A DNA stretch of 40,285 bases from Rhodococcus sp. IEGM 1379. Lineage in GTDB: Bacteria; Actinomycetota; Actinomycetes; Mycobacteriales; Mycobacteriaceae. The first letter of the stretch is position 1. Each line of letters starts with the position of its first letter. This document shows, piece by piece, positions 1 through 40,285 of this stretch. The notes beneath the pieces were generated by a model that worked only from the letters and a program-made list of their open reading frames with translations, had not been told where the DNA came from and made no database searches. The DNA is taken from NCBI RefSeq assembly GCF_030056815.1, contig NZ_JASHKR010000034.1:1-40285 (forward strand). Direction: 5' to 3'. Both the position numbers and the translations under genes were made by a program.

Positions 1-430
1 GCTGCCTCCAACGCTGAATTTTGAACGCCTGACGCGAACTCTCGGTCAGAGCTGACAGTGTGGTGCCGACCAACACGATCAAGAAGAAGATTCGAAGCGG
101 CGTGATCAACAGGACGTTGACCAGGCGCGCCGACGGGGTGAACGGCGTGATGTCGCCATACCCCGTCGTCGAGAGTGAGACCGTTGCGTAGTAGATGCAA
201 TCGAGGAGCGACAGTTCATTCTCCTGTGCATCGCGATACCCCGCGCGATCGATATACACGATCACGACGGCCGCAGCGAGTGCGCCGAGCGCGATCAGCA
301 CTCGCTTGTAGATGGCTCGGAATGGGCTGGTCTGTAGCTGCGGAATACGCAACACCCCGACAAGGGCGAAATCAGGCTGATCGGATAGGTCTTCCGACCT
401 GGTCAAACGCGCCCGGATTTTACCGGCCAT
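1..430 (-). CDS. Two-helix potassium channel family protein (C-terminus cut by window edge)
   Basis: Seen: the reverse strand is open from an ATG at 430 to base 1, giving 143 residues with no stop. A first hydrophobic helix (about residues 43-60) is followed by a pore loop with the K+ selectivity filter STTGYGD near residue 85, then a second hydrophobic helix (NVLLITPLRIFFLIVLVG). This is the M1-pore-M2 plan of KcsA/MthK-like channels, which conduct K+ across the plasma membrane as tetramers. The remainder, possibly a cytoplasmic RCK domain, lies outside the window. A purine-rich GAGAGA stretch precedes the ATG. By position it matches the cation-transporter gene Rv3200c next to adnB in M. tuberculosis (recalled). 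The family is certain from the filter; ion specificity and gating are inferred. Confidence 0.85.
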   Translation of the reverse strand, partial: MAGKIRARLTRSEDLSDQPDFALVGVLRIPQLQTSPFRAIYKRVLIALGALAAAVVIVYIDRAGYRDAQENELSLLDCIYYATVSLSTTGYGDITPFTPSARLVNVLLITPLRIFFLIVLVGTTLSALTESSRQAFKIQRWRQ

Positions 431-524
431 TCTTCGTCTCTCTCACTAATACTTACGCAATACTGATACGAACGTCGGGTTTACAGTAGTGGCACCGAAA
501 GCTGCCGTGAGGCAGGGTGGAGAA

Positions 525-926
525 ATGTCATCCTCGAGTTCGACATCCTCAGTCAGCCAAGCTGCTGCACTCCGACTCTCCGCACTTCTCCTCGGTGCGG
601 GAACAATGCATTTTGTTTCCCCCTCCTTCTTCGACAGCACCGTTCCCCGGCAACTGCCCGGGCAGGCTCGCACGTACACCCAGGTATCGGGCGTCGCGGA
701 ACTCGCGATCGGTGCGGCCCTGGCAATTCCGAAGACCCGCAAACTGGGAGCCGGCCTGGCCGCTGCACTTTTTGTGGCCGTATTTCCCGCCAATGTTCAG
801 ATGGCCGTGGACTGGAACCGGAGCAACAAGACCTCGACACTGCAGAAGGTCGGCTCGATTGCGCGTCTGCCACTCCAGATCCCCCTGGTGACCGAGGCAC
901 TGAAAGCGCGCCGCAACGCCGGCTAG
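525..926 (+). CDS. DoxX-like small membrane protein
   Basis: A 133-residue protein with about four hydrophobic segments (ALRLSALLLGAGTMHFV, ELAIGAALAI, LGAGLAAALFVAVFPANVQMAV and a C-terminal one). The MHFV...F...VP...P pattern near the N-terminus and the FPANVQMAVD segment are typical of DoxX/DoxD-like membrane proteins. Some family members take part in quinone or thiol redox chemistry, but the role here is unknown. The open frame extends to a GTG at 489; the ATG at 525 is preferred because GGTGGAG lies immediately upstream and the hydrophobic region begins shortly after. Its stop shares a CTAG palindrome with the stop of the convergent adnB gene, so the two genes overlap by three bases. Confidence 0.7.
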   Translation: MSSSSSTSSVSQAAALRLSALLLGAGTMHFVSPSFFDSTVPRQLPGQARTYTQVSGVAELAIGAALAIPKTRKLGAGLAAALFVAVFPANVQMAVDWNRSNKTSTLQKVGSIARLPLQIPLVTEALKARRNAG

Positions 927-3900
927 TCGTCTCCTCCGACTTCATCGCGGGCACCTGCTGTACGGATGAGGTGCGCGAGCGCTTCACCGTCCGGCAGGTT
1001 CTCGGGCGCAATGGTGCGTCCGGAGCGCACGTAGTGAAACGCCGCGCGCACCTTGTGCAGCGGGAAGACTTCCTTCCGTCCGGCAGTCCGGGCGCGCGCC
1101 GACATCAATTCTCCCCAGGCCACCCGATATGCCGCCAACTGCATGACCACGGCATCTTCGTTGGCGGCCGACGGTTCTGCACCCGTCTTCCAGTCGATGA
1201 CTGTCCAGCCGCCGTCTGCGTCAGCAAACACCGCATCAATGCGGCCACGCAAAACTGTTCCGGCGATGGATGTTTCGAAGGGAACTTCCACCTCGACGGG
1301 ACTGCGATTCGCCCACGGAGAGCGCAAGAACGCGTCTTGCAGCTTGACCAGATCCGTCTCCGGTCCGGCACCGGTGTCGGCGGCACCGGGCAACTCGTCC
1401 AGGTCGAGCAGTCTGGTCGCACCGAAACGTCGTTCGATCCAGGCGTGGAACGCCGTACCGCGCCGCGCCAATGGGTTAGGCGGATACGGCAAGGGTCGAC
1501 GCAACCGCGCCGCTAGTTCGTCCGGGTCAGCTTTGAGATCGACCAACTGGGTTACCGAAAGCTGTGCGGGAAGAATGACTTCGGCTCGCGCATTCGCTCG
1601 CGCCTCACGCTCTGCCAGGAGGACCTCGACGTCGGCTGCCCAGTTCTCGGGGTCGTACTCGGGCTCACTGTCGTACTCGGACTCACTGTCGGAGTCGGTC
1701 TCGTCCGTGGTTTCCGACAATGCCGCCAACACTGCCGCAGCACCGGCCTCCACCGCGCCGCGCCGGGAACCGAGTGGATCCGGTGGCCACTGCGCCGTTC
1801 TCGGCGTCGAAGCCAACGGGTTCTCGGTGTCGGGCTCGGGATCTTCGGCCCACGTCTCCACGGCACCGATGTCCGGGTTCTCGGTAACCATCTGGTGCAG
1901 TTCCGCCAAAAATTCCGACGGACCCTTGGGGTCGGATCCGGACTCTGCCCAGTGGTGAGCCGAAATAAACAGTGCCCGTTCAGTTCTGGTCAATGCGACA
2001 TAGAACAGTCGGCGATCCTCGTCGAGTCTGCGGTCCCCGAGCGCCTGCTTGTGCGCACCGATCGCATTCTGGAGATCCTTCCGGTTGTACACATTCTCGA
2101 GATCGAGCACTGGAACGCCGTCAGCCGAATCGGCGTCGACGGCGCGGTCCCCTCGCAATGACGGCGGCAGTTCGGCGAGCGCCCCGAGCCAGGATCCGGA
2201 AGCCGTGGACGACGGGAATACTCCGTCACTGACGTGCGGGACAGCAACCACTTCCCATTCCAGACCCTTGGCCGAGTGCACCGTCAGAATCTGCACACGA
2301 TCCGGCGCGACCTCCACTTCGCCTGGTGTGAGCCCTTTTTCGATCTGTTCGGCTGCGGCAAAGAAGGACAACATCCCGGTGAGGTTAGCCGTCGTCCGGG
2401 TTGCATAGTTGGCAACCACGTCGGCAAATGCGTCGAGGTGCTCGCGGCCCGCGGTGCCCAGCACCCCGAGCCTGGTTCGAGCGCCCGCTTCGATTCCGAT
2501 GCCCAGTACCCGCTCGACTTCTGCCACCAACTCGGTGAGCGGTTGCCCGATACGCTCACGCAACGACGCCAACTCTCCCGCAACGGCATTGATCCGCGCG
2601 TACCCGAGCGCCGAATAGTTTTCTGCAGCACCCGGATCCGAGATCGCGTCCACCAGTCCGGCCTGCTCAGCCTGCTCACCGGGAAGCGAATCCTGCACCG
2701 CTTCAGCCAGTGCAGCCGAATCCGTGACGGCACCCGCAGTGCCGTAGCCGGCCGAGATCGCAAGTTCCCGAGACCGCTTCGACAGTGCCGCCACATCTTT
2801 GGCACCGATCTGCCAGCGAGCTCCGGTGAGCAAGCGCACCGCGGCGCTGCCGGCCAATGGATCTGCGACTACCCGAAGCATGGCGATCACGTCGGCAACT
2901 TCGGGGGTATGCAGGAGTCCGCCGAGGCCGACAACCTCCACCGGCAACCCGGCGGCGCGTAATGCCTCGGCCAGTGGCGCCGCGTCGGCGTTTCGGCGAA
3001 TCAGAACTGCGGCCGTCGGCGGCGGGCGATTGTCTGCGCGCGCGGCCTCGTACTGCTGCGCAATTTTCTGCGCCACCCACAGTCGTTCCTGCTCCACGTC
3101 GTCGAGTAACGCGAGTCGGACATCGCCCGCGACTGCCCCCGGCCTCGCGCGCAGTGTGCTCACGGCAACCCCACGTCGGCGCAACGGCGCCGATGAGCGA
3201 TTTGCAAGCTCGAGCGCCTCGGGTGGGTTACGCCAACTCGTCAACAATTCGAGCGTCGGCGCCGGCTTTCCGTTGGCGAGTGGGAAATCTGTGGCGAAGC
3301 GTGGCAGATTGGCCGCCGACGCACCGCGCCAACCGTAAATGGACTGCATGGGGTCGCCCACGGCTGTCAAGGCCAGCCCGGCGTCGGTTCCACCGCCGAA
3401 CAGTGAGGACAGCAGTACTCGCTGAGCGTGTCCAGTGTCCTGGTACTCGTCGAGCAGCACCACCCGGAAGCGTCCTCGCTCGGCTTCTCCGACTTCGCGG
3501 TGCTCGGACGCGACACGCGCCGACAACGACATCTGACTGCCGAAATCGAGTGACCCCTCCCAACGCAGTGTCTCGGACAATCGAGCAACGAGCGGCAGGA
3601 GTTCGATGCGCTTGTGCTGAACGTCCAGATATCCGAGCAATTCTTGGCTGGGGCCGCCGCGCTGTTTCGGACCGGCCGGCAACGTGTGTATCAGCTTGTC
3701 GAGTTCTGCGTGCGCTCCGCGAAGTTGGTCCGGATCCACCAGATGCTCGGAAAGCTGACCGGCAAGTGCCAGAACGGTTTCCGTGATCGATCCCGGATTC
3801 TTGTCGGTATCGAGATCCCCGTCCCAGCCACTGACGACGCGATGCGCAACCTGCCACAGTTCGGTTTCGGACAGGAGCGTCGCGGAGGGTTCGATGGGCA

Positions 3901-4318
3901 GCAGTAGCCCATGTTCGGACAACAACCGCCCGGCATAGGCGTGATAGGTGCTGACCTCCGGTTCACCGGCCAGGATTCGCGCGCGCACTCCGCCGGCCGG
4001 ATCGAGGGCCCGCAGAACATCGGACCCGGCCAGCCGCGCCAACCGCTTGCGAATACGAGTGGTGAGTTGCTGCGCCGCTTTTCGGGTGAACGTCAAACCC
4101 AGCACTGCCTCGGGATCGACAAAACCGTTGGCGACCAGCCAGACGACACGCGCCGCCATCGTTTCGGTCTTGCCGGCACCGGCACCGGCGACAACCAGCG
4201 TGGGGCCGAGCGGCGCGGCAATGACCGCGGACTGCTCCGGCGTGGGTGGATGTTGCCCCAGTGCGACCGCAAGATCGACGGGATTGATCTTGGGTCGACG
4301 CGGCTTCTGCGCTGCCAT
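923..4318 (-). CDS. adnB: AdnB-type ATP-dependent helicase-nuclease subunit (UvrD/RecB fold)
   Basis: This 1131-residue protein resembles the AdnB subunit of the mycobacterial AdnAB motor-nuclease, which resects double-strand DNA ends for recombination. Visible superfamily 1A motifs: the TPEQ Q-motif at 26-29, Walker A GAGAGKT at 45-51, Walker B DEYQD at 290-294, motif III VGDPMQSIYGWRG, motif V TVHSAKGLEWE and motif VI FYVALTRTERAL. The C-terminal RecB-like nuclease shows GTAFHAWIERRF, GRIDAVF, VIDWKTG at 1040-1046 (metal-binding D1042, catalytic K1044) and QLAAYR. An acidic linker (SDSESEYDSEPEYDPE) separates motor and nuclease. Its ATG directly abuts the adnA stop (TAGATG), so the two subunits are co-translated. 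Both active sites look intact. AdnB is favoured over AddA or PcrA because of the partner gene, the length and the two-motor layout. Confidence 0.93.
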   Translation of the reverse strand: MAAQKPRRPKINPVDLAVALGQHPPTPEQSAVIAAPLGPTLVVAGAGAGKTETMAARVVWLVANGFVDPEAVLGLTFTRKAAQQLTTRIRKRLARLAGSDVLRALDPAGGVRARILAGEPEVSTYHAYAGRLLSEHGLLLPIEPSATLLSETELWQVAHRVVSGWDGDLDTDKNPGSITETVLALAGQLSEHLVDPDQLRGAHAELDKLIHTLPAGPKQRGGPSQELLGYLDVQHKRIELLPLVARLSETLRWEGSLDFGSQMSLSARVASEHREVGEAERGRFRVVLLDEYQDTGHAQRVLLSSLFGGGTDAGLALTAVGDPMQSIYGWRGASAANLPRFATDFPLANGKPAPTLELLTSWRNPPEALELANRSSAPLRRRGVAVSTLRARPGAVAGDVRLALLDDVEQERLWVAQKIAQQYEAARADNRPPPTAAVLIRRNADAAPLAEALRAAGLPVEVVGLGGLLHTPEVADVIAMLRVVADPLAGSAAVRLLTGARWQIGAKDVAALSKRSRELAISAGYGTAGAVTDSAALAEAVQDSLPGEQAEQAGLVDAISDPGAAENYSALGYARINAVAGELASLRERIGQPLTELVAEVERVLGIGIEAGARTRLGVLGTAGREHLDAFADVVANYATRTTANLTGMLSFFAAAEQIEKGLTPGEVEVAPDRVQILTVHSAKGLEWEVVAVPHVSDGVFPSSTASGSWLGALAELPPSLRGDRAVDADSADGVPVLDLENVYNRKDLQNAIGAHKQALGDRRLDEDRRLFYVALTRTERALFISAHHWAESGSDPKGPSEFLAELHQMVTENPDIGAVETWAEDPEPDTENPLASTPRTAQWPPDPLGSRRGAVEAGAAAVLAALSETTDETDSDSESEYDSEPEYDPENWAADVEVLLAEREARANARAEVILPAQLSVTQLVDLKADPDELAARLRRPLPYPPNPLARRGTAFHAWIERRFGATRLLDLDELPGAADTGAGPETDLVKLQDAFLRSPWANRSPVEVEVPFETSIAGTVLRGRIDAVFADADGGWTVIDWKTGAEPSAANEDAVVMQLAAYRVAWGELMSARARTAGRKEVFPLHKVRAAFHYVRSGRTIAPENLPDGEALAHLIRTAGARDEVGGDD
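1653..1688. repeat. 18-bp in-frame tandem duplication in the adnB acidic linker
   Basis: Two adjacent 18-bp copies (1653-1670 and 1671-1688) differ at one base, and a decayed partial third follows. In the adnB frame they encode the acidic repeat SEYDSE/PEYDPE between helicase and nuclease domains. The length is a multiple of three, so the repeat only lengthens a flexible linker. Confidence 0.75.
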
Positions 4319-7300
4319 CTAGGAACTCACCTGTCGTCCTTCGTCGTGCGCCGGGCAACTGGAACGGACCGGGCAGTGCCGGCATCCGTCGTTCACCCGG
4401 GCCAGATACTGCGGTCCCTGCGTAGCGGCGGCGGCGTTGTGGATGACGTCACGCCACATCTCGACAGCCTCAGCGGTGAGCGGGGGCTGGACACGCTGCG
4501 ACGCACCGTCCTTCTTGTTGGACTTGGCCACGAACACCAGTCGAGCACCACCGGGTTGAGCGGCGGGTTCACCGTCGATCGCGCCTTCTGCCGCTGCCAC
4601 CTGATACGCCGCCAACTGCGCGTGCGACTGCGCGGCCTCGTTGGTGACGGGATTTCGCGCGGTCTTGACGTCGACGATCACCGGACGCCCCTCGGTGTCC
4701 CGCTCGAGGCGATCGATACGGCCACGCAATTTGACGGCCGGTTGACCTTCTTCACGAGGTTCCAGGATTCCCTCGACGCCGACCTCCACCCCCACTTCGG
4801 TGAGCTCCCCACGCGTTGCGTTCATCCAGGCGGTGAACGTGGCCAACATTTCGCGGGTTCGATTGAGTTCGCGGCGGGAGTACCACTGCGAACCGAGATC
4901 GATGGATTCCCAGGCATTTTCGAGAGCCTTCTCCACCTGATCGGGCGGAATGCGACCGGCGAGCGCCTGAACCAAGGTGTGCACCAGAGTGCCCGCAATG
5001 GCATGCGTGTTGTCTCCGTCGGAGCCTCCGTGACGCTCGAATACCCAGCGGAGCGGGCATGTTTCGAGTAGTTCGATGGTGGACGGCGACAACGCGACCG
5101 GGCCGTCCTCGGGCTGCCACAACGGTGCCACCGTGCTGGGCGGCGCGGTTCCGTACCACTGATCGGGGTGCGCGCCGCGTACTCCGGCCGCGGCGAGGCG
5201 CGCCAATTGACGCGCGGCGCGGGCATGCTTCTCGGGATCTCCCTCAGCGAGGTCGGGATCGCACACCACACTGCGCAGTTGCGCCACGAGCGCCGGCAAG
5301 GACAACACCCGGGTATCACCGGGTTCTGGCACCACCACGGCAACCTCACCGAGACTATCGTCGAACTGATCACCGCGCAGTAGTTCGTCGACAAAGCGCG
5401 ACGGCACCAGATCGGTATCTCCCGAAGCAGATTCGACAGCCGTGACCAGCAGCCGACGACGAGCGCGGCTGCAGGCCACAAGAAACAGGCGACGCTCTTC
5501 AGCCAGCAGCGGCGCGGTTCTCGACAACCGTTCTTCGGCCGAGTCACTGCCGTCGGAGACTCCGTTGATCAGGTCGATCAACGCTTCAGTCCGCAGGAGC
5601 GACCCGCGGGCGCGCAGGCTCGGCCACAGACCTTCCTGAACACCCGCCACCGCGACCACGGCCCATTCACGTCCCGCCGCCGCATGGGCGCTGACCACGG
5701 TGACTGCGTCGGGAGCAATCACCGAACGGCTTCGCGAATCCGTCGGGATCTCCTGGCTGGTGAGATAGTCGACAAACCCCGCCAGTTGCGAACGCGGTAG
5801 TCGATCCACGTAATTGGCCGCCGCATCGAAGAGTGCAACGACGGCGTCGAGGTCACGATCGGCTTGCGACCCGATCGGACCGCCGCGCGCCGACGCTGCC
5901 GCCCACCGACGTTCGAGCCCGGTGGCCTGCCATGCGGCCCACAGGATTTCCTCGACACCGAGATTGCGCTCGAGTGGCACGCGGGCTTTGCGGAGCACGG
6001 ACAGCACTCGTTTGAGTGCAGCCGATTCGACATCGGTCAGCTTTGCTGTCAACCGCTTGGACTGCGCGCGGTCCTCGTCGATAAGGATGAGCCGCAACAG
6101 TTCTGCAGAATCGCGATCATTTCCGGCTGCCAGTTCGACGCGGCGCAGTCCTCGCCTCAAACGCCGCAGGGTGACAGGCTCGGCCCCGCCGATGGGACCG
6201 GACATGAGTGCCAAGGCGTCGTCTCCGGTGAAGCCGTCCCGGCCGAGGGCCCGCAGCAACAAAAGGAGTCCGGATACGCCATGCTGACGGGCCAGCGGCA
6301 GTTCGGTGGCCGCTGTCGTGACGGGTACACCGGCCGCGAGCAGCGCGCGTCGAAGCGGCGCCAGGGTGCGTGGCACCGAGCGCACGATGACGGCCATGTC
6401 GGACCACGGGATACCGTCGAGCAAGTGCGCGCGCCGCAGGGTGTCTGCCACCACCGCAGCTTCCTTTGCCGTGGTTCCCAGAACCCGAACGGAGGCGAAC
6501 GCCGGATTTTCGTCGGACAGATCGGCGGGAACTGCAATTCTGTGGGCGAGGTTGCCGGGTAGCCGGGCTGCGATTTTGGCGACGATCGACGCGACGTCGG
6601 CATTGTTGCGATACGTGGTCGGCAGAATAACCGCGCGTTCAGCTCCCCGATCAGCCAGATCGACCAGGAACCGGGAATCTGCTCCTCGGAAACCGAACAC
6701 CGATTGGTCGGGGTCACCGGCGATCACCGTGGTGCCGGTACCCGTTCCGATCAGCCGAACCAGTTGCGCTGCTTGCGGATCCAGATGCTGAGCGTCGTCG
6801 ACCAGAAGATGACGGATACGAGCACGCTCGGACCGCAGTAACTCCGGGTCGGTGGCAAAGGCCGTGAGCGCGGCACCGATCAGCTCGGCCGCATCCAAAG
6901 CCGGTGCCGTCGCCTCCGGCGCTTCGACGCCCACGGAACCGCGAAGCAGGACCCCTTGCTCGTAGGCCTCGGCGAATTGTCCCGCCGCCACCCACTCGGG
7001 CCGGTGTCGCTTCTTGCCCAGTTTGATCAGATCTTCCGGACCGAGTCCGCGCTCGTTGGCGCGCAGCATCAAATCGCGCAGTTCGACTGCAAACCCGTTC
7101 ATGCCGAGTGCTGGACGCAACCGCTCGGGCCAGTACTGCGCACCGTCCTCGATATCGCCGCGCAACATCTCGCGCAGCACCGAATCCTGTTCAGCTCCGG
7201 TAATCAGGCGCGGCGGCGCATTGCCGTGCGCGGCAGCCTGCAGTCGAAGGACCGCAAAGGCGTAGGAGTGGACAGTGCGCACCAGAGGTTCACGGGTGGC

Positions 7301-7660
7301 TTGTGGCCCCCGTTCCTGCTCGAACCCGAACAACCCCGCGGTGATCTGCTCCCGCACAGCCGTCGCCGCCCGACGCGACTGCGTGAGGACCAACACCGAC
7401 TCGGGATCCTCACCGCCGGAGATCTTCGCGACTGCCAGATCTACGAGAAGTGAAGACTTGCCGGTGCCCGGGCCACCCAGCACCTGCCAGGGATTCCACG
7501 AAGCGCCACCGAAAGCCAGCATGAACGGATCGTCTGCCGACTCGACAAACAGACGTGCCGTGCCTTTGTCCCAGGTGCGCGGCGGTAGCGTCGGCGCCGC
7601 TCGATGCACCAACCGCGCCCGCGGGATGGTGGATTTGCTGCGCACCGACGTCTCACTCAC
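4319..7660 (-). CDS. adnA: AdnA-type ATP-dependent helicase-nuclease subunit with Fe-S-stabilised nuclease
   Basis: A 1113-residue partner of AdnB. The motor has Walker A GGPGTGKS at 62-69, a divergent Walker B DDAQ at 288-291 in place of DEXQ, motif III AGDPDQSVFGFRG and motif VI FLVACSRARRRL. The C-terminal nuclease shows GRIDRLE, VDVKTA (D997, K999) and QLAAYQ. Four cysteines, C868 (in LLETCPLRW) and C1093, C1096 and C1102 at the extreme C-terminus, have the spacing of the AddB/AdnA-type [4Fe-4S] cluster that pins the nuclease domain. In mycobacteria the AdnA motor is known to be the less important of the two; the altered Walker B fits that asymmetry but does not prove it. The start is GTG at 7660, divergent from the hydrolase gene with a 64-bp gap. 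The gene is complete and followed without a gap by adnB. Confidence 0.93.
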   Translation of the reverse strand: MSETSVRSKSTIPRARLVHRAAPTLPPRTWDKGTARLFVESADDPFMLAFGGASWNPWQVLGGPGTGKSSLLVDLAVAKISGGEDPESVLVLTQSRRAATAVREQITAGLFGFEQERGPQATREPLVRTVHSYAFAVLRLQAAAHGNAPPRLITGAEQDSVLREMLRGDIEDGAQYWPERLRPALGMNGFAVELRDLMLRANERGLGPEDLIKLGKKRHRPEWVAAGQFAEAYEQGVLLRGSVGVEAPEATAPALDAAELIGAALTAFATDPELLRSERARIRHLLVDDAQHLDPQAAQLVRLIGTGTGTTVIAGDPDQSVFGFRGADSRFLVDLADRGAERAVILPTTYRNNADVASIVAKIAARLPGNLAHRIAVPADLSDENPAFASVRVLGTTAKEAAVVADTLRRAHLLDGIPWSDMAVIVRSVPRTLAPLRRALLAAGVPVTTAATELPLARQHGVSGLLLLLRALGRDGFTGDDALALMSGPIGGAEPVTLRRLRRGLRRVELAAGNDRDSAELLRLILIDEDRAQSKRLTAKLTDVESAALKRVLSVLRKARVPLERNLGVEEILWAAWQATGLERRWAAASARGGPIGSQADRDLDAVVALFDAAANYVDRLPRSQLAGFVDYLTSQEIPTDSRSRSVIAPDAVTVVSAHAAAGREWAVVAVAGVQEGLWPSLRARGSLLRTEALIDLINGVSDGSDSAEERLSRTAPLLAEERRLFLVACSRARRRLLVTAVESASGDTDLVPSRFVDELLRGDQFDDSLGEVAVVVPEPGDTRVLSLPALVAQLRSVVCDPDLAEGDPEKHARAARQLARLAAAGVRGAHPDQWYGTAPPSTVAPLWQPEDGPVALSPSTIELLETCPLRWVFERHGGSDGDNTHAIAGTLVHTLVQALAGRIPPDQVEKALENAWESIDLGSQWYSRRELNRTREMLATFTAWMNATRGELTEVGVEVGVEGILEPREEGQPAVKLRGRIDRLERDTEGRPVIVDVKTARNPVTNEAAQSHAQLAAYQVAAAEGAIDGEPAAQPGGARLVFVAKSNKKDGASQRVQPPLTAEAVEMWRDVIHNAAAATQGPQYLARVNDGCRHCPVRSSCPAHDEGRQVSS

Positions 7661-7724
7661 TCAGGCATTCCATCAGAAGGCACCGACAAGTCACGCATCG
7701 TCGGCGTCGGGCAAGATTGATCGT

Positions 7725-8501
7725 GTGACTGCTCTCCAGACCTATCTCTACGGCCCGTCCGGTGCGCCGGAGATCCTCGCGTTGCACGGCCTCACCGGCC
7801 ATGGCCGACGCTGGCAGTCGATGGCCGAGAATCAGCTTCCCGATGCTCGCTGGATCGCGCCGGATCTGCGTGGTCACGGCCATTCCACCTGGGCGCCGCC
7901 GTGGAACATCGAAGCTCACGTGGCCGACCTCCTCGATACTCTCGACGAACACGCAGCGGGTCCGGTTCTGGTAGTTGCACACTCGTTCGGCAGCGCCCTT
8001 GCGTTGCATCTGGCAGCGGCGGCACCTGATCGGGTCCGCGGACTCGTACTGCTCGATCCGGCGATCGGCCTCGACCCCGAATTCATGGGTCGCGTGGCAG
8101 AACTCACCATCGGATCACCCGATTACACCGACGCTGCGGAAGCTCGATCGGAGAAGGTCCACGGCTCGTGGGGCGAGGTTCCCACCGAGGTATTGGACGA
8201 GGAGTTCGCCCGGCATCTCGTCCACCTCGACAACGGCCGCGTCAACTGGCGACTGTCGACACCGGCCGTCGTCACTGCCTGGGGAGAACTCGCCCGGCCG
8301 TTGGTGCTGCCGCCGAGTTCGATGCCGACTGTCATCGTCCAGGCAATGAAGGTGCAACCGCCCTACGTCACCGCCGAGTTCCGCAGCGCCATGACCGATC
8401 GTCTCGGCCCCAATTTGACCGACGTCGCTTTCGACTGCGACCACATGGTCCCGCACGTGCGCGCCGACGAAGTTGCCGCGTTGATCCGTAAGTTGCTCTG
8501 A
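7725..8501 (+). CDS. Alpha/beta-hydrolase (LipV-like)
   Basis: A 258-residue alpha/beta-hydrolase. Seen: the oxyanion-hole motif LHGLTGHGRRW (around residue 20), the core motif APDLRGHGHS, the nucleophile elbow AHSFGSA (serine within H-S-F-G), LLDPAIGL after the following strand, and the C-terminal catalytic histidine in DCDHMVPH. These are typical of non-secreted esterase/lipase-like enzymes; no signal peptide is present, so it should act in the cytoplasm. The frame stays open far upstream (to 7275) through adnA antisense sequence. The GTG at 7725 is chosen because homology begins with TYLYGPSGAPEILALHG. By order it corresponds to lipV (Rv3203, recalled) beside adnA. Substrate unknown. Confidence 0.85.
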   Translation: MTALQTYLYGPSGAPEILALHGLTGHGRRWQSMAENQLPDARWIAPDLRGHGHSTWAPPWNIEAHVADLLDTLDEHAAGPVLVVAHSFGSALALHLAAAAPDRVRGLVLLDPAIGLDPEFMGRVAELTIGSPDYTDAAEARSEKVHGSWGEVPTEVLDEEFARHLVHLDNGRVNWRLSTPAVVTAWGELARPLVLPPSSMPTVIVQAMKVQPPYVTAEFRSAMTDRLGPNLTDVAFDCDHMVPHVRADEVAALIRKLL

Positions 8502-8512
8502 GAACTTCCGTC

Positions 8513-8812
8513 ATGGCTGCCACTACCGACGAACAGATCGAGGAGGTTCGCAGACTCATCGCCTCGATACCAGCCGGACGCGTCGCCACCTACGGCGACA
8601 TTGCCGACGCCGTCGGTCTTTCCAGCCCGCGAACGGTCGGGTGGATCATGCGGACCGACTCGTCCGACCTCCCGTGGCATCGGGTGCTGGGCGCATCGGG
8701 AAAACCCGCCGCACACCTGGCCCACCGACAGATCGCGAAGCTGGAACTCGAAGGCGTACCGATCAAGGACGGCCGGATCGACATGTCACGGGCGCGGCAC
8801 AACTTCCGATGA
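8513..8812 (+). CDS. Alkyltransferase-like protein (ATL), MGMT fold without the catalytic cysteine
   Basis: 99 residues covering only the DNA-binding C-terminal domain of O6-alkylguanine-DNA alkyltransferases. The active-site PCHR motif is PWHR here (residues 54-57), so W55 replaces the methyl-acceptor cysteine. Other family hallmarks remain: PAGRVATYGDIA with the nucleotide-flipping tyrosine Y27, and the arginine finger in SSPRTVGW (R40). ATL proteins bind O6-alkylguanine without repairing it and hand the lesion to nucleotide excision repair. The start ATG lies 11 bp after the hydrolase stop, suggesting one transcript. The stop codon overlaps an in-frame ATG (8809) of the next gene. It matches Rv3204 by position (recalled). 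Confidence 0.9.
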   Translation: MAATTDEQIEEVRRLIASIPAGRVATYGDIADAVGLSSPRTVGWIMRTDSSDLPWHRVLGASGKPAAHLAHRQIAKLELEGVPIKDGRIDMSRARHNFR

Positions 8813-8826
8813 GGCAGCATAGGTAC

Positions 8827-10560
8827 ATGCCTCCAACGTGTGCGATCGTTCTGGCCGGCGGCCGGGCGAGCAGGATGGGCGGTGTCGACAAACCCGGACT
8901 GATGGTTCACGGCCGCAGACTTCTCGACATAGCTCTCGCTGCCACAGCGCATCTCGACACCAGAGTGGTGGTCGGACCGAATCGCGGCGACCTCGACACG
9001 TCGATCGTGCAAACTCAGGAGTCGCCGATCGGCAGCGGACCGGTCGCGGCTATCTGGGCCGGCATCACTACCGCGGACATCCCTGACGACGCTGTTGTTC
9101 TTGTTCTGGCAGCCGATCTGCCACACCTCCGTCGCGGCACCATCGATGCCCTGATTGCCGCAACGTCGCCTCTGGCCCCGGTGACCTGCGCCGTGGACGA
9201 GAACAATCGGACCCAATTTTTGTTGTCCGCCTGGATGTTTTCCGAATTGCGTCAGCGAATCTCCACTCTCCGCGACGGCGCCGGACTGGACAATCAACCT
9301 ATGAAAAGACTTGTTGCCAAAGACTTTTCGACGCTACCGGTAGACGATACCGCAGATTGCGACACTCCCGAAGATCTCGAGCACGCACGAATGTTGCCTC
9401 GTTTGACCATCGCCGAGGCCCGCGCCGCAATCCTGGACTCCTTGACGCCACTAGTCCCCCGCCGAGCAGTACTGGCCGCCGGCCTCGGTGCAACTCTAGC
9501 CGAACCGCTTGTTGCCCAAAGCGATTTGCCGCGTTTTGCAGTTTCCGCGATGGATGGATATGCCGTCGCCGGTGAGGGCCCCTGGCAGATCCTCGAAGAA
9601 GTTCACATTGCCGGCGCGGAGGGCTCCCCCGAACTTGCCGACGGCGAAGCAATCCGCATCGCGACGGGGGCACACCTTCCCGTCGGCGCAAGCGCGGTCA
9701 TTCGCGACGAACATGTTGTCTCCGAGAACAATCCACCGTTACTGAAGCGTCTACCCACTGCGCCGCTGCGCAACGACGCTCGTCCCCGCGGCGAGGATTG
9801 GAGCGTCGGATTCACTATCGCTCCGACCGGCACCTCGGTGACCCCGGTACTCGTCTCGGCAGGCACCAGCGGCGAAGTGTCCGAAGCACTGGTTCGCGGC
9901 CCGGTGCGGGCCTGTGTCGTCACCACCGGTGACGAGATCCGCAGAACTGGTCCGCTCCGCGAAGGCCAGACTCGCGATTCCATCGGCGGAATCATGCCGG
10001 AACTACTGTCTCGGTGCGGGGTGCAGTGCCTCTCCGACACCCATTTACGTGACACCGCAGACGGTTTCGAAACAATTCTGACAGCAGAAGATAGTGCCGA
10101 TCTCATCGTGCTCGTCGGGGCCACCGGCGGCGGCGCTGCCGACGAAATGCGCTCCGCTCTGGATCGCCTGGGTGCTCGGATCGTGGTGGGCAGAGTTGCC
10201 TCGCGTCCCGGCGGTTCCCAGGTGACCGCCGTCCTCCCCACTGGAAAGGTGGTGCTCGGCCTCCCCGGAAATCCCTATGCCGCGGTCACGACCCTGTTGA
10301 CGATGCTGCCCACTATCGTGAGTGCACTGACCGGGCGGACACCGCTGCCACCGCTGCTGGGAGTCATCACGAATGCGTCGGCGGTGAGTTCCGATGCTGT
10401 ACGAATACTTCCGGTAACCCAATCCGCCGACGGCCGTTGGTTTGCCGACCCGTCGGTGCGCACCGCGCATCTAGCAGCACTGATCGGTAAGCGCGCGTTT
10501 GCGCTTGTGCCCGCGTCGGCGACCGACAACGCACTGGCCGAACTTGTACTTCTGGGCTGA
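8827..10560 (+). CDS. MobA-MoeA fusion: molybdopterin guanylyltransferase plus molybdopterin molybdotransferase
   Basis: One uninterrupted 577-residue frame carries two molybdenum cofactor enzymes. Residues about 1-190 are MobA-like: LAGGRASRMGGVDKPG (GTP-binding loop and K), AADLPHL and a DTPEDLE ending typical of nucleotidyltransferases; MobA adds GMP to make bis-MGD. Residues about 195-577 are MoeA-like: SAMDGYAV, TTGDEI, DSIGGIMPELL, VGATGGGAADEMR and GLPGNPYAAV; MoeA inserts molybdate. The MoeA third-domain motif (usually GGxSxGxxD) has drifted to TGGGAADE. Start alternatives are ATG 8809, overlapping the ATL stop as ATGA, and ATG 8827, chosen because it lies just before PPTCAIVLAGG. The gene faces the nitrate operon and should supply its reductase with bis-MGD. 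Confidence 0.9.
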   Translation: MPPTCAIVLAGGRASRMGGVDKPGLMVHGRRLLDIALAATAHLDTRVVVGPNRGDLDTSIVQTQESPIGSGPVAAIWAGITTADIPDDAVVLVLAADLPHLRRGTIDALIAATSPLAPVTCAVDENNRTQFLLSAWMFSELRQRISTLRDGAGLDNQPMKRLVAKDFSTLPVDDTADCDTPEDLEHARMLPRLTIAEARAAILDSLTPLVPRRAVLAAGLGATLAEPLVAQSDLPRFAVSAMDGYAVAGEGPWQILEEVHIAGAEGSPELADGEAIRIATGAHLPVGASAVIRDEHVVSENNPPLLKRLPTAPLRNDARPRGEDWSVGFTIAPTGTSVTPVLVSAGTSGEVSEALVRGPVRACVVTTGDEIRRTGPLREGQTRDSIGGIMPELLSRCGVQCLSDTHLRDTADGFETILTAEDSADLIVLVGATGGGAADEMRSALDRLGARIVVGRVASRPGGSQVTAVLPTGKVVLGLPGNPYAAVTTLLTMLPTIVSALTGRTPLPPLLGVITNASAVSSDAVRILPVTQSADGRWFADPSVRTAHLAALIGKRAFALVPASATDNALAELVLLG

Positions 10561-10574
10561 TGAAGGCTCCAGCG

Positions 10575-11207
10575 TCAGTACGGCCAGGCCGGCAGTTTCG
10601 GCAGTCCGGCTCGTAGCGGTCGCCCGATCAACCACGAGAGCGTCTCGGCATCCGAGAGCGGGGGCACCGCCACGTTGGGCGCCGCTGCCTCCAGGGCTCC
10701 CAATTGGCGGGCCAACGTGAACTCGACGTACTCCGCCGGCCAGTCATGGCAGGTGTATCCGACATCGAGATCGGTCAGGTGAATTTCGATCTCGTTCCAG
10801 CGCAGAATCGGTAGATCGTAGGCCGTCACGGGCTTGCGCCAATTGACGGGCGTGTCCAATCGATCTGCCGGTACTTCGGCGAGTGCCTCGACCAGCCTCG
10901 AGCCGGAGAATCGGTAGTCGGCGGCCAACAGTGATGCCGGGCGATCCGCGCCCTCTTCGATAGCAGCGTTCCGCGCCGGCGGTCCACCCGGATACATCTC
11001 CGCAGGCTCACCGCTTTGCACGCCGACGACAAACCTGTTGAGCGCGTCCGCATTCCGCGACAGATGGGTTACCACGTGCCCCCGGCTCCAGCCAGGAAGT
11101 GCCGAATGCTCCCGTGCCCGCGAGTCGGTCAGTTCACCGATGAGAACCTGCGCCTTCGCGTCGGATTCACGAACCGCTGCGACCAGGTCTGCATACGTCT
11201 CCGTCAT
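10575..11207 (-). CDS. Maleylpyruvate isomerase/DinB-fold mycothiol-dependent family protein
   Basis: 210 residues matching the TIGR03083 family (maleylpyruvate isomerase N-terminal/DinB-like four-helix bundle). Probable metal ligands are H48 in LPGWSRGHVVTHLSRN and E139 and H143 in RWNEIEIHLTDL, corresponding in spacing to the Zn ligands of mycothiol-dependent maleylpyruvate isomerase. The C-terminal half has the SCP-like LSWLIGRP motif. The natural substrate of most members is unknown; a mycothiol-dependent transferase or isomerase is the family expectation. The first 41 bases overlap the end of the chelatase gene in another frame, so it is the last gene of the nitrate-operon strand. It stops 14 bp from the convergent mobA-moeA gene. 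Confidence 0.8.
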   Translation of the reverse strand: MTETYADLVAAVRESDAKAQVLIGELTDSRAREHSALPGWSRGHVVTHLSRNADALNRFVVGVQSGEPAEMYPGGPPARNAAIEEGADRPASLLAADYRFSGSRLVEALAEVPADRLDTPVNWRKPVTAYDLPILRWNEIEIHLTDLDVGYTCHDWPAEYVEFTLARQLGALEAAAPNVAVPPLSDAETLSWLIGRPLRAGLPKLPAWPY

Positions 11208-11904
11208 ATCGCCGATCGTAGCGCGAAGTGTTCTGCACTGCCGGTTCTCGCGCCGTCGCGTACCTGCTCACGACAAGGTCCACTACTCCGGCGTCCACTC
11301 CGAGCGGTTGCGTGACGCCGTCGGCACCGGCAGCGGACAATCGCTCGTGAAAGAGTCCGTGCGCCAGCAGATACGACGCGATGAACACTCGCGGCGCGCC
11401 TCGAACCCGCGATGCTGCAACAACATCGACAACTTTCGGCGCACCGGTCGCGATGTACCCGATGTCTACCCGCGATCCTGCCATCTCGGCCAGCATCAGC
11501 GCGCTGCGCTCGACATCGCGCAGTGCACGCGAATCGGACGAGCCCGCGGCAGCAAGCACTATCGCGTCACCGCTCTGCCATCCGGCTTCGTACAACCGAC
11601 GCAACATAACGCGCGCAAGCGCCGGATCCGGCCCCAGTGCGGGCGTCACCGTCACAGATCGGTGTCCACTGGCCTCGACTTCGCGTCGTACATCGGTATG
11701 GACGTGGTAACCCGATGCCAGGAACGCCGGCACCAGGACGGCATGCCCCGCAATGTCGCGCAGCACCTCGGCCGGTGAGGGTCCGAGAACATCCACGAAA
11801 GCCACTCGGGTGAGACCGACCTGTGCGCTCACTGCATCGGCAAGCGCGGCAAGCATATCCACTCCCCGTGCGCTGCGCGTGCCGTGAGCAACTAGTATCA
11901 GCAC
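11167..11904 (-). CDS. CbiX-type sirohydrochlorin chelatase
   Basis: About 245 residues in two homologous halves. The first has the metal-site histidines in LVAHGTRSARG and PAFLASGYHVHTDV, characteristic of CbiX/SirB ferro- or cobaltochelatases. The second half has the equivalent AAGSSDSRAL without the histidine, as in long CbiX proteins where one half is catalytic. Next to NirBD it most likely inserts Fe2+ into sirohydrochlorin to make siroheme. The GTG at 11904, which follows the nnaR stop almost directly, was chosen as start; a TTG at 11943 inside nnaR is the alternative. No siroheme methyltransferase gene lies in the window, so that step must be encoded elsewhere. Confidence 0.85.
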   Translation of the reverse strand: MLILVAHGTRSARGVDMLAALADAVSAQVGLTRVAFVDVLGPSPAEVLRDIAGHAVLVPAFLASGYHVHTDVRREVEASGHRSVTVTPALGPDPALARVMLRRLYEAGWQSGDAIVLAAAGSSDSRALRDVERSALMLAEMAGSRVDIGYIATGAPKVVDVVAASRVRGAPRVFIASYLLAHGLFHERLSAAGADGVTQPLGVDAGVVDLVVSRYATAREPAVQNTSRYDRRYDGDVCRPGRSGS

Positions 11905-11908
11905 CTCG

Positions 11909-13048
11909 TTACCGGATGCCGTAGTGCGCTGGATCGAGTGCAAGTCGATAACCTCGTTTCACGACGGTTTGAACAGCTTTGGGAGCGCCGAGACAGACGC
12001 GAAGGCGAGCGACCGCAGTTTCGACAGCATGGGTGTCTCCACGACTCCGTGGAAGAGCCGCCAGAAGTTCGTCTCGTGAGACCACATGACCGGGCTTGGC
12101 ACTGAGGGAACGCATCAGTGACATCGCGGCCGGAGACAATGAGCGAATCTCACCGTCCACGACAACACAGTTTCCACGGACACTGAGTTCGTGTTCTCCG
12201 GCTTGAATTCGGTTGGCTCGCTGCGGAAGTTCGTCCACGATATGCCGCGCGAGGGCGCCCAGTCGAGCTCGCACCGGCGCCGTCGTCGGAACGTTCAGTG
12301 CCTCCAGCGGCGCAGACGTCACCGGCCCCACACACATCGCCGTCACCCGCCCGCGCAATGCCTCGAGAACCTCACCCCGTCGTCCGGTATTGTCCGCCCG
12401 CATCAACAACGACGCCACCGCCGGTGCGCTGGTAAAGCTCACGGCGTCGATTCCGCCGACAACAATTGCGTCGATCATGCGGTCCAAGAGCGTCGTATCC
12501 TCCGGCGGTTCCCAACGATAGACCGGTACCGCGATGACGTCCGCCCCGGCGTCGCGTAGCGCCTGACAAAAATCGGGAACGGGCTCCCAGTCGGTGGTAG
12601 CGCCGTGAAGTTGAACCGCCACAGTCTTTCCCGAGACACTCTCGGCCAGAAGATGTTCGAGGACCTCAGCCGAAGACTCGGACGCCGGCGACCATTCTTC
12701 ACGCAGGTCGGCAGCACGTATTGCGCCTGTCGCTTTGGGACCACGAGCCAGCAGACGTGCCGAACGCAGTGCTGCGCTGAGATTCTCGGCCTCGCCCCAG
12801 CCGTCAGCGGCCTCGAGCCAGCCCCGAAATCCAATGCCGGTGGTAGCGACGACAATCTCGGGCGGATTCGAGATGATTTGCTGCGTAACCCGTTCCAGCT
12901 CCCGATCATCCGCGAGCGGGATGATTCGGATAGCCGGCGCAAACATCACGTCTGCTCCGCGCCGGGTGAGCAGTGACGCAAACTCCTCGGCGCGACGTGA
13001 GGCCGTGATCCCGACGGTGAATCCTGCCAACGGCATGTCGTCACTCAC
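11909..13048 (-). CDS. nnaR: NnaR-type regulator: HemD-like domain fused to an OmpR-type winged helix
   Basis: 379 residues. The N-terminal part (about 1-270) has the uroporphyrinogen-III synthase fold: GFTVGITASRRAEEFASLL, ATTGIGFRGWLE, VPVYRW and SFTSAPAVASLL. The last ~95 residues form an OmpR/PhoB-type DNA-binding domain (LSPAAMSLMRSLSAKPGHVVSRDELL...VETAVARLR...VVKRGYRL). This architecture is that of NnaR, described in mycobacteria and Streptomyces as a co-activator of nitrate/nitrite assimilation with GlnR. Whether the HemD half still makes uroporphyrinogen III or only senses a tetrapyrrole is open. The start GTG 13048 overlaps the nirD stop as GTGA. A longer frame reaching 13129 would read the tandem repeat as STAQR units and is rejected. 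The gene sits between nirD and the chelatase. Confidence 0.88.
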   Translation of the reverse strand: MSDDMPLAGFTVGITASRRAEEFASLLTRRGADVMFAPAIRIIPLADDRELERVTQQIISNPPEIVVATTGIGFRGWLEAADGWGEAENLSAALRSARLLARGPKATGAIRAADLREEWSPASESSAEVLEHLLAESVSGKTVAVQLHGATTDWEPVPDFCQALRDAGADVIAVPVYRWEPPEDTTLLDRMIDAIVVGGIDAVSFTSAPAVASLLMRADNTGRRGEVLEALRGRVTAMCVGPVTSAPLEALNVPTTAPVRARLGALARHIVDELPQRANRIQAGEHELSVRGNCVVVDGEIRSLSPAAMSLMRSLSAKPGHVVSRDELLAALPRSRGDTHAVETAVARLRVCLGAPKAVQTVVKRGYRLALDPAHYGIR

Positions 13049-13467
13049 GCTTGAACGCTGTGCAGTTGAACGCTGTGCAGTTGAACGCTGTGCAGTTGAA
13101 CGCTGTGTACTTGCACTACGCCGGCCCACACACGAATGTCGTAGACCGGCAACGATACCGAACCGTCGTCCAACGACCGCCCGTCGATGAGCGAAAAGGC
13201 TTGCTTGAGTAAGGGCGACACCACGATCGGCTCACCGTCGCGATCACCCACCAGTCCGCGCGACATCACTGCTGCGCGGGCGTACGGATCGAAGTTGCTG
13301 ACGGCCCGCAAGCTACCGTCCTCGAGCCGGAACAGCGCTACCTGCTCACCACCGCGGAGCAACACGGCAACTCCACGCCCCGGAATCAGGTGACTCAGCG
13401 GGCATGCCGACGTCCATTCGAGTCGCTCTGAATCCAGCTTGGCGATCTGCGCGTCGATGACACTCAT
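13045..13467 (-). CDS. nirD: Assimilatory nitrite reductase small subunit NirD with a repeat tail
   Basis: 140 residues. The core resembles NirD, the Rieske-fold small subunit lacking Rieske cluster ligands: CPLSHLIPGRGVAVLL, VALFRLEDG, NFDPYARAAVMSRGLVGDR and VSPLLKQAFSLIDGRSLDD. It partners NirB in NAD(P)H-dependent reduction of nitrite to ammonium in the cytoplasm. The ATG at 13467 is chosen because GAGGAGGGG lies at good spacing upstream; the frame extends to 13518. After the Rieske-like core ends at VWAGVVQV, the protein continues with four HSVQL-type pentapeptides encoded by a 15-bp tandem repeat, an unusual tail not part of the NirD fold. It starts 65 bp after nirB, and its stop overlaps the start of nnaR. 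Confidence 0.9.
   Translation of the reverse strand: MSVIDAQIAKLDSERLEWTSACPLSHLIPGRGVAVLLRGGEQVALFRLEDGSLRAVSNFDPYARAAVMSRGLVGDRDGEPIVVSPLLKQAFSLIDGRSLDDGSVSLPVYDIRVWAGVVQVHSVQLHSVQLHSVQLHSVQA
13051..13110. repeat. 15-bp tandem repeat, four copies, at the 3' end of nirD
   Basis: Copies begin at 13051, 13066, 13081 and 13096 with unit ttgaacgctgtgcag on the plus strand. The first three are identical; the fourth differs in its last three bases. They encode the HSVQL repeat tail of NirD and end three bases before the nirD stop/nnaR start overlap. The identical copies imply recent slippage or variable copy number between strains. Confidence 0.95.
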
Positions 13468-13532
13468 CAAACCCCTCCTCGTGTTCTGATTTCTTTCTAC
13501 GGGTCCCGTGTTTCCCACGAGTTACGCCGCGA

Positions 13533-16034
13533 TTACCGGCGCGTGGGAATGCTCGGTATGCCCATCAGCACGGGAACCTTGCGTACTCCGGTCTCGTCGA
13601 ACACAACCGTCGGGTCGGCTTCATCGGGTGCATTGACAAACGACACGAACCGCGACAACTTCTCTGGATCACCGAGCACACCCGCCCATTCGTCCTGGTA
13701 GCCCTCCACGTGCTTGGCCATCAGCGCTTCGAGTTCTTCGCCGATACCCAGACTGTCGTCACAGACAACGGCCTTGAGGTGGTCGAGACCGCCCTCGAGT
13801 GACTCCACCCAGGGCGCGGTGCGCTGTAGTCGATCAGCCGTGCGGATGTAGAACATGAGGTATCGGTCGATGTACTTGACCAGGGTTACGTCGTCGAGGC
13901 CACCAACGAGAAGCTGAGCGTGCTTGGGCGACTGACCGCCGTTGCCACCCACATAGAGGTTCCACCCGTTCTCCGTCGCGATGATGCCGACGTCTTTACC
14001 CCGAGCCTCGGCACATTCCCGCGCGCACCCGGACACTCCGAACTTGATCTTGTGCGGCGAACGGAGGCCCCGATAGCGGTTCTCCAGATCAACAGCCATC
14101 CCGACGGAGTCTTGTACCCCGTATCTGCACCAGCTCGAACCGACACAACTCTTGACGGTGCGCAGCGACTTTCCGTATGCCTGACCGGATTCCATCCCGG
14201 CATCGACCAGACGCTTCCAGATGGCGGGCAACTGCTCGACGCGAGCACCGAACAGATCGATGCGCTGACCGCCGGTCACCTTGGTGTACAAACCGAAATC
14301 ACGGGCCACCTCACCGATCACGATCAGCTGTTCCGCAGTGACCTCGCCGCCGGGCATGCGCGGAACCACCGAATACGTGCCGTTCTTCTGAATGTTGGCC
14401 AGGAAGTGGTCGTTGGTGTCCTGCAACGACGCCTGCTGACGGTGCAGGATGTGATCGGAATCCGTGGATGCGAGAATCGACGCGACGACGGGCTTGCAGA
14501 TGTCGCAGCCGGCGCCCTTGCCGTACTTGGTTATCAGAGCCGAGAACGTTCGCGTCTGCGTCGACTGCACTATCTGGAACAGCTCGGCCCGCGACTGACC
14601 GAAGTGCTCACACAGCGCCTTCGACATCACGACACCGGAATCTGCCAGCAATTGCTTCACTGTCGGAAGGCAACCGCCACAGGTCGTTCCCGCCGTTGTG
14701 CATGCCTTCACCGACGCAATGTCGCAGGCGCCGTCGGCAATTGCGCTGCAGATCGCGCCCTTGGTCACACCGTTGCACGAGCAGACCTCGGCATCGTCCG
14801 GCAATGAACCCGCACCGAGCTTTTCCCCGGCCGGCGAGATCAATGTTGCCGGATCGCCGGGTAGCTCACGACCGACCAACGGGCGCAACGACGCATACGC
14901 CGACGCGTCGCCCACCAGGATTCCGCCGAGCAGGATCTTCGCGTCGTCCGAGACCACGAGCTTTGCGTAGGTGCCCTTGGCTGCGTCGCTGAGAACAACT
15001 TCGAGGGCGCCGGGTGACGTTGCCATCGCATCACCGAAACTGGCGACGTCGACGCCCATGAGCTTGAGCTTGGTCGACATGTCGGCGCCGGGAAAATCTG
15101 CTGCGCCGCCGAGCAACCGGTCTGCCACAATCTCGGCCGTCGCATACCCGGGAGCGACCAGCCCGTAGCAACGCCCTTCCACGGCAGCGCATTCACCGAC
15201 CGCGAAGATGTGGTTGTCGGACGTCTTGCAGCCCAGATCGGTCAGGATGCCGCCGCGCTCACTGACGCCGATGCCGGCGTCTCGGGCCAGTTGATCACGA
15301 GGACGCACGCCGGCCGAGAACACCAGCAGCGACGCGTCGATGGTTGTTCCGTCGGACAGTTCGACCACGATTCCCTTGTCGGACTGCGTGATCCCCGCGG
15401 TTCCGACGCCCGTGTGCACATTCAACCCGAGTCGCGTCACGAGCCGAGCGAGAAGTGCGCCACCGCCCTCGTCCACCTGCATCGGCATCAACCGAGGATT
15501 GTGCTCGACGACGTGCGCAGTCATTCCCATCAGTGAGAGTGCATGTGCCGCTTCGAGGCCGAGAAGTCCGCCACCGACCACCACGCCCACTGCGCCCCGG
15601 CCGGCCCGCTCCGCTGCTGTCCGAATTCCGTCGAGATCATCGAGAGTACGGTAGACGAAGCATCCGTCACCGTCGTGACCAGGCACCGGCGGAACAAACG
15701 GGTACGAACCTGTTGCCATCACTAGAGCGTCGTACGTGAGCACATTGCCGGCAGTCGTGGCGACTGTGCGCGCATCCTTGTCGATCGACACGGCACCTTC
15801 CCCGACACGAAGATCGACCAGGGTGTCACCCTCGTAATCGTTTCCGGCCAAGGCCAATTCCTTGGGATCCCACACTCCGACGTACGACGACAATCCGACC
15901 CGGTCGTACGCGGCGTACTTCTCGTCACAGAGGACGGTCACCGACCAGATGTCGGCGTCGTCGCGCGAACGCAAGGCCTCGACAAAGCGGTGTCCGACCA
16001 TCCCGTGTCCGATGACAATGACCGATTTGTTCAT
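13533..16034 (-). CDS. nirB: Assimilatory nitrite reductase large subunit NirB
   Basis: 833 residues with the full NirB order. There is an N-terminal FAD/NAD(P)-binding part (VIVIGHGMVGHRFVEAL, VVVGGGLLGLEAAHAL). Next are BFD-like [2Fe-2S] segments (CSCNGVTKG...CGGCLP, then GCDICKP) and a ferredoxin half-domain (MPGGEVTAEQL). The siroheme/[4Fe-4S] domain has ligands C630, C636 (CVGSSWC) and C670, C674 (GCAREC). It reduces nitrite to ammonium with six electrons from NAD(P)H, together with NirD. The ATG at 16034 is used because it overlaps the stop of the upstream oxidoreductase gene as ATGA; an upstream extension to 16247 is spurious. All cofactor cysteines appear present. Confidence 0.95.
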   Translation of the reverse strand: MNKSVIVIGHGMVGHRFVEALRSRDDADIWSVTVLCDEKYAAYDRVGLSSYVGVWDPKELALAGNDYEGDTLVDLRVGEGAVSIDKDARTVATTAGNVLTYDALVMATGSYPFVPPVPGHDGDGCFVYRTLDDLDGIRTAAERAGRGAVGVVVGGGLLGLEAAHALSLMGMTAHVVEHNPRLMPMQVDEGGGALLARLVTRLGLNVHTGVGTAGITQSDKGIVVELSDGTTIDASLLVFSAGVRPRDQLARDAGIGVSERGGILTDLGCKTSDNHIFAVGECAAVEGRCYGLVAPGYATAEIVADRLLGGAADFPGADMSTKLKLMGVDVASFGDAMATSPGALEVVLSDAAKGTYAKLVVSDDAKILLGGILVGDASAYASLRPLVGRELPGDPATLISPAGEKLGAGSLPDDAEVCSCNGVTKGAICSAIADGACDIASVKACTTAGTTCGGCLPTVKQLLADSGVVMSKALCEHFGQSRAELFQIVQSTQTRTFSALITKYGKGAGCDICKPVVASILASTDSDHILHRQQASLQDTNDHFLANIQKNGTYSVVPRMPGGEVTAEQLIVIGEVARDFGLYTKVTGGQRIDLFGARVEQLPAIWKRLVDAGMESGQAYGKSLRTVKSCVGSSWCRYGVQDSVGMAVDLENRYRGLRSPHKIKFGVSGCARECAEARGKDVGIIATENGWNLYVGGNGGQSPKHAQLLVGGLDDVTLVKYIDRYLMFYIRTADRLQRTAPWVESLEGGLDHLKAVVCDDSLGIGEELEALMAKHVEGYQDEWAGVLGDPEKLSRFVSFVNAPDEADPTVVFDETGVRKVPVLMGIPSIPTRR

Positions 16035-17509
16035 GCCGCACCTTCTTCCTGTGTTTCGAGAGAGTTCTGTGTGTCGTCGACGGATCCGAGTGGATCTGCA
16101 GCGCTCAACCATTCGCAGATTCCCGCGACCGAGGAACTGCAGCCACCACAGCCGGTGGTTGCCCGGGTGACCGAAGCCAGTGCGGCTTCGGACCGAGCAC
16201 CCGCTTTCCAGGCCGTCGTCAGATCCGTTTTCGTGACCGAATTGCATCGGCAGATCACAGCCGACCCCGGCATACCCGAAGGACTTGCACGTTCGACCGG
16301 ACCACCAGCTCCGCGCCCGGTGAGGAGCGCGATCCGGTCCGGAGGGACGGGAAGTTGAGCGTCGAAAAGCTGTGTGAGAGTGCCTACTACATCAGGGACA
16401 CCGAGTAGCAATGCTCCGACAATTCGCTCACCCTTGACAACGATCTTGGCGTAACTACCCCGGCTTGCATCCGCGAGCGTGGTGACCTCTACATCGCGAC
16501 TGTGCATTGTCGCACTGACATCACCCATCGACGCGAGGTCGATATCGTGCGCCTTCAACCGGGTCAATGTCGGGGTACCGCAGTAACGTGCTTTCGGGTC
16601 TGCGCCCGTCAGCAGATCAGCCACCACCGCAGCCTGCTCCCAGCCGGGCTGGACAAGGCCGTACACCTCACCGCGATGTTCGGCGCACTCACCGATCGCG
16701 CGAATGCCGTCGACATCGGTGCGAAGTTCGTCATCGACCAACACTCCGTAACCTACTGCCGCACCGGCCTGTTGCGCCAATTCGACGCAAGGCCGAATTC
16801 CCGCCGACAACACCAGAAGATCTGCGTGAAGCTGACTTCCGTCGTCCAGAACCACGCTGTCACCGGAGAACTCGGAGACGCGCCGACCCAGCACAACCTC
16901 GATACCCACTCCTTCGAGGGTCCGGGTGAGTACTGCGCCGCCGTCGGAATCCATCTGGCGTTCCATCGGGAAGTCCTTGGGATGCACCACTGTTACATCA
17001 ACTCCGCGCATCCGAAGTCCGCGTGCGGCTTCGATTCCCAACAGCCCGGCACCAAGTACCACTGCCCGACTTCCGGGTGTCGCAGCTTCGGTGATGCGAG
17101 CACAGTCGTCCAGGGTCCGGAAAGTTGCAACCCGGGAAGCGAACTCGGTGATGCCGAGCACCGGAGGGATGAAGGGACTACTGCCAGTGGCCAAAATCAG
17201 CTCGTCGTAGCCGATTTCGGCGCCGTCGCTGCAGGTTACCGTCCGTAGTACGGGGTCAACCGCCGTTACCGCGGTACCGGCGCGAACGTCGATGCTTGCG
17301 CGCGCCCACCATTCATCGGTCTTCAACCGCGTATCCCGGGCAGTGATGCTGCCCGCCAGGACATTCGAGAGCAGAATGCGATTGTAGGGCGCGTGAGCTT
17401 CTGCACCGATCAAGACGATGTCGAGAACCTCGGCATCCATTCGACGACGCAACTCCTCTGCCACCCGCGACCCGGCCATGCCGTTGCCGACGATCACAAC
17501 GCGCTTCAT
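16031..17509 (-). CDS. nasB: NasB-like FAD/NAD(P)H oxidoreductase with BFD [2Fe-2S] domain (nitrate reductase electron donor)
   Basis: 492 residues. It has two Rossmann glycine motifs (VVIVGNGMAGSRVAEEL at the N-terminus, AVVLGAGLLGIEAARGL mid-protein) and the FAD-binding end motif IRAIGECAEH. A C-terminal BFD-type cluster domain follows (ICRCNSVTK...TGCGGCSSSV: CxC then CxxC). The protein aligns by eye with the first ~490 residues of NirB downstream but lacks the siroheme half. This is the composition of the Bacillus NasB electron-transfer subunit, which passes NAD(P)H electrons to the molybdenum subunit. It sits between nasC and nirB with ATGA overlaps at both ends. That role is inferred from family and position; a nitrite reductase accessory flavoprotein is the alternative. 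Confidence 0.85.
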   Translation of the reverse strand: MKRVVIVGNGMAGSRVAEELRRRMDAEVLDIVLIGAEAHAPYNRILLSNVLAGSITARDTRLKTDEWWARASIDVRAGTAVTAVDPVLRTVTCSDGAEIGYDELILATGSSPFIPPVLGITEFASRVATFRTLDDCARITEAATPGSRAVVLGAGLLGIEAARGLRMRGVDVTVVHPKDFPMERQMDSDGGAVLTRTLEGVGIEVVLGRRVSEFSGDSVVLDDGSQLHADLLVLSAGIRPCVELAQQAGAAVGYGVLVDDELRTDVDGIRAIGECAEHRGEVYGLVQPGWEQAAVVADLLTGADPKARYCGTPTLTRLKAHDIDLASMGDVSATMHSRDVEVTTLADASRGSYAKIVVKGERIVGALLLGVPDVVGTLTQLFDAQLPVPPDRIALLTGRGAGGPVERASPSGMPGSAVICRCNSVTKTDLTTAWKAGARSEAALASVTRATTGCGGCSSSVAGICEWLSAADPLGSVDDTQNSLETQEEGAA

Positions 17510-19644
17510 GGTTCACCGACCGGTTCGAGACGGACAGCGCAGACCTTGAACTCGGGCATCCGACTGGTGGGATCCAGCGCGGGGTTGGTCAGCAGATTTG
17601 CACGCGAATCACCAGCAAAATGGAACGGCAGAAACACGGTGTCGAGTCGCATGGTGTCGATGCAACGGACGCTCGCCTCCATCCGCCCACGCCGGCTGAC
17701 CACCGCAGCCCTGTCCCCGTCCGAAAGCCCCACCCGCCGAGCGGTATCCGGGTGGATCTCGACGAACATGTCTCCTGCAGCCTTCACCAGTTCGGGAATC
17801 CGACGGGTCTGAGCACCCGACTGGTAGTGCGCCAGAACGCGTCCCGTCGTGGCAACCAGCGGATACTCCGCGTCCACTGTTTCAGCCGGACCACGATGTT
17901 CGACCGCGACGTACTGAGCCCGACCGTCCGGCGTCGCAAAGGAATCCAGGAACAAGCGCGGAGTACCCGGATGATTCTCGCTCGGGCATGGCCAGTGCAG
18001 CGCTTCACCGGCGTCGAGTCGGCTGTAGCTGATACCGGAGTAATCGGCGATGCCGCCGGCCGACGCGCGACGCAATTCCTCGAAGACTACCGCCGGTGAG
18101 GTCGGGAAGCGCTCGGCCGGCTGACCCAATCGCTGTGCAATCTCGGACCAGACGTGCAATTCACTGCGGGGCCCCTCGGGAGCATCCACCGCGCGCCGAC
18201 GCCGCAACACGCGGCCTTCGAGGCTAGTGGTGGTTCCCTCCTCCTCGGCCCACTGCAGCACGGGCAGAACAACATCAGCCATTGCTGCTGTCTCCGACAG
18301 AATAAAGTCCGAGACCACCAGCATGTCCAGGGCCTTCAACCGATCTACAACGTGTCCCGCCCGCGGCGCCGATACCGCCAAGTTGGCGCCGTGCACAAAA
18401 AGCACTTCCGGACCGCCGGGTTGGCCCAACGAATCGAGCAGTTCATAGGCACTGCGGCCCGGTCCCGGCAGTTCATCCGCCTCGATCCCCCACACCTTCG
18501 CAATATGCTCGCGGGCAACGGGATCGACGATCTTGCGATATCCGGGAAGCTGATCTGCCTTCTGACCGTGTTCACGGCCACCCTGCCCGTTGCCCTGCCC
18601 TGTGATGCAGCCGTAGCCGCTGCCGCGTCGGCCCGGGAGCCCTAGCGTCAAAGCCAGCCCGATGACGGCGGACACCGTGTCTGTACCACTGGCGTGCTGT
18701 TCAGTGCCGCGGGCCGTGAGGATGTACGAACCGGAATCGGATTGTTTGGCTTTCCAGAGCAATTCGACGGCGCGCCGCATCTGACTCACGGGTACTCCGG
18801 TCACCCGCTCGGCGCGTTCAGGCCACCACTGCGCTGCTGCCAGCCACGCGTCGTCGAACCCGGTTGTGCGAGCATCGATGTACTCACGGTCGACACGGCC
18901 GTCGATAACCGCAAGATGCATCAGACCTAACACCAGAGCCGAATCTGTTCCGGGACTCAGCTGCAGGTGCAAGCCTCCCCCGCTCAAGGCTCGCTCCACT
19001 GTCGCCGTACGACGGGGGTCTGCGACGATCAATCCACCGGCAGCAATCGCCGAATTCAGATGCCCGACCAGAGGCGGCATGGTCTCGGCCACGTTGGCGC
19101 CGAGAAGAAGTATCGCTTTTGCCGAAGTCAGGTCACTCACCGGAAAGGGCAACCCACGGTCCAAGCCGAAACTCTTGATTCCGGCCGCCGCGGCGGAGGA
19201 CATACAGAACCGGCCGTTGTAATCGATATTCGCGGTCTTCACCGCTACTCGGGCGAATTTGCCGAGCATGTAAGCCTTTTCGTTGGTCAGACCGCCACCT
19301 CCGAAGATTCCGATCGCATCGCGGCCGCTGCGAGCCTGCGCCGCCTGCACGCCCGATACGACTCGATCAAGCGCCTCCTCCCAACTGGCAGGGCGAAGTT
19401 CCCCGTCCGTGCGAATCAAGGGACTGGTCAGTCGATCCGGAGTGCGTAGCAATTCCGCACTGGTCCAGCCCTTTTGGCACAGTCCCCCACGATTGGTCGG
19501 GAAGGACCGTCCGCCGACCGTCGTCGATCGTGCGGGTACGGGCGCCGAATCGTCACGGGTGAGCGTCATGGCGCATTGGAGACCGCAGTACGGGCAGTGC
19601 GTCGACGTCGCGACCAGTAAATCTCTGAAGATGGTGGTAGTCAT
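17506..19644 (-). CDS. nasC: Assimilatory nitrate reductase catalytic subunit (Mo-bis-MGD)
   Basis: 712 residues of the molybdopterin oxidoreductase superfamily. An N-terminal [4Fe-4S] site is formed by C17, C20, C24 (CPYCGLQC) and C56 (GGLCQKGW). Then come FGGGGLTNEKAYMLGKFARV, NIDYNGRFCMSSAAAAG (the region carrying the Mo-cysteine ligand in Nas/Nap enzymes), LLLGANVAETMP and the TGQGNGQGGREHGQKADQLPGYR segment region typical of assimilatory enzymes. The C-terminal molybdopterin dinucleotide-binding domain includes TTGRVLAHYQSG. No twin-arginine signal is present, so the enzyme is cytoplasmic. It reduces nitrate to nitrite. The ATG at 19644 overlaps the narK stop as ATGA, and its own stop overlaps nasB the same way. 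Family names vary (NasA, NasC, NarB); nasC follows the Bacillus usage because a NasB-like partner is adjacent. Confidence 0.92.
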   Translation of the reverse strand: MTTTIFRDLLVATSTHCPYCGLQCAMTLTRDDSAPVPARSTTVGGRSFPTNRGGLCQKGWTSAELLRTPDRLTSPLIRTDGELRPASWEEALDRVVSGVQAAQARSGRDAIGIFGGGGLTNEKAYMLGKFARVAVKTANIDYNGRFCMSSAAAAGIKSFGLDRGLPFPVSDLTSAKAILLLGANVAETMPPLVGHLNSAIAAGGLIVADPRRTATVERALSGGGLHLQLSPGTDSALVLGLMHLAVIDGRVDREYIDARTTGFDDAWLAAAQWWPERAERVTGVPVSQMRRAVELLWKAKQSDSGSYILTARGTEQHASGTDTVSAVIGLALTLGLPGRRGSGYGCITGQGNGQGGREHGQKADQLPGYRKIVDPVAREHIAKVWGIEADELPGPGRSAYELLDSLGQPGGPEVLFVHGANLAVSAPRAGHVVDRLKALDMLVVSDFILSETAAMADVVLPVLQWAEEEGTTTSLEGRVLRRRRAVDAPEGPRSELHVWSEIAQRLGQPAERFPTSPAVVFEELRRASAGGIADYSGISYSRLDAGEALHWPCPSENHPGTPRLFLDSFATPDGRAQYVAVEHRGPAETVDAEYPLVATTGRVLAHYQSGAQTRRIPELVKAAGDMFVEIHPDTARRVGLSDGDRAAVVSRRGRMEASVRCIDTMRLDTVFLPFHFAGDSRANLLTNPALDPTSRMPEFKVCAVRLEPVGEP

Positions 19645-21038
19645 GCTGTGACCGAAACTTTCGCGTCGTCCACGTCGGTGGTCAGGCTGGATGGCTTACG
19701 CAGGAAGACGAACCACGTCACGGCGATGCACGCAATGTAGAAGGCCAGGAATACCCAGAACGCCATAGTCGCCGACTTCGCCGGACTGCTGTACGACGCA
19801 CGGAGCACCAAGTTGATTCCGACACCGCCCAAACCGCCTACCGCACCGGCAAATCCGATGAGAGCGCCGGAAATGCTGCGCGACCACATTGCCTTCTCAG
19901 CCCGATCCATATCGTCGAAGCTCTGAGCTTTTGCCTCGAAGATTGCCGGGATCATCTTGTAGACGGAACCGTTGCCGAGACCGGAGAGCAGGAACAGTGC
20001 GATGAATCCGAGAACAAACGTGACCATGATTCCGGCGCTGGCGACGCCGGCAGTGTTGTCGTCCATCGTTCCGGCCGTCACCAGGATCGATGCCGCGAAA
20101 GCCATGCCGACAAACGTCCACATCGTGATCTTGCCGCCACCGATACGGTCGGCCAGCTTGCCGCCGATCGGACGGGCAATGGATCCGAGAAGCGGTCCGA
20201 TGAAGGCGATCTGCGCTGCATGCAGCGCTGCCTGCGCCGGGGTAGCTCCGCCGGCGAGGAAGTTGATCTGCAACACCTGACCGAACGCGAAGCTGAAACC
20301 GATGAAGGAACCGAACGTGCCGATATACAGGAAGCTGATGACCCAGGACTCGGAGAACTTCAGCGCCTTGCCCATCGAGCGCAGATCAGATTTTTGATTG
20401 CCCAAGTTGTCCATGAACAGTGCGGCGCCGACTGCTGCAGCCGCGATGAACACGAGGTAGACAGCACACACGATCCAAGGCTCGCGGTTACCCACGGTCG
20501 CGATCACCAACAAACCGATCAGCTGGATCATCGGAACGCCGATGTTGCCGCCGCCGGCGTTGAGCCCCAGCGCCCAGCCTTTGAGTCGCTGCGGATAGAA
20601 GGCGTTGATGTTGGTCATCGACGACGCGAAGTTACCGCCGCCGATGCCCGCCGTAGCCGCCACCAACATGAAGGTGGTGTACGACGCACCCGGATTCATC
20701 ATCAAATAGAGCGTGAGAAGTGTTGGTACGAAAAGGAACAACGCACTCATGACGGTCCAGTTGCGCCCGCCGAAACGTGCGGTGGCAACCGTGTACGGAA
20801 TGCGGAGGATCGAACCCACCAAGGTGGGAACTGCGACCAGGAAGAATTTTCCGGCCGCGTCGATGCCGTAGATCTCGGTCGGCATGAACAGAACCATCAC
20901 GGACCAGATGGACCAGATCGAAAAGCCGACGTGTTCGGCGACTACCGACCAGATCAGGTTCCGCTTCGCGATGTCCTTGCCACCGGATTCCCAGGCTTCG
21001 ACGTCCTCGGCATCCCAATGCTCGATGTAATGACTCAC
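19641..21038 (-). CDS. narK: Nitrate/nitrite transporter, NarK/NasA family MFS
   Basis: About 465 residues with some 12 hydrophobic segments. Both nitrate-signature regions are visible: SSMTNINAFYPQRLKGWALG running into NAGGGNIGVP, and GLGNGSVYKMIPAIF. The first helix region contains the conserved arginine in VGSILRIPYT. The protein imports nitrate (or exchanges nitrite) across the plasma membrane. Although the frame runs to 21068, the GTG at 21038 is preferred because AGGAGG precedes it at ideal spacing. It is the first gene of the tightly overlapping narK-nasC-nasB-nirB set. The signatures make the assignment firm; transport direction is inferred from the assimilatory context. Confidence 0.93.
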   Translation of the reverse strand: MSHYIEHWDAEDVEAWESGGKDIAKRNLIWSVVAEHVGFSIWSIWSVMVLFMPTEIYGIDAAGKFFLVAVPTLVGSILRIPYTVATARFGGRNWTVMSALFLFVPTLLTLYLMMNPGASYTTFMLVAATAGIGGGNFASSMTNINAFYPQRLKGWALGLNAGGGNIGVPMIQLIGLLVIATVGNREPWIVCAVYLVFIAAAAVGAALFMDNLGNQKSDLRSMGKALKFSESWVISFLYIGTFGSFIGFSFAFGQVLQINFLAGGATPAQAALHAAQIAFIGPLLGSIARPIGGKLADRIGGGKITMWTFVGMAFAASILVTAGTMDDNTAGVASAGIMVTFVLGFIALFLLSGLGNGSVYKMIPAIFEAKAQSFDDMDRAEKAMWSRSISGALIGFAGAVGGLGGVGINLVLRASYSSPAKSATMAFWVFLAFYIACIAVTWFVFLRKPSSLTTDVDDAKVSVTA

Positions 21039-21091
21039 CAGGGCCTCCTGAATATGTGGGAGACCCAAAGGTAGAAAACTGTTATTGCGCC

Positions 21092-21120
21092 GGTACTGCG
21101 GGCGATGACCGCAAAGTCAA
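21092..21120 (-). promoter_or_regulatory. Weak candidate promoter for the narK-nasC-nasB-nirB operon
   Basis: In the 135-bp gap upstream of narK, the minus strand has a TTGACT -35-like hexamer (21115-21120) and a poor AGTACC -10 (21092-21097) 17 bp away. GlnR would be the expected regulator of this operon, but no convincing GlnR box (gTnAC-N6-GaAAC) was found by eye, and no NnaR site could be assigned. Treat this as a location guess only. Confidence 0.25.
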
Positions 21121-21173
21121 TTGATCCTCACCGGGCGACATGACGGGTTGTGAGAACTTATTCGCACGTGAAG

Positions 21174-22406
21174 TTAGCCGGTAGCGTGCCACGAATCTTC
21201 GAGCATCCGAGGCTTGCAAGCCTGGTAAGCACCGATCAGCACGACAACAACTGCAATCAAGAGTAATCCGAACGGCGCTGCGTATCCGTCCGTCGCGTCG
21301 TGAAGAACACCGAACAGCAGCGGACCGAGACAGGCCACGGTGTAACCGACACCCTGGGTGAACCCGGACAGTGCGGCAGATCCGATGTGTGAGCGGGTAC
21401 GAAGGTTGATGAGGGTGAGCGCCATCGGGAAGGTACTCGGCCCGAGCCCGAGGACGACGATCCAGACGATGGGCGCGCTCATCGGTGCGAAGTAGAGTCC
21501 GGCAAATCCGATCAGGTAGCACACGGCGCAGGCGACGACGACCGGGAACGGGTTCGACATCCGCGCGCACAGTGTCGGGGCGCCGAAGGCTGCGATCAGA
21601 CCCATCACCGAGAAGACTCCGACCATCGTTCCGCCGAAGGCGTCACTGGCGCCGGCGTCGCCGAGAATCGAGGGAATCCAGGTGAACATCGAGTAGGTGA
21701 TCAGCGAGGTCATGCCGAACATTCCGGCCATCCCCCAGGCGACGGGCGAACGCCAGGCTTGACCGCGAGTCGGCGCGGCAGCGGCCGGTACGACGGCAGC
21801 ATCTGCCGATTCCCGACGCGAGCGCGCGAGGGTGATCAACCACGGCACAGCAGCAGCAAATCCGAAGGCCGCCCACCAACCGATCGAGAATCGCCAACCG
21901 AATGCGTCAGCCACCGGAACCGCCACGAATGCCGGCACGATGGTGCCGATCTGCACGGCAACGATGTACACCGAACTCATCGTCGCGAGGCGATCCGAGA
22001 AATAACGCTTCACCAACGGCGGAATCACGACGTTGCCGATTCCCATACCCGCCAACGCGAGCGCGGACAGCGCCAGCAACGACCACGTCTGATTCATCAT
22101 GGCGCGCAACAGCATTCCGACGCCGGCCATCAGCATGGCCAGCAGCGCAGTACGTTCGAGCCCGATTCGTTTCGCGATGGCCGGAGTAATCAGCCCGAAG
22201 ATAGCGAACATCAATGTCGGCACCATGCCGAATACTCCGACGACGGAAGCCGAGAACCCGATCTCCGCGCGGATCTGTTCCGCGAGCGGCGAGAAGGAGG
22301 TAACTGCGAGTCGCAGGACCAACGCTGACATCGCAATGGCCGCAAATACGAGTAGACGGCCATGTACCAGGGAGCGGGGTTCGGTTCTCGAAAGTTGAGC
22401 AGTCAC
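21174..22406 (-). CDS. CynX/NimT-family MFS transporter
   Basis: About 410 residues with roughly 12 hydrophobic segments (LVFAAIAMSALVLRLAVTSF at the start, LLLIAVVVVLIGAYQ at the end). The features ALVLRLAVTSFSPLAEQIR, GMGIGNVVIPPLVKRYF and GLGPSTFPMALTLINLR are those of the CynX/NimT family (cyanate, 2-nitroimidazole and related anion transporters). Substrate here is unknown. The start is uncertain: GTG 22406 is chosen, with TTG at 22412 and 22442 possible, and none has a strong Shine-Dalgarno. It lies on the narK strand 135 bp upstream of narK but is divergent from a GntR gene across a palindrome-bearing gap, suggesting its own control. Confidence 0.85.
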   Translation of the reverse strand: MTAQLSRTEPRSLVHGRLLVFAAIAMSALVLRLAVTSFSPLAEQIRAEIGFSASVVGVFGMVPTLMFAIFGLITPAIAKRIGLERTALLAMLMAGVGMLLRAMMNQTWSLLALSALALAGMGIGNVVIPPLVKRYFSDRLATMSSVYIVAVQIGTIVPAFVAVPVADAFGWRFSIGWWAAFGFAAAVPWLITLARSRRESADAAVVPAAAAPTRGQAWRSPVAWGMAGMFGMTSLITYSMFTWIPSILGDAGASDAFGGTMVGVFSVMGLIAAFGAPTLCARMSNPFPVVVACAVCYLIGFAGLYFAPMSAPIVWIVVLGLGPSTFPMALTLINLRTRSHIGSAALSGFTQGVGYTVACLGPLLFGVLHDATDGYAAPFGLLLIAVVVVLIGAYQACKPRMLEDSWHATG

Positions 22407-22450
22407 CGACAAATCATAGGATGACCGGATGAACTCGCACAAGGGAGGTA

Positions 22451-22470
22451 ATGTAGACCACAGTCCACAT
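22451..22470. promoter_or_regulatory. Palindromic operator candidate between MFS and GntR genes
   Basis: A 20-bp inverted repeat, ATGTnGAC-N4-GTCnACAT, lies midway in the 95-bp divergent gap. Every arm position pairs except the n and spacer positions. GntR/FadR-type regulators typically bind short palindromes of this size next to their own gene, so this is the most likely binding site for the adjacent regulator. Confidence 0.6.
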
Positions 22471-22501
22471 CAGACGCACCGATAATCCGAGGAACCGACA
22501 C

Positions 22502-23167
22502 GTGCAACCCGTTCGCCGCGCAAGCCTCATCTCGCAGGTCACCGAACAACTCCGCACCGAAATCAGAAGCGGAACCTGGCCGGTCGGATCGAAGATTCCC
22601 ACCGAACCCGCACTGTCCGAGCTGACAGGCACCGGCCGGAACACGGTCCGTGAAGCAGTTCAAGCACTGGTTCACGCCGGAATGCTGGAACGTCGCCAAG
22701 GATCAGGCACGTACGTCGTGGCAACGTCGGACCTGGGCGGCACACTCGGCAACTACTTTGCCGGTGCCCACGAGCGCGACGTTCTCGAACTACGACGCGC
22801 CCTCGACATCACGGCCGCAACGCTGGCAGCAGTACGTCGCAACGGCGACGATATTGCCTCGCTCACAAGCCTGCTCGACGCCCGAACAGCGTCCTGGGAA
22901 GGCAACGACATCGCCGCAGCGACAGCGGCCGACGTGGCACTGCACCGCGCCATCGTGGCAGCCAGCCACAACACCGTGTACCTGGAGTTCTACGACTCGC
23001 TGCTCCCCATCATCGAAACTACGATTCACCAGCACATCGACGCCACCGGCGAAGGATTCCACTCACGTCACGAAAACCTGGTCGCCGCCGTCATCGCCGG
23101 CGATGCGAGTGCCGCGTCCGATGCTGCTCGTGATCTCTTCGAAGGTCTGGTCGCCGATTTCAGCTGA
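22502..23167 (+). CDS. GntR-family (FadR subfamily) transcriptional regulator
   Basis: 221 residues, started at GTG 22502. The N-terminal winged helix has the GntR signature: ISQVTEQLRTEIRSGTWPVG, KIPTEPALSELTGTGRNTVREAVQALV and LERRQGSGTYV (about residues 10-75). The helical C-terminal FCD domain contains LELRRALD, the putative metal-site D/H residues DVALHRAIVAASHN, and HENLVAAVIAGDASAA. FCD regulators usually sense small carboxylates, with or without a metal. Divergent transcription from the CynX/NimT transporter and the shared palindrome suggest it represses or senses the transported compound. It ends 3 bp from the convergent TIGR02569 gene. Confidence 0.88.
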   Translation: MQPVRRASLISQVTEQLRTEIRSGTWPVGSKIPTEPALSELTGTGRNTVREAVQALVHAGMLERRQGSGTYVVATSDLGGTLGNYFAGAHERDVLELRRALDITAATLAAVRRNGDDIASLTSLLDARTASWEGNDIAAATAADVALHRAIVAASHNTVYLEFYDSLLPIIETTIHQHIDATGEGFHSRHENLVAAVIAGDASAASDAARDLFEGLVADFS

Positions 23168-23170
23168 CGG

Positions 23171-24022
23171 CTAGAGCAACAGACGCACGATGTCGGACGT
23201 GCGGGCCAAGCCGGGAAATGCATCCGCCGTCGAACGTGGATGTAATACGTGAACAGCCAGGCGGAACATGACCGCACGCAGAAGCATTTGCGGCCACTCC
23301 GGCAGGTCTTCCCAGCGCCCGACCAGTGCCTCGTCCGCTCCGCCCCAGGAGATTGCGTCGACTACAGCAACAGCGGCAGCCCACGCCGCCGGTCGCCAAT
23401 ACGGCGTGATGTCCGTAATGCCCGGAGCCATGCTGCCCGAGAAGAGAACCGTGCCGAACAAATCGCCGTGCACCAATTGATCGGGGCTGTGAACGGGCTT
23501 GCGGAGTGTGGCCAGGCCCGCGATCAGTTCGAGGCTCTTGCGTCCGTCGGGCGACGGCGACTCGAGTTGCTCGACACCCTTCGCGATACGCAACGGAACG
23601 GTTTCCCACGCCGCACGATCCGCGGCAACAAAGACGTCAACCTCGGCCCACGGCGGGACCGGCGGTTGAGCGAGGAATCTGGGGCGCTCGAGCGAAGCCG
23701 TCGCAGCGTGCAACCGGCACGACATGGACACAACCTCGTCGTGACGAGGTTCGGGCGTTCCGACTATGAAAGTGTCTGCGCGCCAACCTGATACAACGTA
23801 GCGACCGTCAGTGGATCGAACAGGGCGAGCCAAGCGCACACCATCGACTTCGAGGTTCTCACGCACTTTTGCCGACCAGGCGGCGCGCGCATGGTCCGCA
23901 ACGGCAGAGAGAACGACGTCTCCACACAGCCAACCGCCGTCCCAATCCGCACCGAGTGGGATGGGCTCTACTTCGCGGAGGCCGAAGGTGGAGCACACGT
24001 GCTGGGGAGGTTGACCTGTCAC
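23171..24022 (-). CDS. TIGR02569-family protein, phosphotransferase-like
   Basis: 283 residues from GTG 24022 (GGAG nearby). Sequence and position match the actinobacterial TIGR02569 family (Rv3205c neighbour of moeZ, recalled), whose function is not established. The segment DQLVHGDLFGTVLF followed about 15 residues later by ITDITPYWRPAAWAAAV resembles the catalytic-loop HGD and metal-binding D of aminoglycoside/homoserine-kinase-like phosphotransferases. The usual N-lobe glycine loop is not evident. A kinase-like fold is therefore plausible but activity is unproven. It follows moeZ on the same strand with a 47-bp gap. No membrane segment or signal peptide is seen. Confidence 0.8.
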   Translation of the reverse strand: MTGQPPQHVCSTFGLREVEPIPLGADWDGGWLCGDVVLSAVADHARAAWSAKVRENLEVDGVRLARPVRSTDGRYVVSGWRADTFIVGTPEPRHDEVVSMSCRLHAATASLERPRFLAQPPVPPWAEVDVFVAADRAAWETVPLRIAKGVEQLESPSPDGRKSLELIAGLATLRKPVHSPDQLVHGDLFGTVLFSGSMAPGITDITPYWRPAAWAAAVAVVDAISWGGADEALVGRWEDLPEWPQMLLRAVMFRLAVHVLHPRSTADAFPGLARTSDIVRLLL

Positions 24023-24069
24023 CGCTCCAACGCTACCGGTGCAAGTCCGTCAGATCCTGCAAGGCACGC

Positions 24070-25257
24070 CTAATACACCGGCAGAGAAGTATCGACCTGG
24101 CTTGCCCAGGCAATGGCACCGCCCTGCAGATGGACGGCATCCGCGAACCCCGCACTCTTGAGAACAGCGAGAGCCTCGGCCGATCGAATGCCGGTTTTGC
24201 AATACAAAACGATGTGCTTGTTCTGCGGCAACGACGCCAGCGCCTCGCCGGAGACAATCCGATCCTTGGGAATCAGAACCGCACCGGGCAGATGCATGAT
24301 GTCCCACTCGACAGGTTCCCGCACGTCGACGAGTTCCAACTCGTAACCACTGCTGATCAACTGCTCGAGTTCCTTGGCGGTGATCGTGGAACCGGCAGCC
24401 GCGTCACTCGCCTCCTCCGACACGACGCCGCAGAACTCGTCGTAGTCGATGAGTTCCGTGACCGGGATCCGCTTCGGATCACGCTGTAGCCGGATCGTGC
24501 GGAACGTCATGGCCAGAGCGTCGTAAATCATCAGGCGTCCGAGCAACGGTTCACCGATACCCGTGATCAGCTTCACGGCCTCCGTGGCCATGATCGACCC
24601 GACGGTTGCGGGCAGAACACCGAGCACGCCACCCTCCGCACACGACGGCACCATGCCCGGGGGCGGAGCTTCGGGATACAGATCCCGGTAATTGAGCCCG
24701 AGTCCGTCTGGTGCGTCTTCCCAGAACACCGAGACCTGACCTTCGAAGCGATAGATCGATCCCCACACATACGGCTTGCCGGCAAGGACCGCCGCGTCGT
24801 TGACCAGGTAGCGCGTCGCAAAGTTGTCAGTGCCGTCGAGAATCAGGTCGTAGTGCGCGAACAATTCGACGGCATTGGTGTTGTCGAGTCGGTACTCGTG
24901 TAGCCGCACATCGATGTGCTCGTTGATCTCGAGGATCGACTCGCGCGCGCTGACGGCCTTGGGCCGGCCCACATCCGACCGACCGTGAATCACTTGACGC
25001 TGCAGGTTCGACATGTCGACCTCGTCGAAATCCACGATCCCGATCGTGCCCACACCCGCGGCTGCCAGATACAGCAGTGCCGGCGAGCCCAGACCACCGG
25101 CGCCGATGAACAACACACGTGCGTTCTTGAGTCGCTTCTGACCGATCACGCCCACATTCGGAATGATGAGGTGCCGGCTGTACCGGGCAACTTCTTCCCG
25201 GCTCAACGCGGCGGCGGGTTCCACCAGAGGTGGCAATACGACGGATGTTGCAGACAC
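24070..25257 (-). CDS. moeZ: Adenylyltransferase/sulfurtransferase MoeZ (ThiF/MoeB plus rhodanese)
   Basis: 395 residues. An N-terminal E1-like domain (YSRHLIIPNVG, ATP loop GAGGLGSP at 52-59, NLQRQVIHG, DGTDNFATRY) is joined to a C-terminal rhodanese domain (LVDVREPVEWDIMHLPGA; active-site loop CKTGIR with C353). MoeZ adenylylates and then thiocarboxylates ubiquitin-like sulfur carriers such as MoaD (molybdopterin) and CysO (cysteine) proteins. C206 in SCAEGG is the E1-domain cysteine; the paired CxxC zinc motifs of E. coli MoeB are not seen (NYRDLYPEAPPPG at the first site). The GTG at 25257 is preferred over the longer frame because CCAGGAG sits 7 nt upstream. The gene supports the molybdenum enzyme of the nitrate operon although it lies in the conserved block. 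Confidence 0.92.
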   Translation of the reverse strand: MSATSVVLPPLVEPAAALSREEVARYSRHLIIPNVGVIGQKRLKNARVLFIGAGGLGSPALLYLAAAGVGTIGIVDFDEVDMSNLQRQVIHGRSDVGRPKAVSARESILEINEHIDVRLHEYRLDNTNAVELFAHYDLILDGTDNFATRYLVNDAAVLAGKPYVWGSIYRFEGQVSVFWEDAPDGLGLNYRDLYPEAPPPGMVPSCAEGGVLGVLPATVGSIMATEAVKLITGIGEPLLGRLMIYDALAMTFRTIRLQRDPKRIPVTELIDYDEFCGVVSEEASDAAAGSTITAKELEQLISSGYELELVDVREPVEWDIMHLPGAVLIPKDRIVSGEALASLPQNKHIVLYCKTGIRSAEALAVLKSAGFADAVHLQGGAIAWASQVDTSLPVY

Positions 25258-25277
25258 CGAAAAACTCCTGGATCTAG

Positions 25278-27296
<2,019 letters not shown>

Positions 27297-27306
27297 CTTC
27301 TACGAC

Positions 27307-27349
27307 ACAAGAATGGCGGGCAGTCTTCGTGACTGCCCGCCATTCTTGT
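27307..27349. terminator. Bidirectional hairpin terminator between tetR and DUF3107
   Basis: A perfect 19-bp stem (27307-27325 with 27331-27349) closes a 5-nt loop, TTCGT. It sits between the convergent 3' ends and is followed by a T-rich stretch (tcttgcttt) on the plus strand, fitting a terminator used from both sides. Confidence 0.88.
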
Positions 27350-27362
27350 CTTGCTTTGCGCA

Positions 27363-27593
27363 TCAGACGGTAGGTGCGAACCCGACCTTGCGGATATCGG
27401 AAGGACCGATCTCCACATACGCAACACGGCTCGCCTGCACCAGGAACTTGCGGCCCTTGTCGTCGACGAGTGAGAGAACCGGCTCGCTGCCACCGAGGAC
27501 GCTCGAGACCAGTGCCTCGACCTCTTCGGGGGTCTGTTCGCTGTTGACGATGAGCTCACGCGGGCTGTCGATTACACCGATCTTGACCTCCAC
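27363..27593 (-). CDS. DUF3107 small protein (TB9.4-like)
   Basis: 76 residues, VEVKIGVIDSPRELIV at the N-terminus and YVEIGPSDIRKVGF near the end, which are hallmarks of the actinobacterial DUF3107 family (TB9.4/Rv3208A in M. tuberculosis, recalled). The likely fold is a small alpha/beta domain; the function is unknown. GTG 27593 is preferred over TTG 27599 because GGAGG lies 6 nt upstream of the GTG but directly abuts the TTG. It lies downstream of the ferritin-like gene on the same strand with a 104-bp gap, so it may have its own promoter. Confidence 0.88.
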   Translation of the reverse strand: MEVKIGVIDSPRELIVNSEQTPEEVEALVSSVLGGSEPVLSLVDDKGRKFLVQASRVAYVEIGPSDIRKVGFAPTV

Positions 27594-27697
27594 GGTCAAC
27601 CTCCGAACTGTTCGTGAAATACATCAGCTGTCCTGGCCAGGCTAGTGCAGCAGGATGCCGACACGCTCGCTGCCGCGCTGTGCCGAGAGCGAACAGC

Positions 27698-28393
27698 TCA
27701 CACGAGGCCGAGTGTGGCCATGCGCTCCGCATGCTTGGCCTGCATACCGTCGAACAATGCCACCACACCGTTGAGGTCCCCGGAGGCCGAGATCACCAGG
27801 TCGGTGAGGTCCTCACGCTGCGCGAGAACGAACTGGGCCTGCGTGATCGCCTCGCCGAGCAACCTGCGCCCCCACAACATGAGGCGGTCCTTGACCCGCG
27901 TGCTCCCCTCCACCGCTGCGCGAACTTCGAGGACCACGAATTCGGAGTGACCCGTCTGCGACAACACGTCCTCGACGATCGCAGCCACGTCGGTCGGAAG
28001 TGAATGGCCGATCTCACGATAGAAATCCGCGGCAATACCGTCGCCGACGTATGCCTTCACCAACGATTCCAGCCACGTCGACGGGGTCGTCGACGCGTGG
28101 TAGTTGTCCAACGCCCGGACGAACGGATCCATGACCTCGAAAATGTCGTGGCCACGCTCGGTCAGCGCGGCCGACAACGTTTCGAAGTGAGCCATCTCCG
28201 CCGCAGCCATACTGGCAAATGCGACCTTCCCGTGCAGCTCAGGAGCCATCTGAGCATCTTCCGACAGCCGGTAGAATGCAGATATCTCGCCGTACGCAAG
28301 TACCGCGAACAAGTCGATGACACCCGGATGATCGGAAGCCACTCGGGCTTCCGTACCGGTGTCTGTCGAAGCATCAAGATCGTGTGCGCCCAT
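27698..28393 (-). CDS. Ferritin-like di-iron-fold protein (MiaE-like/Rv3210c family)
   Basis: 231 residues, helical throughout. Putative metal ligands: E in YGEISAFYRL, the ExxH pair in MAAAEMAHFETL and E/H residues in QTGHSEFVVLEVRAAVE, the four-helix-bundle pattern of ferritin-like and MiaE tRNA hydroxylase proteins. It matches the family annotated as ferritin-like or tRNA-hydroxylase-like next to rhlE in mycobacteria (recalled). Substrate is unknown. ATG 28393 is chosen; ATG 28423 and TTG 28435 are in frame upstream, and no start has a strong Shine-Dalgarno. It is divergent from rhlE. Confidence 0.78.
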   Translation of the reverse strand: MGAHDLDASTDTGTEARVASDHPGVIDLFAVLAYGEISAFYRLSEDAQMAPELHGKVAFASMAAAEMAHFETLSAALTERGHDIFEVMDPFVRALDNYHASTTPSTWLESLVKAYVGDGIAADFYREIGHSLPTDVAAIVEDVLSQTGHSEFVVLEVRAAVEGSTRVKDRLMLWGRRLLGEAITQAQFVLAQREDLTDLVISASGDLNGVVALFDGMQAKHAERMATLGLV

Positions 28394-28454
28394 GGTTACG
28401 AACTCTAATGCCACTGCGCCCATCGGGTTGGGCAAGCAACACCTGCCCTGCTGC

Positions 28455-28498
28455 GTGATCTAGGCCATGCCTCGCCGTGATCTAGGCCATGCTTTGCC
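28455..28498. repeat. 22-bp tandem duplication upstream of the ferritin-like gene
   Basis: Copies 28455-28476 and 28477-28498 share gtgatctaggccatgc and the final gcc, with two mismatches. Intergenic; not associated with a stop codon of a recognised gene. Confidence 0.85.
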
Positions 28499-28602
28499 GA
28501 GAGTGTGCCGAGCGCCAGTTACAATGGGTTCGGGAGTTCGCTAGTTTCCCCCGCTCTTGCGCTCTGACGTGGGCCGGGATGACCTTTTTCACGCGACCCC
28601 CG

Positions 28603-28640
28603 CGGTTTCACGTAAACCACACGGTTCCACGTAAACCAAC
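28603..28640. repeat. 19-bp tandem duplication with small inverted repeats
   Basis: Copies 28603-28621 and 28622-28640 carry cggtttcacgtaaacca and cggttccacgtaaacca. The first forms GGTTT-CACGT-AAACC arms. It could be paired protein-binding sites or paired small hairpins upstream of rhlE. Confidence 0.75.
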
Positions 28641-28803
28641 CAGATAATGTGCGCGCACCTGCATCGAAGGTTGTTGCCCGCTTCGCCGAGACTTCACGGA
28701 CGGCATCAGAAAAATAAGTCCGCGAACTCTTCGAGCTGAGGCGTAGGCATGGCCGACGAACAAGAGGGCATCGACTTCGGCCGATTTACGGCCAGGCCCC
28801 TTA

Positions 28804-28834
28804 CCTTGTGCGTGCGTACCGCCACAAGGAAAGG
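28804..28834 (+). promoter_or_regulatory. Hairpin overlapping the rhlE ribosome-binding site
   Basis: CCTTGTG (28804-28810) pairs with CACAAGG (28823-28829) around a 12-nt loop. The 3' arm contains the first AAGG of the AAGGAAAGG ribosome-binding region (28826-28834), leaving the second AAGG single-stranded. Partial masking of the site could tune translation of an RNA helicase; this is inference. Confidence 0.5.
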
Positions 28835-28842
28835 CCAGTCCG

Positions 28843-30426
28843 CTGAGCAAGATCACGATCGACCACGAAGACGAAGCAACCGAGAACACAGTTTCGGTCC
28901 AGCTCGACGACACCCATGTACCCCCGACGTTCGCCGAACTCGGTGTGCGCGACGAAATCGTCCGCGCCCTGAACGAGATCGGTATCGAACGCACCTTCGC
29001 CATCCAGGAACTCACTCTTCCGCTGGCCATGGCCGGCGATGACCTCATCGGTCAGGCCCGCACCGGAATGGGCAAGACCTTCGGTTTCGGCGTTCCGCTG
29101 CTGCATCGCATCGTCACTGCCGCCAACGGCACGGCTGCCCTCGACGGCACCCCGCGCGCCTTGGTCATCGTCCCGACCCGTGAGCTGTGCATCCAGGTCG
29201 CCCGCGACCTCGAGAACGCCGGCAAGCACCTTCGCGTCGGCGATCGCAGCCTTCAGGTTCTGCCGATCTACGGTGGTCGCCCCTACGAAACTCAGATCGC
29301 GGCTCTCCAGAAGGGCGTCGACGTCGTTGTCGGCACACCCGGACGCCTGCTCGATCTCGCCAACCAGTCGCACCTGATCCTGGGTAAGGTCGGCGTACTC
29401 GTCCTCGACGAGGCCGACGAAATGCTCGATCTCGGCTTCCTGCCCGACATCGAACGCCTCATGGGAATGGTCCCCGACAAGCGTCAGACGATGCTGTTCT
29501 CGGCAACCATGCCGGGCCCGATCATCACGCTCGCGCGCACCTTCCTGACGCAGCCGACGCACATCCGCGCTGAGGAAGCCGAATCTTCGGCCGTCCACGA
29601 CCGGACCAGCCAGCACATCTACCGTGCCCACGCCTTGGACAAGGCCGAAATGGTTGCGCGAGTACTGCAGGCCGAAGGCCGCGGTGCCACCATGATCTTC
29701 ACACGTACCAAGCGCACCGCCCAGAAAGTCGCCGACGATCTCGCGGAGCGTGGTTTCTCGGTCGGAGCTGTTCACGGTGACCTCGGTCAGATCGCTCGCG
29801 AGAAGGCCTTGAAGTCCTTCCGCAACGGCAAGGTGGACGTGTTGGTTGCCACCGATGTCGCCGCTCGCGGTATCGACATCGACGACGTCACCCACGTCAT
29901 CAACTACCAGTGCCCCGAAGACGAGAAGACCTACGTGCACCGCATCGGTCGTACCGGCCGCGCCGGTCGCACCGGTATTGCCGTGACGCTGGTCGACTGG
30001 GACGACATCCCCCGTTGGCAGCTCATCGACAAGGCCCTGAGCCTGGGCATCCCGGATCCGGTCGAGACGTACTCCAGCTCACCGCACCTGTACGAAGAGA
30101 TGGCCATCCCGGCGGACGCCAAGGGCACCGTCCGTAAGCCCAAGGCTGCAGAGCCCGCCGCCGAGAAGAAGAGCAAGCCTGCCGCGGCAGCAAGCTCCGA
30201 CTCCGTCAGCACCGAGGAAAACGCTGCTCCTCGACGGACCCGCACTCGTCGGCGCACCCGCTCCGGCGGCGAAGGTACCGAAGCAACGCAGTCCGGAGCG
30301 ACCGCAACGGGAACTGCAACTTCTCCCGCCGCTACCGGTGATGCAGCCGCCGGCGACGCTTCCACGCCGCGTCGCCGTCGCCGTCGCCGCCCCGTGGCAG
30401 CCGGTGCGGCAACCGCCGCAGAGTAA
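28843..30426 (+). CDS. rhlE: DEAD-box RNA helicase RhlE with basic C-terminal tail; probable CTG start
   Basis: About 527 residues. DEAD-box motifs in order: Q-motif (TFAELG...AIQELTLP), motif I ARTGMGKT, Ia PTREL, Ib TPGRLLD, II DEADEMLDLGF, III SAT, IV IFTRTKRTAQ, V VATDVAARGIDI and VI HRIGRTGRAG. The tail is Ala/Ser-rich and then very basic (RRTRTRRRTRSGG, RRRRRRRPV), as expected for RNA tethering. The first conventional in-frame start, GTG 28945, would remove the conserved Q-motif phenylalanine. Upstream in the same frame back to the stop at 28744 there is no ATG, GTG or TTG. CTG 28843, 8 nt after AAGG, gives a sensible N-terminus (SKITIDHEDEATENTVS). The helicase probably acts in RNA unwinding and ribosome or mRNA turnover. 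It is followed 9 bp later by the PQQ-like gene. Confidence 0.93.
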   Translation: MSKITIDHEDEATENTVSVQLDDTHVPPTFAELGVRDEIVRALNEIGIERTFAIQELTLPLAMAGDDLIGQARTGMGKTFGFGVPLLHRIVTAANGTAALDGTPRALVIVPTRELCIQVARDLENAGKHLRVGDRSLQVLPIYGGRPYETQIAALQKGVDVVVGTPGRLLDLANQSHLILGKVGVLVLDEADEMLDLGFLPDIERLMGMVPDKRQTMLFSATMPGPIITLARTFLTQPTHIRAEEAESSAVHDRTSQHIYRAHALDKAEMVARVLQAEGRGATMIFTRTKRTAQKVADDLAERGFSVGAVHGDLGQIAREKALKSFRNGKVDVLVATDVAARGIDIDDVTHVINYQCPEDEKTYVHRIGRTGRAGRTGIAVTLVDWDDIPRWQLIDKALSLGIPDPVETYSSSPHLYEEMAIPADAKGTVRKPKAAEPAAEKKSKPAAAASSDSVSTEENAAPRRTRTRRRTRSGGEGTEATQSGATATGTATSPAATGDAAAGDASTPRRRRRRRPVAAGAATAAE

Positions 30427-30435
30427 GCTCCCCAT

Positions 30436-31638
30436 GTGCTGGCACCGGAACGGCGAACTCGCTCAGATGTAATCGTTGCTCTCGGTATCGCGCTGGCCGT
30501 GATCGTGGCGGTGACCGTGGTGTGGTTGCGCAGTGATGCGCGCGGAACCACCTCGGTCACCGCTGACACGACTCTTCCCCCGCTGGCAACGTCAGTGGTG
30601 TTACCCGACGCGCTCAGCGCGGTCTGGGAATTTCCGAGTGCCGATTCGTCGTCCCCCATCGCCGCCGGGAACGCAGCCGTCACGGCAGACGGCAGCGATG
30701 TTGTGGGGCGTGACCCCGCAACCGGCGACGAAGTGTGGCGCTATTCGCGCAACATCCCGCTGTGCGGTGCCATCGAGACCTGGGATCGCGTTGTCGCTGT
30801 GTATCAGGACAATCGCGGATGCTCACAGGTCACGTCACTGGTCGCCGACACCGGCGGACGCAAAGATCAACGCAACAGCGACGCCGATGCCGCAGTGACA
30901 CTGTCCGCCGACGGCACCTACCTCATCTCACGCGGTTCCACGCGTATGGAACTGTGGCGCTCCGATCTGGTTCGGACACTCGAGTACGGCCGCGTCGACG
31001 CCCCGGTCAACCCCAAGAAACAACCACGGTCTGGCTGCGAATTGCTGGGCGCCGCTTCGAGTTCCAGCCGCGTGTCCGTTCTCGAAAAATGCCCGGATGA
31101 CGCCTCGAACCGCCTGACGGTCATGAATCCCGCTCCCAAGGATGCCCAGGAACCCGAAGAATACGGATCTGTTGTACTTCCTGATTCCGCCGGCGCCCGT
31201 ATCCTGGCAGTTTCCGGCGAGAAAACTGCGGTCTACTTACCCGCCGTCAACGGAACACCTTCTCGGATAAGCATTTTCGGCGGAAGCGGTGCGGGTGTGG
31301 TCGACTACCCCGTCGACGGTGTCATCCCGGAAAAATCCACCGTGAACGCCGACAAGAACGCCATCACCTGGTGGACCGGTACCCAGACGATCAATCTCCG
31401 CACGAGCGATCTGTCCCCCACCTGGATTGTCGCGGGCACCGCCGGCCCCGGAACAACGGTGTCGGGACAACTACTCGTCCCGGTGCCGAACGGCATTGCG
31501 ATGATCAATCCCGCCGACGGCACCGTCACCCGCATGATCGCCGTCGATCGCGGTGAGGTCACCACGCCCATCGTCATCGCCAGTGCCGGCGACACCATCC
31601 TCGAGCAGCGCGACGGAACCCTGGTCGCACTGCGTTAG
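30436..31638 (+). CDS. Membrane-anchored PQQ-like beta-propeller protein (Rv3212-like)
   Basis: 400 residues from GTG 30436. One N-terminal membrane helix (VIVALGIALAVIVAVTVVWL, about residues 12-31) is followed by a secreted domain rich in short beta-repeats, e.g. AVTADGSDVVGRDPATGDEV, IAMINPADGTV and VIASAGDTILEQRDGTLVAL, typical of quinoprotein-like propellers without obvious PQQ ligands. CGAIETWD and NRGCSQV contribute cysteines that may pair outside the membrane. It sits 9 bp behind rhlE as in mycobacteria (Rv3212, recalled), so co-transcription is likely. Function unknown; a cell-envelope scaffold or sensor role would fit. It ends 3 bp from the convergent parA-like gene. Confidence 0.82.
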   Translation: MLAPERRTRSDVIVALGIALAVIVAVTVVWLRSDARGTTSVTADTTLPPLATSVVLPDALSAVWEFPSADSSSPIAAGNAAVTADGSDVVGRDPATGDEVWRYSRNIPLCGAIETWDRVVAVYQDNRGCSQVTSLVADTGGRKDQRNSDADAAVTLSADGTYLISRGSTRMELWRSDLVRTLEYGRVDAPVNPKKQPRSGCELLGAASSSSRVSVLEKCPDDASNRLTVMNPAPKDAQEPEEYGSVVLPDSAGARILAVSGEKTAVYLPAVNGTPSRISIFGGSGAGVVDYPVDGVIPEKSTVNADKNAITWWTGTQTINLRTSDLSPTWIVAGTAGPGTTVSGQLLVPVPNGIAMINPADGTVTRMIAVDRGEVTTPIVIASAGDTILEQRDGTLVALR

Positions 31639-31641
31639 CGA

Positions 31642-32439
31642 CTAGAGGGTGACGTCCGGGACAAAGGTCTCGACTTCGCTTCCCGCCCAATGCTTCACGA
31701 GATTGGCAGCCAGATCGCGATACGCGTCGGCACCCTTGTTCTTGCGGCCCGCCAGCACCGTTGCACCGGACGCCGACGCCTCCGCGAACTTCACGGTCCG
31801 CGGGATGGGCGGCGCAAGAACCGGCAACGAGTAGCGGTCGCTGACATCTGCGAGAACGTCACGGCTGTGCGTAGTTCGGGCGTCGTAGAGCGTCGGCAAT
31901 GCGCCGAGCAGAACCAGATCCGGATTGGTGATGGCCTGCACTTCACGAACCGTGCGCAGTAGTTGCCCGACGCCTCGATGTGCGAGCGTCTCGCATTGCA
32001 GCGGAACGAGAACCGACTGCGCGGCCGTCAAACCGTTCAGTGTCAGGACACCCAACGACGGCGGGCAGTCGATAATGACGACGTCGTAGCTTCCGAGCAA
32101 CGGCGACAGCGCACGCTTGAGTGCGAATTCTCGGCCGGGCCGCATCAGCAGCAGTGCTTCTGCCCCCGCCAGATCGATGGTCGCGGGCAGAAGGTCCATA
32201 CCGTCGGCCGTGGTCAAGACTGCGTCGGCAGCATCGATGTCACCGGCCAGAACTTCGTTGACCGAACGCTCGAGACGATCAGGATTGTGGCCGAGAGAGA
32301 ACGTCAGACATCCCTGGGGATCAAGATCCACCACGAGTACCCGTTGACCGAGCGCGGATAAAGCCGCACCCAGGGAGGCGACGGTCGTGGTCTTTGCCAC
32401 GCCGCCCTTTTGATTCGCCACTGCGAGAACCGTCGTCAC
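31642..32439 (-). CDS. ParA/Soj-family ATPase (orphan)
   Basis: 265 residues. The deviant Walker A is NQKGGVAKTTT with the signature lysine (about residues 9-19), motif A' is VVDLDPQGCLTFSLG and Walker B is VVIIDCPPSLGVLTLNGLTAA. It belongs to the ParA/MinD group that position chromosomes, plasmids or protein complexes by ATP-driven DNA or membrane binding. No parB gene or parS-like repeats are nearby, so this is an orphan copy (Rv3213c-like, recalled) rather than the chromosomal partition pair. GTG 32439 was chosen since VTTVLAVANQKGG is the usual beginning and AAGGA lies 8 nt upstream; the frame runs on to 32565. Confidence 0.9.
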   Translation of the reverse strand: MTTVLAVANQKGGVAKTTTVASLGAALSALGQRVLVVDLDPQGCLTFSLGHNPDRLERSVNEVLAGDIDAADAVLTTADGMDLLPATIDLAGAEALLLMRPGREFALKRALSPLLGSYDVVIIDCPPSLGVLTLNGLTAAQSVLVPLQCETLAHRGVGQLLRTVREVQAITNPDLVLLGALPTLYDARTTHSRDVLADVSDRYSLPVLAPPIPRTVKFAEASASGATVLAGRKNKGADAYRDLAANLVKHWAGSEVETFVPDVTL

Positions 32440-32498
32440 AAAGAAGATCCTTACGTATTTCGAGCGGAGAGGCGAACAGTACACGCGGGTGCCCTGCA

Positions 32499-33107
32499 AT
32501 GATGGGTCACATGCACTTGAATGCACGAGTCGTTCTGATGCGTCATGGCGAGACGGAATGGGCACGCAGCGGTAAGCACACCGGCGGCACCGAAGTCCCG
32601 CTCACAGCGCTCGGCGAGATCCAGGCCACTGCGACGGGCAACCGCATTCGCAGCCTCGATCTACGTAATCCCATGATCCTGACCAGTCCCCGCCTACGTG
32701 CCCAACGCACCGGCGACCTCGCTGGCCTTCCGGAAGAACGGACGTGGGATGCGTTGTCGGAGTGGGACTACGGCGACTACGAGGGACTCACCACACCCGA
32801 AATTCGGCAGAGTGTTCCCGACTGGACAGTGTGGACGCATCCCTGCCCCGGCGGTGAGCACGCCGATCAGGTCCATGCGCGCACCGACATGGTTCTTTCT
32901 CTCGTGCAATCACAATTGGCCGAGCGTGATGTCATCCTGATCGGGCACGGACACTTCTCGCGAGCACTGATCGCACGGTGGCTCGAACTTCCGGTCAGCG
33001 AAGGACGGCGATTCGCGCTCTCCCCCGGCGCCTACTCGGTACTCGGATACGAACACGGCGCGACCCACTTACTCCACCACAACATCCCGCCACTAGCCGA
33101 AGGCTGA
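32499..33107 (+). CDS. Histidine-phosphatase superfamily acid phosphatase (Gpm2-like)
   Basis: About 202 residues. The catalytic RHG motif is VVLMRHGETEWARSGKHTG, a proton-donor region is SEWDYGDYEGL, and the second histidine is in ILIGHGHFSRALIARWL. This is the branch of the phosphoglycerate-mutase superfamily that includes M. tuberculosis Rv3214, which acts as a broad acid phosphatase rather than a mutase (recalled). Starts at 32499, 32502 and 32511 are all ATG in frame; the first is used with GGGTG upstream. It is divergent from the parA-like gene across 59 bp. In M. tuberculosis entC follows here; in this window it is absent. Confidence 0.87.
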   Translation: MMGHMHLNARVVLMRHGETEWARSGKHTGGTEVPLTALGEIQATATGNRIRSLDLRNPMILTSPRLRAQRTGDLAGLPEERTWDALSEWDYGDYEGLTTPEIRQSVPDWTVWTHPCPGGEHADQVHARTDMVLSLVQSQLAERDVILIGHGHFSRALIARWLELPVSEGRRFALSPGAYSVLGYEHGATHLLHHNIPPLAEG

Positions 33108-33134
33108 AATCAGCCGGGTAATAGGATCCGTTCC

Positions 33135-33614
33135 ATGATTCGACGCGCCACGCCCTCCGATGTCCAACCGATCACGGACATGATCTACGAGTTGGCCGAC
33201 TACCAGAAGGCGCTCGACGAGTGCACCGTCAATCCCGAGCAGATTGGCGACGCCCTGTTCGGGGATGCGGCGTCGGCTTTCGCCCACGTGGCGGTCTCCG
33301 ACGACGGCAACGTCGTCGGCATGGCGCTGTGGTTCCGAAATTTCTCCACGTGGGACGGGGCGCACGGCATCTACCTCGAAGACCTGTACGTCAAGCCGAG
33401 TCAGCGCGGATCCGGGCATGGGAAAGCGCTGCTCGCCGCATTGGCAAAGGAATGCACGGACAACGACTACACACGCTTGTCGTGGTCCGTTCTCAACTGG
33501 AATACGCCGTCGATCAAGTTTTACGAATCACTCGGTGCCCACGCGAAAACCGAGTGGACCACCTATCGCCTGACCGGCGAGCATCTGGACGCACTCGCCG
33601 ACGAAGCGAGGTAG
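33135..33614 (+). CDS. GNAT-family N-acetyltransferase (SSAT-like)
   Basis: 159 residues. GNAT signatures: IRRATPSDVQPITDMIYELADYQ at the N-terminus, the acetyl-CoA pyrophosphate loop QRGSGHGKALL after YLEDLYVKPSQ, and WSVLNWNTPSIKFYESLGA. YLEDLYV plus NWN..I.FYE..GA resembles the diamine (spermidine/spermine) acetyltransferase branch, but the substrate cannot be settled from sequence. It starts 27 bp after the phosphatase stop and is probably co-transcribed. By order it corresponds to the acetyltransferase Rv3216, which appears partial in M. tuberculosis in my recollection, whereas this copy looks complete. Confidence 0.88.
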   Translation: MIRRATPSDVQPITDMIYELADYQKALDECTVNPEQIGDALFGDAASAFAHVAVSDDGNVVGMALWFRNFSTWDGAHGIYLEDLYVKPSQRGSGHGKALLAALAKECTDNDYTRLSWSVLNWNTPSIKFYESLGAHAKTEWTTYRLTGEHLDALADEAR

Positions 33615-33626
33615 AGCGCTACAGCG

Positions 33627-34100
33627 TCAGTCGTCGTTCTTGTTCTCGCGCTCAGCGGCATCATCGACGGTGTCGGTTGCTGTCTCGTCCGCAAAATCCC
33701 CGTACTCCGCCGCCATCCACTGGGAGGTGGGCGCAGAGAACAGGAATACCAGCGTGGCCAAAACCACCGCACCGAGGACAACACCGAGAAACACCTGATG
33801 TGAGTCGGTCAGCAGCGACCACGCCACAGGAAGTAGCAGAAGCTGAGCGACGACGCTGATCGAGCGTCCCCAGCGTCGACCGGTGAGCAAGGCAAGGCCG
33901 GCAGCGAGCACGGCGCCGCCGAGAATGGCGACCCACGCAGCAAAACCGTAGCCGTTGGTCACGCTCTGGTCGTGACCCATCAAGCCACGAATCACAGCTA
34001 CGACGGCGAAGCCGACGGCAACCAGTCCTTGCAACGTCACGAGGGCACCCGCCCACTTGACTGTGTTGGGAAGGGCAACGGGGCTGGCAGTATTCGGCAC
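33627..34100 (-). CDS. Conserved membrane protein (Rv3217c-like)
   Basis: 157 residues, four hydrophobic segments: ALVTLQGLVAVGFAVVAVIRG (about 19-39), GFAAWVAILGGAVLAAGLAL (52-71), ISVVAQLLLLPVAWSLL (81-97) and VFLGVVLGAVVLATLVFLF (103-121). An acidic cytoplasmic tail (EYGDFADETATDTVDDAAERENKNDD) follows. No catalytic motif is seen. Start GTG 34100 has GGCTGG nearby. It is convergent with the GNAT gene and divergent from the lipid-kinase-like gene. Function unknown. Confidence 0.75.
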   Translation of the reverse strand: MPNTASPVALPNTVKWAGALVTLQGLVAVGFAVVAVIRGLMGHDQSVTNGYGFAAWVAILGGAVLAAGLALLTGRRWGRSISVVAQLLLLPVAWSLLTDSHQVFLGVVLGAVVLATLVFLFSAPTSQWMAAEYGDFADETATDTVDDAAERENKNDD

Positions 34101-34141
34101 GAGACCAGCCTAGAACACGACACCGGATAGGCTCATGCCCC

Positions 34142-35116
34142 GTGCGCGCACTGCTGATCGTCAATCCCAATGCCACCTCGACCACTGCTGCCGGTCGAGA
34201 CCTCCTGGCTCACGCCCTCGAAAGCCGGGTGCGACTCACCGTGGAGCACACGACTCACCGTGGGCATGCTGCCGAACTGGCTCGGCAAGCGCATGAAGAC
34301 GGTTTCGGATGCGTGATCGTGCACGGCGGCGACGGCACCGTCAACGAAGTGGTCAACGGACTTCTCGGTGCACCGAACCCGGCGTCGATGAAAGCAGTCC
34401 CCATCGGGCCCATCCCGACCGTCGCGGTTGTTCCGGGCGGATCCGCCAATGTTTTCGCCCGCTCGCTCGGCATCGCCGCCGACCCCGTCGATGCCACCAA
34501 CCAACTCATCGACCTGCTCTCCGAACGGACGCATCGGCGCATCGGGCTCGCCCACGCCGACAACCGTTGGTTCACGTTCAATGCCGGAATGGGTCTCGAC
34601 GCCGACGTCTGCGAGGCCGTCGACGCGAGCCGTAAGAACGGCGATCCGGCAACCCCGGCTCGATACGTGCGAACTGCAATTGCCTCCTTCTTCCGCTCGA
34701 AGCGAGCGGAACCCGCACTGACCGTCCGGCTTCCGGATCAGGATCCGATTGCGGGCGTCCACTATGCATTTGTCTCCAACTCGAGCCCGTGGACCTATCT
34801 CGACTCCCGTCCCGTGCACACCAATCCCGGAACAACTTTCGACTCCGGACTGGGCCTCTTTGCTATGACGAGCACCAAAGTCCTTCCGTCCCTACGGGTT
34901 GTCCGGCAGCTGCTCGCTCGTGGCGCAGAGCCGAAATCGAAGGTCCTCGTCCGTACCGACGACGTCCCGCACATCACCATCGAATCGTCGCGGCCGATCG
35001 GTTTACAGATGGACGGCGATTACATCGGACTTCGCAAATCGGTCGAATTTACCGCCGTGCCGGATGCGCTCGAGGTGTACGCACCACTTCCGGAGCGATT
35101 CACACAACTCTCCTGA
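34142..35116 (+). CDS. Diacylglycerol kinase catalytic-domain protein
   Basis: 324 residues from GTG 34142. It starts with LLIVNPNATSTTA and has the nucleotide-binding VHGGDGTVNEVVNGL, the substrate-loop PGGSANVFARSLGI and the beta-sandwich C-terminal half with FNAGMGLDADV and QMDGDYIGLR. This is the DagK/sphingosine-kinase/YegS family of lipid kinases, which phosphorylate diacylglycerol or related lipids at the inner face of the membrane. Lipid substrate unknown. It matches Rv3218, immediately upstream of whiB1 in mycobacteria (recalled). A 235-bp gap separates it from whiB1. Confidence 0.88.
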   Translation: MRALLIVNPNATSTTAAGRDLLAHALESRVRLTVEHTTHRGHAAELARQAHEDGFGCVIVHGGDGTVNEVVNGLLGAPNPASMKAVPIGPIPTVAVVPGGSANVFARSLGIAADPVDATNQLIDLLSERTHRRIGLAHADNRWFTFNAGMGLDADVCEAVDASRKNGDPATPARYVRTAIASFFRSKRAEPALTVRLPDQDPIAGVHYAFVSNSSPWTYLDSRPVHTNPGTTFDSGLGLFAMTSTKVLPSLRVVRQLLARGAEPKSKVLVRTDDVPHITIESSRPIGLQMDGDYIGLRKSVEFTAVPDALEVYAPLPERFTQLS

Positions 35117-35199
35117 CCTGCAAGAACAGTCAATTTTCGCCGGCGCACGTAGGTAAAATCCGGATGGCGACAAGGTGGCCAGGCGGTACGTCAACAATT

Positions 35200-35215
35200 A
35201 GTGAGTTGGCACACG
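35200..35215. promoter_or_regulatory. CRP-like binding site upstream of whiB1
   Basis: AGTGAGTTGGCACACG has the GTGA-N6-CACA core of a CRP/FNR-type site (consensus TGTGA-N6-TCACA). CRP (Rv3676) control of whiB1 through such sites is known in M. tuberculosis. A TTGACA -35-like hexamer (35232-35237) lies downstream, but its -10 is poor. A perfect TTGGTACCAA palindrome sits at 35306-35315 in the same leader. Confidence 0.5.
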
Positions 35216-35351
35216 AACCTGTCCAAATCTATTGACATACCGTGAGTTCGTGAAAGCATTCACAAGTAACAGTGCGGAAACATTGAATACGCACACACAA
35301 ACTCATTGGTACCAAACGGTGTATTCACACCCAGCTTAAGGAGCGAAAAGG

Positions 35352-35606
35352 ATGGACTGGCGCCACAACGCAATCTGTCGCGACGAGGATCCCGAACTGT
35401 TTTTCCCCGTGGGAAACAGCGGACCGGCCCTCGCCCAGATTGCCGATGCCAAGGTTGTCTGCAACCGCTGCCCCGTCACCGCTGAATGCTTGTCCTGGGC
35501 TCTCGAGTCCGGTCAAGATGCAGGCGTGTGGGGCGGAATGAGCGAAGACGAGCGTCGCGCACTCAAGCGTCGCAACGCACGGACTCGTGCACGCACTTCT
35601 GTCTAG
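35352..35606 (+). CDS. whiB1: WhiB1 iron-sulfur transcription factor
   Basis: 84 residues. The four cluster cysteines are C9, C37, C40 and C46 (CRDEDPELFFP...CNRCPVTAEC), followed by the G(V/I)WGG turn GVWGGMSEDERRALKRRN and a basic DNA-binding tail (RARTSV end). The short acidic N-terminus and overall length fit WhiB1, the essential NO-sensitive [4Fe-4S] protein that binds region 4 of the primary sigma factor SigA. TAAGGAG sits 8 nt before the ATG. The 235-bp leader contains a CRP-like site and a TTGACA hexamer. A strong terminator follows. Assignment to WhiB1 rather than another Wbl rests on sequence and on the DAG kinase-whiB1-pdtaS gene order. Confidence 0.94.
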   Translation: MDWRHNAICRDEDPELFFPVGNSGPALAQIADAKVVCNRCPVTAECLSWALESGQDAGVWGGMSEDERRALKRRNARTRARTSV

Positions 35607-35681
35607 GTAAGAACCGAAACGTTCTTCACCCCGACGTTCGACGCGGTGCGTAGGCAAGCCCTGCCACCGGTCGAGGACGAC

Positions 35682-35711
35682 AGCCCGGCACACCATGGTG
35701 CCGGGCTTTTT
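35682..35711. terminator. Rho-independent terminator after whiB1
   Basis: AGCCCGGCAC (35682-35691) pairs perfectly with GTGCCGGGCT (35698-35707) around a 6-nt loop and is followed by TTTT. It ends whiB1 transcription; the convergent pdtaS gene ends about 66 bp further on. Confidence 0.93.
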
Positions 35712-35723
35712 GTCTGTCCGAAT

Positions 35724-35790
35724 CAGTAACGCGCACAACGCTGACCGTGTCAGTAACGAGCACAACGCTGACCGTGTCAGTAACGAGCAC
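35724..35790. repeat. 27-bp tandem repeat spanning the pdtaS stop codon
   Basis: Full copies lie at 35724-35750 and 35751-35777 (one mismatch), and a 13-bp partial copy at 35778-35790. On the minus strand each repeats the last codons and the TGA of pdtaS (CGTTACTGA), so the gene end is copied twice downstream of the real stop. Confidence 0.93.
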
Positions 35791-37279
35791 TCCGCCGTCC
35801 GAGTGGCACACGCAATACCGCGTCGGTACCGCCGCCGCTTCCCGGATGCAATCCCAGAGAACCGCCCAACTCCGCTCCCAGCAGAGTTCGCACGATCTGC
35901 AGGCCCAGGCGGTCGGACTTCTCGAGATTGAATCCCGCCGGTAATCCCCGGCCGTTGTCGTGAATGATCACGTCGAGCCACCGGGCCGATCGCTCGGCAC
36001 TGAGCGTGACCGTGCCCTCGATACCCGGATCGAAAGCGTGCTCGATTGCGTTCTGCACCAACTCCGTCAACACCATCACCAGTGGTGTCGCACGTTCGGC
36101 AGAAAAGACCCCGAAGCTTCCCTCGCGCCGAATCGTCACGGGCGCACCGACTCCCGCCACGTCGGAGAGCATCGGAACCAACCGGTCGATTACCTCGTCG
36201 AGGTTGACTTCTTCGTCCACCGACATCGACAACGTGTCATGTACCAATGCAATAGAACTGACGCGTCGGACCGATTCGGTCAACGCCTGTCGCGCCTCGT
36301 CGTTACTGGTGCGGCGAGCCTGCAAACGCAGGAGCGCCGCGACGGTCTGCAGGTTGTTCTTCACTCGATGATGAATCTCGCGAATTGTCGCGTCCTTGCT
36401 GAGCAAGGCCCGATCACGACGCTTCACTTCGGTGACATCACGAACGACGACAGCGGCCCCCACGTGACGACCGCCCGGCTTGAGAACCAACGCCCGCAGC
36501 AGTACCGTGGCACCGCGCGCTTCGATCTCCATCCGTCGACCAGGCTTGTCCGCCAACGTATCTCGGATGTATCCGGCTACTTCCTGCGATTCGAACGGGT
36601 CCGTCACCAATACTCGCGTCACCGCGGCAAGATCCTGACCCACCAAGTCCGAACTCAACCCCATCCGGTGATACGCGGACAACGCATTCGGGCTCGCGTA
36701 CACAACCGTCCCCTCGGTGTCGAGCCTGATGAAACCGTCGCCGGCACGCGGACTGGAGTTGGTGTCCGAGCGCGACTCACGAATCGGAAACGTACCGTCG
36801 CTGATCATCTGGCACAGGTCCGCGGCGCAATCGAGATACGCCACTTCCAACGGACTCTGTGCCCGCTGATTCGACAGGTTGGTATCGCGACTGAGCGCGG
36901 CGATGACGCGACCGTCCAACCGCACCGGCACGGCTTCACGGCGCGGCGGCATACCCTCACGCCAGTCCGCATCTTCGGCTCGGACAACCCGCCCTTCGAT
37001 CAACGCGCGCAACACCTGAGGGTGCTCCGACTCCGACACCACAGTCCCGACGGCATCCTCCGGGAAAGCTGTCGACGCCGTCGTCGGGCGACAATGCGCA
37101 ACACAGATAATCGAACCGGCAGACTCGGATTCCTCGGATTCGGTGGCGACCCACAACAGGACGTCCGCGAAGGACAGATCCGCAAGAAGTTGCCATTCGC
37201 CGACTACGCGTTGAAGGTGATCGACTGCCGCACCGGGCAGGTCGGTATGTTCGGCCAGCAGGTCACTGAGTGTGGACAT
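35777..37279 (-). CDS. pdtaS: Sensor histidine kinase PdtaS
   Basis: 500 residues. An N-terminal GAF-like domain (about 1-150) is followed by a PAS domain (about 180-285; FIRLDTEGTVVYASPNALSAYHRMG), then a HisKA_2 dimerisation domain with EIHHRVKNNLQTVAALLRLQ (candidate phospho-His H303) and a HATPase domain (LTELVQNAIEHAF, DNGRGLP, GLQIVRTLL, GSGGGTDAVLRV). No membrane segment is present, so it is cytosolic. PdtaS phosphorylates the antiterminator PdtaR, which acts on RNA; pdtaR is not in this window, as in mycobacteria. Position beside whiB1 and the biotinyl-protein gene supports the name. The ATG at 37279 is used. The stop is embedded in a 27-bp tandem repeat. Confidence 0.93.
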   Translation of the reverse strand: MSTLSDLLAEHTDLPGAAVDHLQRVVGEWQLLADLSFADVLLWVATESEESESAGSIICVAHCRPTTASTAFPEDAVGTVVSESEHPQVLRALIEGRVVRAEDADWREGMPPRREAVPVRLDGRVIAALSRDTNLSNQRAQSPLEVAYLDCAADLCQMISDGTFPIRESRSDTNSSPRAGDGFIRLDTEGTVVYASPNALSAYHRMGLSSDLVGQDLAAVTRVLVTDPFESQEVAGYIRDTLADKPGRRMEIEARGATVLLRALVLKPGGRHVGAAVVVRDVTEVKRRDRALLSKDATIREIHHRVKNNLQTVAALLRLQARRTSNDEARQALTESVRRVSSIALVHDTLSMSVDEEVNLDEVIDRLVPMLSDVAGVGAPVTIRREGSFGVFSAERATPLVMVLTELVQNAIEHAFDPGIEGTVTLSAERSARWLDVIIHDNGRGLPAGFNLEKSDRLGLQIVRTLLGAELGGSLGLHPGSGGGTDAVLRVPLGRRSARY

Positions 37280-37287
37280 CGCTGCGC

Positions 37288-37503
37288 TTAGGAGATCACT
37301 GCGATCAGGTCACCCTGCTGAATGACGTCGCCTACCTTGACACCCACCGTGGTGACCGTTCCCGGAACTTCTGCCAAGACCGGGATTTCCATCTTCATGG
37401 ACTCGAGGATGACCAAGGTGTCACCGTCGGCCACCACGTCTCCTTCGCTCACGACTACCTGGTAGACCGTCGAAACCATCTCGGCGCGCACGTCTTCTGC
37501 CAT
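37288..37503 (-). CDS. Biotin/lipoyl carrier protein (TB7.3-like)
   Basis: 71 residues forming a single biotinyl/lipoyl domain. The modification site is ESMKMEIPV with K37, and the flanking glycines in VSEGDVVADGDTLVILES and VKVGDVIQQGDLIAV mark the two half-barrels. The MKM context indicates biotin rather than lipoate. Its carboxylase partner is not nearby, so it is a free-standing biotinylated protein like TB7.3 (Rv3221c, recalled). ATG 37503 has GTGAGG about 7 nt upstream; the longer frame to 37758 is spurious. It is 8 bp upstream of pdtaS on the same strand, so they are probably co-transcribed, and it is divergent from the bL37 gene. Confidence 0.92.
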   Translation of the reverse strand: MAEDVRAEMVSTVYQVVVSEGDVVADGDTLVILESMKMEIPVLAEVPGTVTTVGVKVGDVIQQGDLIAVIS

Positions 37504-37632
37504 CGTGAACCTCACTTCGCTAAAGAAAACCAGTGGTACCGCGTCGTCGGAACACCCGATCGACCTGCCAATGGAACCACACCCACGAGGGCGTGAAAGA
37601 ATGATGCGAAAGAAACAGAAGGGAGACCAATC

Positions 37633-37707
37633 ATGGGTAAGCGCGGTCGTAAGAAGCGTAGCCGTAAGGGCAACAAAGCAAACCATGGCAAGCGTCCAAA
37701 CGCCTGA
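37633..37707 (+). CDS. 24-residue large-subunit ribosomal protein bL37
   Basis: A 24-codon gene, MGKRGRKKRSRKGN at the N-terminus and KANHGKRPNA at the C-terminus, with AGGGAG 8 nt before the ATG. The composition (more than a third Lys/Arg, ending in KANHGKRPNA) matches bL37, the tiny actinobacterial ribosomal protein first seen in mycobacterial ribosome structures; recalled, not searched. It should be an unstructured rRNA-binding peptide of the 50S subunit. It is divergent from the biotinyl-protein gene (129-bp gap) and is closed by a perfect 21-bp hairpin. The gene is too short for usual length cut-offs. Confidence 0.9.
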   Translation: MGKRGRKKRSRKGNKANHGKRPNA

Positions 37708-37721
37708 CATGTAATGCAGCA

Positions 37722-37769
37722 AACGACAGAGGGTGGGGAAGCAATCACGCTTCCCCACCCTCTGTCGTT
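37722..37769. terminator. Bidirectional terminator between bL37 and rshA
   Basis: A perfect 21-bp stem (37722-37742 with 37749-37769) with a 6-nt loop AATCAC lies between the convergent genes bL37 and rshA. It lacks a long T-run, but stem length and position make termination in both directions likely. Confidence 0.85.
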
Positions 37770-37797
37770 ACGCCCTACTCAGACGCCCACTGACCGA

Positions 37798-38079
37798 CTA
37801 ATTGTCTGTTTTGGTACTCGTTATGACGATGGTGCGCCGCAACTCGATGGTGAGCCGCTGACGCAGGCTTTCCGGTGCGTGGTCACCGCCGCACTTGCGG
37901 CTGATCAAGCTCTTGACCTTCTCCTCGATCCCGTAGGCCGCGAGGCAGGATCCGCAATCGTCGATGTGCCGCTGCAGACGCGCCCGACTGGCGTCGTCGC
38001 ACTCACCGTCGAGCATCAACCACACGTCAGCGATAACCGCCGAGCAGTCGAGCCGTTCGAATTCGTCCTGCGTGCTCAT
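37798..38079 (-). CDS. rshA: Zinc-associated anti-sigma factor RshA/RsrA
   Basis: 93 residues with the ZAS motif H38-x3-C42-x2-C45 ([13 protein letters not shown]) plus upstream cysteines C12 and C27 and C63. Under reducing conditions zinc-bound RshA/RsrA holds SigH; disulfide stress forms a disulfide, expels zinc and frees the sigma factor. The ATG overlaps the sigH stop as ATGA, giving coupled synthesis with its target. It ends 29 bp before a strong bidirectional hairpin. The motif and the neighbour make the assignment firm. Confidence 0.93.
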
Positions 38080-38774
38080 CGAGTGACACCTTCCGCCTCG
38101 GCAGCAGCATCCGTGCTTGTGACACTGGTGCCGCCGCGGTTGAATCCGCGTTCCTTCGCGACATCTGCGAGCAATCCGCGCAACTGCTTCCGCCCACGAT
38201 GCAGCCGTGACATCACCGTTCCGATCGGTGTGCCCATGATCTCTGCGATTTCCTTGTACGGGAATCCTTCGACATCTGCGTAGTACACCGCCATCCGGAA
38301 TTCTTCGGGAAGTGCCTGCAGTGCCGCTTTGATGTCGTCGTCGGGAAGCGCGTCGAGAGCCTCGACCTCGGCCGAACGCAGCCCTGTGGAGGTGTGCTCC
38401 GCCGTGGCCGCCAACTGCCAGTCGGTGATTTCGTCGGTCGGATACTGCGCCGGCTGACGCTGCTTCTTCCGGTACGAGTTGATGTAGGTATTGGTGAGAA
38501 TCCGGTACAGCCACGCCTTGAGGTTGGTTCCGTCGCGGAACGAACGAAAAGCGGTGTACGCCTTGACGTATGTCTCCTGAACCAGATCCTCGGCATCAGC
38601 AGGATTGCGCGTCATGCGCAACGCAGCACCGTACAGCTGATCAAGCAGAGGCAATGCGTCGCGCTCGAAACGCGCGATCAACTCGTCCTGGCTTTCGGGC
38701 GTTTCGGATACCGCAGCGTCAGAAGGTTCGCTGACCTCTGGCTGTTCATCCTTGGGCCGGTCGTGTTCCAGCAC
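38076..38774 (-). CDS. sigH: ECF sigma factor SigH (thiol-oxidative stress), short form
   Basis: 232 residues from GTG 38774. Region 2: [37 protein letters not shown] and [28 protein letters not shown]. Region 4: [52 protein letters not shown]. The sequence is close to mycobacterial SigH and Streptomyces SigR, which direct thioredoxin, mycothiol and protein-quality genes from GGAAC/GTT promoters. AAGGGA lies about 7 nt before GTG 38774. The same frame continues 30 codons upstream to a second GTG (38864) that also has its own ribosome-binding site, so two products are possible. The gene is co-translated with rshA. Confidence 0.93.
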
Positions 38775-38864
38775 TCTGATCCCTTCGCTCGCCGTAGGGA
38801 TCAAGGTTACCGCCAACACAAGTTCCGACCTATGGGCCGGTAGTGGCTCCTGCACAGCCAGCAC
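38775..38864 (-). other. In-frame N-terminal extension of SigH (candidate long isoform SigH')
   Basis: Thirty codons join GTG 38864 to the SigH start at 38774. GTG 38864 is preceded by AAGGAG (38870-38875) with a 5-nt gap, a better site than that of the short form. The encoded segment ([17 protein letters not shown], then [13 protein letters not shown]) has no recognised domain. In Streptomyces coelicolor a longer, unstable SigR' made from a SigR-driven promoter gives feedback control; this arrangement looks similar. Isoform use is inference. Confidence 0.5.
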
Positions 38865-38900
38865 GGTCGCTCCTTCGATAGTTCACGGTGATCAACCAGT

Positions 38901-38930
38901 ACCAACACAGCTCGTCCCGACTCTGTTCCC
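38901..38930 (-). promoter_or_regulatory. SigH-type autoregulatory promoter
   Basis: On the minus strand, -35 GGGAAC (38925-38930) and -10 GTTGGT (38901-38906) are 18 bp apart, matching the SigH/SigR consensus (sGGAAC, N17-22, sGTTs). Transcription would start near 38893, about 30 nt before the long-form GTG at 38864, leaving just enough leader for its ribosome-binding site. Confidence 0.7.
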
Positions 38931-38961
38931 GCGTGAGTCAACGCCCACATAGAGTGACCGA

Positions 38962-39456
38962 ATGGCCGGAACTGCGACCCCTGCGACCACACTCCTCGAG
39001 AAGTCGAAGACCCCACACCACATCCACAGCTACGACCACGATCCCCGCGCCGAATCGTTCGGCGACGAAGCCGTGGCAGCGCTCTCGTCATCAACCGGTG
39101 TCGAAGCCGCGCAGATCTTCAAGACGCTGGTGATCAAACTTGATACGGGCAAACTTGCAGTCGCAGTACTGCCGGTCCCGGCCAAGCTGTCCTTGAAAGC
39201 CGCTGCCGGCGCCCTCGGCGCGAGCAAAGCCGTCATGGCGGAACGCGCCGATGCCGAACGATCGAGCGGGTACGTCTTCGGCGGAATCTCCCCCTTGGGG
39301 CAGCGCAAGAAACTGCCGACCGTCATCGATTCCTCCGTACTGAGCTGGGATCGTGTTCTGTGCAGCGCTGGTCGACGCGGACTCGAAATCGAGCTTGCTC
39401 CAAACGATCTCGGCAATCTCAGTGAAGCAGTGTTCGCCGAGATCACCGCAGGCTGA
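38962..39456 (+). CDS. ybaK: YbaK/EbsC-type Cys-tRNA(Pro) deacylase
   Basis: 164 residues of the YbaK/ProX editing family: TPHHIHSYDHDP near the N-terminus, VEAAQIFKTLVI with the substrate-positioning lysine, KAAAGALGASKAVMA, and GYVFGGISPLGQRKKLPTVID. These proteins hydrolyse Cys mis-attached to tRNA(Pro). The gene is complete, divergent from sigH, with about 97 bp between the long sigH start and this ATG. Confidence 0.9.
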   Translation: MAGTATPATTLLEKSKTPHHIHSYDHDPRAESFGDEAVAALSSSTGVEAAQIFKTLVIKLDTGKLAVAVLPVPAKLSLKAAAGALGASKAVMAERADAERSSGYVFGGISPLGQRKKLPTVIDSSVLSWDRVLCSAGRRGLEIELAPNDLGNLSEAVFAEITAG

Positions 39457-39515
39457 CAGACAAGATCCACGCGTTTTGCCCCATTCCCACTAAACGGGCA
39501 GTACGGTCTGAAATT

Positions 39516-40229
39516 ATGCCGACCACACGACGAACAGTGTTTGCCCTCCTGACAGCGACTGCGGCACTCACCGTTTCACTGACCGCATGCGGAAGTTCCG
39601 ACAGCGCAACCAAAGAAGTCACCGTCGTCGGAACTGGCGAGGTTCGCGGGGCTCCGGACATCCTGACTGCCGGCATCGGCGTCGAAGTTGTCGCGCCCGA
39701 CGTCAGCGGCGCTGTGTCGCAATCGAACGAGAAAGCGCGCGCGATGATCGACGCCATGGTTGCTGCGGGAGTGGCTGCCGAGGACGTCCAGACGAGCGAT
39801 CTGTCCGTTCAACCGCAGTACGACGGTAACCCGTACGGCGGCGGCAACGTGACGGGATACCGCGCCACCAACTCGGTGCGGATCATCGTCCGTCAGCTGG
39901 ACAAGGCGTCCGGGGTTCTCGATGCGGGTATCGCAGCCGGTGGCAATGCGGCCCGCCTGAACACCGTGGCTTTCGACATCGACGACGATTCCAAGCTCCT
40001 CGCAGATGCTCGCACCCGCGCTTTCCAGGACGCGAAGACCCGAGCTGAGCAGTACGCGGACCTGTCCGGGACGTCGCTGTCGAACGTCGTCACCATCACC
40101 GAAGCGCACAACACCACCGGCAACCAAGACATGATGCGTTCCCCGAGCGCCTCGATGTCGGACATGATGATCGCTCCCGGCACCCAACAGGTGTCCTTCG
40201 AGGTCACTGTGACGTGGTCACTCGACTAG
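39516..40229 (+). CDS. SIMPL-domain (DUF541) lipoprotein
   Basis: 237 residues. A signal peptide (RRTVFALLTATAALTVSLTAC) with lipobox LTAC at residues 22-25 predicts a lipid anchor on C25. The mature part shows the SIMPL/DUF541 pattern: VTVVGTGEVRGAPDILTAGIGVEVVA, VQTSDLSVQPQYD and YRATNSVRIIVRQLDKASGVLDAGIAAGGN near the middle, then ARTRAFQDAKTRAEQYADLSG. Function of this family is poorly known; some members help stress or periplasm homeostasis. The stop lies inside a 25-bp tandem repeat that copies the gene end. A 59-bp gap follows ybaK, so co-transcription is possible. Confidence 0.9.
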   Translation: MPTTRRTVFALLTATAALTVSLTACGSSDSATKEVTVVGTGEVRGAPDILTAGIGVEVVAPDVSGAVSQSNEKARAMIDAMVAAGVAAEDVQTSDLSVQPQYDGNPYGGGNVTGYRATNSVRIIVRQLDKASGVLDAGIAAGGNAARLNTVAFDIDDDSKLLADARTRAFQDAKTRAEQYADLSGTSLSNVVTITEAHNTTGNQDMMRSPSASMSDMMIAPGTQQVSFEVTVTWSLD

Positions 40230-40285
40230 AACTGTGACGTGGTCACTCGACTAGAACTGTGACGTGGTCACTCGACTAGAACTGT
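40207..40285. repeat. 25-bp tandem repeat spanning the SIMPL stop codon, continuing off the window
   Basis: Three identical copies (40207-40231, 40232-40256, 40257-40281) and the first 4 bases of a fourth reach the window end. Each contains the terminal codons and TAG of the lipoprotein gene, and a small GTGAC-gtg-GTCAC hairpin. The true copy number is unknown. Confidence 0.95.

Follow-up and report, generated by a model that had tools for sequence, protein, structure and literature searches.

The sigH gene of Rhodococcus sp. IEGM 1379 has two in-frame start codons with a second, -10-like element embedded between them, and this combination is, as far as the sequences of relatives can tell, a real and conserved feature. 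The arrangement corresponds to that of the SigR'/SigR pair of Streptomyces, and it is likely that Rhodococcus sigH runs the same circuit: the layout of promoters and start codons is well supported by sequence comparison, and the degradation of the long form is proposed by analogy. In the window, i.e., the whole stretch of 40,285 nucleotides that was analyzed, the gene lies on the reverse strand. The long form of SigH (262 amino acids; 38076..38864) begins at a GTG at 38864 (GTG1) and the short form (232 amino acids; 38076..38774) at a GTG at 38774 (GTG2), which lies 90 nt further in the same frame. Each is preceded by a Shine-Dalgarno (SD) sequence, GAAGGAG for the long form (SD1, 38870..38876) and GAAGGG for the short form (SD2, 38781..38786), both recognized from the sequence. 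These starts and their SDs had been listed in the initial annotation of this DNA with coordinates that prove correct. As an in-frame TGA (38883..38885) bounds the open frame of 268 amino acids, a sigH start earlier than GTG1 is excluded in the window. The upstream start would thus provide the short form with an N-terminal extension of 30 codons (38775..38864), in whose coding DNA both the -10-like element and SD2 are embedded. The protein belongs to the SigH/SigR family of ECF sigma factors with a score above the curated TIGR02947 cut-off (375.6 versus 251.55 bits). The start of rshA, a zinc anti-sigma factor gene directly downstream (37798..38079, reverse strand; TIGR03988, 105.9 bits with a cut-off of 62.5), overlaps the sigH stop. 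The operon is flanked on one side by a pdtaS-like gene and a whiB-like gene on the opposite strand, and on the other by a divergent ybaK-like gene. A tiny open reading frame, MGKRGRKKRSRKGNKANHGKRPNA, is found on the forward strand at approximately 37632-37706, convergent with sigH-rshA; its product is presumably akin to the small ribosomal protein bL37.

Among 109 related loci, GAAGGG occurs 2-14 nt 5' of an in-frame ATG or GTG in 90. The short start is a GTG in all 59 distinct loci of the Rhodococcus/Nocardia type, a count that was restricted to loci starting with ATG or GTG and for which GAAGGG was a selection criterion, as it was for the Val codon count in the same 59 loci and for the frame test in 79 scored loci, both given below. 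Note that the locus collections overlap (e.g., L007/L058, L008/L059 and L028/L093) and that identical stretches were dropped only from the counts of distinct loci.

A predicted SigR-type autoregulatory promoter, p2, precedes the long start. It reads GGGAAC-N18-GTTGGT (38901..38930, reverse strand, with GGGAAC at 38930-38925 and GTTGGT at 38906-38901), and the usual spacing would place its transcript start near 38893-38896, with a leader of about 30 nt. The 6.14 Mb genome holds 92 matches to GGGAAY-N18-GTT on both strands, compared to 18 for the reversed control, which brings the expectation of a chance match in a given 150 nt of one strand to about 0.1%. The p2 match thus exceeds chance occurrence at the sequence level, in agreement with the initial annotation, which had put this promoter at the same position with a predicted start some 30 nt before GTG1. 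Its reading of p2 as a promoter placed only for the long form has to be abandoned, since the predicted p2 transcript spans both starts. GGAAY-N18/19-GTT is located no more than 480 nt upstream of the sigH core in all 75 anchored loci from outside Mycobacterium and in 15 of the 34 from Mycobacterium. For R. erythropolis, passages in PMC10012870, citing another study, state that sigH can be transcribed by RNA polymerase with either sigma-E or sigma-H, and that GGAAC is present in the four sigma-H promoters analyzed in that species. Some of the GGGAAY-N18-GTT matches in the genome precede genes that are expected under SigH from other actinobacteria, for instance a sigE-like gene (NF007229, 373.2 versus 265 bits) and trxB (TIGR01292, 407.9 versus 343.45 bits), which is followed by a thioredoxin gene. 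Another match lies just 5' of a second clpB-like gene (L202; G000:C201 near 113787, reverse strand, product beginning MPAFFGPEGPG), a piece of 651 residues that scores 827.7 bits for the ClpB family, below the full-length cut-off of that family. A contig-cut clpB gene elsewhere has two GGAAY-N18/19-GTT sites upstream. The examined flanks of two clpP pairs and of a clpC-like gene contain no SigH-type promoter on the right strand.

The second candidate promoter, which the initial annotation had overlooked, is situated between the two starts. The element CGGTAACCT (38804..38812, reverse strand), with TAACCT at 38809-38804 as a conserved TAnnnT, lies about 30 nt 5' of the short start and within the extension. 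It probably serves as the promoter (p1) for the short form, with a transcript start predicted near 38797. TAnnnT is present in all 56 distinct extensions from outside Mycobacterium, and seven other A/T hexamers occur in only 5-16 of them. Its distance to the short start is constant in 59 of the 62 Rhodococcus/Nocardia-type loci; it is also present in the Gordonia (n = 4) and Williamsia (n = 4) loci that were scored, at differing distances. Of the 59 distinct loci from Rhodococcus, Nocardia and near kin, 57 encode Val at the p1 site and all 57 use GTA, a codon that makes up 19 of the 783 Val codons (2.4%) of the sigH core. The residue that follows does vary (T in 25, D in 18 and A in 13 of the 59). 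At the level of the class, 47 loci were scored with an automatic choice of the long start that is wrong in some of them (some sequences were also read by eye): TAnnnT is found inside the extension in 30, before the start in eight (one having both) and in neither place in 10. In five loci of the same class (L156, L159, L163, L164 and L166), a p1-like TAGACT stands 5 nt before GTGATG, so that the mRNA for their short form may be leaderless.

The closest known counterpart is the sigR-rsrA operon of Streptomyces coelicolor, which likewise pairs an ECF sigma factor with a downstream zinc anti-sigma factor. The order of elements is also the same, with a SigR-type p2, a long start, a p1 -10 element within the extension, an SD sequence and a short start. 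Three loci that we take to be Streptomyces-like (L153, L161 and L165) show p2, ATG, TATCCT, AGGAGGTG and GTC in this order, with GTT instead of GTC in L165. In Streptomyces, according to passages in PMC4921905 and PMC5472188, p1 gives rise to the stable SigR and p2 to SigR', which has a half-life of about 10 min and is broken down by Clp proteases that themselves belong to the regulon. The two operons differ in the length of the extension, which comprises 30 residues in Rhodococcus and is given as 55 residues in the relevant part of PMC4921905 and as 58 in that of PMC5472188. The short start is GTC in Streptomyces and GTG in Rhodococcus, GTC being a Streptomyces trait that the circuit does not need; the instability of the long form and the control by WblC are Streptomyces features as well. 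The analogy with SigR'/SigR, first drawn in the initial annotation, is borne out at the level of the layout, and it is stronger than was then apparent, owing to the matching p1-like element and its conservation. Transferred to Rhodococcus, the circuit would operate as follows. In unstressed cells, a housekeeping-type p1 would start a short transcript carrying only SD2 and GTG2, and the short SigH made from it would be kept inactive by RshA. Upon thiol stress, RshA would release SigH, which would then fire p2. The p2 mRNA, carrying SD1 and GTG1, would yield the long SigH with its tail of 30 residues, and probably also some short form from SD2. If the tail renders the long form short-lived as it does in Streptomyces, the resulting burst would be self-limiting.

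The extension itself is constrained as DNA and hardly as protein. The pN/pS ratio was determined for six picked loci from the clade of the window and for eight picked loci from a second clade, which we take to be R. opacus/jostii-like. It amounts to 0.92 and 0.69, respectively, in the extension; the corresponding values of the sigH core are 0.03 and 0.04. At the same time, synonymous sites evolve slowly, with a pS of 0.093 and 0.133 in the extension versus 0.385 and 0.427 in the core. Taken together, slow synonymous sites and these ratios place the constraint at the DNA level rather than the protein level, and residue-level constraint is weak. An alignment of synonymous sites had been suggested as a check on the extension: these sites are indeed slower than in the core, and the ratios do not extend this to a constraint on the protein. 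Upstream of p1, pN/pS is 2.6 in the clade of the window and 0.71 in the R. opacus/jostii-like clade, both values being based on few codons. In the latter clade, pS falls from 0.227 upstream of p1 to 0.044 in the last 13 codons, a pattern as expected, and the clade of the window shows 0.061 and 0.135 for the same two parts. The p1 -10 element and SD2 hence explain part of the DNA-level constraint and not all of it, as the clade of the window is slow beyond them. Purifying selection on the residues at the conserved end of the extension (LAVTL.PTA.EGI) was considered and rejected, as the letters track CGGTAnnnT and GAAGGG while the residues change.

These data bear on an alternative in which both forms are made and the extension is a by-product of having p1 and SD2 in a translated leader, i.e., not a degradation signal, so that translation of the leader would mainly couple or tune the synthesis of the short form. 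Both the weak residue constraint and the explanation of the conserved end by CGGTAnnnT and GAAGGG are in line with it. So is the predicted accessibility of SD2, which is higher in the p1 than in the p2 mRNA in 10 loci, equal in one and lower in one, for 12 loci picked from the 70 in which both starts were scored, a comparison confounded by transcript length. Masking of SD2 by a fold in the p2 mRNA was considered on the same 12 loci, and this weak, length-confounded trend was not relied on. One argument against the by-product explanation comes from the N-terminal part. Within residues 5-13, an [ED]RP motif recurs in 31 of the 87 distinct extensions, compared to a mean of 0.43 and a maximum of three in 500 shuffles; it is found, for example, in Nocardia (11 of 15) and Mycobacterium (13 of 33). 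Moreover, the extension does destabilize the protein in Streptomyces, according to a passage in PMC5472188. On balance, we consider it unlikely that the extension is merely such a by-product. The motif is absent from the 14 distinct loci of the window's own genus sample and from the three Williamsia loci, which argues against a strict requirement; two of six other loci titled Rhodococcus do carry it. The description of the extension as unrelated to others, made before relatives were compared, is therefore to be qualified: the motif recurs across genera, with the genus sample of the window as an exception, and the remainder of the extension varies freely. Residue 5 of the extension (38852-38850) is a Gln in the window and in L002, an Arg in L003 and a Cys in L004-L010. 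A Cys close to the N-terminus of the long protein seems to have disappeared in the closest relatives.

As for the element between the starts, its consensus contains more than a plain -10 element needs. In the 55 distinct aligned sites, the three bases before the TA (38812-38810 in the window) are nearly fixed as CGG (C in 55, G in 52 and G in 54); the search imposed the TA, the T and a C or G directly before the TA, and left the two bases preceding that position free. Another protein may read the p1 site. It could even be that CGGTAnnnT is not a -10 element at all and represents another conserved DNA site within the coding extension, such as the operator of a regulator. In favor of an operator, apart from the near-fixed CGG, is that no -35 element is visible for p1 in the 55 distinct aligned loci, and that neither a -35 nor a WhiB7-like AT-rich stretch stood out there when both were considered as candidates. 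Actinobacterial promoters without a visible -35 element are not unusual, however, and both the TAnnnT form and the spacing from SD2 fit a -10 element of actinobacteria. In addition, the two starts of Streptomyces are separated by a known promoter, sigRp1, and in the above-mentioned loci with TAGACT, presumably from Micromonosporaceae, the spacing of 5 nt between the element and GTGATG is that of a leaderless promoter. An operator in place of a promoter is thus improbable in our view, and p1 remains the preferred reading of the element.

Whether the long start is used can be approached through the reading frame. For each locus, the region from p2 to the short start was searched for the start with the best SD sequence in any frame. 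This start shares the sigH frame in 76 of the 79 scored loci, where chance predicts one third, and the in-frame extensions have 23 different lengths ranging from 57 to 186 nt. The remaining 30 of the 109 loci were not scored, comprising 19 Mycobacterium loci without a strict p2, seven loci without GAAGGG near a start and four without a scorable start; one further locus (L105) lacks the anchor and falls outside the 109. The three out-of-frame loci (L099, L104 and L124) are from Mycobacterium, and the stretch tested in them omitted their SD-bearing start. In a refined test of Mycobacterium, all 32 scored loci are in frame and one of the 33 distinct loci is unscored for lack of GAAGGG; being centered on a chosen start, this test is less independent than that of the 79 loci. 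The initial annotation had named a frameshift or stop in relatives as the finding that would speak against the extension, and no stop is found between the two starts in any of the 76 in-frame loci. One alternative frame contains a stop in 72 of these 76 loci and the other in only 28, leaving it open in 48, so that openness by itself is weak evidence. It is the maintenance of the frame that indicates that the extension is probably translated. That only the short form is made, with GTG1 unused and the open extension a GC-rich accident, would fit the frequently open alternative frame and the weak residue constraint, but the in-frame counts across so many lengths and in the refined Mycobacterium test make it highly improbable.

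The sigH-rshA locus of Mycobacterium shares several of these elements with that of Rhodococcus and arranges one of them differently. With its fifth base relaxed, a SigH-type p2 lies no more than 200 nt from the long start in 33 of 34 loci; the long start has an SD sequence, and a GAAGGG site lies within the extension in 32 of 33 distinct loci. The long starts were set here by a purine-rich motif combined with a length window, and by hand in L103 and L114. In contrast to Rhodococcus and Nocardia, in which TAnnnT lies inside the extension, the element precedes the long start. It is located 19-25 nt 5' of the long start in all 34 Mycobacterium loci and within the extension in only one of them; in other genera, TAnnnT occurs at -18 to -35 of the long start in one of 70 loci. 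All 33 distinct Mycobacterium loci have TAnnnT in the stretch before the long start, and other A/T hexamers occur there in 0-13 of them. The element overlaps the SD region of the long start. If the element acts as the -10 of p1 at -19 to -25, transcription would be expected to begin within the long-form SD sequence or directly behind it. Assuming 6 nt between the -10 element and the transcript start, the predicted pairing of that SD is weaker by over 3 kcal in 29 of the 34 loci. A tentative reading, which we hold to be possible rather than probable, is that p1 has moved beyond the long start in Mycobacterium and that promoter choice still picks the isoform by cutting off the long-form SD. In that case, the p2 mRNA would yield long SigH, and the p1 mRNA would yield short SigH from the internal GAAGGG. 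A TAGATT- or TAGGAT-like element directly before the SD of the long start was noted in the Mycobacterium loci among L096-L137, and also in L142-L147 and L149 (by eye in L143). An unstable isoform was reportedly described in M. smegmatis as well by Kim in 2009, in a paper with 'in actinomycetes' in its title.

For M. tuberculosis, a passage in PMC4921905 gives two S1-mapped promoters for sigH, the downstream sigHp1 and the upstream SigH-type sigHp2. A contrasting account is found in a passage of PMC3489674, in which the gene is apparently only autoregulated. Corynebacterium glutamicum has an orthologous sigma/anti-sigma operon and differs in its promoters: according to the part of PMC3489674 concerned, four housekeeping promoters serve sigH, and a SigH-type promoter serves rshA only.

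The literature searched, with most subscription journals outside reach, contained no description of a long SigH isoform of Rhodococcus. At the sequence level, the Rhodococcus case adds to the already known SigR'/SigR kind. It carries the pairing of promoters and starts known from Streptomyces over to Rhodococcus, Nocardia, Gordonia and Williamsia, offers a concrete candidate for p1 and indicates exact start codons for the annotation of SigH. The conserved end of the extension can be understood as coding DNA that also holds a promoter-like element and a ribosome site. The contrast with Mycobacterium may be the part that is new to specialists, as the two genera offer a clean evolutionary comparison in which the same two starts are retained and promoter and start would have been either uncoupled or re-coupled by another device.
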